NCBI GenBank assembly: GCA_007692665.1 | Contig: REBP01000087.1 | Coordinates: forward strand, 1-64,000 | Length of the DNA stretch: 64,000 nt | Direction of reading: 5' to 3' | DNA from: Gemmatimonadales bacterium | Lineage (GTDB): Bacteria; Gemmatimonadota; Gemmatimonadetes; Longimicrobiales; Gaopeijiaceae | Shown here: in pieces, positions 1 through 64,000 of the stretch | Layout: each line of letters opens with the position of its first letter | Position numbering within the stretch: position 1 is the stretch's first letter | The notes under the pieces: model-generated | What the model was told of the DNA's origin: nothing | Databases searched by the model: none | The model's input: the letters and a program-made list of their open reading frames with translations, nothing else | Position numbers and translations under genes: made by a program

Positions 1-128
1 TCGTGGGCGGCGCGCAGGCTTCCGACCATGCGGGTGCGAAGGGAGGTGGCCTCGGGGGTGGCCTCGGAGCTGGCACCGGAGGGGGTCTCGGGCGTGGCGG
101 CAGGCGATTTCGGGGTGCTGGAATTCAC
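1..128 (-). CDS. aspS: Aspartyl-tRNA synthetase, N-terminal fragment
   Basis: Only the first 42 codons lie in the window; the gene runs off the left edge. Reading the minus strand from a GTG at 128-126 gives a short Pro/Ser/Thr-rich leader followed by SLRTRMVGSLRAAH. This matches the conserved start of bacterial AspRS, where the anticodon-binding OB fold begins with a R-T-x3-G-x-L-R pattern. Aspartyl-tRNA synthetases charge tRNA-Asp in the cytosol. The leader before the conserved part is longer than usual, so a downstream start is possible, for example the ATG at 29-27. The call rests on a short N-terminal match only. Confidence 0.6.
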   Translation of the reverse strand, partial: MNSSTPKSPAATPETPSGASSEATPEATSLRTRMVGSLRAAH

Positions 129-594
129 GGGATGCGAAGACCTCGGTTCTGGGATCGGGAAAGGCTCGGGTCCGGATCGGGCACGCGGGCGTCCGGATGG
201 TGTCGGGGCCGGACCCGGGATGGGGAGAGGTGGTGCGCCAGGAACGGCGCCGGGGAACGTGTCGGGGGAGGTGACCCGGGGGATGCAGCGGGCCGGCGCT
301 CCGGCCCGGGTTCGAGGGATGACCCCCGGGGGTCGCCTGCGGTCAAGTACCGGCGGCCCGACGATGCAACTACCTTTCGTGTGGCCCGGACCTCCGGGCT
401 CCCTGCGCCGCACCGCACCTCCGGGCGTGGCCCGGGGTATCCGGGAAAGGTAACCGGCGGGTGGGAAGGGCTCAAGGAATTGCCTGCCCTCGCCCGTGCC
501 CCCGCCGTGGTCCTGCCCGCAGGGCCGGTCCGGCGCCCGGTTCACGTCCGGCCCTCGCGAAGGCTCCCGCTCCCACCACGCAACCCCCTCGGCC
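129..594. other. Divergent intergenic region, no gene seen
   Basis: About 470 bases between the divergently transcribed aspS and rlmN. Long open frames cross it on both strands, but their translations are Gly/Arg/Pro-rich shadow composition without recognisable motifs. Promoters for both flanking genes must lie here; I could not identify a convincing -35/-10 pair. A GAGG lies about 12 bases upstream of the proposed aspS GTG. Confidence 0.5.
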
Positions 595-1713
595 ATGGCT
601 TCCCAGGACCCCCGACCCGACCTCCTCTCCCTCGTGCCCGAGGAGCTGGACACCATCCTCACCCGGCACTTCGAGGCCCGGGGGGAGCCGGCGTACCGTG
701 CCGGGCAGGTTCGTCACTGGATCTACGAATCGGGCGTGCCGTCGTTCGACGAAATGACGAATATCCCGCTTTCCGGGAGGGAAGCACTGGCGGAAGCCTT
801 CCGGCTCGAGGCCCCGGAGGCGGAGACCATTTCCCGCTCCCGGGACCGGACGGCCAAGCACCTGTGGCGCCTCGCCGACGGGGAACTCGTGGAGTCGGTC
901 CTGATTCCCTCGTGGGACCGTCTGACGCTGTGCATCTCCTCGCAGGCCGGGTGCGCCATGGGGTGCACCTTCTGCGCGACGGGGTGGGGCGGCTTCGGGC
1001 GGCAGCTCACGGCCGGGGAGATCGCGGCCCAGTACCGGGGGAGCCGGGCATGGGCCGAGGCGGAGGGATATGGCCCGGTCACGAACGTGGTCTTCATGGG
1101 GATGGGGGAGCCGCTGGCGAACCGGAAGGCCGTGCACCCGGTGCTCTCGATCCTGAACCGGGGCTTTGGCCTGGGCGCCCGGAAGATCACCGTTTCCACG
1201 GTGGGCGTCGTGCCGGGGATCCTGGAACTGGCGGAGCGTCCGGAGCAGTTCGGGCTGGCGATCTCGCTCCACGCCCCGGAGAGCGAACTCCGCGCCTCTC
1301 TGATCCCGCTGGAGCAGCGTCACCCCCTTCCCCAGCTCCTGGACGCGCTCCGGACCTTTCGGGACGCAGGGGGCCGCAGGATCACCTTCGAGTACACGAT
1401 GATCCGCGGGATCAACGACGACGAGAGGCTTGCGCCCCTGCTGGCCGAACTCGCCCACGAGTTCCACGCCTTCGTGAACCTGATCCCCTTCAACCCCATC
1501 CCGGACCAGGACTGGGTCGCATCCACGCCCGAGCGCCTCGAGTACTTCCGGTCGACGCTGGAGGCCGGTGGGGTGGCGTGCCAGGTCCGGCAGCCGCGGG
1601 GGCGCGACATCGACGCCGCCTGCGGACAGCTCCGGGCCAACGCCCTCGTCCAGCTGGACGAGGAAAGCCGCCCGCGGGCCAGGGCACGGGTCCCCGACGC
1701 GGCGGGCGGCTGA
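595..1713 (+). CDS. rlmN: Dual-specificity 23S rRNA/tRNA adenine-C2 methyltransferase
   Basis: Radical-SAM enzyme that methylates C2 of A2503 in 23S rRNA and A37 in some tRNAs. The start chosen is the ATG giving MASQDPRPDL (372 residues, family-typical); an upstream in-frame ATG at 496 would add a Pro/Arg-rich stretch unlike the family. The radical-SAM cluster motif C-x3-C-x2-C is at residues 120-127 (CAMGCTFC). The SAM-binding GMGEP motif follows. The conserved C-terminal GRDIDAACGQL carries the cysteine that resolves the methylated intermediate. It is transcribed convergently to the amidohydrolase gene downstream, with about 30 bases between the stops. Confidence 0.95.
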   Translation: MASQDPRPDLLSLVPEELDTILTRHFEARGEPAYRAGQVRHWIYESGVPSFDEMTNIPLSGREALAEAFRLEAPEAETISRSRDRTAKHLWRLADGELVESVLIPSWDRLTLCISSQAGCAMGCTFCATGWGGFGRQLTAGEIAAQYRGSRAWAEAEGYGPVTNVVFMGMGEPLANRKAVHPVLSILNRGFGLGARKITVSTVGVVPGILELAERPEQFGLAISLHAPESELRASLIPLEQRHPLPQLLDALRTFRDAGGRRITFEYTMIRGINDDERLAPLLAELAHEFHAFVNLIPFNPIPDQDWVASTPERLEYFRSTLEAGGVACQVRQPRGRDIDAACGQLRANALVQLDEESRPRARARVPDAAGG

Positions 1714-1745
1714 CCCTCCCGACCCCGACCTGACGTGGTGTCGCC

Positions 1746-3074
1746 TCAGAAGACCGGGCGGCCCTGCATCTGGCGGATCTTCTCGGAGTACCGCTCGTAG
1801 AACTGCCGATGGGCATCCATCAGGTCGATGTCCCGCCCCTCGATGAAGGCCTGCTCGATGGTCGTGGCATACTCGAGCGGGTTCCCCGTGGTGATGAGGA
1901 CGGTGGCATCCTTCCCGACCTCGAGCGATCCGACCCTGTCGTCGATGCCGAGGAAGCGGGCCGGGTAGAGGGTCAGCGCCCGGAGCGCCTCCAGCTCCGG
2001 AAGCCCGCCGCGAATGGCGACGCCCGCCTCGTAGGGGAGGCGATTGGCGTAGGCCGCTCCGGATCCGCCCACAATGCCGAACCGGACCCCGGCTTCGTGA
2101 AGTCGGGCAGGGAGCGTGTGGAAGTGGTCCACCGCCTCCCAGCTCCGCCCGGGCTGGCTGTTCACCACGCTCAGGAGCACCGGGACATCCTTCGCCGCCA
2201 GGTAGTCGGCGATGTACCCCGCGTCACGCCCGCCGATGAGCACGATCTCGAGCCCCTCCGACTCCGCCCACGTCACCGCGTCCTGCATCTGCCGGACATC
2301 GTTGGCGAGAACGAGGAGGGGGACGTCACCCTCGACCACCGGCCGCATGGCCTCCCACCGGGGATCGGTGGCGAAGCGGCGGTTTTCGGCCTCGGCGGCG
2401 TCGCGGGCGGAGAGGTAGGCCCGCGACGAGGCCATGGCATCCCGCAGATCACCCAGGCTCTCGTTGTAGGCGTTCTGGTTCTGGGTCCCGGGCCAGTTCA
2501 CGATGAGGCCGGCCCGGTCCCGGATCGTCATGGTCTCCCAGGTCCATCCGTCGAGCATCATGGCCGAGGCCATGCCGGCGATGAGCCCGCCGGAGGGGGA
2601 CGAGAGGGTCACCAGGATGCCGTTGGAGCGCGTGGTCCCGATGTGACGGCTCTCGGGATGAAAGGCCACCGCACCCCGGACGTTCGGGTTCACGGTTCCG
2701 AACTCGTTCAGGTCGGTGGCCACGTCGATGCCGCCGATCTCGGTGAGTCCCATCTGGCTCCAGCCGTCGATGAGGCCGGGGTAGACGTGCTTCCCGGAGA
2801 TGTCGACGCGCTGGGCCCCCTCGGGCACCGTGACATTGGCGCCGACGGCGGTGATGACCCCGTTCTCGAAGACCAGGGTCCCGCCGGGGATGGCCGGCCC
2901 GGAAACCGGGTGGATCGTGCCGCCGACCAGGGCGATGGGGCGATCCTGGCGCGGGGCGGGGACCTGGGCCTCGAGGTCACTCCCGGGGATCCCGAGGGCA
3001 GGAAGCGCGAGGAGCGCGGCGCCTGCGAGGGCGGCCGCGGCAACGGTGCGATGGAAGGTTCGGGTCGAACTCAT
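1746..3074 (-). CDS. Secreted amidohydrolase-like protein lacking the metal HxH
   Basis: Member of the amidohydrolase superfamily (imidazolonepropionase/PF01979-like fold), exported by an N-terminal signal peptide (MSSTRTFHRT then a hydrophobic core). The usual PGLIDxHxH metal motif reads YPGLIDGWSQ, so both metal histidines are absent, while the C-terminal family block GSLEVGKDATVLI is kept. It is therefore probably non-catalytic or a partner of the upstream gene. Two starts are possible: an ATG at 3158, whose ATGA overlaps the upstream stop, and the ATG at 3074 preceded by GGAG. I prefer 3074 because the signal peptide begins there; the extra 28 residues come from a short ACCGA-type repeat. 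Confidence 0.8.
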   Translation of the reverse strand: MSSTRTFHRTVAAAALAGAALLALPALGIPGSDLEAQVPAPRQDRPIALVGGTIHPVSGPAIPGGTLVFENGVITAVGANVTVPEGAQRVDISGKHVYPGLIDGWSQMGLTEIGGIDVATDLNEFGTVNPNVRGAVAFHPESRHIGTTRSNGILVTLSSPSGGLIAGMASAMMLDGWTWETMTIRDRAGLIVNWPGTQNQNAYNESLGDLRDAMASSRAYLSARDAAEAENRRFATDPRWEAMRPVVEGDVPLLVLANDVRQMQDAVTWAESEGLEIVLIGGRDAGYIADYLAAKDVPVLLSVVNSQPGRSWEAVDHFHTLPARLHEAGVRFGIVGGSGAAYANRLPYEAGVAIRGGLPELEALRALTLYPARFLGIDDRVGSLEVGKDATVLITTGNPLEYATTIEQAFIEGRDIDLMDAHRQFYERYSEKIRQMQGRPVF

Positions 3075-3154
3075 GCCTGGATTCTCCGTCTCGGTCGTCG
3101 GTTCGGTCATCGGTTCGGTCGCCGTGGGCCGGGTACGCTCGCGCATCATGGCAC

Positions 3155-6100
3155 TCATCGGCTCGAGATCGCCTTCTGGAGGAGGCGTGCACGCTCCCGT
3201 TCGACCTCGCCCCGGAGACGCCGGTCCTCGTCGATGTCGAAGTACAGGCGTCCGTCGATCCAGGTCTGCTCCGCGGCCGTCAGCGTGGAGAGCGGGTTGG
3301 CGCTCCAGATCACGAAGTCGGCATCCTTCCCCGCTTCGAGGGATCCCACCCGCTCGTCGATCCCCAGGACCTTCGCGGTGCTCAGCGTGACGAGCGAGAG
3401 GGCCTCCTCCTCGCCGACGCCGGTCCGCAGCATCTTCGCCGCTTCCCAGTTCATGCGGGAGGCGATCTCGGAGTTGTCGGAATGGAGCGAGGTGACCACC
3501 CCCGCATCCAGGAGGATCCGCACATTGTAGGTGGTGGCGTTGTAGGCCTCCACCTTGAAGGAGGACCAGTCACTCCAGACCACGGCCTTCGCGCCGTGCT
3601 CGGCCATCTCGGACGCCACCCGGTACGCCTCGACCCCGTGGTGGAAGGCGTCCACCTGGAAGCCGATCTCCTCGGCAAGGCGGATCAGCATGAGGATCTC
3701 GTCCTGCCGGTAGGAGTGCGACTGCACCGAGATGTCGCCGTTCAGGATGTCACGGAGGGCTTCCATGCGGAGGTCGCGCCGGGGCGGGATGCCGCGGGAG
3801 TTCCGGCCCCAGTCCGCCCAGGCGGCTTCGTACTCCCGGGCTGCCTGGAAGTGGTCCGCGATGATCTGCTCCACGCCCATGCGCGTGTTGGGGTAGCGGT
3901 TCGGGCTCCGGACGACGTTCTCGCCCAGGGCGAACTTCACCGTCCGCGGAGCACCCTCGAACTTGAGCTGCTCCGGACGGGCGCCCCACCGCATCTTGAC
4001 CACCTGGTTCTGCCCACCCACCGGGTTGGCCGAGCCGTGCATGACGTGGGCGGTGGTGAGGCCGCCGGAAAGCTGCCGGTACATCCAGATGTTGTTGGAG
4101 GTGAGGACGTCACCGATGCGAACCTCGGCGACGATGGCGTTGCCGGTCTCGTTCACGCCGCCGGAGAGCCCCGAATGCAGGTGGGCATCGATGAGCCCGG
4201 GGGTCACGTGCTTCCCTGTGGCGTCGATGACCTCGGCTCCGGAGGGAGCGCTGATCCCCTGCCCCACCTGGACGATGCGCCCCCGGGTGACCAGCAGGTC
4301 GGCGTTCTCGAGGCGACCCTCCGGGCCCTGGGTCCAGATCGTGGCGTTCCTGACCAGGACGTGCTCCGGCTGGTCGGGAATGCTGTTCCGGCCGAACTCC
4401 ATGGCCGGCGGGAGGTCGTCGTAGTTGACGGGGGCGAAGCTCAGGCGCCCGTCCACGGACTGAAGCTGGAAGCTGTCTCCGCCGTTGGCGTAGCCGTTCC
4501 CGTTGCCGGATGCCTGCGCTCCGGGTTCGGCGCCGATGGCGGGCGCCGGGGATGCGGCGCGGTCCCCGCGGAAGTTGAGGCGGCTCCCGTCGGGGAGCTC
4601 GCCGAAGCCGAAGAGGGTGTTGTCCTCCACGGTGGCCGAAAGCCTCACCGACCCTTCCTGCCCGAGAACGTCACCGGGCATGGAGAGGGTCAGGCGGCGG
4701 GATGCGCCCGCAAGGGCCACGTTTGTCAGGTCCACCTCCTGCCCGCCGGCCCGGAAGCTTCCGGTCAGGCGGCCGGGCTGGCCGCGCAGTTCGATCTCGC
4801 CCGAGAGGGCAGCGCCGCCGAGCCCTGCCACGACCCAGCGGCCGCGGGGATCCAGCCCCTCTCCGGCCGTGATCTCGAAGCGCGCACCGTCGACCCAGAC
4901 GTCCAGGATCCTCGAGCCGTCGGCGAACACGTCACCGTCGGTCACCACGAGGTTCGCAACCTTGCCCGCGGCCACGGTTCCGTGGGTCCGGTCCACGCCG
5001 AGGAGGCGCGCAGGTGTCGTCGTGAGGGCGGCGAGTGCCGCATCGCGAGAGAGCCCCCGCTCCACCGACCGGCGGACGTTCCGGAGGAAGTCGTTCCCGT
5101 TGGAGAGCCCGTCGGCAGTGAAGGCGAACTCCACTCCCGCATCGGCCAGGCGTCCGGGGTTCTCCGGGGCGAGGTCCCAGTGGCGGAGCGCCTCGAGGCT
5201 CACCCCGAGGGTGGCGTCGGGAGATCCGACGCTGGGCGCCGAGGGAAAGGTCACGGGGAGGACAAGGGGACGGCCGGCAGCCCGGACCTCGTCCAGCACC
5301 CGGTACTCGAAGCCGCTTCCCCGAATCCAGAGATCGAGGGAGAACTCCTCGGCGAGGTTGAGCGCGCGGAGAAGTTCGTCCTCGTCGGTCGTCCGGACGA
5401 TGACGGGGCGATCGCCCCGGGCCACCGGAACCAGGCCGGCGAGTGCCCGATCCTGCTCGGGGCGACGCAGGCCCTGGGGATTCGACTCCCAGGCCCGGTG
5501 CGCCCGATCATACCAGTCCGCATCCAGGAGGTTCTGCCGGATGAAGGTGATGGCTCCCATGGCCGAGGTCGGGTAGCCGCCGCCCGCACGGTTGTCGCGG
5601 GTCATGGAGAGCCCGTGAACCACGTTTCCCCGGATGACCCGGGTGCCGGCCTCGCCGGACCCCAGGTTCACCACCGCCCCGTTGCCGCTGAAGATTCCGA
5701 TCCTGGGCACCGTCAGCGCCGTCGTGAAGCCCTGGCTCCTCAGCTCTTCGGTCCGCTCGCCGTTGTCGGAGAACTCGTCGACGGCCGAGGTGAACGATCG
5801 GAGCTGCCGGTTCCAGTTCACCGGTCCGCGGTCCCCGTCCTCGGGCACGGAGGTGGGCATTCCCACGTCGGCGTAGGCGTCGAGGAACCCGGGGTAGATC
5901 GTCTTCCCCTCGAGGTTCCAGACCCTGGCACCGGCAGGCGCGGCCATGCCGGCTCCCACCGACTCGATGACCCCGTCACGGATGACCACCGTGGCACCCT
6001 CGAGCACGTTTCCGGGGGCCACGACGACGCGGGCACCGGTCAGGGCATGGAAGCCGGGGGTGTTGTCGCGCAGCCCCACCGTCGGCGCGGTCTGCGCGAC

Positions 6101-6157
6101 GAGGGGGAGGGGAATGAGCGCCGCAGCGCCCAGGAGGAGCAGGGACCGGCACCTCAT
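3155..6157 (-). CDS. Secreted two-domain amidohydrolase, first domain degenerate
   Basis: A 1000-residue exported protein made of two amidohydrolase modules in tandem. A strong AAGGAGG lies five bases before the ATG, and the signal peptide [20 protein letters not shown] follows. The N-terminal module (about residues 35-480) reads [12 protein letters not shown] at the metal site and so lacks HxH. The C-terminal module (about residue 600 on) has [11 protein letters not shown], later histidines (DAFHHG) and LHSDNSE, the expected metal-dependent hydrolase set. Similar pairs are common as annotated secreted dipeptidase/imidazolonepropionase-like proteins; the substrate is unknown. It is followed by the second amidohydrolase gene and has its own promoter-like sequence upstream. 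Confidence 0.85.
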
Positions 6158-6203
6158 GGAGCCTCCTTGGACCACAGTCTGCATGTTGGGAATGAGCCAG
6201 ATA

Positions 6204-6232
6204 GATCTAGACCCCGGGCAGGCTCCCGTCAA
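6204..6232 (-). promoter_or_regulatory. Promoter for the tandem amidohydrolase gene
   Basis: On the minus strand TTGACG (6232-6227) is followed after 17 bases by TAGATC (6209-6204), about 45 bases upstream of the start codon at 6157. It lies in the short gap after lepB, so the amidohydrolase pair can be expressed separately from the pan-lepB chain. It resembles the promoters seen upstream of panB and truA. Confidence 0.5.
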
Positions 6233-6236
6233 ATCG

Positions 6237-7055
6237 TCAGCGGATCCGCCGCCCGATCCTGTCCCAGCGGACCTCCCGGATCCACGAGAGCGATTCGGGA
6301 GAATCCCGGTCGTAGGAGAAGTAGAAGAACATGGCGCGCCCCTCCAGCCTCCACGCCTCGATGAGCCCCCAGTAGCGGGAGTCCAGCGAGAAGTCACGGT
6401 TGTCGCCGAGCATGAAGTAGTTTCCCTCCGGTACCACCAGAGGGCCCCACGTGTCGCGGGTGGGTCGGTACGCCGAGACATCGGTGCCGGGAAGGAGGTG
6501 CGCCTGCTGCCACGCCATCCAGGGATGCTCGTGATCGCCGGAGAAGTCCTCCCACTTCACCCAGGGCTCGGTGGTCCGCTCGCCGTTCCGGAACAGGTGC
6601 TTGTCGCGCATCTCGAGGGTGTCTCCCGGCATGCCGACGATTCGCTTCACCAGCTTCATGTCGTCTTCGTGGGCGGGGTCGAAGACCACGACCTCCCCGA
6701 GACTCGCCGACCCGTAGCCGGGGGTGCGGATGCCGGTGCCGGGGATGCGGGAACCCAGGGCCAGGCGGTTCACCATCAGGAAGTCACCCACCATGAGCGT
6801 GTCCTCCATGGACCCCGAGGTGATGACGAAGGTCTGGACGAGGAACGTGCGAATGATGATGAGAAGCACGATGGTGATTCCCAGCGACTTCACCCATTCC
6901 ATGGCCTCGGAGCCACCGCCTTCGCGGTCCGCCCTCCCCTGGCCCCGGCGCCGGCCGCCGGCCGCGGCGCCCCGGGTGCCGGATCGGCTCCGGCTCCGGT
7001 CCCGGCTGCGCTCCCGGCCTGCGTCGCCGCGCCCACCCCTCCCCGATTTCGTCAC
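6237..7055 (-). CDS. lepB: Signal peptidase I
   Basis: Membrane-bound serine protease that removes signal peptides from exported proteins. One transmembrane helix is at about residues 58-72, directly followed by the catalytic serine in SGSMEDTL (Ser82). The general-base lysine is in [12 protein letters not shown] (Lys137), and the conserved [14 protein letters not shown] block is near the C-terminus. The start is a GTG preceded by GGGAG, 12 bases after the stop of the upstream gene. The first 50 residues are Arg/Ser/Gly-rich and cytoplasmic, longer than usual; an internal ATG at 6902 (MEWVKSLG) would give a family-typical N-terminus. Confidence 0.93.
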
Positions 7056-7067
7056 GTCACCGCTCCC

Positions 7068-7601
7068 TCATGGATGTCGGTCCGGGGCCGCCGACCGCGC
7101 CGCGCGGTCCTGCCAGCCCGATCCCAGGATTACCGTGACCTCCACCAGGAGGCTCGGCTCGTGTTCCACCTCGATGTTCGCAATTCCCAGCGCCCTGGCT
7201 ACCGCCCGGGCGGCGTCGGCGTCGCCGGCGCGGAGAAGGACCGTCGATTCCTCGTGGCCGAAGGTCGAGGCGTTCCCGTAGTGCACGACGTCGAAGCCCG
7301 CGTCCCGCAGTTCGTCCCGGGCCGATGCCGCAACCCCGCGGACGCCGCCCCCGTTCAGCACCTCGACGCGAATCCGGTTGCCGGCTGCCGGGATGGGGAG
7401 ACGGCTGCGGCGCTGCGTCTCCGCCTCTGCCTCCGCGTCCATGGATCGGGCCACGAGCCGGCCCTCCGCGTCGGCGAACTGCGCCCCGTACCAGATCCCC
7501 GCACCCGCAACCAGGAGCACCAGGAGGCCGACCAGCCCGGCCACCGGGCTCGGGCGGCGCCCCGGCCCCTTCCTCCCCTTCCTCCCCTTCCGCCCCGTCA
7601 T
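7068..7601 (-). CDS. LytR C-terminal-domain membrane protein
   Basis: A 177-residue protein with a basic N-terminus (MTGRKGRKGRKG), one transmembrane helix at about residues 20-38, then a periplasmic domain. The domain IRVEVLNGGGVRGVAASARD...GFDVVHYG matches the LytR_C family (PF13399), a small domain found in cell-envelope proteins. The start ATG overlaps the stop of the upstream HD-domain gene by four bases (ATGA), indicating translational coupling. The same domain often accompanies yqeK/rsfS clusters, which fits its place here. The molecular function of the isolated domain is not established. Confidence 0.8.
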   Translation of the reverse strand: MTGRKGRKGRKGPGRRPSPVAGLVGLLVLLVAGAGIWYGAQFADAEGRLVARSMDAEAEAETQRRSRLPIPAAGNRIRVEVLNGGGVRGVAASARDELRDAGFDVVHYGNASTFGHEESTVLLRAGDADAARAVARALGIANIEVEHEPSLLVEVTVILGSGWQDRAARSAAPDRHP

Positions 7602-8200
7602 GACCCGCCCTTGTCGGGGGAGGATGGCGTGCTGCGGGCGAGCACGTTCCAGAACTCCATCGAATGCCGGTGGAGAGGGCGGCCGTCCTCGAGCTGCCAC
7701 GCGATCCGGGCCCTGGAAACCTCACGTGTGACCTCCACCGGCCGACGGGGGAAGCGCGCCCGGAGTTTCCGGCGCCACTCGGGTCGGGACTTCCGGCCCG
7801 GCTCGAGGACGTCGGCGGCAAAAAGGGCCCGCCCTGCGTCGTCGAGCCGCGGATGTCCGAGCGTATGGAAGCCCACGGCGCGGAGGAGCCCCCGGTCCGT
7901 GACACCTTCCCGCCGGAGCCGGACGGCCACGGCCGGTCCGTGGAGAATCGAGGCGGGAAGCTCGCGAAGCTTCGCAGGAAGGTGGGGGCGAAGTTCCTCG
8001 GGCGGTGCGTCCCGGAGCGCATCGTGGAGGACGCCGGCCGCGCACCATCTGGCCCGCTCGGCTGGCGGAAGATCCAGCGCCGCGGCCCATTCGTCGAGGA
8101 GCGCCCGGACCCGCTCGATGTGTTCACGCCGGGAGGGTCCGGCCTCCGCCCACGCGGGAAGTGTTCCCCGGGCCGCCGCCGCAACGAGGGGGTGGCTCAC
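7598..8200 (-). CDS. yqeK: YqeK-like HD-domain bis(nucleosyl)-tetraphosphatase
   Basis: A 200-residue HD-superfamily phosphohydrolase. The metal ligands appear as REHIERV (His27), VLHDALRD (His59-Asp60), a later ILHGPAVA histidine and the HTLG block, ending with the family hallmark FAADVLEPGR. YqeK enzymes split Ap4A symmetrically to ADP. The GTG start overlaps the panC stop (GTGA) and the stop overlaps the next ATG, so the gene sits in a tightly coupled chain panB-panC-yqeK-LytR_C-lepB. In many bacteria yqeK follows nadD; nadD is not seen here. Confidence 0.8.
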   Translation of the reverse strand: MSHPLVAAAARGTLPAWAEAGPSRREHIERVRALLDEWAAALDLPPAERARWCAAGVLHDALRDAPPEELRPHLPAKLRELPASILHGPAVAVRLRREGVTDRGLLRAVGFHTLGHPRLDDAGRALFAADVLEPGRKSRPEWRRKLRARFPRRPVEVTREVSRARIAWQLEDGRPLHRHSMEFWNVLARSTPSSPDKGGS

Positions 8201-9162
8201 GTTTCCCGACCGGACATGGAGACGCGGGGGTCCGGGGCATCGGCGCCGAGGACCACGTTGTCGATGAGCCGGGTTTCTCCGATCCAGCCGGCTGCGGCCA
8301 GCAGGTGACCGGGGCGGGCCGCCTGCACGGGGTCCAGCGTTCCCGAATCCACCGCCTGCACGTAGTCGAGGCGGAGTCGGGGAGCGTCCGGGCCTTCCTC
8401 CGGAGACGCCTCGAGCCGACGACGCACCAGCGCCTCCAGCTCCGCGCCCCGATGCTCTCCTCCCCGGAAGGCCATGTCCGCCGCCGAGAGCGCCTGGAAG
8501 AGCGCCGGTGCCGACCCGCGTTCCGCCGGCGTCAGGTAGGCGTTTCTCGAACTCATGGCCAGCCCGTCCATCTCGCGGACCAGGGGGGCCACGGCGATCT
8601 CGACGCGGAGTTCCAGGTCCCGGACCATCTGCCGGACCAGCGCCACCTGCTGGGCGTCCTTCCGGCCGAACACCGCGACGTCGGGCCGGACGAGACCGAA
8701 GAGTCGAGCCACCGCCGTGAGCACGCCCTCGAAGTGACCCGGGCGGAAGGCCCCGCACAGCAGCTCTCCACCGGGTCCCGGGTGCACCCTTACCCGGGGC
8801 GGCCCCCCCGGGTACATCTCCTCCACCGAGGGGGCGAAGGCCAGAACGGCACCCCGCGCCGACGCCAGCTCCAGGTCTCGCCCCAGGCTCCGGGGGTACC
8901 GGTCCAGGTCCTCCTCCGGACCGAACTGCAGGGGATTCACGAAGACCGACAGCACGACGCGGTCCGCGAGTTCCCTGGCCCGATCGAGGAGGGCCAGGTG
9001 GCCCGGGTGGAGAAACCCCATGGTCGGCACGAAGGCCACCGTGGCGCCCCCGCTGCGAAGCTGGGCCAGCTCCCTCTCGAGCTCGACACGTGTCCGGGCG
9101 ACACGGAGGCCACGGTTCTTCCCGGGAGCGTCCCCCGACGCGGACCAGGTGACCGGGGTCAT
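8197..9162 (-). CDS. panC: Pantothenate synthetase
   Basis: Joins pantoate and beta-alanine with ATP to make pantothenate (coenzyme A pathway, cytosol). Adenylate-forming nucleotidyltransferase motifs are present: FVPTMGFLHPGH (HPGH at residues 52-55), FVNPLQFG, FGRKDAQQ and MSSRNAYL. At 321 residues it is slightly longer than the usual 280 or so, with about 18 extra residues at the N-terminus. The ATG start overlaps the panB stop by four bases, so panB and panC are translated together. Confidence 0.95.
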   Translation of the reverse strand: MTPVTWSASGDAPGKNRGLRVARTRVELERELAQLRSGGATVAFVPTMGFLHPGHLALLDRARELADRVVLSVFVNPLQFGPEEDLDRYPRSLGRDLELASARGAVLAFAPSVEEMYPGGPPRVRVHPGPGGELLCGAFRPGHFEGVLTAVARLFGLVRPDVAVFGRKDAQQVALVRQMVRDLELRVEIAVAPLVREMDGLAMSSRNAYLTPAERGSAPALFQALSAADMAFRGGEHRGAELEALVRRRLEASPEEGPDAPRLRLDYVQAVDSGTLDPVQAARPGHLLAAAGWIGETRLIDNVVLGADAPDPRVSMSGRET

Positions 9163-10004
9163 GCGGGCCCCTCGGATTCAAAGGTGTGAGCCCGCCCCGG
9201 GTACGCGCCGTCCCGCACCTGCGCCACGAAGTCCCGGGCGCCCCGCAGGGCTTCCCCGTGGAGGTCGGCGAAACGGTGGAGGAACCGGGGCGTGAAGCCC
9301 GGGTTCAGCCCCAGCGCGTCGGCGAGCACGAGGACCTGTCCGTCGCATCCCGGGCCCGCCCCGATCCCGATGGTGGGAATCGTGAGCCCTCCCGAGATCC
9401 GCTCGGCCAGCGGTCCGGGCACGAGTTCCAGGACCACGGCGAAGGCACCGGCCTCCTCGAGGGCTCGGGCCTCGTCGAGCATCCGCGTCGCCGCCCCGGT
9501 GCCCCGACCCTGCACGCGGTACCCGCCCAGTGCGTGCACCGACTGCGGGGTCAGCCCCAGGTGGCCCATGACGGGAATGCCGGCCGCAACCAGCCGCGCC
9601 ACGGTGGCGACCGCCGCCGCATCCCCCCCCTCGAGCTTCACCGCCTCGGCGCCGGTCTCCTTGAGCACCCGCCCGGCGCTCCGGAGGGCGTCCTCCGCCG
9701 AGACCTGGTACGAGAGAAAGGGGAGGTCCACCACCGTGAAGGTCGCGGGGGCACCCCGCCCCACCGCCTTTGCATGGTGGATCATGTCGTCCAGCGTCAC
9801 CGGGAGGGTGGAGTCGTACCCCAGCGCCACCTGGCCAAGCGAATCTCCGACCAGGATCATGTCCACCCCGGCCTCCTCGAGGATCCGGGCGAAGAGGACG
9901 TCGTGGCAGGTCAGGACCGTGATGCGTTCCCCCCGCTCCTTCATGGCCAGGAAATCCCGGATGGTGGCCCGCTTCCGCGGACTTCCGCTGGGGGATTCGG
10001 ACAC
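9159..10004 (-). CDS. panB: 3-methyl-2-oxobutanoate hydroxymethyltransferase
   Basis: First committed step of pantothenate synthesis: transfers a hydroxymethyl group from methylene-THF to ketoisovalerate. The GTG start gives VSESPSGSPRKRATIRDFLA and a 281-residue protein of normal family length; the frame stays open far upstream because of high GC, but that translation is a shadow of rqcH. Family motifs are MILVGDSLGQVALGYDSTLPVT split over residues 40-60, the MGHLGLTPQ block and the catalytic glutamate in VLELVP. It is the first gene of the panB-panC-yqeK-LytR_C-lepB chain. Confidence 0.94.
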   Translation of the reverse strand: MSESPSGSPRKRATIRDFLAMKERGERITVLTCHDVLFARILEEAGVDMILVGDSLGQVALGYDSTLPVTLDDMIHHAKAVGRGAPATFTVVDLPFLSYQVSAEDALRSAGRVLKETGAEAVKLEGGDAAAVATVARLVAAGIPVMGHLGLTPQSVHALGGYRVQGRGTGAATRMLDEARALEEAGAFAVVLELVPGPLAERISGGLTIPTIGIGAGPGCDGQVLVLADALGLNPGFTPRFLHRFADLHGEALRGARDFVAQVRDGAYPGRAHTFESEGPA

Positions 10005-10106
10005 GGGGTCACCAGGGGTTCGAGGAAGGGGTTCGAAGGCCGGATCCGGGCCCGGAGGCCAGCCCCATCGCCAGGCGTCGGAACGGGTGCAGCCGGCGCG
10101 CGCCGG

Positions 10107-10135
10107 ACGATAGACAAGGCAGCGAGGAGTGTCAA
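10107..10135 (-). promoter_or_regulatory. Promoter for the panB chain
   Basis: Minus strand TTGACA (10135-10130), exactly 17 bases, then TATCGT (10112-10107). It is a near-consensus sigma-70-type promoter and lies about 100 bases before the panB GTG, in the gap shared with the divergent rqcH gene. Confidence 0.65.
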
Positions 10136-10152
10136 ACCCGGTCTGCCTTGAG

Positions 10153-10158
10153 TATCGT
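10153..10158 (+). promoter_or_regulatory. Possible -10 element for a leaderless rqcH transcript
   Basis: TATCGT ends five bases before the rqcH ATG. That spacing would put the transcription start at or next to the A of ATG, as in leaderless genes. The same hexamer is the -10 of the divergent panB promoter. No good -35 is visible at the right distance, so this is tentative. Confidence 0.35.
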
Positions 10159-10163
10159 ACCGG

Positions 10164-11834
10164 ATGAGCATGCGATGGGACCCCCTCCTGGCCCGGGCCG
10201 TGGCCCGTGAGCTCGACGAGGCCCTCCGGGGCCGGCGTGTCCGTGCGCTCCTCCTGGAGGGAGCGTCGCGGCGGGTCGTGCTGTACCTGCGGGACGCGAC
10301 CCTCGCGGTCGAGCTCCACCCCCGGGCCGGATGGATCTCGCTGATGGAGGCCGCAGAGCCCGTGGCCGATGCCCGTCCACTCCCCTGCCGCATCCTCGGG
10401 GTGGAGGCCCTTCCCGACGAGAGCGCGATCCGGCTGGACCTGCAGCGGATCCGGGGGAAGGACGAAGGGGTGGAGCTGGTCCTCGAGTTCGCCGCCGGGC
10501 GGGGGAACGCCATCGTGGTCGGTCACCGGAGTCGCCAGGTGCGCCATGTCCTGATTCCCCGGGAGACCGGCGGCCGGGCCCTCGTGCCCGGGGCCCCCTG
10601 GTCGCCCCTTCCCACCGGCGGCCGCAGGGGCGGTCCGGGCGGTCCGCCACTCTCGGAGGCGGAATTCGGGGAGCTGGTGGCGGAAGGCCGGGGTGCGGTC
10701 CTCGGGGGCGTGGCGTGGGCCTCTTCCATGAACGTCGAGGCGCTCCTCGCCCCCCCGCCGGCGGGGTGGGCGTTCCTGCTCGCCATGCGGCACCCGGAGC
10801 GCTGGGGGACGTGGCTGACTCCCTCGCCGAAGGGGAGGATCGTCTACCCTCTCCGGCTGGACGGCGCCGCAGCCGGGGCCGAGCCCGTGCCCTCCCTGCT
10901 GGAGGGGATGCGAATCCTCCGATCCGAGGGCGAGCACGTCCCGGCGGGCGCCCTCCTCCTCCCCGCCGCCCTGGTGGCCCGGGGAGAGGATCTTCTCCGG
11001 CGGCTCGAACGAAAGGCAGCCGCGCTCCGCCGCCAGCTGGCAGGGGCGCCCGATCCGGCACCGCTCCGGGCCCTGGGCGATCTCCTGCTGGCCCGGTTCG
11101 GCGAGGTTCCCACCGGGAAGAGCACCGCCGAACTCGTGGGCTTCGACGGCGAGACGGTGGACGTGGCGCTGGACCCCGCCCTCCCGGTGCACGAAAACGC
11201 CCGGAGATACTACGACGAGGCGGCCCGGGCGGAACGGGCGCGGTCCGAACTCCCGGCGAAGGTGGAGCAGGCCGCGAAGGCCGCGAGGGAGCTCGCCTCG
11301 CTGCTGGAGCGGGTGGGGACCGGAGAGGCCGAACCCGCCGAACTCGAGGCCCGGGTCGGGTCGGAGCCGGCGGGGGGGGGCCCCGGCGGGCGCCAGGGAG
11401 GGCGCGGCGCCGGAGGGGGACGCGCCGGTCAGGGACCGGGGACCTCCCTCCCCTACCGCAGCTTTCGAAGCTCGGGCGGCCTCGAGATCCGGGTGGGCAG
11501 GGGGGCGCGGAAGAACGACGACCTGACCTTCCACCACGCCGCCCCGGACGACGTCTGGCTCCACGTGCGGGAGGTACCCGGCGCCCACGTGGTGCTGCGC
11601 TGGCAGGAGAGCGGGAACCCGCCCGCCAGGGACCTGGAGGAGGCGGCGGGGCTCGCCGCGCTGAACTCCGAGGCCCGACACTCGGGGATGGTTCCGGTGG
11701 ACTGGACCCGGCGCAAGTACGTGCGGAAGCCCAGGAAGGCACCGCCGGGCGCCGTGCGTCCCGACCGGGTCCAGACCGTCTTCGTCGAGCCGGACCCCGG
11801 ACTCCCCGAGCGCCTCACCCCTCCGGAGTCGTGA
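10164..11834 (+). CDS. rqcH: NFACT-family ribosome quality-control protein RqcH
   Basis: Bacterial NFACT protein (RqcH, formerly annotated as fibronectin-binding FbpA), which binds stalled 50S subunits and adds alanine tails with tRNA-Ala. The NFACT-N domain starts at the N-terminus (WDPLLARAVARELDEAL). A coiled-coil-type Ala/Arg/Leu-rich helix region covers about residues 265-395. The C-terminal NFACT-R domain has the diagnostic KNDDLTFHHAAPDDVWLHVR and PGAHVVLR. A Gly/Arg-rich low-complexity linker separates the coiled coil from NFACT-R, at the DNA level a run of GGC/CGG repeats. The last 20 bases overlap the end of trpA convergently. Confidence 0.88.
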   Translation: MSMRWDPLLARAVARELDEALRGRRVRALLLEGASRRVVLYLRDATLAVELHPRAGWISLMEAAEPVADARPLPCRILGVEALPDESAIRLDLQRIRGKDEGVELVLEFAAGRGNAIVVGHRSRQVRHVLIPRETGGRALVPGAPWSPLPTGGRRGGPGGPPLSEAEFGELVAEGRGAVLGGVAWASSMNVEALLAPPPAGWAFLLAMRHPERWGTWLTPSPKGRIVYPLRLDGAAAGAEPVPSLLEGMRILRSEGEHVPAGALLLPAALVARGEDLLRRLERKAAALRRQLAGAPDPAPLRALGDLLLARFGEVPTGKSTAELVGFDGETVDVALDPALPVHENARRYYDEAARAERARSELPAKVEQAAKAARELASLLERVGTGEAEPAELEARVGSEPAGGGPGGRQGGRGAGGGRAGQGPGTSLPYRSFRSSGGLEIRVGRGARKNDDLTFHHAAPDDVWLHVREVPGAHVVLRWQESGNPPARDLEEAAGLAALNSEARHSGMVPVDWTRRKYVRKPRKAPPGAVRPDRVQTVFVEPDPGLPERLTPPES

Positions 11835-12690
11835 CCCCCGAGGCCGCCACGGCGTCCAGGTTCCGGGGCACCGCGTCCATGGCCCTCCGCAGCTCGGCGA
11901 GGAAGCGGCCACCCGCCTCCGCACCCCCTTCGGTCATCGCGTCCACGAGGGCGCTCCCCACCACCACGCCGTCGGCCACGGCGGCCACGGCCGCCGCCTG
12001 GTCCGGCGAGGAGATGCCGAACCCCACCGCCACGGGGAGGGAGACGCGGGCCCGGATGACCTCGATCTCGCGGGCGAGGGCCTCCCGCAGCTCCGTGCGG
12101 GCTCCGGTGACCCCGGTGCGCGAAATGTAGTACAGGAAGCCCCCGCCGCCCTCGGCGACGCGCGGGATCCGCTCCGGGGAGGTGGTGGGTGCCAGCAGCC
12201 GGATCAGGTCCAGCCCCCCCCGCGCGGCTGCCCCCTCGAGCGTGGCGTCGGCCCCGGCGGGGAGGTCGGTGAGGAGGAGGCCCTGCGCCCCTGCCTCCGC
12301 CGCCTCCTTCACGAAGCGGTCCATGCCGTAGTGGTGGACAGGGTTCAGATACGTGAAGAGAACGACGGGCGTGTCCCGCCGACTCCGGAATTCCCGGAGG
12401 ATGTCCAGCGCTCCCGCCACCGTCATGCCGCCCTCCAGGGCGTGGAAGGTGGCCCGCTGGATCGTGGGCCCGTCCGCAAGCGGATCCGAGAAGGGGATCC
12501 CCAGCTCGAGGACATCGGCCCCGGCATCGGCGGCCGCAAGGAGCAGGTCCAGGGAGGCGTTCCGGTCCGGATACCCGGCGCAGACGTAGGGGATGAGGGC
12601 GGCCTGACCCCGGTCATTGCGGGCACGGATGGCGCGGGAGATGGGCGAGGAGGGGGTGGCCGCGGGGTCCGGCTGGATGGGGACGGTCAT
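11815..12690 (-). CDS. trpA: Tryptophan synthase alpha chain
   Basis: Cleaves indole-3-glycerol phosphate to indole and glyceraldehyde-3-phosphate and passes indole to TrpB. The TIM-barrel motif LELGIPFSDPLADGP carries the catalytic Glu62 and Asp73. LLLTDLPAG, YYISRTGVTG and VGFGIS for phosphate binding follow in order. At 291 residues it is slightly longer than average, with an extra N-terminal 15 or so. Unusually it is separated from trpB by the HEAT and HD-GYP genes, though all run in the same direction. Its 3' end overlaps rqcH by 20 bases tail to tail. Confidence 0.96.
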   Translation of the reverse strand: MTVPIQPDPAATPSSPISRAIRARNDRGQAALIPYVCAGYPDRNASLDLLLAAADAGADVLELGIPFSDPLADGPTIQRATFHALEGGMTVAGALDILREFRSRRDTPVVLFTYLNPVHHYGMDRFVKEAAEAGAQGLLLTDLPAGADATLEGAAARGGLDLIRLLAPTTSPERIPRVAEGGGGFLYYISRTGVTGARTELREALAREIEVIRARVSLPVAVGFGISSPDQAAAVAAVADGVVVGSALVDAMTEGGAEAGGRFLAELRRAMDAVPRNLDAVAASGVTTPEG

Positions 12691-12739
12691 GGGGATCCGG
12701 GGAAGGTCCAGGGATGTGGAGGGAGAGGATGAAGGGCGT

Positions 12740-14164
12740 TCAGGTCACGAAGGACGCGACGTCGATGCCGTAGCGGACGGGGTTGGCCGTCTTGATGATG
12801 GAGCGGCGGAACTGCCCCGTCGAAGGATCCACCTCGTCCAGGCGCACGACGTACGGGCGGGCCTCCGGCACGCCCATGGGATCCGAAAGGATCTTCACCT
12901 CGGGCTGGTGGAGACGCTCCGGGACCGTGTTGGCCCGGGTGACCACCGCCAGCTCGTAGGTGTCGAGCACCACCAGGGTCCCGACCGGATAGACGCCGGT
13001 GGCCGTGATCAGGGCCTTCACGATGACCTTGTCGAAGCCTCTCGCCGGGTTGTCGCGCATCTCCCGGAGCACGGCGTCCGGGGGCCAGGGACGAAACTGG
13101 TAGGAGCGCTTCGAGGTCCCGGCATCGAAGGCATCGGCCACGCCGACGATGCGCGAGAAGAGCGAGAGTTCGCGAGGGCGGCGCGACAGGGGGTAGCCGC
13201 TCAGGTCGAGTTTCATGTGGTGCTCGTACGCCATCAGCATCTGGCGATAGGGAATGTCGGCGAAACCCTGGAGCTGGAAGAGCTCGAGCAGGCCGTCGGA
13301 GGGGTGCTCCTTCATGGCGATCCACTCGCGCTCGTCGAGGGCGCCGGCCTTGTTCAGGATCTCCGGCGCAAGCCGCATCTTCCCCACGTCGTGAAAGAGC
13401 GCGCCGAGGCCCAGTTCGTAGAGGTTGCGGCGCTCGAGGCCGAGCCGCTGCCCGATGACCACCGAGAAGATGCAGACGTTGACCGAGTGGGTGAAGGTGT
13501 ACTCGTCGAACTCCCGGAGGTGGGTCATCGCGATGATGGAGGGCTCGTTGTTCAGCACCTGGTCCACGATGCCCTGCACCGCCCGCTTGACCTTGCGCAC
13601 GTTCACGGCGCGGCCGATCCGGATGTCCGTGAGCACCTCCTTCGCGGTCTGCACGGACTGGGCATAGGTCCGGCGGGCCACCTCCATGGCCTCCCCCTCC
13701 AGGTCCAGCTCCAGGAACTCGCGCTCGGCACCGGTGGTCAGGTGCCGGACGGGGGTCGCCTTGAGACCCTCGAGGAACGCGTCGTAGGGCTTCGCCTCGT
13801 CGGGTGCGCGGAGGAGAAGGGAGAGGAAGGGGATCCACTCCTCTCTCGTCATGCCGGGCACCACCACGACCTCCCCGATGCCGTGCTGCTGGAGCGCCCG
13901 GGCCACCGCCCCGAAGGTCGAGAAGTTCCTGAGATCGAGACGCAGGCGGACCTCGTTGAGGAAGAAGAACTCGCCCACGGTCCGGAAGGACATCCCCTCC
14001 TCCTTCCCGAGAATGCCGTCCACGGCCTCGTGGAGGTCTCCGAGGGCCCGCTGCACGGTCTCGTTGTCGACGGGGTAGAACCGAATGGCCCGGAGGGCAG
14101 CGTAGAGGGTCACGAGGACCCGACGCCCCTCGTCCTGGAGGACCCCCGCTCCTGCCGTGCTCAC
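12740..14164 (-). CDS. HD-GYP-type phosphodiesterase-like protein
   Basis: A 474-residue cytosolic protein. The N-terminal 190 residues have no domain I recognise. The central HD domain has HSVNVC, LGALFHDVGKMRL (HD pair) and EHHMKLDLSGYP, the HHExxxGxGYP-like signature of HD-GYP cyclic-di-GMP phosphodiesterases. Here the loop reads HHMKLDLSGYP, so one glutamate position is Met and activity is not certain. A C-terminal roughly 90-residue beta-rich tail (VGTLVVLDTYELAVV) is typical of this HD-GYP subgroup. The GTG start overlaps the HEAT gene stop (GTGA), so the two are co-translated. Confidence 0.75.
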   Translation of the reverse strand: MSTAGAGVLQDEGRRVLVTLYAALRAIRFYPVDNETVQRALGDLHEAVDGILGKEEGMSFRTVGEFFFLNEVRLRLDLRNFSTFGAVARALQQHGIGEVVVVPGMTREEWIPFLSLLLRAPDEAKPYDAFLEGLKATPVRHLTTGAEREFLELDLEGEAMEVARRTYAQSVQTAKEVLTDIRIGRAVNVRKVKRAVQGIVDQVLNNEPSIIAMTHLREFDEYTFTHSVNVCIFSVVIGQRLGLERRNLYELGLGALFHDVGKMRLAPEILNKAGALDEREWIAMKEHPSDGLLELFQLQGFADIPYRQMLMAYEHHMKLDLSGYPLSRRPRELSLFSRIVGVADAFDAGTSKRSYQFRPWPPDAVLREMRDNPARGFDKVIVKALITATGVYPVGTLVVLDTYELAVVTRANTVPERLHQPEVKILSDPMGVPEARPYVVRLDEVDPSTGQFRRSIIKTANPVRYGIDVASFVT

Positions 14165-15999
14165 CGCTCTTCGCCTCCATCCCGCACCTGGAGGGCCCGG
14201 CTCACGGAGCTGCGCACGACCGGGTCGTTGTCCCCTTCCGCCTTCCGGAGCGCCTGCCTTGCCGCCTCCGTGGCCACCACGCCAAGGGCCCGGGCCGCTC
14301 CGGCCCGGATGTCGGGGGGCTCCCGGAAGCCGAGAAGCCGTCGACCGTTCAGCATGCGGTCCAGGACCGGGACGCCCCCTTCTCCAGCCAGTCGCCCGTA
14401 GGCGTCGAAGAAGGCCACCTTCTCGGCCACGTCGGTTTCGCGGAACTCGCGGCTTGCGAGGATCTCCTCGAGGACCGGGGCCGACGGCGCATGCCCGCTG
14501 GCACCCAGCGCCCGAGCCGCCCCGATGCGGAGGTCCCGGTCCTCGTGGTAGAGGCTCTTTCCCAGCGCCTCCGCCAGGGCCGGCGACGGGAGCTCGATGG
14601 CGGACTCGACGACGGCGCGCCGGACCGGGAGTGGGGCCGTGGCGAGGAGCGTGGCCAGCGTCTGCATCGCCTGGGGGAGGCCCAGCGTGCCCACGAGACG
14701 AACGGCGCCCGAAACCACGAGAACGTCCGAGGACCGGAGGAGCTCGAAGACCCCCTCGGGGCTGGAGCGGGCAATCTCGCGAATGGCGTCCTGGAGGCGG
14801 CGCCGGATCTGGGGATGCTGGGTGGTCTCCACCGCCGAGAGGAGCGGGGCCAGCGCCGAGGACCGAAGGTGCCGCAGGAAGATCGAGAGCTCCTCCGAAC
14901 TGGTGGTGAGGGATCCGTCCTCCATGGCCCGGACCAGCTCCGCCACCGACTCCGGGCTTGCCAGCGTCGACAGCGCCTCGCTGATCTGAGCCTCGGCAAC
15001 CGGATCGATGGATCCGCTCCGTCGAACCTCCTCGAGTTCGGCCAGCATGAAGCCGACCTCCCGCATCCAGCCCCGGCTCAGCAGGTTGGGAAGGAGCTGG
15101 CCCAGGATGCCGGAGATCTCGCGCTGACGCTCGGGGCGTCCTCCCTCCTCGAACCGGTCGAAGAGGGCCCGGAGCACGTCGATGCGGAGATCGCGCTCGA
15201 GTTCGTCCTCGATCAGCCCCGCGATGTACTTCCGGTCCTCGGGCTCCAGCGCATGAAGCGTCGGGTTGAAGTCCTCGAGGCGGACGGACCCGTCGGTGGC
15301 ACCCCCCTCCGAATCGTCCGCGTCCGACTCCGCGTCGGCTGCGGGGTCTTCGACGATCTCCCCGGTGTCCAGGAGCGAGAAGTTCTCGGAGCGGAGAATG
15401 TCCAGCGGGTTTTCCAGCACCCCGCTTCCCGCTTCCGGCACGTCCACGTTCTCGGCCGCCAGGTCCACGACTTCGTAGCGGAGGTACCGGAACTGCTGGT
15501 CCCAGAGAAGGGTGACGAGGTCGTCGGCGTGGCCTCGGGCGTGCTTCGCGCGATGGAGGGCGTCCAGGAGACGCTCCAGCTCCGCATCCTCGATCCCCGC
15601 CATCGGGGTGAATTCGCGCACCCCGTCCCGGTAGAGAAGGAAGGCGAGGGAGTCGGAGCGCTGGTCGTTCCGGTACACTTCCTCGCCCTTCCAGGTGATG
15701 CGGTTCTCCTCGACGACCAGGTGAAGCGCCTCCTCCGTGGTCCAGACGAACTCGAAGGCCCGGACCAGCGCGTCGAGGAACCGGTGATAGACCGGGTTCT
15801 TCCGGTCGTAGAGCTGGTAGGCCCGCAGTGCCTTGCCCAGGACCAGGAAGAGCTCGCGCACCTCGACCAGGGGCAGGACTTTCGAGTCCTCCCAGTCGGG
15901 CAGGTCGGTGCCGGGCGGAGGACCCTCGAGGTCATCCAGCATTCCGGCAGAGGGTGCTTCGAACTTCAACTCGAACCTTCTCCTCGCTCTGGGTTGCAC
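14161..15999 (-). CDS. HEAT-repeat protein paired with the HD-GYP protein
   Basis: A 612-residue protein without signal or membrane segments. The first half is unrecognised and includes an acidic linker (DAESDADDSEGG, about residue 235). The second half (about residues 300-605) consists of helical repeats with HEAT/PBS-lyase character, such as IGAARALGASGHAPSAPVLE and AGAARALGVVATEAARQALR. The start is taken as GTG at 15999; a later ATG at 15942 is possible. It is translationally coupled to the HD-GYP gene and lies between trpB and trpA. A scaffold or regulator role for its partner is inference from coupling only. Confidence 0.7.
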   Translation of the reverse strand: MQPRARRRFELKFEAPSAGMLDDLEGPPPGTDLPDWEDSKVLPLVEVRELFLVLGKALRAYQLYDRKNPVYHRFLDALVRAFEFVWTTEEALHLVVEENRITWKGEEVYRNDQRSDSLAFLLYRDGVREFTPMAGIEDAELERLLDALHRAKHARGHADDLVTLLWDQQFRYLRYEVVDLAAENVDVPEAGSGVLENPLDILRSENFSLLDTGEIVEDPAADAESDADDSEGGATDGSVRLEDFNPTLHALEPEDRKYIAGLIEDELERDLRIDVLRALFDRFEEGGRPERQREISGILGQLLPNLLSRGWMREVGFMLAELEEVRRSGSIDPVAEAQISEALSTLASPESVAELVRAMEDGSLTTSSEELSIFLRHLRSSALAPLLSAVETTQHPQIRRRLQDAIREIARSSPEGVFELLRSSDVLVVSGAVRLVGTLGLPQAMQTLATLLATAPLPVRRAVVESAIELPSPALAEALGKSLYHEDRDLRIGAARALGASGHAPSAPVLEEILASREFRETDVAEKVAFFDAYGRLAGEGGVPVLDRMLNGRRLLGFREPPDIRAGAARALGVVATEAARQALRKAEGDNDPVVRSSVSRALQVRDGGEER

Positions 16000-16046
16000 G
16001 TCCTGTCTGCATCGTCACGCCGATCCCCGGCGCCCGACCCGCGGAA

Positions 16047-17270
16047 TCAGAGGATGGACCCCCTGCCCTCGATTCGGGCCACGTGGGCCACGTCCTTGTC
16101 CCCCCGCCCGCTCAGGCAGAGCAGGATGGGGCCGTCGGGAGCGAGTTCAGCGCCATGCTCCAGCAGGTAGGCGATGGCATGCGATGTCTCCAGGGCCGGA
16201 ATGATGCCCTCCAGTTCCGACAGCCTGTGGAAGGCGCCGAGGGCCGCCTCGTCCCCGACCGACACGTATTCGGCCCGACCCGCGTCACGCAGGTGGGAAT
16301 GCTCCGGACCGACCCCGGGGTAATCGAGACCGGCGGAGACGGAGTGGGCCGGTGCCACCTGGCCGTCGTCGTCCTGGAGCAGGTAGGACAGGGCTCCATG
16401 CAGGATACCCGGCTTGCCGGCCGAAAGCGAGGCTGAATGCCGACCTGTCTCGACGCCTTCGCCGGCGGCCTCGACCCCGATGAGACGCACGCCCTCGTCA
16501 CCCACGAAGGGGTGAAAGATGCCCATGGCGTTCGAGCCGCCGCCCACGCAGGCCACCACCGAGCCCGGAAGACGACCCTCTGCCTCCAGCATCTGGGCCC
16601 GGGCCTCCCGTCCGATGACGGACTGGAAATCCCGCACCATGCGGGGGAAGGGCGCGGGTCCCACCACCGAACCGATGATGTAGTGCGTGTCCTCGACATT
16701 CGTGACCCAGTCGCGGATCGCCTCGTTCGTGGCGTCCTTGAGGGTCCGGGTCCCCGAGGTCACGGGGCGGACTTCCGCCCCCATCAGCTCCATCCGGAAG
16801 ACGTTGAGTGCCTGCCGCTCCACGTCCTCCGCCCCCATGTAGACGACACACTCCAGGTCGAAGAGTGCGCACGCCGTGGCGGTGGCCACGCCGTGCTGCC
16901 CGGCGCCGGTCTCGGCAATGATGCGGCGCTTCCCCATGCGGAGGGCCAGCAGGGCCTGCCCGATGGTGTTGTTGATCTTGTGGGCTCCGGTGTGGTTCAG
17001 GTCCTCCCGCTTGAGGTAGATGGGACCGGCACCGGCCGCGCTCTCCAGGCGCCGCGCCCGGTAGAGGGGGCATGGCCGTCCCACGAAATCCCGCAGGAGC
17101 GACTCGAACTCGGCATGGAAGGCGGGGTCCTGGCCGGCCTCGGCGTAGGCCGCTTCCAGTTCATCCAGCGCCGCAATGAGGGTCTCGGGCACGTACCGCC
17201 CACCGAAGGCTCCGAAACGGGTCGGGTCCTGGAGGGCGGGCGCTTCGGGAACGGCAACGTCGGGGTTCAT
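16047..17270 (-). CDS. trpB: Tryptophan synthase beta chain
   Basis: PLP enzyme that condenses indole with serine to tryptophan in the alpha2-beta2 complex. The PLP lysine is in HTGAHKINN (Lys98), the phosphate-binding loop is [10 protein letters not shown], and ETGAGQHG and GRGDKD are conserved. Its 407 residues fit TrpB1. The gene is in line with trpC-trpF upstream (61-base gap) and the HEAT gene downstream (47-base gap). Confidence 0.97.
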
Positions 17271-17331
17271 GAAGACACTCTCGGGTAGGATCTGGAAGGA
17301 AGCCGTGAAGGGCGTGGCGCTGCGGTGGCGA

Positions 17332-18072
17332 TCACTGGTGGCGGTGGCGGGGGTCGGCCCCGTCCTCCCTTTGGCCGGGGGGGGCGACGGCGGCGAAGAA
17401 TGCCCGCAGCCGCGCCGGATCCTTCACCCCGGGGGCGACCTCCACCCCCGAACTCACGTCCAGCAGGTGCGGCCGGAGCCGCTCCGCCGCCTCCCGCACG
17501 GTGTCGGGACGCAGCCCGCCCGCCACCCCCAGCCCGAGGCCCGTCGGCCACGCCGCCCGAATGGCCTCCAGCGCCTCCCATGGGAAGGAAACCCCTGAAC
17601 CCCCGAGCTGCGTGGGATGCCACCCGTCGAGGAGGAGGAGGTCGGCGAATCCAGCCCACTGCCGCGCCTCCGGAAGGATCTCCTCTCCGGATCGGACCCG
17701 CACGGCCTTCCAGAGTTCCCACGGGCCGAGTTCGCGGATCCGGACGAGGGTTTCGGTGGATTCGCTCCCATGCAGCTGAATCGCCGCTGCACCCGATTCC
17801 TCCGCGAGGCGGGCGACCTCGTCGGCAGTCCCCCCGGCCACGACGACGACCAGCGGACGACCGGCCGCCCTGCCGATTTCACGGGCCTGGCCAGGCGTGC
17901 GGACGCGGGGCGTGCCCGGAACGAGGATGACGCCGACGTGGTCGGCACCGAGATCGGCGGCGAGTCGGGCGTCGTCGGGCCGGGTCAGGCCGCAGATCTT
18001 GATGCCTGGGCGCGGCGCCACCTCTCCACCCGGGGGGGCGGAGGCCGGGGCGCGCCGCTCCGGGGTGGTCAC
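17332..18072 (-). CDS. trpF: Phosphoribosylanthranilate isomerase
   Basis: Third step after anthranilate: Amadori rearrangement of phosphoribosylanthranilate. The TIM barrel has the catalytic cysteine in KICGLT and the general acid aspartate in [15 protein letters not shown], ending with LDVSSGVE for phosphate binding. The GTG start overlaps the trpC stop (GTGA), so both are coupled. Its 246 residues include about 20 extra Pro/Ala-rich residues before the barrel. The frame remains open far upstream but that part is a shadow of trpC. Confidence 0.93.
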
Positions 18073-18986
18073 GCCCCCCTCCCCCGCCCTTCCGGCCGGT
18101 GACGGGAGAGTTCCCGGGCCGCCCCCGTCGCATCCCCGGAGCGTACCAGCGCTTCGCCCACCAGGATCGCGTCGACACCCGCGGCGGCCAGGGAGGCCAC
18201 GTCGGCGGCGGTTCGGATGCCGCTCTCCGACACGAGGGTCACCCCGTCCGGGATCCGGTCCAGGAGTCCGAACGTCACGTCCAGGGAGGTCGTGAAACTG
18301 GAGAGGTCCCGGTTGTTCACCCCGATGATGGCGGCCCCGGAGGCCAGGGCCCGGTCCACCTCCTCGGCATCGTGGGCCTCGACCAGCACACCGAGCCCCA
18401 GCGATTCGGCCTCCTCGCGGAGTTCGCGGAGCGCCGCGTCGGAAAGGATCCGGACGATGAGGAGGACCGCATCGGCGCCGTGGGCCCGGGCCTCGTGGAG
18501 CTGGACCGGGTCCAGCGTGAAGTCCTTCCGGAGACACGGGACCGTAACCCGGGCGCGGACGGCCTCGAGGTCGGCAAGCTTCCCCCCGAACCAGGGCCCG
18601 TCGGTGAGCACCGAGATGGCGGCAGCCCCTCCCGCCTCGTAGCGGGCCGCCAGGGTCGGGGGATCGAGCGCCGGGTCGATGTCGCCGGCCCCGGGTGAGC
18701 GGCGCTTGACCTCGGCGATGAGCGAAACACGGGCCGGGTCGGCGAGCGCGGCCGCAAAGGGACGGGGGGGAGGGGCGGCGGCGGCGCGCGCCCGGAGGTC
18801 GGCGAAGGAGGAGGCGAGGGCGGCCACCTCCTCGCGCTTCGTCGCGACGATCCGGTCCAGGATGCCGGGCTCGTCGGGGGTGGTCGGCGCAGCCGGGCCG
18901 GCGGAGCCCCGGGAGCCGGACGAACCGGGCGAAGACGATGGTGGGGGCGAACCTGACGGACGGGACGGGCGGGGCGAACCGGTCAT
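18069..18986 (-). CDS. trpC: Indole-3-glycerol-phosphate synthase
   Basis: Closes the indole ring in tryptophan synthesis. The ATG start is preceded by AAGGGA at good spacing. The first 40 residues are a Pro/Ser/Gly-rich leader absent from most homologues, then ILDRIVATKREEVAAL begins the conserved fold. Catalytic motifs are EVKRRSPGAGDI, CLRKDFTLD (lysine), LVEAHD and SESGIRT. It is the first gene of the trpC-trpF-trpB-HEAT-HDGYP-trpA run and is divergent from lexA across 140 bases. Confidence 0.94.
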   Translation of the reverse strand: MTGSPRPSRPSGSPPPSSSPGSSGSRGSAGPAAPTTPDEPGILDRIVATKREEVAALASSFADLRARAAAAPPPRPFAAALADPARVSLIAEVKRRSPGAGDIDPALDPPTLAARYEAGGAAAISVLTDGPWFGGKLADLEAVRARVTVPCLRKDFTLDPVQLHEARAHGADAVLLIVRILSDAALRELREEAESLGLGVLVEAHDAEEVDRALASGAAIIGVNNRDLSSFTTSLDVTFGLLDRIPDGVTLVSESGIRTAADVASLAAAGVDAILVGEALVRSGDATGAARELSRHRPEGRGRGA

Positions 18987-18994
18987 GAATTCCC

Positions 18995-19023
18995 TTGCGC
19001 TTCGGGCAACCTTCGGGTAAACT
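18995..19023 (+). promoter_or_regulatory. lexA promoter
   Basis: TTGCGC (18995-19000), 17 bases, TAAACT (19018-19023) on the plus strand. The predicted start of transcription is near 19030, giving a leader of about 97 bases before the lexA ATG. It sits inside the TTCGGG repeat array described separately and starts nine bases from the divergent trpC ATG. Confidence 0.5.
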
Positions 19024-19043
19024 TGATTCGGGTCCTCTTCGGG
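19001..19043. repeat. Four-fold TTCGGG direct repeat over the lexA promoter
   Basis: TTCGGG occurs at 19001, 19012, 19027 and 19038: two pairs each with an 11-base period, the pairs offset by 26 bases. The array begins immediately after the -35 hexamer, fills the spacer up to the -10, and continues past the predicted start site. This is the layout of an operator, possibly for LexA itself; LexA boxes of direct-repeat type are known in alphaproteobacteria. The identity of the binding protein is inference. Confidence 0.5.
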
Positions 19044-19126
19044 CGGCTCTGTCCGTGCCCTCCGCCGGCAGCAGGAGCGACGGGCGCCACGGCAGATCCA
19101 CTCCACTCGATTCCAAGGAAGGCGAC

Positions 19127-19735
19127 ATGCCCCTCACCCGACGACAGAAACAGATCCTCGATCACATTGGGGCCTACATCGGTGAGCAGGGATATGCGCC
19201 CAGTTTCGAGGAGATTGCGGACGCATTCGGCTACTCGTCGCTGGCCACCGTGCACGAGCACCTGAGCAATCTGGAACGAAAGGGCTACATCCGGAAGGCG
19301 TACAACGAGAGCCGTTCCATCGAGCTGGTGCAGGGGGAGGCGATCCCGGGAGCCGTGGAGCTTCTCCTGCTGGGCGAGGTGGCGGCCGGACTGCCCATCG
19401 AGGCCATCGAGCACCGGGAGACGGTCCTCGTCCCCCCGGATCTGCTCCGGAAGCAGGGCGAGAACTACGTGCTGCGGGTGGTCGGGGACTCCATGATCGA
19501 GGAGCAGATCCGGGACGGGGACTACATCATCGTGAACAGCCGCCCCACGGCCGAGAACGGCGAGATGGTCGTCGCGCTCATCGGGGGCGAGGCCGCCACG
19601 GTGAAGAAGCTCTACCGGGAGGGAGACGGTCGGATTCGGCTCCAGCCTGCCAACGTGGCCATGAGCCCCATGTATTTCGACGCGGACGAGGTGCGGATCC
19701 AGGGGATCGTGGTCGGCGTCATCCGGAAGTACTGA
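19127..19735 (+). CDS. lexA: LexA SOS repressor
   Basis: Self-cleaving repressor of DNA-damage genes. The N-terminal winged helix (residues 1-65, with GYSSLATVHEHLSNLERKGY as recognition region) is followed by the cleavage site Ala87-Gly88 in GEVAAGLP. The S24 peptidase dyad is Ser122 (GDSM) and Lys160 (TVKK). The ATG start has AAGGAAGG eight bases upstream and gives 202 residues, the normal length. The gene is divergent from trpC and stands alone on the plus strand between trpD and trpC. Confidence 0.95.
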   Translation: MPLTRRQKQILDHIGAYIGEQGYAPSFEEIADAFGYSSLATVHEHLSNLERKGYIRKAYNESRSIELVQGEAIPGAVELLLLGEVAAGLPIEAIEHRETVLVPPDLLRKQGENYVLRVVGDSMIEEQIRDGDYIIVNSRPTAENGEMVVALIGGEAATVKKLYREGDGRIRLQPANVAMSPMYFDADEVRIQGIVVGVIRKY

Positions 19736-19762
19736 GCGGCTCGATCCGACACGGAGCAACCC

Positions 19763-20026
19763 ATGAGAATTCCCTTCCTGGCCGGCGGAAGCTCCGCCGG
19801 CGACGACCCGGGACGAAAGAAGCTGCTGGTTCCCGAAGGCCGGGTTCCCCGCCCTTTTCCAGGACCCTGGACACTCCGGGCCCTGGTCCGAGGCGATGGC
19901 CCCGGAGACCCCCTCCCTGCGGAGGGCGGGGAGTCGGGGGGCGAAGACTCGGGGGGCGAGGTACCGGAGCCCCCCACCCCGACGCCCGGGGTCGACGGCA
20001 GGCCTCCGTCTCAGGACGCGCCGTAG
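19763..20026 (+). CDS. Possible small protein downstream of lexA
   Basis: An 87-codon frame beginning MRIPFLAGGSSAGDDPGRKK with GGAG six bases before its ATG, 27 bases after the lexA stop. The composition is Pro/Gly/Glu-rich with a short tandem repeat (ESGGEDSGGE) and no known motif. Its end overlaps the convergent trpD stop by 16 bases. It could equally be unconstrained sequence in a GC-rich gap; no homology is recognised. Confidence 0.25.
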   Translation: MRIPFLAGGSSAGDDPGRKKLLVPEGRVPRPFPGPWTLRALVRGDGPGDPLPAEGGESGGEDSGGEVPEPPTPTPGVDGRPPSQDAP

Positions 20027-21054
20027 CGGCGGGTCGCGCTGCGAAGGCGTTCCAGGCGGTCCAGCGCCGCGCCCGAATCCAGCGCTTCGGCGGCCCTCGC
20101 GACGCCATGGGGAAGGTCCTCGCACAGACCCCCCACCCGGAGGGCCGCGGCGGCGTTCATGAGCGTCACGGTGCGGGCCCCGCCCCGGTCCCTTCCGGAC
20201 AGTACCGCCTCGATGCGTTCCGCATTCTCAGCGGGGGTTCCACCGGCGATCTCGTCTGCGGACGCCGGCGTCAGCCCCAGGAGTTCCGCCGTCACCTCGT
20301 GATGGAGCACCCGGCCGCCGACGAGTTCGGCCACCCGGGTCGGCCCCATCGGGCTCATCTCGTCCATGCCCGGGAAGCCATGCACGACCATGGCCTGCTC
20401 GTGACCCAGGGCCTGGAGGGCATCCACCAGGAGGGGAACCAGTTCCGGTTCGGAGACCCCGACGACCTGCCTGCGTACCCCGGCCGGATTCGTGAGGGGC
20501 CCCAGGAGGTTCATGATCGTGGGGATGCCGAGCTCCCGCCGGACCGGGCCGACGTGCCGCATGGCCGGGTGCAGGAGAGGTGCGAACATGAAGACGACGC
20601 CGGCCTCGGCGAGGACCGCCCCCATGGCTTCGGGCGAGAGCTGGATCTCCACGCCGAGGGCTTCCAGCACGTCGGCGCTTCCGCTCTTCGAGGTGAACGA
20701 CCGGTTCCCGTGCTTCGCCACCCTGGCGCCCGCCCCCGCCGCCACCAGCGCGGCCGCCGTGCTGATGTTGAAGGTTGTCACGGCACCTCCGCCCGTCCCG
20801 CAGGTGTCCACGAGCGGGCCCAGTTCCGACTGGCTTCCGGGCACCTGGACCGGGATCATCGCCGTCCGGAGCGCCCGTACCCCGCCGGCCACCTCGGCCG
20901 CCGTGTGGCCCTTGGCGCGAAGCCCCACCAGGAGCGCGGCGATCTGCACGGGGGAGGCCGTCCCCGACATGAGGTGGCCGAAGGCGGATTCCGATTCCGC
21001 CTCGGAGAGGTTGTGGCCGGCGGCGACCGACGCGATGAGATCCTTGAGGTCCAT
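20011..21054 (-). CDS. trpD: Anthranilate phosphoribosyltransferase
   Basis: Attaches phosphoribose from PRPP to anthranilate. The glycosyltransferase-family-3 motifs DTCGTGGG, NISTAAA, KHGNRSFTSKSGSADVLEALG split at residues 100-130, and GPLTNP are all present. The ATG at 21054 gives 347 residues, matching the family; the frame is open further upstream without a start supported by homology. It is on the same strand as trpC-F-B-A but lexA lies between them in opposite orientation. trpE and trpG are not in the window. Confidence 0.95.
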   Translation of the reverse strand: MDLKDLIASVAAGHNLSEAESESAFGHLMSGTASPVQIAALLVGLRAKGHTAAEVAGGVRALRTAMIPVQVPGSQSELGPLVDTCGTGGGAVTTFNISTAAALVAAGAGARVAKHGNRSFTSKSGSADVLEALGVEIQLSPEAMGAVLAEAGVVFMFAPLLHPAMRHVGPVRRELGIPTIMNLLGPLTNPAGVRRQVVGVSEPELVPLLVDALQALGHEQAMVVHGFPGMDEMSPMGPTRVAELVGGRVLHHEVTAELLGLTPASADEIAGGTPAENAERIEAVLSGRDRGGARTVTLMNAAAALRVGGLCEDLPHGVARAAEALDSGAALDRLERLRSATRRYGAS

Positions 21055-21160
21055 GAATTTGCGGGGACGGAGGAGCACGGAGGGAACCGGGAGGACGGGG
21101 AACGCGACGGAAGCTGTCACCCGGGCGGGCCGCAGGTCAACCGGAGGCGGGGGACGCGGG

Positions 21161-21188
21161 TTGACACGCCCCTGCCCGCGGGTAGCTT
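21161..21188 (+). promoter_or_regulatory. Promoter for truA, apparently leaderless
   Basis: TTGACA (21161-21166), 16 bases, TAGCTT (21183-21188), followed after only six bases by the truA GTG at 21195. Transcription would begin at or very near the start codon, so the transcript would have no leader; consistent with this, no Shine-Dalgarno sequence precedes truA. Confidence 0.55.
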
Positions 21189-21194
21189 TCGGCC

Positions 21195-22160
21195 GTGAGC
21201 GCCCCGGAATTCGTGCGTTTTGCGCTGATCCTTCACTACCATGGTGCTCCCTTTCACGGGTGGCAGCTCCAGTTGAACGCGCCAACCGTCCAGGGCGAGC
21301 TCGAGCGTGTGCTGGCACGCCTGAACGCGGGGATCCGGGTTCCCGTCACCGGCTCGGGCCGCACGGACCGCGGGGTTCACGCCACCGGGCAGGTCGTGAC
21401 GGCGGTCCTCCCCTCCCGCTGGGCCGCGGCCGAACTCCGGAAGTCACTGAACGCGCTTCTTCCTCGCTCGATCTGGGTGGAGGAGGTGCGCCGGGTTCCC
21501 GACGAATTCCACCCGCGGTTCGGGGCCCGGCGGCGCAGCTACGCCTACCAGGTGGGCACGGTTCCCCTGAGCGCATCCCCCTTCCTGCGAGCCTTCTGCT
21601 GGCCGGTGCTGGAGCGCCCCCCCGACGGCGAACTGCTCGCGGCCGCGGCGGCCCTCGTGCCCGGCGAGCGCTCCTGGAAGGCCTTCGCCCGAGCCGGGCA
21701 GGAGTCCCGGGGCGATCGCTCCCAGGTCTTCGAGGCAGCCTGGACGCCCTGGCTGGGCGGAGACGGAACGCCCCTCGGGTGGCGCTTCCACGTCACCGCC
21801 ACCCGCTACCTTCACCACATGGTTCGCTACCTGGTGGGAACGATGATGGCCGTGGCCCGGGGCGACCGTCCCCTGGCCGAGTTCGATTCGCTCCTGAACG
21901 TTCCGGGCTCCCCGTTCGTGACCTCTCCGCCGGCCCCCCCGGAGGGGCTCTTTCTGAGCAGGGTGGAGTACGAGGAAGGAGCCTTCGGGAACGATCCGGA
22001 CCGGGATCCCGAGCCCGCCCCGGACCGGGCCTGCGACCCCGCGTCGGACCGGCCTCCCGTCACCACCGCCGCCCCGGGAGGCCTTCCGCCATGCACAGAT
22101 CCGCCACCCTCCCATCCCCGAACAAGGGCACCACATGAAGATCTTCCTGGACACGGCTGA
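21195..22160 (+). CDS. truA: tRNA pseudouridine(38-40) synthase TruA
   Basis: Converts uridines 38-40 of the tRNA anticodon stem to pseudouridine. The catalytic aspartate is Asp58 in [11 protein letters not shown], with HGWQLQ, RSYAYQV and [12 protein letters not shown] further on. The GTG start matches the family N-terminus. The last 60 or so residues are an Asp/Pro/Ala-rich tail ([19 protein letters not shown]) not found in typical TruA. The 3' end of the gene overlaps the next gene by 26 bases, so the tail may reflect read-through into the intergenic space after loss of the ancestral stop. Confidence 0.93.
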
Positions 22161-22791
22161 CCTCGACGAAATCCGGAGGGCCGCCGACGCGGGGCTCATC
22201 GACGGCATCACGACGAATCCGTCGCTCATGGCGAAGGCGCTTGGCGACGGGGACCCCCGGGAGCATTTCCAGAAGATCTGCGACCTCGTGGATGGACCGA
22301 TTTCGGCGGAGGTGGTGGCGCTGGATGCGGAGGGAATGGTGACGCAGGGGCGTGAACTCGCCGCCCTCCACGAGAATATCGTCGTGAAGCTGCCCATCAC
22401 CGAGGACGGACTCCGGGCGTGCAGGACGCTGACGGGCGAGGGGATCGACACGAACCTGACGCTCTGTTTTTCCACCGCACAGGCGCTTCTGGCCGCGAAG
22501 GCCGGCGCAACCTTCGTGTCCCCCTTCGTGGGACGCCTCGATGATGTCGGACATGACGGCATGGAGATCATCGGCGAGATCCGCGAGGTCTACGAGACCT
22601 ACGGCTACGAGACGGAGATCCTGGCGGCGTCGCTCCGCCACCCCCGCCACGTGCTCGAGGCCATGCTCGCCGGCGCCGACGCGGCCACCCTTCCCTCCTC
22701 GGTGCTCTACCAGCTTCTCCGCCATCCCCTGACGGACTCGGGGCTCGCGCGGTTCATGGAAGACTGGAAAGGCCTCGGAAAGGACCTCTGA
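22135..22791 (+). CDS. Transaldolase/fructose-6-phosphate aldolase family protein
   Basis: A 218-residue protein of the small TalC/FSA subfamily: a TIM barrel with the Schiff-base lysine Lys85 in [35 protein letters not shown] and [11 protein letters not shown] are conserved blocks. Substrate could be sedoheptulose-7-phosphate/erythrose-4-phosphate (pentose-phosphate pathway) or fructose-6-phosphate; the sequence alone does not decide. The start lies inside truA and the stop is six bases before the next gene, suggesting a truA-talC-htrA transcription unit. Confidence 0.88.
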
Positions 22792-22796
22792 ACTCC

Positions 22797-24383
22797 ATGC
22801 GCACCCCGCGCCATCTCCCGCGCTTCCGCGATTTCCGCCTCCAGGCCGGGCCCATGGCTCACGGCAGGGACGCCTCCCCGCCCCGTCGTGCTTCCGCCGG
22901 GCTGCCCGGGCTGGCCCTGGTTCTGCTGGCGGGGCTGGGGGCCGGGCTGGCCGGATGCGACCTGGCCTCCAGCGAGGGGGCCCCGGCCGCCGGAGAGGCC
23001 CCGGTCACCTCGGCGCCGGTGGGTACCCTCGAATCCCGGATCGGAAGTGCGCAGGCCGGCTCCGGCGCCATCGCTCAGGCCGGCGGGCAGATTGCCGACG
23101 AGCGGGCTACCGCGGTGGTCCGGGCCGCCGAGCGGGTTTCGCCCTCCGTCGTGTCGGTGAACGTGATCCGGACGCGGCAGGTCCGGGTCCGGGATCCGTT
23201 TTCCGATTTCTTCGGGGGCCTCATGGGCGGGGGGCGCACCGAGTCCGCCCGGGTGCCGGGGCTGGGATCCGGGTTCGTCGTCGACGAGAGCGGGCTGATC
23301 CTCACCAACGACCACGTGGTGCGGGGGGCGGAGCGAATCCTCGTGACCTTCCCCGACGGACGGGACGTGGAGGCGGAGCTCGTGGGTTCCGACGAGGCCA
23401 CCGACGTGGCCGTGCTGCGGGCAAACCTGGACGGTGTCCGGGCCGCCCCCATCGGGCGCTCCGACGACCTCCGCATCGGCGAGTGGGTCATCGCCTTCGG
23501 GAACCCCTTCGGGAACCTGATCTCGAACCCTGAACCCACCGTGACCGTGGGGGTGATCTCCGCCATCCGCCGTCACATCGTGCCGGGCACCGAGGAACGC
23601 GGCTTCTACCTGGGGATGATCCAGACCGACGCCGCCATCAATCCGGGGAATTCCGGGGGCCCCCTCGTCAATGCCCTGGGCGAGGTCGTGGGGATGAACG
23701 CCTCCATCTTTTCCCGCGGCGGCGGGAGCGAAGGGCTGGGCTTCGCCATCCCCATCGAGCGTGCCCTTCGCATTGCCGACGACCTGGTGGCCCATGGAGC
23801 CGTCCGCCGCGCGTGGATCGGCGTCGAGGTCGAGGCGGTGGATGCGGACGAGTTCGGCCGGACCCGCGGGGTGCGCATCTCCCGTGCCCCGGCGGAGTCC
23901 CCGGCCGGCCGGGCGGGACTTGCCGCCGGCGACCGCCTCGTGCGGGTGAACGACCTGCGGCTCACCACGCCGCTGGACTTCGAGGCGGTCCTGCTGGACC
24001 TCCGGGCCGGTGACCAGGTGGCGCTGGAGGTGGAGGGGAGGACCGGCGCCGTGTCGCTCCGGGCGGAAGAGAGCCCGGTGGTCCGGGCGGAGCGGGTCAC
24101 GATCCTCCGCGACATCCAGGTCACGACGCTGACGCCCTCCATTCGGGATGCCCAGGGCGTGGCCGCAGAGGCCGGCGTCCTGGTCACGGGGGTGGACCCC
24201 GGGGGCACGAACCTGCTGCAGCTCCGGGAAGGCGACGTCATCGTGGGGATCGGGCAGCAGGGGGTCTCGAGTGCCGCGGACCTGGCCGCCATCCTGGAAC
24301 AGGTTCCCGCCGGCGCCCGGGTCACGCTCTGGGTCGAGCGGAACCGCGGGCTCTCCCGGCGCGACTTCGTCATGGGGCGCTAG
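22797..24383 (+). CDS. htrA: HtrA/DegP-type lipoprotein serine protease, two PDZ domains
   Basis: Envelope quality-control protease. The N-terminus has a hydrophobic segment ending in the lipobox LAGC (Cys54), so the mature protein is probably lipid-anchored. The trypsin-like domain (about residues 100-330) has a complete triad: His173 (TNDHVV), Asp203 (TDVAVL) and Ser286 (NPGNSGGP). Two PDZ domains follow, about residues 340-425 and 435-525 (GDVIVGIGQQG). The first ATG gives a long 36-residue n-region; an internal ATG at 22854 (MAHGRD) would give a more usual lipoprotein signal. Confidence 0.92.
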   Translation: MRTPRHLPRFRDFRLQAGPMAHGRDASPPRRASAGLPGLALVLLAGLGAGLAGCDLASSEGAPAAGEAPVTSAPVGTLESRIGSAQAGSGAIAQAGGQIADERATAVVRAAERVSPSVVSVNVIRTRQVRVRDPFSDFFGGLMGGGRTESARVPGLGSGFVVDESGLILTNDHVVRGAERILVTFPDGRDVEAELVGSDEATDVAVLRANLDGVRAAPIGRSDDLRIGEWVIAFGNPFGNLISNPEPTVTVGVISAIRRHIVPGTEERGFYLGMIQTDAAINPGNSGGPLVNALGEVVGMNASIFSRGGGSEGLGFAIPIERALRIADDLVAHGAVRRAWIGVEVEAVDADEFGRTRGVRISRAPAESPAGRAGLAAGDRLVRVNDLRLTTPLDFEAVLLDLRAGDQVALEVEGRTGAVSLRAEESPVVRAERVTILRDIQVTTLTPSIRDAQGVAAEAGVLVTGVDPGGTNLLQLREGDVIVGIGQQGVSSAADLAAILEQVPAGARVTLWVERNRGLSRRDFVMGR

Positions 24384-24487
24384 CCCCCGCCCGGCGCCCC
24401 GACACGTTATTTTCAGAATTCCCATGGATCCCACGCATCTCATGCCGGAACTCCGCATCCAGCCCAATCCCGCACAGGCGACCCCTG

Positions 24488-25939
24488 GTGTCTGAAATTT
24501 CCGCATCCCATGACCGTTACGTCCATCCGCTCTCCGAGCGCTACGCATCCCCGGAGATGCAGCGGGTCTTTTCCCCGGCCCACCGGTTCGGGACCTGGCG
24601 GCGAATCTGGCTGGCCCTCGCCGAGGCGCAGCAGGAGCTGGGACTCGACATCCCGGCCGAGGCGCTGGAGCAGATGCGCGCCACCCTGGATGACCTGGAC
24701 CTGGCTGCGGCGGCGGAGTACGAGCGCCGCTTCCGCCATGATGTGATGGCCCACGTGCACCTGTTCGGCGATGCCGCCCCGGCCGCACGGGGGATCATCC
24801 ACCTGGGCGCCACCTCGGCCTTCATCGGCGACAACACGGACCTGATCCTGCACCGGGAGGCGCTGGAACTGCTCCGTGCCCGCATGGTCCGGTCGGTGGC
24901 GGCGCTGGCCGGGTTCGCCCGGACCCACCGGGAGCTCCCCACGCTGGGCTACACCCACTTCCAGCCCGCCCAGCCCACGACGGTGGGGAAGCGGGCCACG
25001 CTCTGGATCCAGGACCTCCTGCTGGACGTGGAGGAGGTGGAGTTCCGCCTCCAGACCCTCCGCTTCCGCGGCGTGCGGGGCACCACCGGAACCCAGGCCT
25101 CCTTCCTCGAACTCTTCGAGGGCGATCACGGGAAGGTGGAGGCGCTGGACCGGCTGGTGGGCGAGAAGATGGGCTTCACCGAGAACTACGGGGTCAGCGG
25201 GCAGACCTATCCGCGCAAGGTGGATGCGGCTCTGGCCGGTACGCTGGCAGGGATCGGCGCCTCCATCTCGCGCTTCGGCAACGACCTCCGGCTCCTGGCC
25301 CACCTCCGCGAGGTGGAGGAGCCCTTCGAGGAGGAGCAGATCGGGTCGTCGGCCATGCCGTACAAGCGGAACCCCATGCGGGCGGAGCGGATGTGTGCGC
25401 TGGGCCGCCACGCCATCACCCTCTTCCAGGATCCGGCGAACACGGCGGCCACCCAGTGGCTCGAGCGGACGCTGGACGACTCGGCGAACCGGCGCCTGTC
25501 CATCCCGGACACGTACCTCACGCTGGACGGCGCCCTCGTGCTCTACGAGAACGTGGCCTCGGACCTCCGGGTGCACCCGGCGGTGGTGGCCCGGAACCTG
25601 GAGGTGCACCTTCCGTTCATGGCCACCGAGACGATCCTCATGCACGCCGTGACCCGGGGAGGCGACCGCCAGGAACTCCACGAGCGGATCCGCAGACACG
25701 CCTTCGCCGCCGCCGCGCGCATGAAGGAGGGGGAGGAGGCCGACCTGGTGGAGCGAATCGCCGGCGATCCGGCCTTCGGCATCGACGAGGCGGGGATCCG
25801 CGCGCTGATGGTCCCGCGCCGCTTCGTGGGGCGCGCCCCCGAGCAGGTGGATGCCTTCCTCCGGGACTGGGTGGCCCCGGTTCTCGAGCGGCGACTCGAG
25901 GCGGCAATGGAGCTGGCGGCTCCAGAGGTCCGGGTCTGA
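24488..25939 (+). CDS. purB: Adenylosuccinate lyase
   Basis: Cleaves SAICAR to AICAR and adenylosuccinate to AMP. The fumarase/aspartase superfamily signature GSSAMPYKRNP lies near residue 286, with HLGATSAFIGDN and THFQPAQPTTVGKR upstream. The GTG start (VSEISASHDRY) gives 483 residues. It opens the purine operon; the 104-base gap after htrA contains a TTATTTT stretch that may be part of its promoter. Confidence 0.96.
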   Translation: MSEISASHDRYVHPLSERYASPEMQRVFSPAHRFGTWRRIWLALAEAQQELGLDIPAEALEQMRATLDDLDLAAAAEYERRFRHDVMAHVHLFGDAAPAARGIIHLGATSAFIGDNTDLILHREALELLRARMVRSVAALAGFARTHRELPTLGYTHFQPAQPTTVGKRATLWIQDLLLDVEEVEFRLQTLRFRGVRGTTGTQASFLELFEGDHGKVEALDRLVGEKMGFTENYGVSGQTYPRKVDAALAGTLAGIGASISRFGNDLRLLAHLREVEEPFEEEQIGSSAMPYKRNPMRAERMCALGRHAITLFQDPANTAATQWLERTLDDSANRRLSIPDTYLTLDGALVLYENVASDLRVHPAVVARNLEVHLPFMATETILMHAVTRGGDRQELHERIRRHAFAAAARMKEGEEADLVERIAGDPAFGIDEAGIRALMVPRRFVGRAPEQVDAFLRDWVAPVLERRLEAAMELAAPEVRV

Positions 25940-25941
25940 GC

Positions 25942-26931
25942 ATGGCGCACGGATTCGCCGCTCCCGACACCGGTCTGCTTCCCCTGGACCTCGTGAACCG
26001 GGGCAAGGTGCGGGAGATGTACGACGCCGGCGACGGGCTCCTCCTCATGGTGGCCTCGGACCGGGTGTCGGCCTTCGACGTCGTCATGGAGGAGCGGATC
26101 CCCCGGAAGGGCGAGGTCCTCACCCAGCTCACGGCCTGGTGGCTCGGGCGCCTGGGCGCTGCCGCGGCGTACGGTCCCGAGGGCGGCGTGGAGGGGCTCC
26201 GCCACCACGCGGTGTCCGCGGACCCCGACGAGATCGCGCGCCGGATTCCGGCGCTGGCCGACCCGGCGCTCCGTCCGCTCTGGGCGCGCCGGAGCCTCCT
26301 GGTGCGCCGCACCCGGCCCCTCCCGGTGGAGTGCGTGGTGCGGGGCTACCTGTCCGGCTCGGCCTGGCAGGAATACCGCGCCTCGGGGACGCTGGCGGGC
26401 GAGCCGCTCCCCGACGGGATGCGGGAGGCGGAGCCCCTGGACCCTCCCCTCTTCTCGCCGGCGACGAAGGCGGAACTGGGCGACCACGACGAGAACATTG
26501 CCTTCGAGGGGGTCGTGGAGCGACTGGGTCCTGACCGGGCCGTGGAACTCCGGCGGCTGTCGCTGGGGATCTACCACCTGGGGCGGCGCACGGCCCGGCA
26601 GCGGGGCATCCTGCTGGCCGACACCAAGTTCGAGTTCGGAGAGGACGAGGACGGTCGCATCGTGCTCATCGACGAGGTACTCACCCCGGACTCCTCGCGG
26701 TACTGGCCGGAGGAGGGGTATGCGCCGGGCACGAATCCGCCGTCGCTGGACAAGCAGCCGGTGCGGGACTGGCTGGCACTTCAGCCGGGGTGGGATCGGA
26801 CGCCGCCCCCCCCCGCCCTCCCGCCGGAGGTGGTCGCCGCCACGACGGCGCGATACCTCGAGATCTTCCGGCGCCTCACCGGGTCCGAACTGGACGACTT
26901 CGTGCCCCCCGAATTCGGTGGAGGGTCCTGA
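25942..26931 (+). CDS. purC: Phosphoribosylaminoimidazole-succinocarboxamide synthase
   Basis: Adds aspartate to CAIR, the step before PurB. The N-terminal NRGKVREMY nucleotide-binding loop, VVRGYLSGSAW and LIDEVLTPDSSRYWP are the standard SAICAR-synthetase blocks. Its 329 residues match the longer, eukaryote-like subfamily rather than the 240-residue form. Two bases separate it from the purB stop. Confidence 0.96.
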   Translation: MAHGFAAPDTGLLPLDLVNRGKVREMYDAGDGLLLMVASDRVSAFDVVMEERIPRKGEVLTQLTAWWLGRLGAAAAYGPEGGVEGLRHHAVSADPDEIARRIPALADPALRPLWARRSLLVRRTRPLPVECVVRGYLSGSAWQEYRASGTLAGEPLPDGMREAEPLDPPLFSPATKAELGDHDENIAFEGVVERLGPDRAVELRRLSLGIYHLGRRTARQRGILLADTKFEFGEDEDGRIVLIDEVLTPDSSRYWPEEGYAPGTNPPSLDKQPVRDWLALQPGWDRTPPPPALPPEVVAATTARYLEIFRRLTGSELDDFVPPEFGGGS

Positions 26932-26932
26932 C

Positions 26933-27853
26933 ATGAATCCAAGGCCAACCCGCGGCAACGGGCCCGACCGCGTCGCCGACGACCCTGCCGCACCCGGCCG
27001 TGCCACGAACGGTCGCGCGGGGCTTCAGAAGGGCATCATCATCCTCCCTTCGGCCTTCACGCTGGGGAACCTGTTCTTCGGGCTCTTCGCCATGGTGGCG
27101 GCGGCCCGGGGAGACTTCCAGTGGGCGGGGTGGTGCATCGTGTTCGCGGCGATCCTGGACATGCTGGACGGCCGCATCGCGCGTTTCACCCGCACCGGGT
27201 CGCGGTTCGGGGCGGAGCTGGATTCCCTGGTGGATGCCATCTCGTTCGGCGTGGCCCCGGCGTTCATCCTCTACCACCTTTCGTTCGCCGATCAGACGTG
27301 GGCCTGGATCCTCTCCTTCGTCTACGTGACGGCGGCGGTGGTCCGGCTGGCCCGCTTCAACGTGGAGCAGGGCGGCGAGGCCAAGAAGTCCTTTCACGGG
27401 CTCCCGTCGCCCACGGCGGGGATGATCATCGCGACGATCTACCCGTTCTTCACGGCGCCCGGGGTGGCCCGCTTCACGGGCGGCCTCCCGCCCACCCAGA
27501 CCCTCGGCGTCATCCTCATCGGGGTGGCGCTCCTCATGGTGAGCCACGTCCCCTACCAGATCATGCCGAGGGTGGGGGTGCGCACGCGGAAGGCCCGGTT
27601 CATGACGGTCTTCCTGGCCGTGTCCGCCGTGACCGCCATCGTGATCCCCGAGTACTTCATCTTCCCCTTCCTCGTGGTCTACACGCTGCAGGGGGTCGGA
27701 CGTACCTTCGTCATGGGGCTCCTCGAGCGCCTCCCCGACAGCGACCCCCTCCTGGACCTGGCCGACGAGGACGACGCCGGCGCCGAACACCGCTCGCTGG
27801 ACTACAGCGACCTGGCCCCCGAACGCTACCCCCCTCCGGAGAATGAACGTTGA
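26933..27853 (+). CDS. pssA: CDP-diacylglycerol-serine O-phosphatidyltransferase
   Basis: Membrane enzyme that makes phosphatidylserine, precursor of phosphatidylethanolamine. The CDP-alcohol phosphatidyltransferase signature D-x2-DG-x2-AR-x8-G-x3-D-x3-D is intact near residue 75 (LDMLDGRIARF, then GSRFGAELDSLVD). Six to seven hydrophobic segments follow and the C-terminus is acidic. A strong GGAGGG precedes the ATG. It lies inside the purine operon, one base after purC and overlapping the purS TTG start by four bases, which is an unusual neighbour; no decarboxylase (psd) is next to it. Confidence 0.93.
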   Translation: MNPRPTRGNGPDRVADDPAAPGRATNGRAGLQKGIIILPSAFTLGNLFFGLFAMVAAARGDFQWAGWCIVFAAILDMLDGRIARFTRTGSRFGAELDSLVDAISFGVAPAFILYHLSFADQTWAWILSFVYVTAAVVRLARFNVEQGGEAKKSFHGLPSPTAGMIIATIYPFFTAPGVARFTGGLPPTQTLGVILIGVALLMVSHVPYQIMPRVGVRTRKARFMTVFLAVSAVTAIVIPEYFIFPFLVVYTLQGVGRTFVMGLLERLPDSDPLLDLADEDDAGAEHRSLDYSDLAPERYPPPENER

Positions 27854-28116
27854 AGCGTTATCACCTTGAAGTGCGCGTGAAGCCCCGCCCCGGCCTCCTG
27901 GACCCCCAGGGGAAGGCCGTGGCCCATGCCCTCTCCGATCTCGGCTACGCCGGCGTGGCCGATGTCCGGGTCGGGAAGATTCTCGACGTGGAGCTCGATG
28001 CCCCCTCCGAAACCGAAGCCCGCGAACGGGGCGAGGAGATGTGCCGGAAGCTCCTGGCCAACCCCGTGACCGAGGACTTCGAGGTCACGGTGGCAGGGAT
28101 CCTGGAGGACGCATGA
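27850..28116 (+). CDS. purS: FGAM synthetase subunit PurS
   Basis: Small 88-residue subunit that bridges PurL and PurQ and helps pass ammonia. The family pattern [17 protein letters not shown] and the [12 protein letters not shown] block are present. The TTG start overlaps the pssA stop (TTGA) and its stop overlaps the purQ ATG (ATGA), so pssA, purS and purQ are translationally chained. Confidence 0.95.
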
Positions 28117-28822
28117 AGGTCGCCGTCATCACCTTTCCGGGCTCCAACTGCGACTACGACGGCTACCAGGCCTTCAAGCTCCTGGACGGGTTCGAGCCGG
28201 AGTTCCGGTGGCACCGGGATGCGGCGCTGGGCGACGTGGACGCCGTCTTCCTCCCCGGAGGCTTCTCGTACGGGGACTACCTTCGGCCCGGCGCCATCGC
28301 TCACCTTTCGCCGGTCATGGAGGCGGTGCGGGACTTCGCCGCCGGCGGCGGCCCGGTTCTCGGGGTCTGCAACGGCTTCCAGGTCCTCTGCGAGAGCGGC
28401 CTGCTCCCCGGCGCGCTGCTGCGGAACCCGAGCCTTCGCTTCCGGAGCCACGACGTCCACCTCCGCGTGGAAACGACGCGCTCCCCCTTCACATCGGCGT
28501 ACGAGAAGGGCGCGGTGCTCCGCATCCCCATCGCCCACGGCGACGGCCACTACACCGCCTCGAAGGAGGAACTGGCCGAACTCGAGGGCGAGGACCGCAT
28601 CGCGTTTCGCTACTGCACGACCGAAGGGGGGCTCGCGCCCGAGTCCAACCCGAACCACTCGGAGCACCACATTGCCGGGATCCTGAACCCGGCCCGGAAC
28701 ATCCTCGGGATGATGCCCCACCCCGAACGGGCGGTGGAAGACATCCTGGGCTCGACCGACGGCCTCGGCCTCTTCGAATCCCTCCGCGCCCACCTCTCCG
28801 GCACCCTCGCGACGCAGACCCC

Positions 28823-28826
<4 letters not shown>
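28113..28826 (+). CDS. purQ: FGAM synthetase glutaminase subunit PurQ
   Basis: Class-I glutamine amidotransferase that supplies ammonia to PurL. The nucleophile cysteine is near residue 86 in GVCNGFQVL and the His-Glu pair is in [20 protein letters not shown] and [13 protein letters not shown] are family blocks. It overlaps purS and purL by four bases each. Confidence 0.97.
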
Positions 28827-31167
<2,341 letters not shown>

Positions 31168-31168
<1 letters not shown>

Positions 31169-32715
31169 TGCGACTCCCTGTGCTTCACTCCACCGATCTT
31201 GCCTCCACCCCCCGCACGTCGTCCGCTTCCGAAGACACGGGCGCGGCCCGCGACGAGTCCCGCGATGAGGCCCGCGACGAGGCCCGTGACATCGGGGCGT
31301 GGGAACTGGACGCCCTCCCCCGGGAGGAATGCGGGGTGTTCGGCGTGTCCGGGATCCCGAAGGCCGCGGAACTCTCCTTCCTGGGTCTCTATGCGCTGCA
31401 GCATCGGGGGCAGGAGTCGGCGGGGATCTGCGCCATCGACGCGGAGGGGACCGCGCGGGTGAAGAAGGGGATCGGGCTCGTGGCCGATGTCTTCGCCGCC
31501 GCGGACCTGAACTCCCTGCCCGGGGGCGCGGCCGTGGGTCACGTGCGTTACTCCACCGCCGGGGGCAGCCGCATCCAGAACGCGCAGCCCATCGTCGTTC
31601 GGTACGCGAAGGGGGACCTCTCCATCGCGCACAACGGCAACCTGACCAACGGGCAGGAGCTCCGGAACCGTCTCGTGGAGGAGGGGGCCCTCTTCCAGAC
31701 AACCTCGGATTCGGAGGTCATCGTCCACCTCATCGCCCGCTCCCGCCACGAGTCGGTGGATTCGCAGGTGGACGACGCGCTGTCCCACCTGGAAGGGGCC
31801 TTCTCGCTGGTCATCAGCGTGGGCGACACGCTCTATGCCGCCGTGGATCCCCGGGGCTACCGTCCCCTCGTGCTGGGTCGGAAGGACGGCGGCATCATCG
31901 TGGCCTCGGAGACCTGCGCACTGGACATCATCGACGCCGAATACGTTCGCGACGTGCGTCCCGGCGAGGTGCTGCGCATCGAGGGGGGCAAGGTCACCGA
32001 GCTCCGGAGCCTCCCCCCTGCCCCGCGCCCCGCGCCCTGCGTCTTCGAACTGGTGTACTTCGCCCGGCCCGACTCCCGCATCTGGGGAACCAGCGTGGAC
32101 CGCGCACGACGTCTCTTCGGCCACAAGCTGGCGGAGGAACATCCGGCGGAGGCGGACTGCGTCATCGCCGTTCCCGACTCGGCGAACTCCTCGGCGCTCG
32201 GCTACGCCGAGGCAAGCGGAATTCCCTACGAGCTGGGGCTCCTCCGGAATCACTACGTCGGGCGGACCTTCATCAAGCCGTCGCAGGCGGACCGGGACTT
32301 CGGGGCCCGAATGAAGTACAACCCCGTGCGCGAGGTCGTGAGCGGCCGGCGGGTCGTGGTGGTCGACGACTCCCTGGTGCGGGGCACGACCTCCACCTCG
32401 CTGGTCAAGTTCCTGCGCCAGGCCGGCGCGAAGGAGGTGCACCTGCGGATCGCTTCCCCCCCCGTGACCCACCCCTGCTTCTACGGCATCGACATGCCGT
32501 CCCGGGAGGAACTCATCGGCTCGAGCCACGAGATCCCCGAGATCGCGGAGATCCTCGGGGTGGACTCCCTGGGGTACCTTTCCCTCGAGGGAATGCTGGG
32601 ATGCGTCGAGGATGCCGGCCCGTTCTGCAACGCCTGCTTCTCCGGCGACTACCAGTCACCCCTTGTCGACGTGGACCGGGGCTATGCCTCGTTCGCCAAC
32701 CCCCCGGGATGCTGA
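31168..32715 (+). CDS. purF: Amidophosphoribosyltransferase
   Basis: First committed step of purine synthesis (PRPP plus glutamine to phosphoribosylamine). The N-terminal Ntn glutaminase nucleophile is Cys55 in PREECGVFGV, so the first 54 residues are a propeptide to be removed; it includes a small tandem repeat (RDESRDEARDEARD). The PRTase motif VVVVDDSLVRGTTS and C-terminal cysteines (GCVEDAGPFCNACF), like those holding the Fe-S cluster in the Bacillus type, are present. Finding the last-listed purine gene first in the pathway and last in the cluster is common. Confidence 0.97.
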
Positions 32716-32719
32716 CGTG

Positions 32720-33772
32720 ATGACCGAGTCCGTTTCCCCGTCGTTCATTGCCGCCCTTCCCAAGGCGGAACTCCACGTTCACCTGGACGGAAGCCTCCGC
32801 CCCGAGACGCTGCTGGAACTGGCCGACGAAGCCGGCGTCGACATGCCCGCCCGGGAGCCGGCGGCGCTGGCGAATGCCATGCGGGCCGACGATGCCACGG
32901 ACCTGGCCTCGTACCTGTCCAGGTTCGAGCGTACGCTCGCCGTTCTCCAGACCGCCGATGCGCTGGTGCGGGTCACCCGGGAGCTGGTGGAGGATCACGC
33001 CGCCGAGAACGTCCGGGTCGTGGAAATCCGCTACTCACCCATCCTGAACACCGCGGGCGGCCTCTCCATGGAAGAGGTCCTCGAGGCGACGCTGGAGGGA
33101 ATGCGCCTGGGGACCGACCAGACGGGGATCCGGGCCGGGCTCATCCTTTGCGGAATCCGGAACATGGACCCTGCCACGTCGGTGGCCATCGCGAAGCTCG
33201 GGGTGGCCTTCAGGGATCGGGGAGTCGTCGCCTTTGACCTTGCCGGCGCCGAGCCCGGGAACCCGGTCCACCGGCATGCCGAGGCCTTCGAGATCGCCGC
33301 TCGGGGTCTCCTGCCCGCAACCGTCCATGCCGGAGAGGCGGCGGGAGCGGAGTCGATTCGCGAGGCCCTGCTCCACGGACGCGCCGCCCGCATCGGGCAC
33401 GGGACGCGGCTCCAGGAGGACGAGTCGCTTCTCGCGTGGGTCCGGGACCGCAGCATTCCGGTGGAAATCTGCCTCACCTCCAACGTCCAGACCCGCGTCT
33501 CGGACACCTTCGAGGCCCACCCGGTGCGCCGCTACTTCGACGAGGGGATTCTCCTGACGCTGTGCACCGACAACCGCCTCGTGTCGGGGACCACGGTGTG
33601 CCAGGAGTACCGTGCCGCGGCCCGCCACCTGGACTTCGATGCCGGTGAGCTGGCCGCCGTGGCGCGCATGGGTTTCGAGAGTGCCTTCCTCCCGCTGGAC
33701 GAAAAGGAAGTTCTCCTGGCCCAGGTCGACGACGAGCTTGACGCACTGCTGGCCGGGCTCGATCCGGACTGA
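32720..33772 (+). CDS. add: Adenosine deaminase
   Basis: Deaminates adenosine to inosine (purine salvage). The zinc site starts with LHVHLDGS (His19, His21); the later histidine and Glu are in VHAGEAAG, and GHGTRL and TDNRLVSGT complete the active site. The start is ATG at 32720, with a GTG directly before it as an alternative. It is 350 residues and immediately follows purF, joining salvage to the de novo operon. Confidence 0.92.
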   Translation: MTESVSPSFIAALPKAELHVHLDGSLRPETLLELADEAGVDMPAREPAALANAMRADDATDLASYLSRFERTLAVLQTADALVRVTRELVEDHAAENVRVVEIRYSPILNTAGGLSMEEVLEATLEGMRLGTDQTGIRAGLILCGIRNMDPATSVAIAKLGVAFRDRGVVAFDLAGAEPGNPVHRHAEAFEIAARGLLPATVHAGEAAGAESIREALLHGRAARIGHGTRLQEDESLLAWVRDRSIPVEICLTSNVQTRVSDTFEAHPVRRYFDEGILLTLCTDNRLVSGTTVCQEYRAAARHLDFDAGELAAVARMGFESAFLPLDEKEVLLAQVDDELDALLAGLDPD

Positions 33773-33793
33773 GGCGCTCCGAGACGGGGACGC

Positions 33794-36706
33794 CTACTCC
33801 CGGAATTCCAGCTCCAGCAGGACGGTGGTGAGAAGTCCGTTGCCGTCGGCGTCCACCCCCAGCGCCCGCACCGGCACGAGTCCCGCATCGAAGGTGGTTC
33901 CGGGCGTCCACGAAAGCTCCCAGACCCTCCCCCCCTCTCCGGCGGCCGTCCCCTGAGTTGCGGTGCCGATCCAGCGGGCGTCGTCACCCGTGGTGAGGAA
34001 GTGCACCCGCACGAAGGGGTTCGGGAAGGATCCCCCCGAGCCCTGTGCCAGCGCGGTCAGCTGCACCGGGCCCGAAGTCCCGGCAGGGCACGACTCGCTG
34101 GCCGCCCTGCAGACGACGGTGCGGTCCGCCGTGACCCGCCAGACCGTCACCGCCTCGTCGGCGCCGCGGGCCGCGGCGTCGAAGCCCCGCATCGCCCCCT
34201 GGGGCGGAGGCGGGAGGAGGAGTTGCCGGGTCCCCACGTTCCCGGCGGCGTCCTCCACACTGGCACGGAAGGTTCCGGCCCGGAAGAGCGGCCCTCCTGC
34301 CGCCTCTCCCGCGGCCCCGCTTCCCGCGCGCTGGAGGCCGTGCACGAAGGGGAAGCGGAACTGGACACTCGCCTCCCGAACGGGATCGCCCCCGAAGGGT
34401 TCGCCGACGGACTGGATGCCGACGGGGGCCGCGAGGCTCAGGGTTCCGCCGCTTCCGTCCACCTCGGTGAACCCGGTGAGAATGCGTGCTCGAAACAGGT
34501 CAATATTGTCGGTGGCGGAGAGGATCACCGAGACCTCCGCACCGCCCATGGGAGACGACCCGAGGAAGAGGGAAGAGACCTGGGGTGCGGCCAGGTCCCG
34601 GAGCACCCACGCCTCCACGGGCGCCGACAGGTTGCCGCTCCGGTCGACACCGCTGGCCCGGATCCGCAGGTAACCCTCTCCGGTGCCCGGGGGTACCGGG
34701 CGCAGAAGCCCCGACGGCTCGGCGGAGCAGTCCGAGTTCCCTGACGGGAAAAGGCAGGTGCCGGCGGGGGGGTCGGTGGGGCCGAATCGCCGGATGGTCG
34801 CGACCAGCGGGGAGGGTCCGACCCCGCTGACGGAGTCGTCCACGCCGAAGCCCCAGGCCGACTCCTCGGGGGGATTCACGCTCCGAGCCGGGAGGGTCCC
34901 GCCCCCGGTGGCCAGCGTCGCCACCGGGGGCGTGCGGTCCACGCCGAATACTGCCCCGTTCGCGCCCATGAGCGGGTTCCCGGGCGACGGCATGAGCGGC
35001 CGGACTCGCGTGTTCCCCAGCGCATCCTCCAGCACGACGACGGCGCGGTACGCGGTATTCGATGCGGTCTGGGCGAGCTGTCCGCCGGTCGTCACGGGCG
35101 CCAGGGCGAGGAGCTGTGCGTCCGTCAGGGTGGCCGCCCCTGCATGAACCCTCGCCGTGATCCCGCCGACACCGGGATCGGAAAGGCCCAGGACAGCGCC
35201 GGCGAAGGCGAAGTCCGATCCCACCCAGTTCTCGAGGCAGCAGCGACTCGCGCTCCCCTGCCGGGGGAGCTGGAAGGCCTCCGCATCCGGGGCCACCTGA
35301 TCGATGCGGAGGGTGTCGGCGGTCTGGATGGGCAGGTCGGGCACGAGGCTGCCGTCCGCGTAGCGGGCCTGGACGACCCGGAGTCGATCCGTGGTGCTGG
35401 GCGGTGTGACATAGCCGGAGATGGATGCCGGTTCCCCGGTCCCGGTGGGGAATCTGACCAGGAGGGGGGCCGTACCTCCGGCGGCGCTCCGCGCAATGAG
35501 GCCCCCCTGGGAATCGCGGAGTTCCAGCGTCACGCTCGTCACCTGCTTCCCGGGGTCGAACAGGACCGGGAGGACCCGCACGTCGAGCGCACCTCCGATC
35601 CAGGCGTTTCCGGACGGGTCCGCGACGGGTCCCCGGCTCGGGAGGAGTGTCGTGGCGAAGGTGTTCCTGTTGGCGAGGCGAACCTGCACACTTGCCGTCC
35701 ACGCCGCGGGCCCGCCCTCACGACTGCCGAGCCGGACGGTGAGAAGCTTCTCGCCGTTCGGGTGCAGGGGTACCCCCGTCTGCGCGTCGAAGGCATCGGT
35801 GCGGACGGGAAACAGGAGGTCCAGGGGGAGAACGGCCGCCTCCACACCCTCCGGCATCGAGGGCTCCTCGAAGACCTGCTTGCCCACCACGGTGCTTCCC
35901 AGCGAAACCGTGACCGAATCCACCCGGTCCACCCCGCGGTCCAGCGTCACGCGGATCTCGACCAGGCCGGACAGGGCCCGCAGATCGGCGGGCTCCCGTG
36001 CGCCACCGGGAAGGACCCGCTCCACGCTCCGAATCACGAGCGATGCCGTGAGTTCGGGATCGCCGTCGAACCGCATCGTGTGGCTCTGTCCCGGCTGCAA
36101 CTCCACCGAACTGCGGGTCGATGCGAAATTGAGTGACGAGGAAAAGCCGGAGATCTCGGCCTGGTAGCTCCCGGCCCTCAGTGAGGGAAAGGTGAACGTT
36201 CCGTCACTTCCGGTCTGCACCGTGGATGCATCCGGACCCGAGAGTGTCACCGTCACGCCGCTCACCCCCCGGTCCCGGGCGAGGACGGTTCCGGAAATCG
36301 AGGCGGTCCGAATGAAATTCCCCTGGAAGTCGACCACGACCGAGCTCCCGGAGGTCACCGACGCCGACCGGGAGACCGCGGGAAACGCGGCATCCAGCGG
36401 GAGGTTCCGCACCGACACCACGTACGCACCGGTGGGCACGGACTCGAAACGATAGCGCCCCTGGGCATCGGTCTCGAGCACCCGGTTCACAGGACCCGTG
36501 AGCTCGACGACGACCCCGACGAGTGCCCCGCCCTCTCCGGTGACCTGGCCGAGAATGGTGCCCGGTTCCTCCGGCGCCCCGGCGTCGCACGCCGCGGTGG
36601 CGATGGCGAGGAGAAACGAAGCTGCAACGAGGCCAAGCCCGCGGCGAATCCCGCGACGCATGCGGACGAACGGGACTCGCCGGGAGCAGGGACAGGGGAG
36701 GCGCAT
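33794..36706 (-). CDS. Large surface lipoprotein with carboxypeptidase-regulatory-like repeats
   Basis: A 970-residue exported lipoprotein. The start is the ATG with AGGAGG seven bases upstream; the signal peptide ends at a lipobox-like ATAAC (Cys40). Two successive beta-sandwich modules (about residues 48-125 and 130-205) have the CarboxypepD_reg/Cna-B-like pattern G-x-V...G-x-Y-x-F...L-x-x-G-x-Y. The remaining 750 residues contain Ig-like stretches such as DRTPPVATLATGGG and VDRSGNLSAPVEAWVL but no enzyme motif. A role at the cell surface is inferred; the ligand is unknown. It follows fbp on the same strand, 43 bases away. Confidence 0.75.
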   Translation of the reverse strand: MRLPCPCSRRVPFVRMRRGIRRGLGLVAASFLLAIATAACDAGAPEEPGTILGQVTGEGGALVGVVVELTGPVNRVLETDAQGRYRFESVPTGAYVVSVRNLPLDAAFPAVSRSASVTSGSSVVVDFQGNFIRTASISGTVLARDRGVSGVTVTLSGPDASTVQTGSDGTFTFPSLRAGSYQAEISGFSSSLNFASTRSSVELQPGQSHTMRFDGDPELTASLVIRSVERVLPGGAREPADLRALSGLVEIRVTLDRGVDRVDSVTVSLGSTVVGKQVFEEPSMPEGVEAAVLPLDLLFPVRTDAFDAQTGVPLHPNGEKLLTVRLGSREGGPAAWTASVQVRLANRNTFATTLLPSRGPVADPSGNAWIGGALDVRVLPVLFDPGKQVTSVTLELRDSQGGLIARSAAGGTAPLLVRFPTGTGEPASISGYVTPPSTTDRLRVVQARYADGSLVPDLPIQTADTLRIDQVAPDAEAFQLPRQGSASRCCLENWVGSDFAFAGAVLGLSDPGVGGITARVHAGAATLTDAQLLALAPVTTGGQLAQTASNTAYRAVVVLEDALGNTRVRPLMPSPGNPLMGANGAVFGVDRTPPVATLATGGGTLPARSVNPPEESAWGFGVDDSVSGVGPSPLVATIRRFGPTDPPAGTCLFPSGNSDCSAEPSGLLRPVPPGTGEGYLRIRASGVDRSGNLSAPVEAWVLRDLAAPQVSSLFLGSSPMGGAEVSVILSATDNIDLFRARILTGFTEVDGSGGTLSLAAPVGIQSVGEPFGGDPVREASVQFRFPFVHGLQRAGSGAAGEAAGGPLFRAGTFRASVEDAAGNVGTRQLLLPPPPQGAMRGFDAAARGADEAVTVWRVTADRTVVCRAASESCPAGTSGPVQLTALAQGSGGSFPNPFVRVHFLTTGDDARWIGTATQGTAAGEGGRVWELSWTPGTTFDAGLVPVRALGVDADGNGLLTTVLLELEFRE

Positions 36707-36749
36707 GGTCATCCCTCCTGATACGACGGCGGGGTGCGGGGGGTTCCGC

Positions 36750-37745
36750 TCACGACTCCCCCGCGAGACAGGCTTCCACTTCCTCGACAAGGCGGGCCGA
36801 GCCAATGAACAGGGGCGTGCGCTGATGAAGCGATGTGGGAGTCAGCTCCAGGACCCGGCCGGCCCCGTGGGAGGCTCGCCCTCCCGCCTGTTCCATGATC
36901 ATGGCCAGCGGATTGGCCTCGTACACGAGCCGGAGCTTTCCGTCGGGTGACCTGGAATCCCGAGGATAGAAGAAGATGCCGCCCCGAAGAAGCGTGCGGT
37001 GGACATCGGTGACCAGCGAACCCACGTACCGGGCCGAGCAGTCCTCCCGCGTGCGGAGGCCGTCCACGAAGGCGCGCACCCCGGGCGTCCACCGGTGATA
37101 ATAGGCCTCGTTCGTGGAATAGAGCGTGATCTCGGCCTCGGGCACGCGGATGTCCGGATGACTGAGGATGAATTCGCCGATGGAGGGATCCAGGGTGAAT
37201 CCATGGACCCCCGCCCCGGCCGTGTACACCATCATGGTGGAGGAGCCGTAGACGACGTAGCCGGCGGCGATCTGCCGGACCCCGCTCTGCAGACAGTCCT
37301 CGAGTGTCCCCCTGGCCTGGCCGGAGACTTTCCGGTAGAGCCCGAAGATCGTTCCGATGGAGACGTTCACGTCGATGTTGGATGACCCGTCCAGCGGGTC
37401 GAACACGAGAACGTAGTCGCCCGTCGGGAATTTCTCGGGGATGGGGATGATGTCCTCGACCTCCTCCGAGGCCATGCAGGCCAGGTGGCCGTTGTGATCC
37501 ATGGCACGGTAGATGACGTTCTGGGCGAAGACGTCCAGCTTCTGGACCTGCTCGCCCTGCACGTTCCTGTGGCCCGCCTGCCCGACAATATCCAGCAGCC
37601 CGGCCATGTTCACCTCGCGGGAAATGACCTTCGCCGCGAGGGCCATGTCGGTAAGGATGTTGCTGAACGCTCCCCGGGCGTCGGGGAAACGACGTTCCTC
37701 GTCGATGATGTGGCGATCGATGGTGACAAGGTGGGTCTCGTTCAT
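36750..37745 (-). CDS. fbp: Fructose-1,6-bisphosphatase class I
   Basis: Gluconeogenic and Calvin-type phosphatase. The active-site motif [12 protein letters not shown] has Asp116 and Asp119 for metals; the N-terminal [17 protein letters not shown] and the C-terminal GGIFFYP and [17 protein letters not shown] blocks are complete. Its 331 residues fit the family. The frame is open far upstream over comEC, but homology starts at [10 protein letters not shown]. Confidence 0.96.
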
Positions 37746-37843
37746 CGGCAGAGATCTCGGGAGGAGGCAGCGTGGAGGGGAAGTCATGACGCTCGACTGA
37801 AAGGTACGCCATGGGGCCGGTGTGGAGTAAGGGGAGCGGGTCT

Positions 37844-40252
37844 TCAGCGCGAGGTGCGAACATCCCACCCCCCGTTTCTCCGGATGCGGATGCGAAGGGT
37901 TCCGTCCCGATCCGTGCGGTGGATCCGGCTTTCCACGGCCTCCAGCCGCTCCAGGACCTCGGGATGGGGATGGCCGTACCGGTTCCCGTCCCCGGCCGAA
38001 ACGACGGTGACCCATGGTCGCGTGGCTTCCAGCAGTTCCCGGGATGTGGAGGTGCGGCTCCCATGGTGTCCGGCCTTGAGGACCGTGAGACGGAGCGAGA
38101 GCGCTCCCGAGGCGACCAGCGCCGCCTCGACGTCCGCATAGGCATCTCCGGTGAGCAGGAGGGCCCCGTCGCCGTAGCGGACGAGAAGCACGACCGAAAC
38201 ATGGTTTGGATCCGAGCCGGCCCCTTCGTCGGGGGCTGAATGCGTCCCGGCCCCCTCGAGCCCCCCGGCCCGCATCGACGGGTGGAGCACCTCGATGGTG
38301 ACGCCCCCCCGTTCGATCCGGCGTCCGGCCTCGGCGGGCCACCACGATACCCCTCGGTCACGTCCCTCCCTGAGCGCCGCGAGGTAGGCTCCCGATGCGG
38401 TCACGCGGGCAGGTTCGAGCACGCCACGGACCGGGATGCCCCGAAGGACCGCCGCTGCACCCCCCAGGTGGTCAAGATGCGCATGCGTGAGGACCAGGGC
38501 CTCCAGGCGGCGAACTCCGAGCCGGCGGAGGTAGGGGACCACGCGGCGATGCCCGGCATCCCACCCTCCCGGACTCGAGGGTCCGGCGTCCACGGCGATC
38601 CACCCGCCGGACGGCAGCCGGAGCACCGCCGCATCGCCCTGGCCCACGTCCAGGATGTGGAGTTCCAGGGGTCTCGCGCCAGGTGCGAGGGGAAGGAGGA
38701 TCACCGCCACGGCCGCCACCACCCCCGAGATCACCCGACGCATGGCGGAGCGGATGCGCCCACTGCACCACCGCCGAAGCAGGAGACCCGACCCCGCCCC
38801 CGCGAGGAGGGACGCCACCAGCGCCGGGCGGGACACCCAGATGGAGGCCCCCGGAAGCGCCGCCGAGAACCGGACCCCGGTCTCGACCCCCGCCAGGATG
38901 AGTCCGACGCCGCCGGCCAGGAAGCCGCCCAGGGGCAGGGCGATGACCGACAGGAGAAGGGATGCGCCGATCCCGGGGATCGCGAGGGCCACCCCGGGAG
39001 AGACGGCCAGCGTCGCCACCACCCCGACGAGGGAGACACGGTCGAAATGCCAGGCAAGGAGCGGGAGCGTGGGGAGGGTCGCGGCGATACCGGCCGCCAG
39101 CCCTTCCGAGCTGCCCCTGAGCCAGCGGTCGCCGGCCGCAGCCGAGGGCCCCCGCCGGGGGGGACGCCGACCCGCCCGGCGCCAGAGTTCGTCCATGCCC
39201 CGTTCCAGCGGCCGACGAAGCGTCACCAGCCCCAGTGTGCCCGCGAAGGAGAGCTGAAACCCGACCGAGCCAAGCGCCGCGGGGTCCGCGACCAGGAGGA
39301 GGAGGAAGGCCGTCGAGAGGGTTCCGACGGACACGGCGGGGACCCCCCTGAACCGGGACGCGGCAAGAAGGGTCAGGATGACTGCGGCGCGGAGGGCCGC
39401 GTCCGGGGCCCCGATGCCCAGTACGTACAGCCAGCTCCCGGCCGCCGCTGCGGCGGCGGCGCGGCGGGGATCCAGGCCGCAGAGTCGGAACAGCGCCAGG
39501 AGCAACCCGGCCACCACGCCCACATGGAAGCCCGAGATGGCCAGGAGGTGCGCCGTACCCGAAAGCCCGAAGGCCTCGCGAAGCTCGGGATCGAGGTGCT
39601 CGCGACGGGCGAGTACCAGGGCTTCCACCATCGGGGCGCGCCCGCCCCAGAGAAGGTGGATCCGGTCCTGCACGCCGCCACGCACCCGGAGAAGGCGGCC
39701 CCGGAGATCCCCGCCGGGAGCCGCATGGGGGGCGGGGTCAGGCAGCACCACCAGGCGACCGGCCCATTCGCCGCGCCCCGCCTCCGGGAAGCTCCGGCCA
39801 TCCCACCGGCCGGAAACCCGGAGCCGGGTGCCCGTTGGGGGCACCTCGACATTCCGCGGCCAGCTGACCCGCAGCGTGGCACGACATCCTCCCGGAAGCC
39901 CTTCCTCCACCCGAAAGGGCGAGGCTCGACCGGGCTCCACCCGGGACATGAACCGGCCCTCCACAAGCCAGGCCCCGGGGGACTGTCCCGTCGCTGCCCC
40001 GACGACCCGGCTGTCATTCCAGGCGGAGGAAAGCTGCAGGCGGCAGTCCCGCTGCTGCCGTTCCAGCGCCGCGCTTCCGGCGAGGAGGCCAGCCACCCCC
40101 GCGAGCGCCAGGCCCAGCAGCGGGACCTCGGGGCGGCGCCATGGGAGGAAGGGCGCCGCGAGGATCAGGAGGAGAACGAGGGCCGGCGAAGTGGGAAAGC
40201 CGGCCAGGGCGAGGCCGATTCCGGTGCCGTGGGCCAGGGCCAGCAGGGTCAC
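37844..40252 (-). CDS. comEC: DNA-uptake channel protein ComEC/Rec2
   Basis: Polytopic inner-membrane protein that carries transforming DNA into the cytosol. Order: two N-terminal hydrophobic segments, an OB-like periplasmic domain (about residues 75-190), the competence domain with [20 protein letters not shown] and about eight membrane helices, then a metallo-beta-lactamase domain (about residue 535 on). That domain has [11 protein letters not shown] near residue 590, LTGDAY and [10 protein letters not shown], so its metal ligands look intact and it could be a working nuclease. The start is GTG at 40252. No other competence gene is seen nearby. Confidence 0.93.
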
Positions 40253-40345
40253 CGGAGGGATCCGGCGAATCAGCCCCGGGGCTCCGGGGCCGTGCTGCCC
40301 AGGCGGGCATCGGGACGGTGGGGGGCGCGGGAACCGCGCCGGGCC

Positions 40346-40687
40346 TCAGGCGGGGGGTTGAATGGACGGGTCGTCATCCTCCGGGGGCCCGAGGCGGAAA
40401 AGATCCTGCTGTAGCCGGTCCTCGCGACCGGGGGGGAGGTCCTCCTCGCCGGCAGAGAAACGTTCCCGCAGGAAGCGCCGGACCCTGAGGTCCGCCTGAA
40501 GGCCGGCGAAAAGCATGACCAGCATGCCCAGGAGGAAACTGGCGAACACGACCCATGTCATCGGGACGCGGTAGAAGGTCCAGAATCCGAGATCGAGCGT
40601 CATGCGCTCGGACCCGTTCCACCGGGCGAAGACCAGCACGAAGATCAGGACCGCCAGCATCGCGGCGATCCCGGGAAGACGTTTCAC
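40346..40687 (-). CDS. LapA-type (DUF1049) membrane protein
   Basis: A 113-residue protein with two transmembrane helices (about residues 5-22 and 43-64) separated by a short loop, and an acidic, Arg-rich cytoplasmic tail. The spacing FWTFYRVPMTWVVFASFLLG followed by LVMLFAGLQADLR is characteristic of the lipopolysaccharide-assembly protein A domain. The GTG start overlaps the miaB stop by four bases, so expression is linked to miaB. Confidence 0.7.
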   Translation of the reverse strand: MKRLPGIAAMLAVLIFVLVFARWNGSERMTLDLGFWTFYRVPMTWVVFASFLLGMLVMLFAGLQADLRVRRFLRERFSAGEEDLPPGREDRLQQDLFRLGPPEDDDPSIQPPA

Positions 40688-42180
40688 GTGGCCCCGGCCT
40701 CGACCGGTTCCCTCGGGGCCGCGGGGCGCGGAAGCCCCCGGAACGTTGCCCCCGTGGTACCGCTCAGCCGCAGAGCCACGTAGTCTCCGGGCCCGTGGCC
40801 GGAGGCAGGGAAGGTCACGGCCTTCCCTCGCCGGGTGCGGCCCAGAAGGTCTCCCGGATCCCGCCCGGCCTTCTCTGCCAGGACCTCCTCGAGGCGTCCC
40901 ACCTCGGTGCGGCTGATCTCCGCCTGGATCCCCCGGGCAAGGCGGATCAGGACCTCCAGGCGCGCCTGGGCCTCCGCATCCGGAACGAACGAATCCTCGG
41001 GGAGCCGGGTCGCCGGCGTCCCCGCCCGCAGCGAGTACTTGTAGGTGAACGCATCGTCGAAACGCACGGTCCGCATCAGGTTCAGCGTGTCCTCGTACTC
41101 CGCCTCGGTCTCGCCGGGGAACCCCACGATGATGTCGGTGGAAAGGGCCACGTCCGGGATCGCGGATCGGACCATCTCCACCTTTTCGAGGAAGCTCTCC
41201 ACCGTGTACCGGCGGCTCATGCGCCGGAGGATCCGGTCATTTCCCGACTGAGCCGGAAGGTGAAGCTGCTCGCAGACCGAGGGCTCGGTGGCCATGACCT
41301 CCACCAGTTCGGGGGTCACGTCTGCGGGATGGGGCGACATGAAGCGCACCCGCCGGATCCCGTCCACGCGCGCGACGGCCCGGAGAAGGTCGGGGAAGCT
41401 CCACGCCCCTGCCCGGTAGGAGTTCACGGTCTGCCCCAGGAGGGTGACCTCCGAGACCCCGTCCTCCGAGAGACGCCGGATTTCGGCCAGGATGTCTGAG
41501 GCCTCCCGGTTCTTCTCGGGCCCCCTCACGTGGGGGACGATGCAGTAGGTGCAGCGGTGGTCGCACCCACGCTGGATGGGAACCCACGCGATGGGTCCGG
41601 AGGTGCGGCGCTGCTCGAGCCCCTCGTAGTTTTCTCCGGTGTCCAGGTCGAGGACGGCGAGCTGAAGACGTTCCTTCCGGATGGCTCCCGGGATGCCCCG
41701 GGCGGTGCGGAGATGACGCCCGGAGCCTGCGGCGATCTTCCGTTCCGGGTCAGGCGCGCCCGGTGACGCCGCGTCCGCGTCGAGGCCGCCCTCCGCCGTC
41801 GCACCGGACCGAATCCTCCGGAGTTCCTCGGGAAGGGTGCGGTAGGCGTCGGGCCCCATGATGAGGTCCACCGGCGGGGCCTGCTCCATCAGGTCCGTGC
41901 CGAGGCGCTGTGCCATGCATCCCGTGACACCGATGATGATGTCCGGGCGCTCTCTCCTGAGCCCGTGCAACTGGCCCACGCGCCCGATGACCCGGCGCTC
42001 CGCATGGTCGCGGATGGCGCAGGTGTTCACGAGGATCACGTCGGCCTCCTCCGGAGACTGGACGATGCGGTATCCGTCGGCGGCGAGGATCCCCTGCATG
42101 AGTTCCCCGTCCGCGATGTTCATCTGGCACCCGAACGTCTCGACGTAGGCGCGCTTCTGTGGTGTGGCAAAGTCGGTCAT
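40684..42180 (-). CDS. miaB: tRNA-2-methylthio-N6-dimethylallyladenosine synthase
   Basis: Radical-SAM methylthiotransferase that modifies A37 of tRNAs reading UNN codons. N-terminal UPF0004 domain with cluster cysteines (ETFGCQMN, VNTCAIR, VTGCMAQR), radical-SAM motif C-x3-C-x2-C near residue 208 (GCDHRCTYC), C-terminal TRAM domain. MSPHPADVTPELVEVM and SGNDRILRRMSRRYT are typical. A roughly 50-residue Ala/Gly/Arg-rich insertion lies between the first and second domains (about residues 125-180). The start is the ATG giving MTDFATPQKRAY; an upstream ATG would add 12 residues. Confidence 0.95.
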   Translation of the reverse strand: MTDFATPQKRAYVETFGCQMNIADGELMQGILAADGYRIVQSPEEADVILVNTCAIRDHAERRVIGRVGQLHGLRRERPDIIIGVTGCMAQRLGTDLMEQAPPVDLIMGPDAYRTLPEELRRIRSGATAEGGLDADAASPGAPDPERKIAAGSGRHLRTARGIPGAIRKERLQLAVLDLDTGENYEGLEQRRTSGPIAWVPIQRGCDHRCTYCIVPHVRGPEKNREASDILAEIRRLSEDGVSEVTLLGQTVNSYRAGAWSFPDLLRAVARVDGIRRVRFMSPHPADVTPELVEVMATEPSVCEQLHLPAQSGNDRILRRMSRRYTVESFLEKVEMVRSAIPDVALSTDIIVGFPGETEAEYEDTLNLMRTVRFDDAFTYKYSLRAGTPATRLPEDSFVPDAEAQARLEVLIRLARGIQAEISRTEVGRLEEVLAEKAGRDPGDLLGRTRRGKAVTFPASGHGPGDYVALRLSGTTGATFRGLPRPAAPREPVEAGAT

Positions 42181-42261
42181 GCCACTAAATGAAGGGGGAA
42201 TGGGGGTGCAGATCAATAGCAGATGGCCCGGAAGGGGGAAGCGCCCCCCCCACGACCGGAC

Positions 42262-43323
42262 CTACCCCTCGACACCCTTCGGTCCGGTGTCCGGCTCAGC
42301 CGGGAAGGGTGGGCGGCCCTTCTCCCGGCTGGCGTGCCGTCGGAGGCGGCTGACCAGCCTCCTCGCGGCGAGCCGGGGGATGCGAACCGTCCGGTGGTAG
42401 CGCTGCACCGCCCACCAGGCGAGGGGGGACCGGATACGCCGTCCTTCGGTGGAGGACATGCCGGGGCGAATCATCTCCCGCGTCGTGATGCAGTACACCG
42501 GCTTTCCAATGAGCGCAGCCACCCTGCAGGAAACATCGAGGGACCCCTCGAGGAGAAGGTCCGCGCCGGAGGATTCGTAGATCTCCGCCTTGTACCATAC
42601 ATCCTTTTCCCCCTGGCGCTCCGACCATCCCTCGTTCTCTCCTCGCATCACGAGTCGCGTGTACTCCACACCGTGCGATGCCAGCCATGCGGCGGTCTCG
42701 GCACGGTCCGCATCGGGGGCGGTGGAGATCAGGCAACCCACCGGGTAGTCCGGCACCCAGACGGGTTTCATGCCCTGGATTCGCATGCGGGAGCCCTCCC
42801 CGTCACGGCCCGTCGCCCCTGGGAGCGGCGGACATACCACGCCCTCGAGGGAGACGCAGCACCGGGCCAGGAGCGACTCGTGATGCATCAGGTTCCATTC
42901 GAAGACCCGGGGCCTGGGCAGGACCTCGCCGAAGTGGTCGACAAGCCGCTCGTCCCGGGCTTCGGGGCTGATGTAGACGGCGCCGTACTGGATGCTGTGG
43001 GGAAGGTCGGCGGCTGCGATCTCGCCCCGGACCTTGGCCATCTGTCCACCGTAGGACACGCTGTCGTCGACAATCAGGACCTTCCGGGACCTGCCGAAGA
43101 ACACCCCCCCCCGGTCACCCCTGTAGCGTGCACCCGAGCGCAGGACCCGGCCGCTCAGCAGACCGTCCACATCGGTCATGGGGAGGTTCAGGTACATGGA
43201 CAGAAGGTTTGCCACAAGGAGTCCGCTTCGCGGGATTCCCACCACGAGTTCGATGTCGCCCGGGAGGACCCTTGCCCAGCGGACCACGAGGTCGTTGAGG
43301 TCGGAAACGCTTCGGTAGTTCAT
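42262..43323 (-). CDS. Phosphoribosyltransferase-domain protein with a C-terminal HAD-like part
   Basis: The N-terminal 150 residues form a type-I phosphoribosyltransferase fold with the PRPP loop VLIVDDSVSYGG (residues 82-93) and VGIPRSGL for the base side. The C-terminal half has CLISTAPDADRAETAAWLASHGV and GSLDVSCRVAALIGKPVYCIT, which resemble HAD-type or nucleotide-sugar locus proteins. Similar two-part proteins occur in bacterial surface-polysaccharide regions, but the substrate is unknown and no such locus is here. The ATG follows a clean gap after the mtaB remnant. Confidence 0.65.
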   Translation of the reverse strand: MNYRSVSDLNDLVVRWARVLPGDIELVVGIPRSGLLVANLLSMYLNLPMTDVDGLLSGRVLRSGARYRGDRGGVFFGRSRKVLIVDDSVSYGGQMAKVRGEIAAADLPHSIQYGAVYISPEARDERLVDHFGEVLPRPRVFEWNLMHHESLLARCCVSLEGVVCPPLPGATGRDGEGSRMRIQGMKPVWVPDYPVGCLISTAPDADRAETAAWLASHGVEYTRLVMRGENEGWSERQGEKDVWYKAEIYESSGADLLLEGSLDVSCRVAALIGKPVYCITTREMIRPGMSSTEGRRIRSPLAWWAVQRYHRTVRIPRLAARRLVSRLRRHASREKGRPPFPAEPDTGPKGVEG

Positions 43324-43402
43324 GGGGAACTCTCCGGGTGGGGCGGGTGCAGGGGGCTTCGAAAGGTAACCGCAACATCACCGACGCATCACGCGGCGAC
43401 GA

Positions 43403-43927
43403 TCACGGGACAGCTGCACCCACGTTCAGCAAGTATCGATCCCCGACCCGCTCCACCGTCCCGCGGCGAATCCGAGCCTCGCCCTCCCCGACGGCCCCCT
43501 CCACCGGCAGCCTCAGGTAGTCCCCCGTGAGTCCCAGGGGCACGCCATCGGTCCCCGGACGCTCCACCACCACCTCCACCTCGGCCCCCACTCGGGAGGC
43601 CAGGTACGCCTCCCCCCTGGCCTGTCCAAGTTCGCGCAGTTCCCTGGCTCTCTCCGCCGCGACGCGCTGGGGAACCGGCATCTCCCGGGCCAGCTCCGCC
43701 GCCGGGGTGCCCTCCCGGGGCGAGAAGGGGAAGACATGGAGGTAGGTGAACGGAAGCTCCTCCACGAGGGCCACCGTCTGCTCGTGGTCCTCGTCGGTCT
43801 CGCCGGGAAAGCCGGTGATGATGTCGGCGCCCAGCCCAAGGCTCCCACCGGCGCCCACGCCCAGGGATTCCGCAATCTCCAGGGCTCGATCACGATACAT
43901 GGCCCGCGTGTGCCGGGGGTCGATCAC
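43403..43927 (-). pseudogene. mtaB: MtaB-type methylthiotransferase, 3' half only
   Basis: The last 174 codons of a radical-SAM methylthiotransferase of the MtaB type, which makes ms2t6A in tRNA. Retained are DIITGFPGETDEDH, FTYLHVFPFSPREGTPAAEL and a C-terminal TRAM-like domain. The whole N-terminal UPF0004 domain and the C-x3-C-x2-C cluster motif are missing (intact members have about 430-450 residues). Homology stops at RHTRAMYRDRA, near 43,915; upstream codons in frame (LAFGPITDGAPQT) show no similarity. The gene has been cut, and I interpret the break as the edge of the accessory island to the right. Confidence 0.75.
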
Positions 43928-44279
43928 TGTTTGGGGAGCACCATCGGTGATCGGCCCAAAAGCCAGTGTTGCTGCGGCAAGTCCAGCTCATTGCCGGAGC
44001 ATGACCCGCTTTGCTGGGGCAACGAAAAGGGCTGGTCGAGCACGAGTTGACACAAGACTTGGCACAGATTGGCACAGCAGGGGCGAGGGGGATCAGGGGG
44101 TCGTTGCGAAAGTCCCCCGAGCCATCATCACCCGGCTTCGGCTATCGAATCCGTCGCCAACGCTCCGGGCCGTCGAACACGGACCGATCAACCACCCAGC
44201 CGAACCAGTGACGAGGCCCAACGGAATCCCGTAGACGATCGTCGCCAAGGGTTGGAGCCGGACCCGACGGGGGGGCATT
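43928..44279. other. Island junction, no gene seen
   Basis: About 350 bases between the truncated mtaB and the first island gene. Codon structure is absent on both strands. Visible: a short direct repeat (TTGGCACAGATTGGCACAG, near 44,060) and a GGGGG-N13-CCCCC hairpin at about 44,095-44,120. No integrase gene or clear attachment-site repeat was found. Confidence 0.4.
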
Positions 44280-44879
44280 GTGGAGCTGTCTCCCACCTCC
44301 ACCCCCAACCTCAGGTCCATCCCCATGAAGTTCCACGAAATCCCAACTCCCATGATCGAGACCATTCGCCAGACGGCGCCCGACATCGCTGAGCTCATCG
44401 ATGGGATCAGCTCCCGCGTCCAGCAGCTCTCCGAGCGGTATCGCCCGCTCATCGACCGCCGCTTCAACGGTGTTCACGAAGAGCACTGGGCGCGGGTCGC
44501 GCGGGCCGTGGCCGTGCTCTACCCCGAGCCAGAGGCTGACGAGCTCGAGCTCTGGTCGGTGCTGGAGCTACACTATTCCTTTGGCCCCCCGGTTTCAGCC
44601 ATCGAGGTTCGCGAGGTCGTACGGCAGGCGGGAAAGCAGGCGGACCTCGCTCTCGATTGCTGGTACAAGTCGAAGGGCCCGGCGGACGAATCCCGCGATC
44701 TGGGGATCCACCTGTGGGCCTGGACGCACCACAACCGCTACCGCGAGGACGCAGCCGCGGTCGTGCGATACATGAAGGGGATCCCCGAGCCAATGACGCG
44801 GGAGGAGCTGGAGGAGGTTCTGGGGAGGTCCCTATCGGAACGCCGGAACGACTCTCCGGGCAGGGGAAGAGCCCGATAA
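44280..44879 (+). CDS. Hypothetical protein at the left end of the island
   Basis: A 199-residue soluble protein with no family I recognise. It is Glu/Arg-rich and predicted mainly helical; after about residue 15 it has the non-repetitive, balanced composition of a real protein (WARVARAVAVLYPEPEADEL, ALDCWYKSKGPADESRD). The GTG at 44280 follows a G-rich stretch; an ATG at 44325 (MKFHEIPTPM) is an equally good start. It faces the small Lys/Ala-rich gene convergently, with 42 bases between stops. Confidence 0.55.
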   Translation: MELSPTSTPNLRSIPMKFHEIPTPMIETIRQTAPDIAELIDGISSRVQQLSERYRPLIDRRFNGVHEEHWARVARAVAVLYPEPEADELELWSVLELHYSFGPPVSAIEVREVVRQAGKQADLALDCWYKSKGPADESRDLGIHLWAWTHHNRYREDAAAVVRYMKGIPEPMTREELEEVLGRSLSERRNDSPGRGRAR

Positions 44880-44921
44880 CGGCAGGGGTCAGGCGGACCC
44901 CGGATAGCCTTGGTTCCCCTT

Positions 44922-45182
44922 TCAGCGCTTCCCGCCCCTTCCCTTCCCTGGCTTCTGGGAAAGCGCACTCCCAGCGGCAGACTTGGACTTCGCGCTTGAC
45001 CGGCCGTCCCGGAGCGTCTTCGACGCCGCCGTCGCGGCCTTCTTGGAAGTCACCTTCTTCGTGTTCGACTGCGCCAACGCGCTCCCTGCCGCCGACTTGG
45101 ACTTGGCTCCGGTGGACGGGGACTTCAGGGTCTTGGCAGCTGCGGCTGCTGCTTTGGGGCTGGTTTTCTTCTTCTGCGCCAT
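44922..45182 (-). CDS. Small Lys/Ala/Ser-rich basic protein with two 29-residue repeats
   Basis: An 86-residue strongly basic protein. The ATG is chosen for the GGAGG seven bases upstream; a longer frame starts at 45221. It consists of a lysine-rich head, two copies of a 29-residue unit (residues 10-38 and 48-76; shared core KSKSAAGSAL then A/S-Q) and a basic tail (KPGKGRGGKR). Small proteins with this AA(S/A)KTL...SKSAAGSAL(A/S)Q pattern occur as uncharacterised genes on mobile DNA. The composition suggests nucleic-acid binding or a histone-like role, which is inference. It lies downstream of the defence operon on the same strand. Confidence 0.7.
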   Translation of the reverse strand: MAQKKKTSPKAAAAAAKTLKSPSTGAKSKSAAGSALAQSNTKKVTSKKAATAASKTLRDGRSSAKSKSAAGSALSQKPGKGRGGKR

Positions 45183-45503
45183 CTCGCACCTCCGGGAAGG
45201 GTGATCCAGCAACGTCCCCACCCGAACAATACCCGAATGAAACGCCGCGGTCCAGAGGTGCTCACAACCTGATGACGAACGATCCGGCTAGCCGGTTTTC
45301 ATCAGTCGCCGGACTCCGGTTCTCGAACTGGACTGGACCGGGTCGATTCGAACTGCCCGGCACTCCCCATCGGCTCTCGAAGCCGATGACCGGCGAAACC
45401 AGTCGAGTCAGGCGTCCCCGGCCTCAGTCCAATCGTCTCCATCCCCCGTGTTCCATTCCCCGGCTCTGGAGTCCTGACTGTCCTCGCACGCTTCGTCCCA
45501 GAC
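45183..45503. other. Gap after the RloC-like gene with one strong hairpin
   Basis: About 320 bases with no coding signal. It contains an 8-bp hairpin, CATCGGCT (45368-45375) paired with AGCCGATG (45381-45388), without a following T-run, and a TTCGAATC box on the minus strand (about 45345) that resembles a tRNA T-loop. Neither adds up to a complete tRNA. The hairpin could slow or end transcription leaving the defence operon. Confidence 0.4.
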
Positions 45504-47684
45504 CTACTCCTTGGCCATCATCATCGTGAAATGCTCTTTATGTCCGCTGAGTTTGAAGACCTCCTCGAAGACCCTGAGGTAGACCTCGGTCCCCTCCTCC
45601 GGAGCCACGTAAAGATCGTCCATCGCCCGATGTGAACCCGCGTGAGCCCACTTGATAAGAGATCTACAGACGATCATGTCTCGGCCCTCGAACTTGGACT
45701 CCAGTCCTTGGAGTGTCGTCGGCCCCACCATTCGGAAGTAGTTTTCGAGGATGCGCCGCATCCCGTTTTGGAGTCCGACAACGTCCTCTTCCGGCTGGCG
45801 GACAGCATCCCATAGCAAATCATACGTGGTGCTTACAGGATCCCTTTCCGCCGCCGAAACTCGCGAAACGCCACCCCGCTTTCGCACCACCCAAAATGCC
45901 TCATGGGACTGAGGCGCTCGACCCTGGCGCTTGTGGTCGAAGCTCCATTCGCGGTGAAAGAAGACGTTGTGGGTGAGGAGAAAGAGTTGCTTCACGGAGG
46001 AGTTTCCGGCCTCGACTTCCCGAACAAGCTCGCTCGTCAGGGCCGCCACGACGAATAGCACGTCCGCATCAAGGCTGGACACCGGGTCATCGATCACTAC
46101 GACTCGATCACCGGTGACTCCATCCCGCTCCTGGCTCCCCCGGGCCAGATGGAAGAAGTACAGGAAGGTGATGAATGACCGCTCCCCCTCGCTGAGTGTC
46201 TCGATGGCATCGGAGCCGTCTTGACGTATGATCCGGTAGCTGTCCTCCTCCGGCCCGGGGGCAAGGGAGAAGTTGGAGAAACCCAAGGACGTGAGCAGCC
46301 CATTGATGGCGGCGATCGTCGCCCCGACCCCGGTCATTCTCCGCTGGCACTCCCTGACCCCTTCAAGGGCTGCGTTCTTGTCAGCCTGTGCCTCCGCAGC
46401 CGCCCGACCGATTGCCTCATGCGCCCGAGTCAGATCGTCCCGCTGCCCGCAAAACAAGTCGATAACGGGGCGAAGGTCCCGAACGACAAGATCCCACACC
46501 TCCCGCCGGACCCGAGCTTGCTCGTAGCTTCGGTTGTCCAACGCGGCGTTGTGTTCCCCGATCCGCCCATTTGCCCTGTCGATCAACTCATTCAGGGCCT
46601 CGATGGCCGGTGTGGTGTCTTCCAGTCGCATGGGCTGACTTGGCTCATCGACCTTCTCCTGGATCCGACGTAGGTTGGCATCAAGACCATCCAGGACCCG
46701 ACGGTTGACGACCTGCCACTGGGTCAAATCGACGACCTGCCGGGCCGAGTCCTCCATCTCCGCGAGTCTCTCCTCAAGCGAAATCCTCGCGGTCCGATAG
46801 GCTGCCATGGACCGTTCGACCGCATCCAGCCGCTTCTCGAATGACTCGTCGAAATAGGCTTCGAGGTCCTTCTGGAGAGATTCCGGGGCCACCTGTTGGC
46901 AGAAGGGGCAGGCCCCCTCGGCTTGGTCGAGGAAGGGACGCCCCTGCTTCACCCAGTCGCTATTCCCGATGCGCTCGATCAAGCCAGCGAGTTCCACGGC
47001 GGCCGACCCGACGATCGGGTGGCCCAAGCTCTCGTCGGTTTCAACCGCCGTCATGGCCGTGCCGGCAACTCGCTCCAGCGGTGCGATCCGGTGGGCCCCC
47101 GGTGCGAAAACCGCAGTGTGCCTATCCTTGAGGCTCCTCCGGTCTAGCCCCTCCGAAGGCTCTCGTTCGCTCTCTGCCATCACCTTGGCAGCGAGAGCTC
47201 TCTTGGAGCCTAATACCCCCGACATCGCCTCCCTGAACTCTTCGGTGAACGGCCGGGCAGCCTCCCAGCTCGCGTCCGCGAACCGGGCTTCAGCATCTGC
47301 GCGCTCGGCTTCCTTTAGCCTACGCTGGATCTCAACCGCTTCCGCCTTCCTTCTGGCGCTCTCCGCCCGCCCTTTTTCGTAATCCAACCGCTTCCGCAGC
47401 TCGATGTGCTCCTCCCCCAGTGTGAACACTCCTCGAATCAGGGCCGACTCGGAGAAGTTGGCAAGCACAAAGTCCCGGTTGTAGACATACCGGCCTACCT
47501 CGGTCCCGCCTTGCCAGACTAGGTCGCAATCCGGGTGGTTGATCTGCCCGCCGATCACCCGGGAAATCGTGGTCTTCCCCGACCCGTTCATCCCGAAGAA
47601 GTAGTTCACCGGCCGCAGGTCCGAGAGGACGGCCGGCTCGCCGGTGAACGTGGCGCATCCGGAGATTCGGAGTGATTCAATCAT
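45504..47684 (-). CDS. RloC/PrrC-like ATPase, probable anticodon nuclease
   Basis: A 726-residue SMC-like ATPase of the AAA_13 (PF13166) family. Walker A GMNGSGKTT at 31-39, signature LSEGERS at 497-503, Walker B VVVIDDPVSSLD at 528-539, H-loop LLTHN at about 570. Coiled-coil regions (about 90-135 and 265-345) flank a CPFC zinc-hook-like pair at 259-262. The C-terminus has Arg643-x3-Glu647 and a histidine 34 residues on (WAHAGSH). This mirrors the catalytic R-x3-E...H of PrrC and RloC anticodon nucleases, and the length and CxxC fit RloC. RloC-type enzymes cut tRNA when a phage blocks or damages the host; here the gene follows res by 36 bases. Activity is inference. Confidence 0.8.
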   Translation of the reverse strand: MIESLRISGCATFTGEPAVLSDLRPVNYFFGMNGSGKTTISRVIGGQINHPDCDLVWQGGTEVGRYVYNRDFVLANFSESALIRGVFTLGEEHIELRKRLDYEKGRAESARRKAEAVEIQRRLKEAERADAEARFADASWEAARPFTEEFREAMSGVLGSKRALAAKVMAESEREPSEGLDRRSLKDRHTAVFAPGAHRIAPLERVAGTAMTAVETDESLGHPIVGSAAVELAGLIERIGNSDWVKQGRPFLDQAEGACPFCQQVAPESLQKDLEAYFDESFEKRLDAVERSMAAYRTARISLEERLAEMEDSARQVVDLTQWQVVNRRVLDGLDANLRRIQEKVDEPSQPMRLEDTTPAIEALNELIDRANGRIGEHNAALDNRSYEQARVRREVWDLVVRDLRPVIDLFCGQRDDLTRAHEAIGRAAAEAQADKNAALEGVRECQRRMTGVGATIAAINGLLTSLGFSNFSLAPGPEEDSYRIIRQDGSDAIETLSEGERSFITFLYFFHLARGSQERDGVTGDRVVVIDDPVSSLDADVLFVVAALTSELVREVEAGNSSVKQLFLLTHNVFFHREWSFDHKRQGRAPQSHEAFWVVRKRGGVSRVSAAERDPVSTTYDLLWDAVRQPEEDVVGLQNGMRRILENYFRMVGPTTLQGLESKFEGRDMIVCRSLIKWAHAGSHRAMDDLYVAPEEGTEVYLRVFEEVFKLSGHKEHFTMMMAKE

Positions 47685-47720
47685 CGAACTGCGATCTCCA
47701 CGCTTGAGGCTCCCGCGGAC

Positions 47721-50705
47721 TCACTGTTGGACGGCATCCAGAACCCCCTGAAGCGTCTCGCCGACAACGTACTCCGCCGGGTTCTCCTTCACTGCGATCG
47801 CCTTGAAATGGGCTCGCCCGCACTGGATCTTGGCGTCCTCCTGCCACCGAAGCGCGCCTTCGATGACCGTGTCTTTCGATTCGACCACCAGGTAGAGCTT
47901 GTCGGTCCCGTCCTCGTCGACGAGAACCGCCCAGTCCGGATTGTACGTGCCGAGGGGCGTCGGGACCTTGAACCAATCGGGTAGCTTCGTGAACACCTTC
48001 ACGTCGGTGTTCCGGTCCAGTTCCTGGGCAAAGGCTCGCTCTACCCCAGAATCGTAGCGCACGTACTCATGGAGTCCGCGTTCTACGCGCTGGAGGTTTG
48101 CCTCTAGGTGTCCGGCCAGCTCTTGGGACTCGAAGAGCTCCTGCGCGTAGAAAGCTCCATCCCCGATCCGGCGATACCGGATCCCGTCCACGAGGGCCCG
48201 GCGCTTCTCGGTATTCACGATGTCGGCTGCGAGCTCGATGTATGCCTGGGGGTTCCGGCGGAACTGGTCGAGCTTCCGGCTCTCGACAAGGATCCTCCGG
48301 ATTGTCCTCCGAGTGAGCTGCGTGCGGTCCTGGAGTTCGGTGAGTACATCCGGTAGGGGCAAGTCATCCTCTCGGATGGTCCGAATCTGCGCCCCTCCAC
48401 GCTCCGTGGCGTCGACGCCTCCCTTGGTGATTTCGATGTCGGCCTTCCGCCACTGGATCCGGGTCAGGGGAATCGCGGGCGCTTGCTGAATGCGCCGAAC
48501 GCACTCGGAGATCAGCGTCTCGTTGTCGAACCTCACGCGGTACGTGGTCTTGTCCCGGATCCGCTCCCAGAGCGACTTGAACTCCGGGCTGTCGAAAACC
48601 TGCTTTCTCACGGCCACTGTGTGCCGCGCGTCGGCATCTCGAATCGTAAGTCGGCCGGCGAGCTTCCGCAGGATAGTCTCGGCCTGCTCTGCGACCTCGG
48701 CGAAGTCCTCGGGGAGCTCGAACGCTCCATCGCGCAATGCGACCCGCAGCCCGTCCTGTACTTTCCCCTTGTCCGAGATGTACCCCTTTTCAACCAGGGC
48801 CGTCCAGAGCTCCTCGGACCGGGCAGCGCCCAGAGGCGCGAGGTCTCCTTCCTCTGAAGTGACCCCGATCCGGGCGAACTGGTGCCGCTCGACCACCCCG
48901 AAGCGGATCCCTGTTTCTTTCTCGATCTCCTTCTGGAGGTTCTCGGCGAACTCCTGGTAACCCTCCAGGGCCACGACCGTAAGCGTGTTCACTTCGTGCC
49001 CACGCACCCGGTGCCCTTCCTGATTGACGCACAGACGCAGCCCTCGACCGATCGACTGCCTGCGCTCCCGCTCCGACCCCATCTCCCGAAGCGTACAGAT
49101 CTGGAAGACATTTGGGCTATCCCATCCTTCCCGGAGCGCCGAGTGGGAGAAGATGAACTTGAGGGGCTCGCCCAAGCTCAGGAGCTTTTCCTTGTCTCTC
49201 ATGATGAGGTTGTAGGCGCGCTCCGCGTTGTCCCGGTTGGTCTGATTATTCTCCGCCGTGTCGGTCCACCCGCCCTTCTTGTCGATGGAGAAGTACCCGT
49301 CGTGTACTTTCCCTGGGTCACGGGAGAGGTCGACTTCCTCGAACAGGGTTTGGTAGTCCGGGTGGTTAGCGGCGCGTCGATACTCCTCTTCAAAGATCCG
49401 GGCGTAGACACCCTTCTGGGGCTCGCCGTCATCGTCGTACGTGCGGTACTTCGCAACCTGGTCGATGAAGAAGAGGGACAAGACCTTGATCCCCCTCGGC
49501 CTGAGGCGCCTCTCCTTGTCCAAGTGCTCCTTGATGGTTCTCCGGATCATCTCGCGGGAGAGACCCAGGGGGTCGACGTCCCCTGTCGCCTGGCCTGGGG
49601 ACAGAAACTCCTCCCCACCGGGCATTCGCAACTCCATGAAGGGGTTTTCCCGCCCAGCCCGGAGCTCGCCAACCTGGTATCCTCCGTAGATGGCCCTTCC
49701 GGTGACCTGCTCCAAGTCGTCTCCGTCGCAGACCACCTTGGCCCTGCGCGAAACCGAGCCGTTCTGCTGTACGTCCAGCGTGACTCGGGCCGTGACTCCG
49801 CCACCGGCGCTCTCGATGCGTTCGAGGCGCACGAACGGCCGGTTGTGGGCGTTCTCCACGGTGGCGGACGCAACCTCGATCTGCTTCACAAGCTTCCGCT
49901 CATAGGCGTCAACGGCATCGAGCTTGTAGACCATGTGGTGCTGGTCCACGTGGGTGGCTGAGTAGCGGAAAGTTGCCAGGGAGTTCATCGCTTCGAGCGC
50001 CTCCTTCCCCCGACCCTGAAGGCCTCCGTCCACGCTCTGGGGTTCGTCCACGATGAGCACCGGGTGCGTGGCTCTGATCAGGTCGATCGGGCGTTCCCCT
50101 CCTGTCTTCTCGCTGTCCTTGTAGAGATTGTTCACATCCTTCTTGTTGATGGCCCCAACCGTGACCACCATGACCTGGATGTGCTGGCTGGTGGCGAAGT
50201 TCCGGACTTCGCCAAGCCGCCCCGAGTCGTAGAGGAAGTAGTCAAACGGGACCCCGGCGTATAGCCCCCGGAAGTGGTCCTCCATGATCTGGAGCGACTT
50301 GTAGACCCCTTCCTTGATGGCAATAGAAGGGACCACGATCACGAACTTGGTGAAACCGTACCGTCGATGTAACTCGAAGATCGTGCGCAGGTAGACGTAG
50401 GTCTTCCCGGTCCCGGTCTCCATCTCTACCGTGAAGTCGCGGGAACCCAAGACGTCATCCTGCCGCAGCCCATGCCGAAGCTGGACGTCGCGGAGGTTGC
50501 GGAGGAGGTCCTCATCCAAGGGCAGCTTCGGGTTGCCCACGCCCAAGGAGTCATCGTCCAGGTCGAGCTCCAAGGCGAGCGCCTTCCGGGTTACGGTGAA
50601 CTCGGAACGGTGGGTTTCCTGCCCTCGGAACAGGTCGGACACGGCTTCGATCGCCTGGAGCTGGTAGTCCAGATCCGGCTCGAAATGGAGCTTCATTGTC
50701 GCCAT
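47721..50705 (-). CDS. res: Type III restriction enzyme Res subunit (helicase-nuclease)
   Basis: A 994-residue SF2 translocase with C-terminal nuclease. METGTGKTYV (Walker A, about residues 95-104), VLIVDEPQSVD (DEPQ box, about 217-227), the helicase motif QSIGRGLRL and a C-terminal PD-(D/E)xK site, Pro923-Asp924...Glu942-Ser-Lys944 (NPDWAV, VVESKD), are all intact. With Mod it would recognise unmodified asymmetric sites and cleave after long-range communication. The start ATG is one base after the mod stop; size and motif order fit the EcoP1I/EcoP15I type. Confidence 0.92.
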   Translation of the reverse strand: MATMKLHFEPDLDYQLQAIEAVSDLFRGQETHRSEFTVTRKALALELDLDDDSLGVGNPKLPLDEDLLRNLRDVQLRHGLRQDDVLGSRDFTVEMETGTGKTYVYLRTIFELHRRYGFTKFVIVVPSIAIKEGVYKSLQIMEDHFRGLYAGVPFDYFLYDSGRLGEVRNFATSQHIQVMVVTVGAINKKDVNNLYKDSEKTGGERPIDLIRATHPVLIVDEPQSVDGGLQGRGKEALEAMNSLATFRYSATHVDQHHMVYKLDAVDAYERKLVKQIEVASATVENAHNRPFVRLERIESAGGGVTARVTLDVQQNGSVSRRAKVVCDGDDLEQVTGRAIYGGYQVGELRAGRENPFMELRMPGGEEFLSPGQATGDVDPLGLSREMIRRTIKEHLDKERRLRPRGIKVLSLFFIDQVAKYRTYDDDGEPQKGVYARIFEEEYRRAANHPDYQTLFEEVDLSRDPGKVHDGYFSIDKKGGWTDTAENNQTNRDNAERAYNLIMRDKEKLLSLGEPLKFIFSHSALREGWDSPNVFQICTLREMGSERERRQSIGRGLRLCVNQEGHRVRGHEVNTLTVVALEGYQEFAENLQKEIEKETGIRFGVVERHQFARIGVTSEEGDLAPLGAARSEELWTALVEKGYISDKGKVQDGLRVALRDGAFELPEDFAEVAEQAETILRKLAGRLTIRDADARHTVAVRKQVFDSPEFKSLWERIRDKTTYRVRFDNETLISECVRRIQQAPAIPLTRIQWRKADIEITKGGVDATERGGAQIRTIREDDLPLPDVLTELQDRTQLTRRTIRRILVESRKLDQFRRNPQAYIELAADIVNTEKRRALVDGIRYRRIGDGAFYAQELFESQELAGHLEANLQRVERGLHEYVRYDSGVERAFAQELDRNTDVKVFTKLPDWFKVPTPLGTYNPDWAVLVDEDGTDKLYLVVESKDTVIEGALRWQEDAKIQCGRAHFKAIAVKENPAEYVVGETLQGVLDAVQQ

Positions 50706-50706
50706 G

Positions 50707-52605
50707 TCAAAGGCTCCTGACCTTGGCGATGCCAGCCTGTTCTAGGATCGCAACCAGGTTGGCTTTCGCCACATCGGACTCGAACGCGCTGTCCCGGAAG
50801 ACGGCCGTGCTGTCTCCGGCAGGTGAGAGTTCACGTCGCCATTCCCCGATGGAAGTGGCCACTTCCTCTGCTCCTAGCGCTGTCATGTGTGGAGACAGAC
50901 AAGCGAAAAGCACGCCGGCCCCGATGCTGTGTACTGTGAGGCCCGCAACCTCCCGGGATTCCGTCTCGACGCAGAGATCCAGTCCGAGCTTTAAGAGCAC
51001 CTCATAAAGCACATCCGTCTCGGTTCGCTCCGGCAAGATGTGCTCTTCGTGCTCGAGGAGGATTTGCTCGAGGTTCTCCGGGGTGGAGTCCCACGGACGG
51101 ATGTTGCTACCATCAAGCCGGAAGGTCCGGAAACCCAGATCACCGCCGAAGCCGGGCGCCTGACGCCCGATCCGCTCTCTCGCTCGTACCAATCGCTCCT
51201 TCGTGAGTTCTGCTAGATTCGGCGGCCGTCCGGCGTTCTCACATGCGGCCGCTGCGGATCTTTGCTCGGCTCTGGCTCGATCCAAGACCTCGGGAAGCTG
51301 GACCAAAATGAACCGCACATTGCGGGACCCCTCGGCATTCATCTCCATCACCGCCTCCGCCGTGGTCCCAGATCCAGCGAAGAAATCGCATACGATGTCC
51401 CCATCCTCTACTCCAGATACGTCGAAAACCCGTCGGATTAGGCCGAGAGGTTTGGCAGTATCGAACGGGACATCCCCATCGAACAGCCTCTTCAGCTCTC
51501 TCGACGCCTGTCTTGTCGTCCCAACCTCCTTCCCAAACCAGATCGTTTCGGGGGTCCGCCCATCCAAGCCCGCAAGATAGATCTTGCGGACAATCCTGGT
51601 CTCATCATCCGCAAACACTATTTCACCCGTTGCGATCTTGGCTGCCATGGTGTCTCGACTCCAACGCCAACCCTTTTCTGGGGGCTTTATGGTTTTTCCG
51701 GAAGGCGTCCGGAGATCATAAATGAGGTTGGGGCGGTAGAGGGCGTTTCTCACGTCTCCCGAGCGCCACGGTCCACGAGGATCGTTATCTGGGTTCGAGT
51801 AGTTTTTGTTGTGTTCATCCGTCCGGGGGAGACTTGTGAGTTCGAACTTGTCGGATCTCCTGTAGCACAACAGAAAGTTGTGGTGAACCGAAAAATGACC
51901 AGAATAGCCCTTCGGCTGAACGCTGTGCTGCCAAATCACGAAGCCTTCAAAGTTATCCGCTCCGAACACCTCATCGCACAGGAACTTGAGGGATGCTACC
52001 TCCATGTCATCTATGGAGATGAACACGACTCCGTCCCGACGGAGAAGGTTTCTCGCCAACCTCAGCCGCGGATACATCATGTTGAGCCAATCGGTATGAA
52101 ACCGTCCACTGGCCTCCGTGTTGCTCGATACCCTCCGCCCGTCCTCCACCTGTGCCGTAAGCTCCAAGTAGTTTCGGATGCTGTCGTGGTAGTTGTCGGG
52201 GTACACGAAGTCCTTACCCGTGTTGTACGGAGGGTCGATATAGATGAGCTTCACCCTCCCAGCGTAGCTCTTCTGGAGGAGCTTCAGCACCTCCAGGTTG
52301 TCACCTTCGATGACGATGTTCTTCGTCGTATCCCAGTCCTGGCTGTCCTCCGGCACCGGGCGCAGGGTTCCGGCCGAGGGCGTGAGCGCGAGCTTCCGTG
52401 CGCTCTTCTTCCCGTGCCAGTTGAGCCCGAACTTCTCCTCGCTCTCATCTCCCTCGTCGCCCAAGAGCTGGTGAAGGACATCGAAGTCGACGTCACCGTC
52501 CTTGAAGGCCTCGGGGAACAACTCCCGGAGGCGCTCCAAGTTCTCCTGAACGATGTCGGCGGACCGGGCTTCCGGGGAATCGGCGGCAATCTTCTCAATG
52601 GGCAT
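50707..52605 (-). CDS. mod: Type III DNA adenine methyltransferase Mod
   Basis: A 632-residue beta-class N6-adenine methyltransferase: catalytic motif IV YIDPPYNTG comes first (residues 122-130) and the SAM motif I CDFFAGSGTT later (about 407-416). The target-recognition domain therefore lies between them (roughly 215-395). That part is visibly less GC-rich than the flanks (for example 51841-51900 has 27 G or C in 60), which fits exchange of specificity modules. The first 90 residues (MPIEKIAADSPEARSADIVQ onward) are typical of Mod proteins. It is transcribed just before res and 37 bases after the DUF4391 gene. Confidence 0.93.
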   Translation of the reverse strand: MPIEKIAADSPEARSADIVQENLERLRELFPEAFKDGDVDFDVLHQLLGDEGDESEEKFGLNWHGKKSARKLALTPSAGTLRPVPEDSQDWDTTKNIVIEGDNLEVLKLLQKSYAGRVKLIYIDPPYNTGKDFVYPDNYHDSIRNYLELTAQVEDGRRVSSNTEASGRFHTDWLNMMYPRLRLARNLLRRDGVVFISIDDMEVASLKFLCDEVFGADNFEGFVIWQHSVQPKGYSGHFSVHHNFLLCYRRSDKFELTSLPRTDEHNKNYSNPDNDPRGPWRSGDVRNALYRPNLIYDLRTPSGKTIKPPEKGWRWSRDTMAAKIATGEIVFADDETRIVRKIYLAGLDGRTPETIWFGKEVGTTRQASRELKRLFDGDVPFDTAKPLGLIRRVFDVSGVEDGDIVCDFFAGSGTTAEAVMEMNAEGSRNVRFILVQLPEVLDRARAEQRSAAAACENAGRPPNLAELTKERLVRARERIGRQAPGFGGDLGFRTFRLDGSNIRPWDSTPENLEQILLEHEEHILPERTETDVLYEVLLKLGLDLCVETESREVAGLTVHSIGAGVLFACLSPHMTALGAEEVATSIGEWRRELSPAGDSTAVFRDSAFESDVAKANLVAILEQAGIAKVRSL

Positions 52606-52642
52606 GGCTTGGATGCTGAGGGGGGTTCAGTTGGCGAAGGAG

Positions 52643-53401
52643 TCAGAGCCGCTCGAGTGCGACGTCGCGCTGGGCTTCCAGCTCCCGAATGCGGAGGTTC
52701 AGCTCGACTTGGCGGTTCATCTGGCGTTCGCGCGAGGCTGCGCGCCGGAGCTTGGCGATCTCGGACGCGGTCGCCTCAAACTCCCGGAGAGCGTCCCAAC
52801 GTTGCCGGTTTCGCTCCATCGAAGCAAATCTCTCGTAGTGGTGTGACAGTCGGGCGGCGAGTAGCGCGCCCATGGCGTCGATCCACCCCTGGTAGACGGC
52901 AAGCAGGTCGGTACGCGGCTGCTCCGATAGAGCCAGGGCCCCAGCGAGCGCAGGCAGGTAGGGGGCATCGGCCGCCACATCGAGCTCGATGCGTACCATG
53001 TCTCCATCCAGCACCCACGCATCCTCCTGCGCGCGGGATCTCCTCAGGTGCGCGGCGGAGATACCAACCGTTCCCTCCTGCTCGGTCACCAGGAGCATCG
53101 GATAAGGAACTGCGCGATGGAATAGCTGGCTGAGCCTCGTGGCCTTCGCACCCTCGCGGAGCTCCATTCGGAGAACCGCTAGTTCAAGGTACTCGCGCGC
53201 ATCTGATCGGTGGGCCTGAGCCCCGGCGTCGCCAGGCTTGAGGATGGCGTGCCAGCGGATTTCCTCGATTCCTTCCTGGATCTGCTTCCGGTCTGTGGGC
53301 GTCGCCACCCCATGCTCCAGAAGGAGCTTCTTCGCCACCCGGCGGTCCACCCGGGCGGCTTCTGGGAGTTCAAGGGCACAGAGGAGGTCGTCTGCCGTCA
53401 T
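52643..53401 (-). CDS. DUF4391-domain protein
   Basis: A 252-residue protein of the DUF4391 family (PF14335), seen in the central blocks VAKKLLLEHG, IEEIRWHAILKP, EYLELAVLRMELRE and LFHRAVPYPMLLV. The last 60 residues form a coiled coil (LRRAASRERQMNRQVEL). Members are usually found next to type III or helicase-type restriction genes and have no known biochemical role. The ATG overlaps the stop of the helicase gene (ATGA), so the two are made together, and a complex between them is plausible. Confidence 0.85.
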   Translation of the reverse strand: MTADDLLCALELPEAARVDRRVAKKLLLEHGVATPTDRKQIQEGIEEIRWHAILKPGDAGAQAHRSDAREYLELAVLRMELREGAKATRLSQLFHRAVPYPMLLVTEQEGTVGISAAHLRRSRAQEDAWVLDGDMVRIELDVAADAPYLPALAGALALSEQPRTDLLAVYQGWIDAMGALLAARLSHHYERFASMERNRQRWDALREFEATASEIAKLRRAASRERQMNRQVELNLRIRELEAQRDVALERL

Positions 53402-56400
53402 GAGGCTGGCAGCACGACTAGGTACGCCAACACTTCGAAGTCCTCAAGACCAGCGAACTCCCCTCTTCGGGCGTGGGTGCCCCCCGGCTTGAACAGGCTC
53501 TCGACGGCACGCTCTTCGGAGGTGCCCGTCACGGTGCCCACCGCGGCCTCGAGCTGGCGGCGAAGCCCTTCTGTGTTCCTGCCTTCGCTGGTCGACGCGT
53601 CCAGCCGTCGACACGCCTCAGGGTCAGGCAGGCTCCTTCCGTGGCCTAGTCGCTTGACCCGATCGAGGATCTGTTTGGCTTCCAAGAAACTCATGACCAC
53701 ACCCCCATCCTCCCCGACGTGAACCAGGTAGTGGGGCGCGAGAGGATACCCGGGTTCGAAGGCCCGGGTTGCGGCCGCCCCTTCGGCCCTCAGGCAAAAG
53801 ATCACGCCGGGCGAAACCTCCGAATCCTCGGCAAGAACCACCGCCCCCAGGCCTTGGGGAAGCCCTTCGACGTGTCCGGGGTGCTCCCTCCGAAAATCCG
53901 CCAAGTCGATCCGGAAGTCCGATAGGGTCAGATCGGTAATCGAGACTCCGCTGGACAGGTCTTCCAGATCAATGACCGAATCCTGGAGCTTGAGGAGCTG
54001 CCTTCTCCTGTACTCGAGGTCGTTCATCGGGTCACCGGACTGCTGCTCGATGACGTTTTCCTCGCCCGTGGCCGAGACGTCCAACAGAACCATCCGGCCG
54101 CTGACCCGCTGCTCCAGGTTGATGTATTCCTCCAGCTCCAGGTTGGGCCAGAAGTTCACGAGCTGGATCCGGTCGTTGGGGGAAGCCAGCCGGTCGATGC
54201 GCCCGAACCGCTGGATCACCCGCACCGGGTTCCAGTGAACGTCGTAGTTCACAACGGTGTCGCAGTCCTGGAGGTTCTGGCCTTCCGAGATACAGTCCGT
54301 GGCGATGAGGAGGTCGATCTGTCCCTCGCCGGCCATGTCCTCGGGCCGCTCCTTCGATCGGGGGGAAAAAGCCGTGAGGATCGAGCTCATGTCCTTCCGG
54401 AGGCCTCGAAGCGTTGTGTCGTTGCCCCCGCTCCCCGTCACCAGTGCCGCCTCGATCCCCAGTTCCGCCTTGGCCCATCCAGAAAGGTCCTGGTACAGGT
54501 AGGCCGCGGTCTCGGCGAATGCCGAGAACAGGAGGACCTTGCGATTGCCGGGGTTGATGGGGTTCCGGCACTTCTTCTCGATGAGTTCGCGCAGCTCGCT
54601 CAGCTTTGCGTCACGGCGGGCCGTGACGTCCTGAGCCGAAGAGAGGAGGGAACGCAGTCGGTTGCGGTCCTCGATGAGGTCCTGGCGCCACCGGATCAGG
54701 TCCACATCCTGGAGAAGCACACGCACCTTCTTTCCGACCAGGAGGGCCTCGAAAGCCGGATCCTCAGGATCGATGTCCGAGATGTCCAGCTCCTCGAAGT
54801 CGCCGTCGTGAGCCTCGATCCTTGTGAGGGTAGCTTCCACATCCCGGAGCTGGCGCTCGATGGTGAGGGCGAAGGCGTGAACCGAGCTCTCCATCCGTTT
54901 GAGGATGTTTACCCGGAGCAGATGGATGAGGCTCTCCTCCCTGTCCGCCTGCCGGAAGAACCCCGTACCACCGCGCACCTCCTGGGAGTACTTCTCGTCG
55001 TAGGCCTCCTTCCTGTGCGGGAGCACATACCGGAGGGGGGCATAGCTCGCGAGATTCAGCCTCCGGATCTCCCGGTTCACCTCCTCGATGGACGGGAATC
55101 CACCTTTGAGGTCCACGTCGGCGCGGATGTTGATGGGCCGAAGCCGCTCCGGGAACCGACCGGTTTCCGCGGTGCCGTAGTACTTCTCCACGTGGCGTCG
55201 CGACCGCGCGATGGTGAGGAGGTCAAGCAGGCTGAAGTAGTCAAAGCCGAGCATCTCGACGAGCCTTCGAGGCTCTCGCTCCCCGTCCGGGAGCTGGAGC
55301 CACCGGTTGAACTCCTTCTGCGCGTTCCGCGTTGTGGCCTCGATGCTCTCGATGCCGTGCTCAGCCAGGGCTTGATCCTGCCCTTCGACGATGAAGGCAA
55401 TCTGGTTTCGGAGGTCCGCGAGCCGGTTGTTCACGGGGGTGGCCGAGAGCATGAGGACGCGTGTTTTCACGCCCTCCCGAATGATGCGCCGCATGAGCCG
55501 GTCGTAGCGGGTCTCCCCTCCCTTCTTGGGCGACGCCTTATTGCGGAAGTTGTGGCTCTCGTCGATCACGACCAGGTCGTAGTTGCCCCAGTTCACGTTG
55601 GCCAGATCGATGTCCCCGGAGAAACCACCGTCCCGGGAGAGGTCCGTGTGGTTCAGGACGTCGTAGTTGAAGCGGTCCTCTGCCAGGATGTTCCGGCGGT
55701 CGTTCGCACGGTAGAGCGTCCAGTTCTCCCGCAGCCTCTTGGGACAGAGGACGAGTACCCGGTCGTTTCGGAGCTCATGGTACTTGATGATCGCGAGCGC
55801 CTCGAACGTTTTGCCGAGTCCCACGCTGTCGGCGATGATACAGCCACCGAACCGATTGAGCTTGTCGATGGCCCCCACGACCCCATCGCGCTGAAACTTG
55901 TAGAGCTTCCGCCAAACCTTCGTGTTCTTGATCCCAGTGGCGGCCTTGACGATCTGATCCTCGTCCAGGGCATCGCCCTTGGCGCCGAAAAGATGGTGGA
56001 GGAAGAGGGCGTAGACCACCTCGGGAGCCGGGTGAGCCGAGAGGACGTTCAGGACATCCACCAGGTCCTCGGGGGGCCCCTCGCGACCTTCCAGCATGGT
56101 CCACTGGTGCTCGAACCACTGCGCAAGCTGGGCCGCTTCGGCGGCACTCTCGGACGCTTGGATGAGGCTCATGGGGTTCCCCGGAGCGAGTCCGAGACCT
56201 TCTCGGGTGAGCCCGAAGGAGCCCAGGAGCGCCTGCGTCGGATCACCTTCGCGTCCCCTCAGCACCACCGCGCCCTGCGGTACCAGACCGTTGGCGCGAC
56301 GGCATTTGACCCGATCCCTAATCCACAGCGCGAGCCGTCCCGCAAGCCATCGGGCGCGTAGCGTATTGCGCTCAGCACGGTCATGGACGCCCCCCAGGAG

Positions 56401-56589
56401 ACCTCCGGCGAGCCCCTGCTCCGGCACGATCAAGCGCGCACCGTCTACCCTGGCGAGCTCGTCCTTCAGCGCGGCGAACGCGAACAGGGTTAGGTCGGAT
56501 GTGGCCACGTCGACGGCTACACCGCGCTCCAGCTGGGGGCGGATCGTGTCAACGACTCGGTCGCGGCCAGTGTTGGAAAGGACCTTCAA
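53398..56589 (-). CDS. SNF2-type helicase with decayed PLD-like N-terminus
   Basis: A 1063-residue SF2 helicase. The TTG start has AGGAG about nine bases upstream. Residues 1-150 resemble the phospholipase-D-like nuclease module of DISARM/restriction-linked helicases (ALLGSFGLTREGLGL) but the HxK catalytic pair is missing, so it is probably not a nuclease. Helicase motifs: DSVGLGKT at 254-261, VIDESH at about 341-346, MLSATPVNN near 381, and QRFGRIDR at 793-800 with TDCISEGQNLQ before it. A charged coiled region spans about 560-680. First gene of the operon; it probably moves on or remodels DNA for Mod/Res or DUF4391, which is inference. Confidence 0.88.
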   Translation of the reverse strand: MKVLSNTGRDRVVDTIRPQLERGVAVDVATSDLTLFAFAALKDELARVDGARLIVPEQGLAGGLLGGVHDRAERNTLRARWLAGRLALWIRDRVKCRRANGLVPQGAVVLRGREGDPTQALLGSFGLTREGLGLAPGNPMSLIQASESAAEAAQLAQWFEHQWTMLEGREGPPEDLVDVLNVLSAHPAPEVVYALFLHHLFGAKGDALDEDQIVKAATGIKNTKVWRKLYKFQRDGVVGAIDKLNRFGGCIIADSVGLGKTFEALAIIKYHELRNDRVLVLCPKRLRENWTLYRANDRRNILAEDRFNYDVLNHTDLSRDGGFSGDIDLANVNWGNYDLVVIDESHNFRNKASPKKGGETRYDRLMRRIIREGVKTRVLMLSATPVNNRLADLRNQIAFIVEGQDQALAEHGIESIEATTRNAQKEFNRWLQLPDGEREPRRLVEMLGFDYFSLLDLLTIARSRRHVEKYYGTAETGRFPERLRPINIRADVDLKGGFPSIEEVNREIRRLNLASYAPLRYVLPHRKEAYDEKYSQEVRGGTGFFRQADREESLIHLLRVNILKRMESSVHAFALTIERQLRDVEATLTRIEAHDGDFEELDISDIDPEDPAFEALLVGKKVRVLLQDVDLIRWRQDLIEDRNRLRSLLSSAQDVTARRDAKLSELRELIEKKCRNPINPGNRKVLLFSAFAETAAYLYQDLSGWAKAELGIEAALVTGSGGNDTTLRGLRKDMSSILTAFSPRSKERPEDMAGEGQIDLLIATDCISEGQNLQDCDTVVNYDVHWNPVRVIQRFGRIDRLASPNDRIQLVNFWPNLELEEYINLEQRVSGRMVLLDVSATGEENVIEQQSGDPMNDLEYRRRQLLKLQDSVIDLEDLSSGVSITDLTLSDFRIDLADFRREHPGHVEGLPQGLGAVVLAEDSEVSPGVIFCLRAEGAAATRAFEPGYPLAPHYLVHVGEDGGVVMSFLEAKQILDRVKRLGHGRSLPDPEACRRLDASTSEGRNTEGLRRQLEAAVGTVTGTSEERAVESLFKPGGTHARRGEFAGLEDFEVLAYLVVLPAS

Positions 56590-56801
56590 GCGGTTCGCTC
56601 CTGGTGGGGTTGAGCCAAAAAAGAAACGCCGGGTGGGTGGCGGTCTTCGGCCGGATCTTATGGTGAACGACCGACCCGCAACAGGCTCGCGCGTTGGTCT
56701 CCCTCCAAAAGCTACTGCTGGCGGGCTCGTTCAGGGGTGCTTCCGGTGAGGAGGAAGTGTTCCGTGCTCGGCTGACACCTCTCGCCCCTCGGGCGCGCAC
56801 G

Positions 56802-57356
56802 TCAAATCGCTTTCCGAAGTGAACTCACCGCCCTCAGTGCGAGCGCTCGAGCCACCGGGTTCTCGTGGAGCAGGACGGAGCGGAGGTCGTCGGGAGTGGC
56901 GTTTACCAGAAGTTCGTCCCAGCGGCACATCACCTCATCCATGATCGCAGGCGTATCAGATCCTAGCAGGTGCGCGATATCGACGGGGACCCGGGCCATC
57001 CAGAGGTCGGCTGCGCGACTCACTCGGACATCGCACAGCTCGCCGACCTCAAGCCAGTGGGCGACCCCCAGGTCGGCCGAGCTGGCCACAAGGACCAGGG
57101 AGCCGCAGCCATTGTGATCGAGGGACTCGTCGATCCACAGCCGTGCGTGCTGGATGAGCATTGGGGGCACGGCATCCTCCTCTGGCATGCCCGCAGGACA
57201 CCACAGGAGGGGGGCCTCTGGAGCGGCACAGTATCTCGCGATGAGGTCGCGGCCCGGTTCGTCGATCAAGCACTTCCAGAAATCTTCCGCGAAGGCAACG
57301 ACCATCGCCGCAGCCTCCTTGGCCGAGATTTCTCGGAACTCGCTCTCCCACTTCAT
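56802..57356 (-). CDS. Hypothetical protein upstream of the defence operon
   Basis: A 184-residue soluble, acidic protein; no family recognised. It begins MKWESEFREISAKEAAAMVV and ends with a helical stretch (ENPVARALALRAVSSLRKAI) resembling a single HEAT-like repeat. Four cysteines and several tryptophans give it a folded-protein composition. The ATG overlaps the stop of a 37-codon gene by four bases. About 210 bases separate it from the helicase gene on the same strand, so co-transcription is possible but not shown. Confidence 0.6.
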   Translation of the reverse strand: MKWESEFREISAKEAAAMVVAFAEDFWKCLIDEPGRDLIARYCAAPEAPLLWCPAGMPEEDAVPPMLIQHARLWIDESLDHNGCGSLVLVASSADLGVAHWLEVGELCDVRVSRAADLWMARVPVDIAHLLGSDTPAIMDEVMCRWDELLVNATPDDLRSVLLHENPVARALALRAVSSLRKAI

Positions 57357-57466
57357 TTCGCCGTGCTTCCCGGGATCTCCCGAAGCGCGGCGATCCCGAT
57401 GGCCAAGTCGGGGTGCTGGTGGAGAGGCATGAGTGGGCTCCTGGTCCTGGCCTTTGCCTGCGACAT
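57353..57466 (-). CDS. 37-residue protein coupled to the following gene
   Basis: A short frame starting ATG with AAGGA eight bases upstream: MSQAKARTRSPLMPLHQHPD, then a helix-like segment ending in REIPGSTAK. Its TGA stop overlaps the ATG of the 184-residue gene (ATGA), the arrangement used for translational coupling throughout this genome. It may be a small protein in its own right or a leader peptide for the downstream gene. No family is recognised. Confidence 0.45.
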   Translation of the reverse strand: MSQAKARTRSPLMPLHQHPDLAIGIAALREIPGSTAK

Positions 57467-57719
57467 GGTGAGTGTCCTTGTCTGATCGTGTCGGAAGAAT
57501 GTCTCCTCACATCGGACCACCTTGAACGGGTATCAGAGGAGGAACCAAGGCCTCCGGGGCCGGGCGCGAAGAGTGCTGGCGCCACCATCTCGCGAGGCCG
57601 CGCGGGCCACGGAGCCCATGAAGGGCTCGGTTGGCCAGCTTGGACAGGTTCGCGGCGCCCCTGACACCCGCGACTGGGGAACGCGGCAAGACTCCCCGCG
57701 AGGCCACTTCCGAACCCCC

Positions 57720-57950
57720 GCCAACTTCCCGGTCGCCCGTCAACAGGCACAGGCTAATCTCGAAACCAAGCCCTGGGGCGCGCACGCCAATCTCAAAACC
57801 AGGCCCGGGAGCGCGCACGCTAATCGTGAAACCGACTGCCTGAACGTCCCTGCTAATCCTTCGGTGGATGCCTTCCCGACCCAAGTCAGACTCTGGCGCG
57901 CCCCGGTTCTTCTCCGTGCTAACCTCAGAGTTGGTGGCTTGGACCTGACC
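57720..57950 (+). repeat. Seven units in strict 33-bp phase
   Basis: The heptamer GCYAAYC or a close variant recurs at 57720, 57753, 57786, 57819, 57852, (57885, degenerate) and 57918, always 33 bases apart. Units two and three are similar over most of their length (for example GCGCGCAC closes both). Read on the plus strand in one frame each unit starts Ala-Asn, and the base changes there (GCC/GCT, AAC/AAT) are synonymous. This gives an 11-residue periodicity (ANLETKPWGAH, ANLKTRPGSAH). It may be a coding repeat or iteron-like DNA. Confidence 0.6.
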
Positions 57951-57970
57951 GGCAGCCCCCAGAAAGCCTG

Positions 57971-58013
57971 GAGATACCTACATACGCTAGGCGATCGCGT
58001 ATGTAGGTATCTC
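57971..58013. repeat. Perfect 17-bp inverted repeat with 9-bp spacer
   Basis: GAGATACCTACATACGC (57971-57987) and its exact reverse complement (57997-58013) flank TAGGCGATC. No T-run follows, so a simple terminator is unlikely. The symmetry and AT-richer arms in GC-rich DNA fit a recombinase/resolvase site, an operator for a dimeric protein, or a replication hairpin. It lies about 155 bases upstream of the membrane-protein gene start. Confidence 0.75.
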
Positions 58014-58167
58014 GAAGGGAGAAATGGCTCCACCACGCGAACAACCCCAGTTGCGGAAAGCGCCACAGACCCCACCCGCCTCGCGGTGATCCGGCGCAAG
58101 AACCAGTCCGGGTAGTGTTCTCGGCACGGTTCGATATGGGCCGCCCCCGAGAGCGTAGGAGGTAGAA

Positions 58168-58668
58168 ATGATCCCGGACCACGAGATCGTGGCACGGCGC
58201 GTACCCAGAGGACCTGACGACCCGCTCCAAGTGATCGAACGGCACTACAGGCAGCGGCACTACGACGACAACGGAGTGCTCCGCCGAGAGGACCACTTCG
58301 GGATCAAGGAGACGCCCCTTCCCCTTATTCGGGGCCCGACATCCGCCATCGCTTGGCTCGGGATCGGACTCCTTGTGCTCGCAGCGATCGTCGTCGCCTA
58401 CATCGCGTTGCTGCTTTTTTCCGTCGCCGCGAGCTGGGGGGTGGCGTACCAGTGGGGGTGGCAGGCCGGGCTCGGTGGGTTCGTGGTTTGTCTGATTCTT
58501 TCGCTGCTATGGGGGCCCTGTGGCCCCTTCGGGTTGATCGTTTTTCAGGTATTGATGGCCATCGGCGTCCTGGTCGCAGGGTGGCACGGGATGGTCCTCG
58601 CCACCCTGCCGGCGAGCCTCGTGATGGTCATGGGCTTACACTACGGGGGGACACATGAGGGAAGATGA
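58168..58668 (+). CDS. Small membrane protein, four predicted helices
   Basis: A 166-residue protein with a hydrophilic, charged N-terminal 55 residues (RHYRQRHYDDNGVLRREDHF) and then about four transmembrane segments (roughly 58-88, 97-115, 119-138 and 141-160). AGGAGG lies five bases before the ATG. No family is recognised. It overlaps the next gene by 14 bases and so probably forms a pair with it; function unknown. Confidence 0.65.
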   Translation: MIPDHEIVARRVPRGPDDPLQVIERHYRQRHYDDNGVLRREDHFGIKETPLPLIRGPTSAIAWLGIGLLVLAAIVVAYIALLLFSVAASWGVAYQWGWQAGLGGFVVCLILSLLWGPCGPFGLIVFQVLMAIGVLVAGWHGMVLATLPASLVMVMGLHYGGTHEGR

Positions 58669-59119
58669 AAATCTCGGATTGGCAGAAGTCGCGAGCGCGG
58701 TAGCACCTGCGCAGGAGCATATGGGCGAGCTCTCCAGGACCCTGAGCGGGCTGGGGGCTTACGTGTGTGCGCTCGTTCCCTCGGGCCGCGCCATGGGCCG
58801 CGAAAGCATCACAGCAGTGACGCCGGGAGGCGAAAGCATGGCCCTCACGATCACCATGGTGGAAGCATTGGCCGGGTCGGCCCCCGTGCTCGCTGGCATG
58901 TACCCCGTGGACGTAAGCCTGCCGATCGAAGACGTCCAGGGCGAGTTCTGGCCGGCGGAGAGCGCACGGGTCCACGAACTGGACCTTACCTTCTACCTCC
59001 GAAGCGGGCGCGGAATGCTAGCGGAGCCGATCAAGATTGCCGCACCTTGGGGACGTTCTCCGAGGCACACGGATCTCGTGCTCGTGTGCGGCGAGAAGCC
59101 GGAGGGCTGGCCCCGATGA
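58655..59119 (+). CDS. Hypothetical protein paired with the membrane protein
   Basis: A 154-residue soluble protein, unrecognised. It starts inside the end of the membrane-protein gene, an arrangement typical of co-translated pairs. The middle is a beta-rich stretch with YPVDVSLPIEDVQGEFWPAE and TFYLRSGRGMLAEPIKIA. No cysteine- or metal-site pattern is apparent. Confidence 0.5.
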   Translation: MREDENLGLAEVASAVAPAQEHMGELSRTLSGLGAYVCALVPSGRAMGRESITAVTPGGESMALTITMVEALAGSAPVLAGMYPVDVSLPIEDVQGEFWPAESARVHELDLTFYLRSGRGMLAEPIKIAAPWGRSPRHTDLVLVCGEKPEGWPR

Positions 59120-59293
59120 AAGAATGGCTCTGGGGGGCTCAGACCTTCAGGAGAGCATCGGAACTCGTCGTTGGCTAACGACCCCCTGGGCGATCAGCCC
59201 GGCTTGGTGTTCGCAACCCGGTGCGCCGGTACTGTTCGGAGGAATGGTGCCCGGCGCCGCCCCCCCCCACCTGGACTGAAAGAGGCAAACGGC

Positions 59294-60373
59294 ATGCGGA
59301 AGACGAAACGTTCAAGAGGAAAGACGGTTTCGGAAAGAATCATGGCAGCCCACACAGACGTTCGCGACGACCGTGATTTGACGGCGCGGGAAGCTCTGCT
59401 TTGGGCCCTTACCCTTGCGGGCGTGGAACACAGGGTGGACGAGACCGAAGAGGAGATTGGCTTCGCCGATGGGTCGACGCTGGTCTGGAGCGAGGGGGAG
59501 AAGAAGGCCAAACGCCCCGGCTGGGTCCGGGGGCCGAGGCGCACGCTTGAGAAATCGCGCGCCCATATCGCGTGGGACCGCTACCGTGCTGTCCATAAAC
59601 CGAGCGCGAAAGCGGTGTCGGACCTGGATGCGGTCCGCTGGGCACTCGCGGTGGCGGGGGAAGCATGGAGGGCTGAAAAGGACCGTGTCTACCTTGTCGA
59701 GCAACGCCCTGACGATTGTGAAATCGACCAGTATCTCGACTACTACAAGATGATCGGGGTCCACCTCGGGGACGGATCGATGCTGGTGTGGTTCGAGGAC
59801 CCTGAAGGAGGCGAAGACACGGGCTGGAGAAGCGATGCGGACTTGGCCCCCAAGTACACCGCCTACCGCTCCGAGCAGGATGTTTTCGACCTCTTCTTCT
59901 CCGACCCGGCCAAGTGGGCTTCTTATGATTATGGGCAAGACATGGCTCAGATGCTGGCCCAGGCAAGACATTGGAGGCCCAAGAAATGGCCATGGGAGAC
60001 CCTCGCCATCATGCTCAAGTCGCTTGATTGGGAGGCATTTGATTTTGCGCTGGAGCGTCTTGGCGTTGAAGGGATAGATGGCGTCTCCCAGGCCAGCGCA
60101 CCGACGAAGGAAGCCCTCACTGCTCTGTTTTCCGATCCGACTTTGCGCAAGGAGATAGCCGCGCCTCCGATGAGTCCGGCTGACCGCGAACTCTACGAGG
60201 ATCGGCTATGCCGGATCATGGAGATCTCCGCACAGTTGCCGACCCCCCCATGGCCCAGAGAGGTCGTCCAGAAAATGCTTACTTCCGAAAATGATGAGGT
60301 TCGGAGGGTCGCGTTCGGCTCACTTGCGAACATGGAAGAGGCCGGTGCGCCCGGTCCCAGTGTGAAAAAGTAG
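59294..60373 (+). CDS. Hypothetical protein with an internal domain duplication
   Basis: A 359-residue protein; the ATG is chosen for AGAGG nine bases upstream and because the upstream in-frame sequence is Pro/Arg shadow. Two copies of a roughly 60-residue unit are visible: AREALLWALTLAGVEHR (31-47) with IGFADGSTLVWSE (55-67), and DLDAVRWALAVAGEAWR (110-126) with IGVHLGDGSMLVWFE (154-168). Each copy is a helix followed by a beta-hairpin with an LVW core. The C-terminal 190 residues are unrelated and helical. No known family; likely an accessory island gene. Confidence 0.6.
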   Translation: MRKTKRSRGKTVSERIMAAHTDVRDDRDLTAREALLWALTLAGVEHRVDETEEEIGFADGSTLVWSEGEKKAKRPGWVRGPRRTLEKSRAHIAWDRYRAVHKPSAKAVSDLDAVRWALAVAGEAWRAEKDRVYLVEQRPDDCEIDQYLDYYKMIGVHLGDGSMLVWFEDPEGGEDTGWRSDADLAPKYTAYRSEQDVFDLFFSDPAKWASYDYGQDMAQMLAQARHWRPKKWPWETLAIMLKSLDWEAFDFALERLGVEGIDGVSQASAPTKEALTALFSDPTLRKEIAAPPMSPADRELYEDRLCRIMEISAQLPTPPWPREVVQKMLTSENDEVRRVAFGSLANMEEAGAPGPSVKK

Positions 60374-60746
60374 GAGGGACAGATTCGGCGGACCTGGGGA
60401 CCACTCCTCGCTGGAACGAAGTCGTTGTTGGTGAGCGGGGCCGCTCCTGCTAAGGGTAGGTTGTCGCCTGGTTCCTGGATGCTGGCCGGCGATTCTGCGA
60501 GCCACGATTCCCGCCCTGTAGTGCTCGTTTCTTCCGACCGCGCCAATCGGCCTGATGGGGGGGTTGGCAATCGCCCCCCAAGTCCCCTACCTCTGTTTCT
60601 GACGACGCTCCGAGCGGGTCCGCGAGCCTCCGCCCGGGACAACTCCAAGACGGCTCTTACGTGAACCGCGGCTGCCAGATCGGGTGACGGGAGGCCCACT
60701 CAGCGCTACGAGAAGAGTCCAGCACCAAGCCGTCGGCAAGAGTTGC

Positions 60747-60836
60747 CTCCTCCCCGCGAGTGCGGGGATAGACCAGAAGGATGATCGACGCTTCGGCGCA
60801 AGACGAAGTGCTCCCCGCGAGTGCGGGGATAGTCCG
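60747..60836 (+). CRISPR. One-spacer relic of a type I-E array
   Basis: Two 29-base repeats (60747-60775 and 60808-60836) share 25 of 29 bases, including an unbroken 22-base core, around a 32-base spacer (60776-60807). The 61-base period is exactly that of type I-E arrays. The second copy starts GTGCTCCCCGCGAGTGCGGG and ends GATAGTCCG, close to known I-E repeats; a 7-bp stem (TCCCCGC/GCGGGGA) with loop GAGT is kept. The first copy is the more degenerate. No cas genes lie in the window, so it is an orphan. Confidence 0.75.
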
Positions 60837-60883
60837 GAACGGCACTCGGGGGTCGATAGCAGATTCAGGGGTTCACCGCAGCC

Positions 60884-60991
60884 GTGAAGATTGACCCGGG
60901 AACCCAGGGAAGCGATTCGGGACGCTCTGAAGGCTTTGGACTCGCCCTCGAGGATATGAACGAACGAGGAATGGAAGGGGCTGGCGGCTAA
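60884..60991 (+). CDS. Possible 35-codon frame ending in a terminator
   Basis: A GTG-started frame (VKIDPGTQGSDSGRSEGFGL onward) whose TAA lies within the stem-loop of the terminator at 60978. There is no clear ribosome-binding site. It could be a tiny gene, the decayed end of an older one, or a non-coding transcript. Confidence 0.2.
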   Translation: MKIDPGTQGSDSGRSEGFGLALEDMNERGMEGAGG

Positions 60992-61007
60992 TGTCGTCAG
61001 CCCTTTT
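60978..61007 (+). terminator. Intrinsic terminator
   Basis: A 9-bp stem (GGGCTGGCG paired with CGTCAGCCC, one G-T pair) around an 8-base loop, followed directly by TTTT at 61004-61007. Something transcribed from the left ends here, either the gene ending at 60373 or the CRISPR relic region. Confidence 0.7.
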
Positions 61008-61155
61008 CTGTGTTCTCAGGTGAAGGGGTTGGCGCCAGCCCTTCCTCTCCCTCATACATGCGTCCAAGCCTACCGGAAACGCCACGCGGGCGGATTCCAG
61101 GCAGAACGACGGTCCCCCCCACAGACGGGGGCCGGTATCCATGGAAGGTCAACTC

Positions 61156-61467
61156 ATGATCAAAGTAGTCGATGGGAGGCGGTTCAACACGGAGACGGCA
61201 GAGCGAGTGGCCTGCGCATCCTCGGGTGGGTCGCAGGGGGACTTTCGGTTCTTCAGCGAGGAGCTTTTTCTGACGCCCAAGGGAACCTGGTTCATCGCCG
61301 GGGAGGGAGGCGCGGCATCCAAGTACCGGGAGAGGGCCGGAGACATGTGGGGGTGGGGCTCGAAGATCACCCCCCTCACACCAGACGAAGCCCTTGACTG
61401 GCTGGAGGCTCACGACGAAGTCGACCAGCTGGAAAAGCACTTCGGCGACCAAATCGAGGACGCCTGA
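61156..61467 (+). CDS. Conserved small mobile-element protein
   Basis: A 103-residue protein starting MIKVVDGRRFNTETAERVA; GGAAGG lies eight bases before this ATG (an earlier ATG at 61141 would include it). The pattern K-x2-x-GRRFNTETA, ELFLTPKGTWFIAGEGGAAS and PDEALDWLEAHD is that of a widely distributed family of short proteins from phages, plasmids and genomic islands with no assigned function. It is followed by a strong hairpin terminator. Confidence 0.65.
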   Translation: MIKVVDGRRFNTETAERVACASSGGSQGDFRFFSEELFLTPKGTWFIAGEGGAASKYRERAGDMWGWGSKITPLTPDEALDWLEAHDEVDQLEKHFGDQIEDA

Positions 61468-61502
61468 CGCAACGTCCTCCACTTTCCCGCGAAGGCAGCA
61501 TG

Positions 61503-61540
61503 GCAGGGCCGGCGTCCCAAAGGCGCCGGCCCTGCTGTTT
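61503..61540. terminator. Perfect 12-bp stem terminator between convergent genes
   Basis: GCAGGGCCGGCG (61503-61514) and CGCCGGCCCTGC (61524-61535) form a perfect stem with a 9-base loop, followed by TGTTT. It separates the plus-strand gene ending at 61467 from the minus-strand gene ending at 61583 and could serve both. Confidence 0.65.
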
Positions 61541-61582
61541 GGATCCCCCCTCGCCCACTTCGCACCTAACTCTCTGCGGCGG

Positions 61583-61852
61583 TTAGGGATCGGGCGCCTC
61601 GACTCCAAGATCGGAACGATCTGTGGGGTCCGCTACCCGGATGCGCGGCAAAAGCACATGGAAGGCCATCCGGCGCAACCATAGAGCCCGATGCTGGAGA
61701 AGCGGACCCACGTGCGGTGGCGCCAACTCACCGCGCGCCCCCAGGACAACAACCCGAAAGAGCTCCCGGCGGAGCTCCGGGTCGCTGACGGAGTCGTGGA
61801 TCCGCTCCAGGACCGCGACACCCTCCTCCACCTCCAGGCGAGGATCGTTCAC
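61583..61852 (-). CDS. Hypothetical protein, second gene of a coupled pair
   Basis: An 89-residue protein from a GTG whose GTGA overlaps the stop of the preceding gene. VNDPRLEVEEGVAVLERIHD starts a helical, charged, low-complexity-free sequence with LLQHRALWLRRMAFHVLLPR in the centre. No family recognised. Coupling and composition support it as real. Confidence 0.5.
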   Translation of the reverse strand: MNDPRLEVEEGVAVLERIHDSVSDPELRRELFRVVVLGARGELAPPHVGPLLQHRALWLRRMAFHVLLPRIRVADPTDRSDLGVEAPDP

Positions 61853-62301
61853 CGGGGAAGCCCTGCCGGACGGTACGGGCAGGCAACCCAGATCTGCTCG
61901 TCCCCGAGCTCGCCAAAGTCCATCTTGATCCGCGTCTGGACCCCTGGCGGGAGCTCGAGCCCAATATCCGCAACCACCTTGATGAGGCGCACCGGCCCGG
62001 CCCACACCCGCCACGGTCCATCGTCTTCCCGAATCGGAACAAGACGGCAAGCGACCTCCCCGGACAAGTGCGGCCTGGCCTCCGTGATCGCCGCCAGGGT
62101 CGCCTCGTCGACAGGCACGATCTCGCCCCCAGAGGTCTGTATCAGGATGACCGCTTCCCCCTCCCAGATCCCGGGAACCAAGCGACAGAACCAAGCAAAC
62201 GGTCGCCTGCCTTTGAGGAGCGCGAGCCGCATGCGCTCGATGGGCATCCGATCGAGTTCGGTGTCCTCTACCTGCCCTGCGTCACCCTCCCAGCGCAGCA
62301 T
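61849..62301 (-). CDS. Hypothetical protein, first gene of a coupled pair
   Basis: A 150-residue protein starting MLRWEGDAGQVEDTELDRMP; GGAGGA lies five bases before this ATG, better than for the ATG at 62334. The rest is beta-rich with few repeats (FAWFCRLVPGIWEGEAVILI, VACRLVPIREDDGPWRVWAG). No known domain. It is translationally coupled to the 89-residue gene. Confidence 0.55.
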   Translation of the reverse strand: MLRWEGDAGQVEDTELDRMPIERMRLALLKGRRPFAWFCRLVPGIWEGEAVILIQTSGGEIVPVDEATLAAITEARPHLSGEVACRLVPIREDDGPWRVWAGPVRLIKVVADIGLELPPGVQTRIKMDFGELGDEQIWVACPYRPAGLPR

Positions 62302-62647
62302 TTCCGTCCTCCTCCTGTAGGCCGCTCGAGTCATCCGGCCCCTCGCCGGATTCCTGTCGGAGCCAACCTACCGCCCTGCCGTCGCCCGACCGGATCCGGG
62401 GCCGCGTGCCCCCGAACAGGATCCTCACAACCCCGCGACACCCAGCTGTATTCGCATGCTGTGTATTCACTTACACGTACCCCCACCCAGAGGGGTGGGC
62501 ATGACCCTCGAAGCTCCTGCTTCCTGTGCTTGCCTGGTGGTCGGCACCGGCACCCAACAAGGAGAACAACTTCACATCGGTGGTGGACTCCGGCGCTGAA
62601 ACGCAGCGGCCGACTGCGGACGTCCCTACCGAAAGGGTGTTGCCAAA
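62302..62647. other. Divergent gap before the primase gene
   Basis: About 345 bases between the minus-strand pair and the plus-strand primase. No gene is seen. An imperfect CACCCAGAGGGGTGGG palindrome lies near 62,485, and AAAGGG precedes the primase ATG by about ten bases. Promoters for both directions must be here but none stands out. Confidence 0.4.
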
Positions 62648-64000
62648 ATGGCAAAGAAGCAGAAGAAGAAGGGGGCCTCGAAGAAGGCTACCCGCTGGAC
62701 CACGACCGCCAAGAAGACGGCGTTGTCCAAGCAGGTGAAGCGCGCCAACAAGTGGATTCAGAAACGCCACCCGGGTGCCATCGACCGGGCCGGATGCGGG
62801 CTCTTCACTCAGGGCAGGGGAGGGATCAGCGTCACCAACGACTGGGTCATGGCCTACCTCGTCGGAGGTTGGGGGATGCCCAAGGAGCCGACCGTCTACT
62901 GCGAGATGACCGGAGGCTACTACCTCTACGACGCGAGAGCCACGGTCTACCGGGAGATCCGCCCCAACCAGGTGGTCCAGCGGCTCGCCGGTGTCGTCGA
63001 GACCTGCGGGCAGGACACAGGGAGTGCCGCGTTGCTCACGGGTCTCAAGTCCACGAGGTTCGCCGCGCTTCCGAGCGTCCTCGCCGGTCTGGTCGACCAG
63101 CAGCCCGACGGCCTCGGGTCGCCCATCAAGCGGCATGGTGCTGGATTTCTCCAAGTCCTGAACGGCCGCCTCGACCTCGCGACCCTCACTCTCTCGCCTG
63201 CGGTTCCGTCCAACGCCGGCGTCTGGCGGATCCCGGTGCCCTGGGTGCCCGATGCGAAGTCGCCCACGCGATTCCTGGCGTTCCTGAAGGAGATCATGCC
63301 GGACGAGGACGACCGGGAGCTGCTCCTCGACCTTCTCGCCTCGGCGTTCGTGGGAAACCCGTCCCAGAAACTCCTGATCCTCCGCGGAACCGGCGGCTCC
63401 GGGAAGTCGACGCTGATCAAGCTCATCCGGCTTCTCATCGGTGAGGGCGCAGCGGGGGAGCTGGGACTCGGCCATGCCAAGGAACGCTTCACCGCGATCA
63501 ACTGGCTGGGGAAGCTCCTTCTCGTGGAGAGCGAAGCGAGTCAGGCCGCGCTGGATGGCGCGTATTCGGAACTCAAGCGTCTCACCGGCCAGGACACCAT
63601 TTTCGCCGACCGGAAGAACCGGAGCCACCTCCAGTTCACCTCGGAAGCCCTCCCCATCCTGGTCTCCAACGAACACCTCACCATCCGCAGCCGTGGAGAC
63701 CAGGCGGCCTGGGAGCGCCGAGCCGTCATCCTCGATGCTGCTGAGCCGCCCAAGGACCGGGAGGCCATCACCGGACTCCACGACACCCTCGTGGAGCTTG
63801 AGGGTCCGGCAATCCTGAAGGTGCTGGCTACCCGAGCCGCCCAGATCCTTTCCGAGGAGCGGTCCGTCCGCCCCCTCAACGCCGCGCAGCGGAGCCGGGT
63901 CACGGCGCGCTTCTCCTTCCATGCCTATCTCACGGAGTGGGCACAGGAGAGGCTCACATCGCTCGGCGGCGCCCTTTGCCTCTACCGAGACGAGGCGTGG
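62648..64000 (+). CDS. Phage/plasmid-type SF3 helicase-primase, C-terminus cut off by window
   Basis: At least 451 codons; the gene runs off the right edge. It starts with a lysine-rich head (MAKKQKKKGASKKATRW), then about 200 unassigned residues, then the D5-like SF3 helicase: Walker A GTGGSGKST at about 247-255, LLLVESEAS as Walker B, motif C LPILVSNEH near 335 and an RGDQAAWERRAVIL arginine-finger region. Such proteins replicate phages, phage satellites and plasmids. The recognised part is C-terminal to the usual primase domain, which seems missing or replaced by the basic head. It marks the island as mobile. Confidence 0.8.
   Translation, partial: MAKKQKKKGASKKATRWTTTAKKTALSKQVKRANKWIQKRHPGAIDRAGCGLFTQGRGGISVTNDWVMAYLVGGWGMPKEPTVYCEMTGGYYLYDARATVYREIRPNQVVQRLAGVVETCGQDTGSAALLTGLKSTRFAALPSVLAGLVDQQPDGLGSPIKRHGAGFLQVLNGRLDLATLTLSPAVPSNAGVWRIPVPWVPDAKSPTRFLAFLKEIMPDEDDRELLLDLLASAFVGNPSQKLLILRGTGGSGKSTLIKLIRLLIGEGAAGELGLGHAKERFTAINWLGKLLLVESEASQAALDGAYSELKRLTGQDTIFADRKNRSHLQFTSEALPILVSNEHLTIRSRGDQAAWERRAVILDAAEPPKDREAITGLHDTLVELEGPAILKVLATRAAQILSEERSVRPLNAAQRSRVTARFSFHAYLTEWAQERLTSLGGALCLYRDEAW

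Follow-up and report, generated by a model that had tools for sequence, protein, structure and literature searches.

A conserved helicase-DUF4391-Mod-Res operon of the type III restriction-modification kind, carrying RloC as a probable exchangeable backup

Introduction

The minus strand of a 64,000-nucleotide stretch of DNA from a Gemmatimonadales bacterium (contig REBP01000087.1; the whole stretch is called the window below) holds five intact open reading frames (ORFs) at 45504-56589, in the order helicase, DUF4391, mod, res and an RloC-like gene. This raises the question of whether the five genes form one defence system or whether a smaller conserved unit has received an addition. An earlier note on this DNA suggested a layered five-part system around a type III restriction-modification (R-M) enzyme, in which foreign DNA is cut first and translation is stopped if that fails. 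PrrC of EcoprrI is an anticodon nuclease guarding a type Ic R-M enzyme. The window locus shares with it a tRNA nuclease, here a predicted one, placed in an R-M operon, and the same logic. It differs in carrying RloC and not PrrC, in a linkage that is not conserved, and in having no type I gene in the operon, so that the hsdMSR linkage of type Ic systems is missing.

Results

Gene identities and spacing

The five genes lie on one strand in the order and spacing that had been described, with joints of -4 (ATGA), 37, 1 and 36 bases along the transcript (Table 1), and the overlap between helicase and DUF4391 was borne out. The TTG start of the helicase gene is backed by aligned homologues. Profile searches gave matches to DUF4391 (PF14335, E=1e-56), N6_N4_Mtase (2e-30), the type III endonuclease domain PF19778 (2e-35) and AAA_13 (9e-145), and the SNF2 and Helicase_C matches exceeded the cut-off in the helicase. 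PADLOC matches comprised MTase_III (6e-208), REase_III (E=0), PDC-S06 (2e-226) and the candidate 'HKD+Snf2' C3a139 (5e-106). Moreover, Mod and Res each matched chains of the solved EcoP15I structure. With mod and res adjacent, methylase motifs in place and an endonuclease domain in Res, the locus has the genes of a type III R-M system, whose enzymes hemimethylate their site and, with ATP, cleave at pairs of unmodified sites. The anatomy of the five-gene operon is secure, and the mechanism set out below is a proposal.

Table 1. Features of the window and of defence genes nested in related operons
Feature	Location	Strand	Remarks
SNF2-type helicase/translocase	53398..56589	-	1063 aa; N-terminal PLD-like domain without HKD motif
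DUF4391 protein	52643..53401	-	252 aa; 4-base ATGA overlap with helicase
Type III Mod, N6-adenine methyltransferase	50707..52605	-	632 aa; 37-base gap after DUF4391; DPPY and FAGSG motifs
Type III Res, EcoP15I-type	47721..50705	-	994 aa; 1-base gap after mod; helicase and PD-(D/E)xK domain (PF19778)
RloC-like putative anticodon nuclease	45504..47684	-	726 aa; 36-base gap after res; accessory, outside conserved core
Displaced 3' end of mtaB	43440..43914	-	475 bp, 87.6% identical to contig 71082-71541; left boundary of low-GC island
DUF5906 (D5-like primase-helicase family) protein	62648..64000	+	Partial in window; replication-type gene of island
PsyrT and PsyrA	L023 (complete); L030 (homologues of both)	same as core	Inside core
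IetA and IetS	L089	same as core	Inside core
LmuA and LmuB (Lamassu)	L048	same as core	Inside core
PtuA and PtuB (Septu)	L082	same as core	Inside core
AbiLi and AbiLii	L087; L093 (homologues)	same as core	Inside core
DarT and DarG	L071	same as core	Inside core
Candidate PDC-M59A/B	L021; L042, L085 (homologues)		Inside core

The N-terminal 240 residues of the helicase were predicted to adopt a PLD-domain fold (pLDDT 85), with SauUSI as the best PDB match (E=1.5e-5). Thus the PLD-like character claimed in the earlier note holds for the fold and not for the HKD motif, which was absent from the window helicase on motif inspection and had no residue among the conserved columns of the family alignment (56 sequences). 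Since HKD is lost, we judged PLD nuclease activity unlikely; a binding role for this modelled domain is more likely than a cutting one. A profile search of the helicase and DUF4391 found no other nuclease domain. For DUF4391, a confident alpha/beta domain followed by a long C-terminal helical pair was predicted (pLDDT 95). A structure search with this fold against PDB and BFVD gave no match at E<=0.001, and a sequence-profile search gave no PDB relative. The role of DUF4391 is therefore a guess based on the position of its gene.

The operon lies on a low-GC island

Between window 44 kb and contig position 71 kb the G+C content is 0.57-0.66, down from about 0.70. An intact mtaB is present at contig 71051-72322, and a displaced copy of its 3' end marks the left boundary (Table 1). 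In the relative G093 the corresponding site is empty: mtaB and miaB are some 250 bp apart and nothing lies between them (L175). The operon therefore sits on a low-GC element of about 27 kb that shows the pattern of insertion at the mtaB 3' end. The island also gives a weak phage-integrase match. A 99-residue Lys/Ala-rich ORF (window 44922-45221) has no Pfam match; it contains repeated KSKSAAGSAL-like units and is histone-H1-like in composition.

Helicase, DUF4391, mod and res form a conserved unit

The locus collection was anchored on DUF4391, first in genomes of the window's phylum and then in 80 more loci from a scan of species genomes. DUF4391 was found in 7 of 399 Gemmatimonadota genomes. 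Besides the window, the four Gemmatimonadota loci with both flanks long enough (L008-L011) carry the four genes in the same order; in G090 a partial DUF4391 accompanies mod and res but the helicase gave no match, and the G223 locus is cut off in mod. All four genes lie on one strand in each of the 65 complete loci, and their order by ORF start is helicase-DUF4391-mod-res in 64, the exception (L076) being an ORF extended to the contig edge. Helicase and DUF4391 overlap by 1-4 bases in 39/65.

The 80-locus draw used a DUF4391 query, so this linkage count is conditioned, and a Res-anchored sample of 379 Pseudomonadota genomes served as the unconditioned test. Among the 23 loci with at least 7.5 kb of upstream sequence, 15 had both helicase and DUF4391, eight had neither, and no half-pair appeared at the thresholds used. 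Both samples thus support the grouping of the helicase/DUF4391 pair with type III genes. Conversely, the pair never appeared without Mod-Res on contigs that allowed a judgement. Pairwise identities among helicase, DUF4391 and Res correlated at r=0.81-0.86, and with Mod at 0.59-0.64 (permutation maxima 0.30-0.44), in a test that retains shared species history.

The quartet is spread over many bacterial phyla. Intact copies were likewise found on plasmids from an archaeon, Shewanella, Acinetobacter, Vibrio and Paraburkholderia, and one lies in an Erysipelothrix phage record (22-45% DUF4391 identity). Two more plasmids carry helicase, DUF4391 and mod, with res not listed in the PLSDB gene table, which is incomplete. 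The phage record (phi1605, MF172979.1, L131) also has mef(A)/msr(D) macrolide resistance genes according to the depositors' annotation.

In the Res tree, stand-alone members are scattered among cassette members with at least six label changes, indicating that the pair was lost or gained repeatedly. With stand-alone Res genes interspersed in this way, a single clade of cassette Res was ruled out. Given that Mod-Res of the same subfamily occur without the pair (8/23 loci; at least six changes on the tree), the pair is dispensable for persistence of the type III genes. A small regulator conserved in front of the helicase gene was also considered and rejected, as HTH-like ORFs were present in only 4/84 loci and not in the window. 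We found no published name for the quartet in the open-access literature, and no PADLOC model covers DUF4391. Taken together, these results show that helicase-DUF4391-Mod-Res is a conserved, widespread and apparently unnamed unit.

RloC lies outside the conserved unit

RloC proteins are anticodon nucleases that excise the wobble base, and they are recognized by a length of 658-897 aa, ABC ATPase motifs with a coiled-coil insert, a CXXC zinc hook and a catalytic triad, the last defined as C-terminal R-X3-E-X36-52-H with Ser often preceding His (PMC2610378). All of these were found in the window protein: 726 aa, ABC motifs (Walker A at 31-38, LSEGE at 497, Walker B/D-loop and linchpin His), a CPFC zinc hook at 259-262, and the triad R643-E647-H685 with Ser684 before the His, spaced R-X3-E-X37-SH. 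These sites align across 13 homologues, the His being replaced in one. That homologue (L115:688-2871), with a non-His residue at the catalytic position, is possibly inactive. The RloC-like identity proposed in the earlier note is thus upheld: the protein is RloC by every motif that sequence can address, and its nuclease activity is predicted.

No RloC gene adjoined the quartet in any of the 65 loci. No match was obtained up to E=0.01 except a 243-aa ORF in L048 at noise level (E=0.0087, 13 bits), and RloC was absent from all Res-anchored Pseudomonadota loci. A linkage search for the ordered five-gene set, as the earlier note had proposed, therefore finds the first four genes linked in 65/65 loci and RloC in none. 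RloC is an optional add-on outside the conserved four-gene unit. The survey of 72 RloC genes, which describes mostly unlinked ones, maps eight to type I or III loci (PMC2610378), so finding RloC next to a type III system has precedent. The view that no named system is known to match the locus is upheld for the quartet in the open-access literature; RloC near type III genes is not new. The window copy differs from a solitary RloC, or one beside type I genes, in lying behind a type III res.

RloC could be an independent passenger of the island, that is, a self-contained anticodon nuclease activated by DNA damage and without regulatory connection to the type III enzymes, and we give this reading appreciable, though less than even, weight. 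The mainly unlinked genes of the 2008 survey (PMC2610378) fit such a passenger, as do 13 Pseudomonadota RloC loci in which queries that may miss divergent type I genes detected neither type I nor type III genes nearby. The neighbours of eight plasmid RloC genes also vary: type I genes lie next to two of them and a type II enzyme lies near another, type III genes were seen beside none, and the remainder include toxin-antitoxin genes or no such neighbour. In G093, whose contig starts inside res and leaves the upstream genes unseen, the end of res, a 36-base spacer and the start of rloC are kept at 83.5% DNA identity across two genera. There rloC stops after about 105 codons, and its truncation despite the retained junction again suits a passenger, whereas the shared strand, the 36-base gap and the identity kept across genera argue for a tie to res. 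RloC also sits tightly against other R-M operons, which speaks against independence: in G090, which has the best match in the rest of the phylum, the RloC gene overlaps the end of the hsdMS gene of a type I locus, with hsdR upstream, and on an Acetobacter plasmid RloC lies behind hsdR. Because an intact RloC beside the quartet operon was seen once, in the window, the case for functional coupling is drawn from spacing and from analogy (PrrC; PMC2610378).

Defence systems are nested in the operons of relatives

At least one same-strand ORF of at least 120 aa was present inside the core in 42 of the 65 full loci. Core inserts were oriented 69 same versus 4 opposite, and flanking ORFs 121 versus 91 (Fisher p=2e-10), although the ORFs of both sets were picked mechanically, and spurious ones in the flanks may exaggerate the contrast. 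Several inserts are complete two-gene defence systems (Table 1). Others are GmrSD_N proteins (14/78), RhuM, DUF6988, SoFic, YhcG and TIR, and one (L022) is a transposase. The window RloC is the same kind of addition, but positioned after res. Since other complete defence systems occupy the operon in relatives, the fifth gene appears as an exchangeable backup and not a fixed part of a machine. The concept of backup effectors embedded in core loci has been put forward for BREX and BREX-related systems (PMC12839542); for the helicase-DUF4391-Mod-Res operon, we found no such description in the open-access literature.

Relation to known systems

The operon agrees with type III R-M of the EcoP15I kind (Mod2Res) in its adjacent mod and res, DPPY and FAGSG motifs, and Res with an SF2 motor and PD-(D/E)xK domain. 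It differs in the conserved SNF2/PLD-like helicase and DUF4391 before mod, and in its accessory genes. Like BREX-related systems (PMC12839542), it combines an HKD/Snf2-type helicase, a small DUF protein and an N6-methylase and has auxiliary effectors inside core loci. Unlike them, it has a Mod-Res type III core and a lost PLD motif and lacks the DUF499 ATPase; neither DUF499 nor DUF1156 was matched among the operon proteins by profile search. With DISARM/ARMADA (PMC12458937) it shares an SNF2 helicase adjoining an N6-methylase, but not the YprA-like helicase, DUF1998 or DrmC. DISARM comprises drmA, drmB and drmC, to which drmD-drmMI may be added; profile searches found neither DrmB nor DrmC families among the five proteins, and the helicase scored 154 with DrmD, far below the cut-off of 610. 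SauUSI, a PLD-helicase type IV enzyme, likewise joins a PLD-like fold at its N-terminus to an SF2 motor, whereas the window helicase lacks HKD, has no modified-base-binding domain that we could find, and is linked to a methylase. Against the PLD-helicase anti-phage model NF042964 the helicase reached 112.7 bits, with a curated cut-off of 1100. Membership in DISARM, BREX-related or PLD-helicase systems was rejected on these missing core genes and low scores.

The resemblance of the helicase to DrmD, BrxH and PLD-helicase models raises the possibility that helicase and DUF4391 are a second restriction arm, which would recognize self by Mod methylation and attack unmodified DNA itself, as BREX-related and DISARM helicases do, without assisting Res. 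Type 2 BREX-related systems, uniting an HKD-Snf2 helicase, a small DUF protein and an N6-methylase (PMC12839542), lend this some plausibility. We consider it less likely than not, given a PLD domain without HKD, no other nuclease domain in either protein, the covariation of Res with the pair, and a pair not seen apart from Mod-Res where contigs allowed. A dedicated five-gene defence system, as the earlier note had it, is very improbable and largely refuted by the linkage counts: the tight spacing of all five genes and the res-rloC junction common to G093 stand against RloC in 0/65 core loci and no Res-anchored locus, a truncated copy in G093, and operons occupied by other toxins or systems in relatives.

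Discussion

We conclude that the locus is probably a horizontally acquired EcoP15I-type type III R-M operon of a conserved four-gene kind, with RloC appended as an exchangeable backup. In such an operon, Mod would mark self DNA and, together with Res, cut unmodified DNA. The translationally coupled helicase and DUF4391 may serve Mod-Res as an accessory that translocates DNA with ATP, the dead PLD-like domain presumably being for binding and not for cutting. RloC would be co-transcribed behind res and stay latent until DNA ends or failed restriction activated its ABC/zinc-hook module; it would then cut tRNA anticodons, and translation would stop. The layered idea of cutting first and then stopping translation thus survives in a weaker form, because relatives' operons hold other toxin or abortive systems: as a general pattern whose backups are exchangeable it is plausible, and as a dedicated five-gene system it is not.

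More tentatively, the quartet might constitute a distinct unnamed class of type III systems, in which an Snf2 motor whose PLD domain is dead joins the new-fold adaptor DUF4391 in an extra arm of Mod-Res, and in which the operon is a platform for exchangeable suicide backups (RloC; PsyrTA, IetAS, Lamassu, Septu, AbiL, DarTG) triggered on failed restriction. If true, a large share of one type III subfamily (15/23 Res loci in the Pseudomonadota sample) would consist of four-gene systems with no function assigned to the first two genes, one of which encodes a member of a family whose confidently predicted fold has no counterpart in the PDB searched. The co-directional nested abortive systems would also make the idea that R-M holds suicide systems in check testable beyond PrrC, with natural swaps as controls.

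Two further arrangements appeared among loci lacking the helicase/DUF4391 pair. The stand-alone mod-res pairs of L094, L095 and L096 (G262, G086 and G098) are nearly identical across genomes of different families, which suggests recent transfer. In two of the eight pairless Res-anchored loci (L160:9912-12761 and L166:8368-11298), a different, DrmD-like SNF2 helicase precedes mod-res with DUF4391 absent, and this is a second helicase-type III combination.
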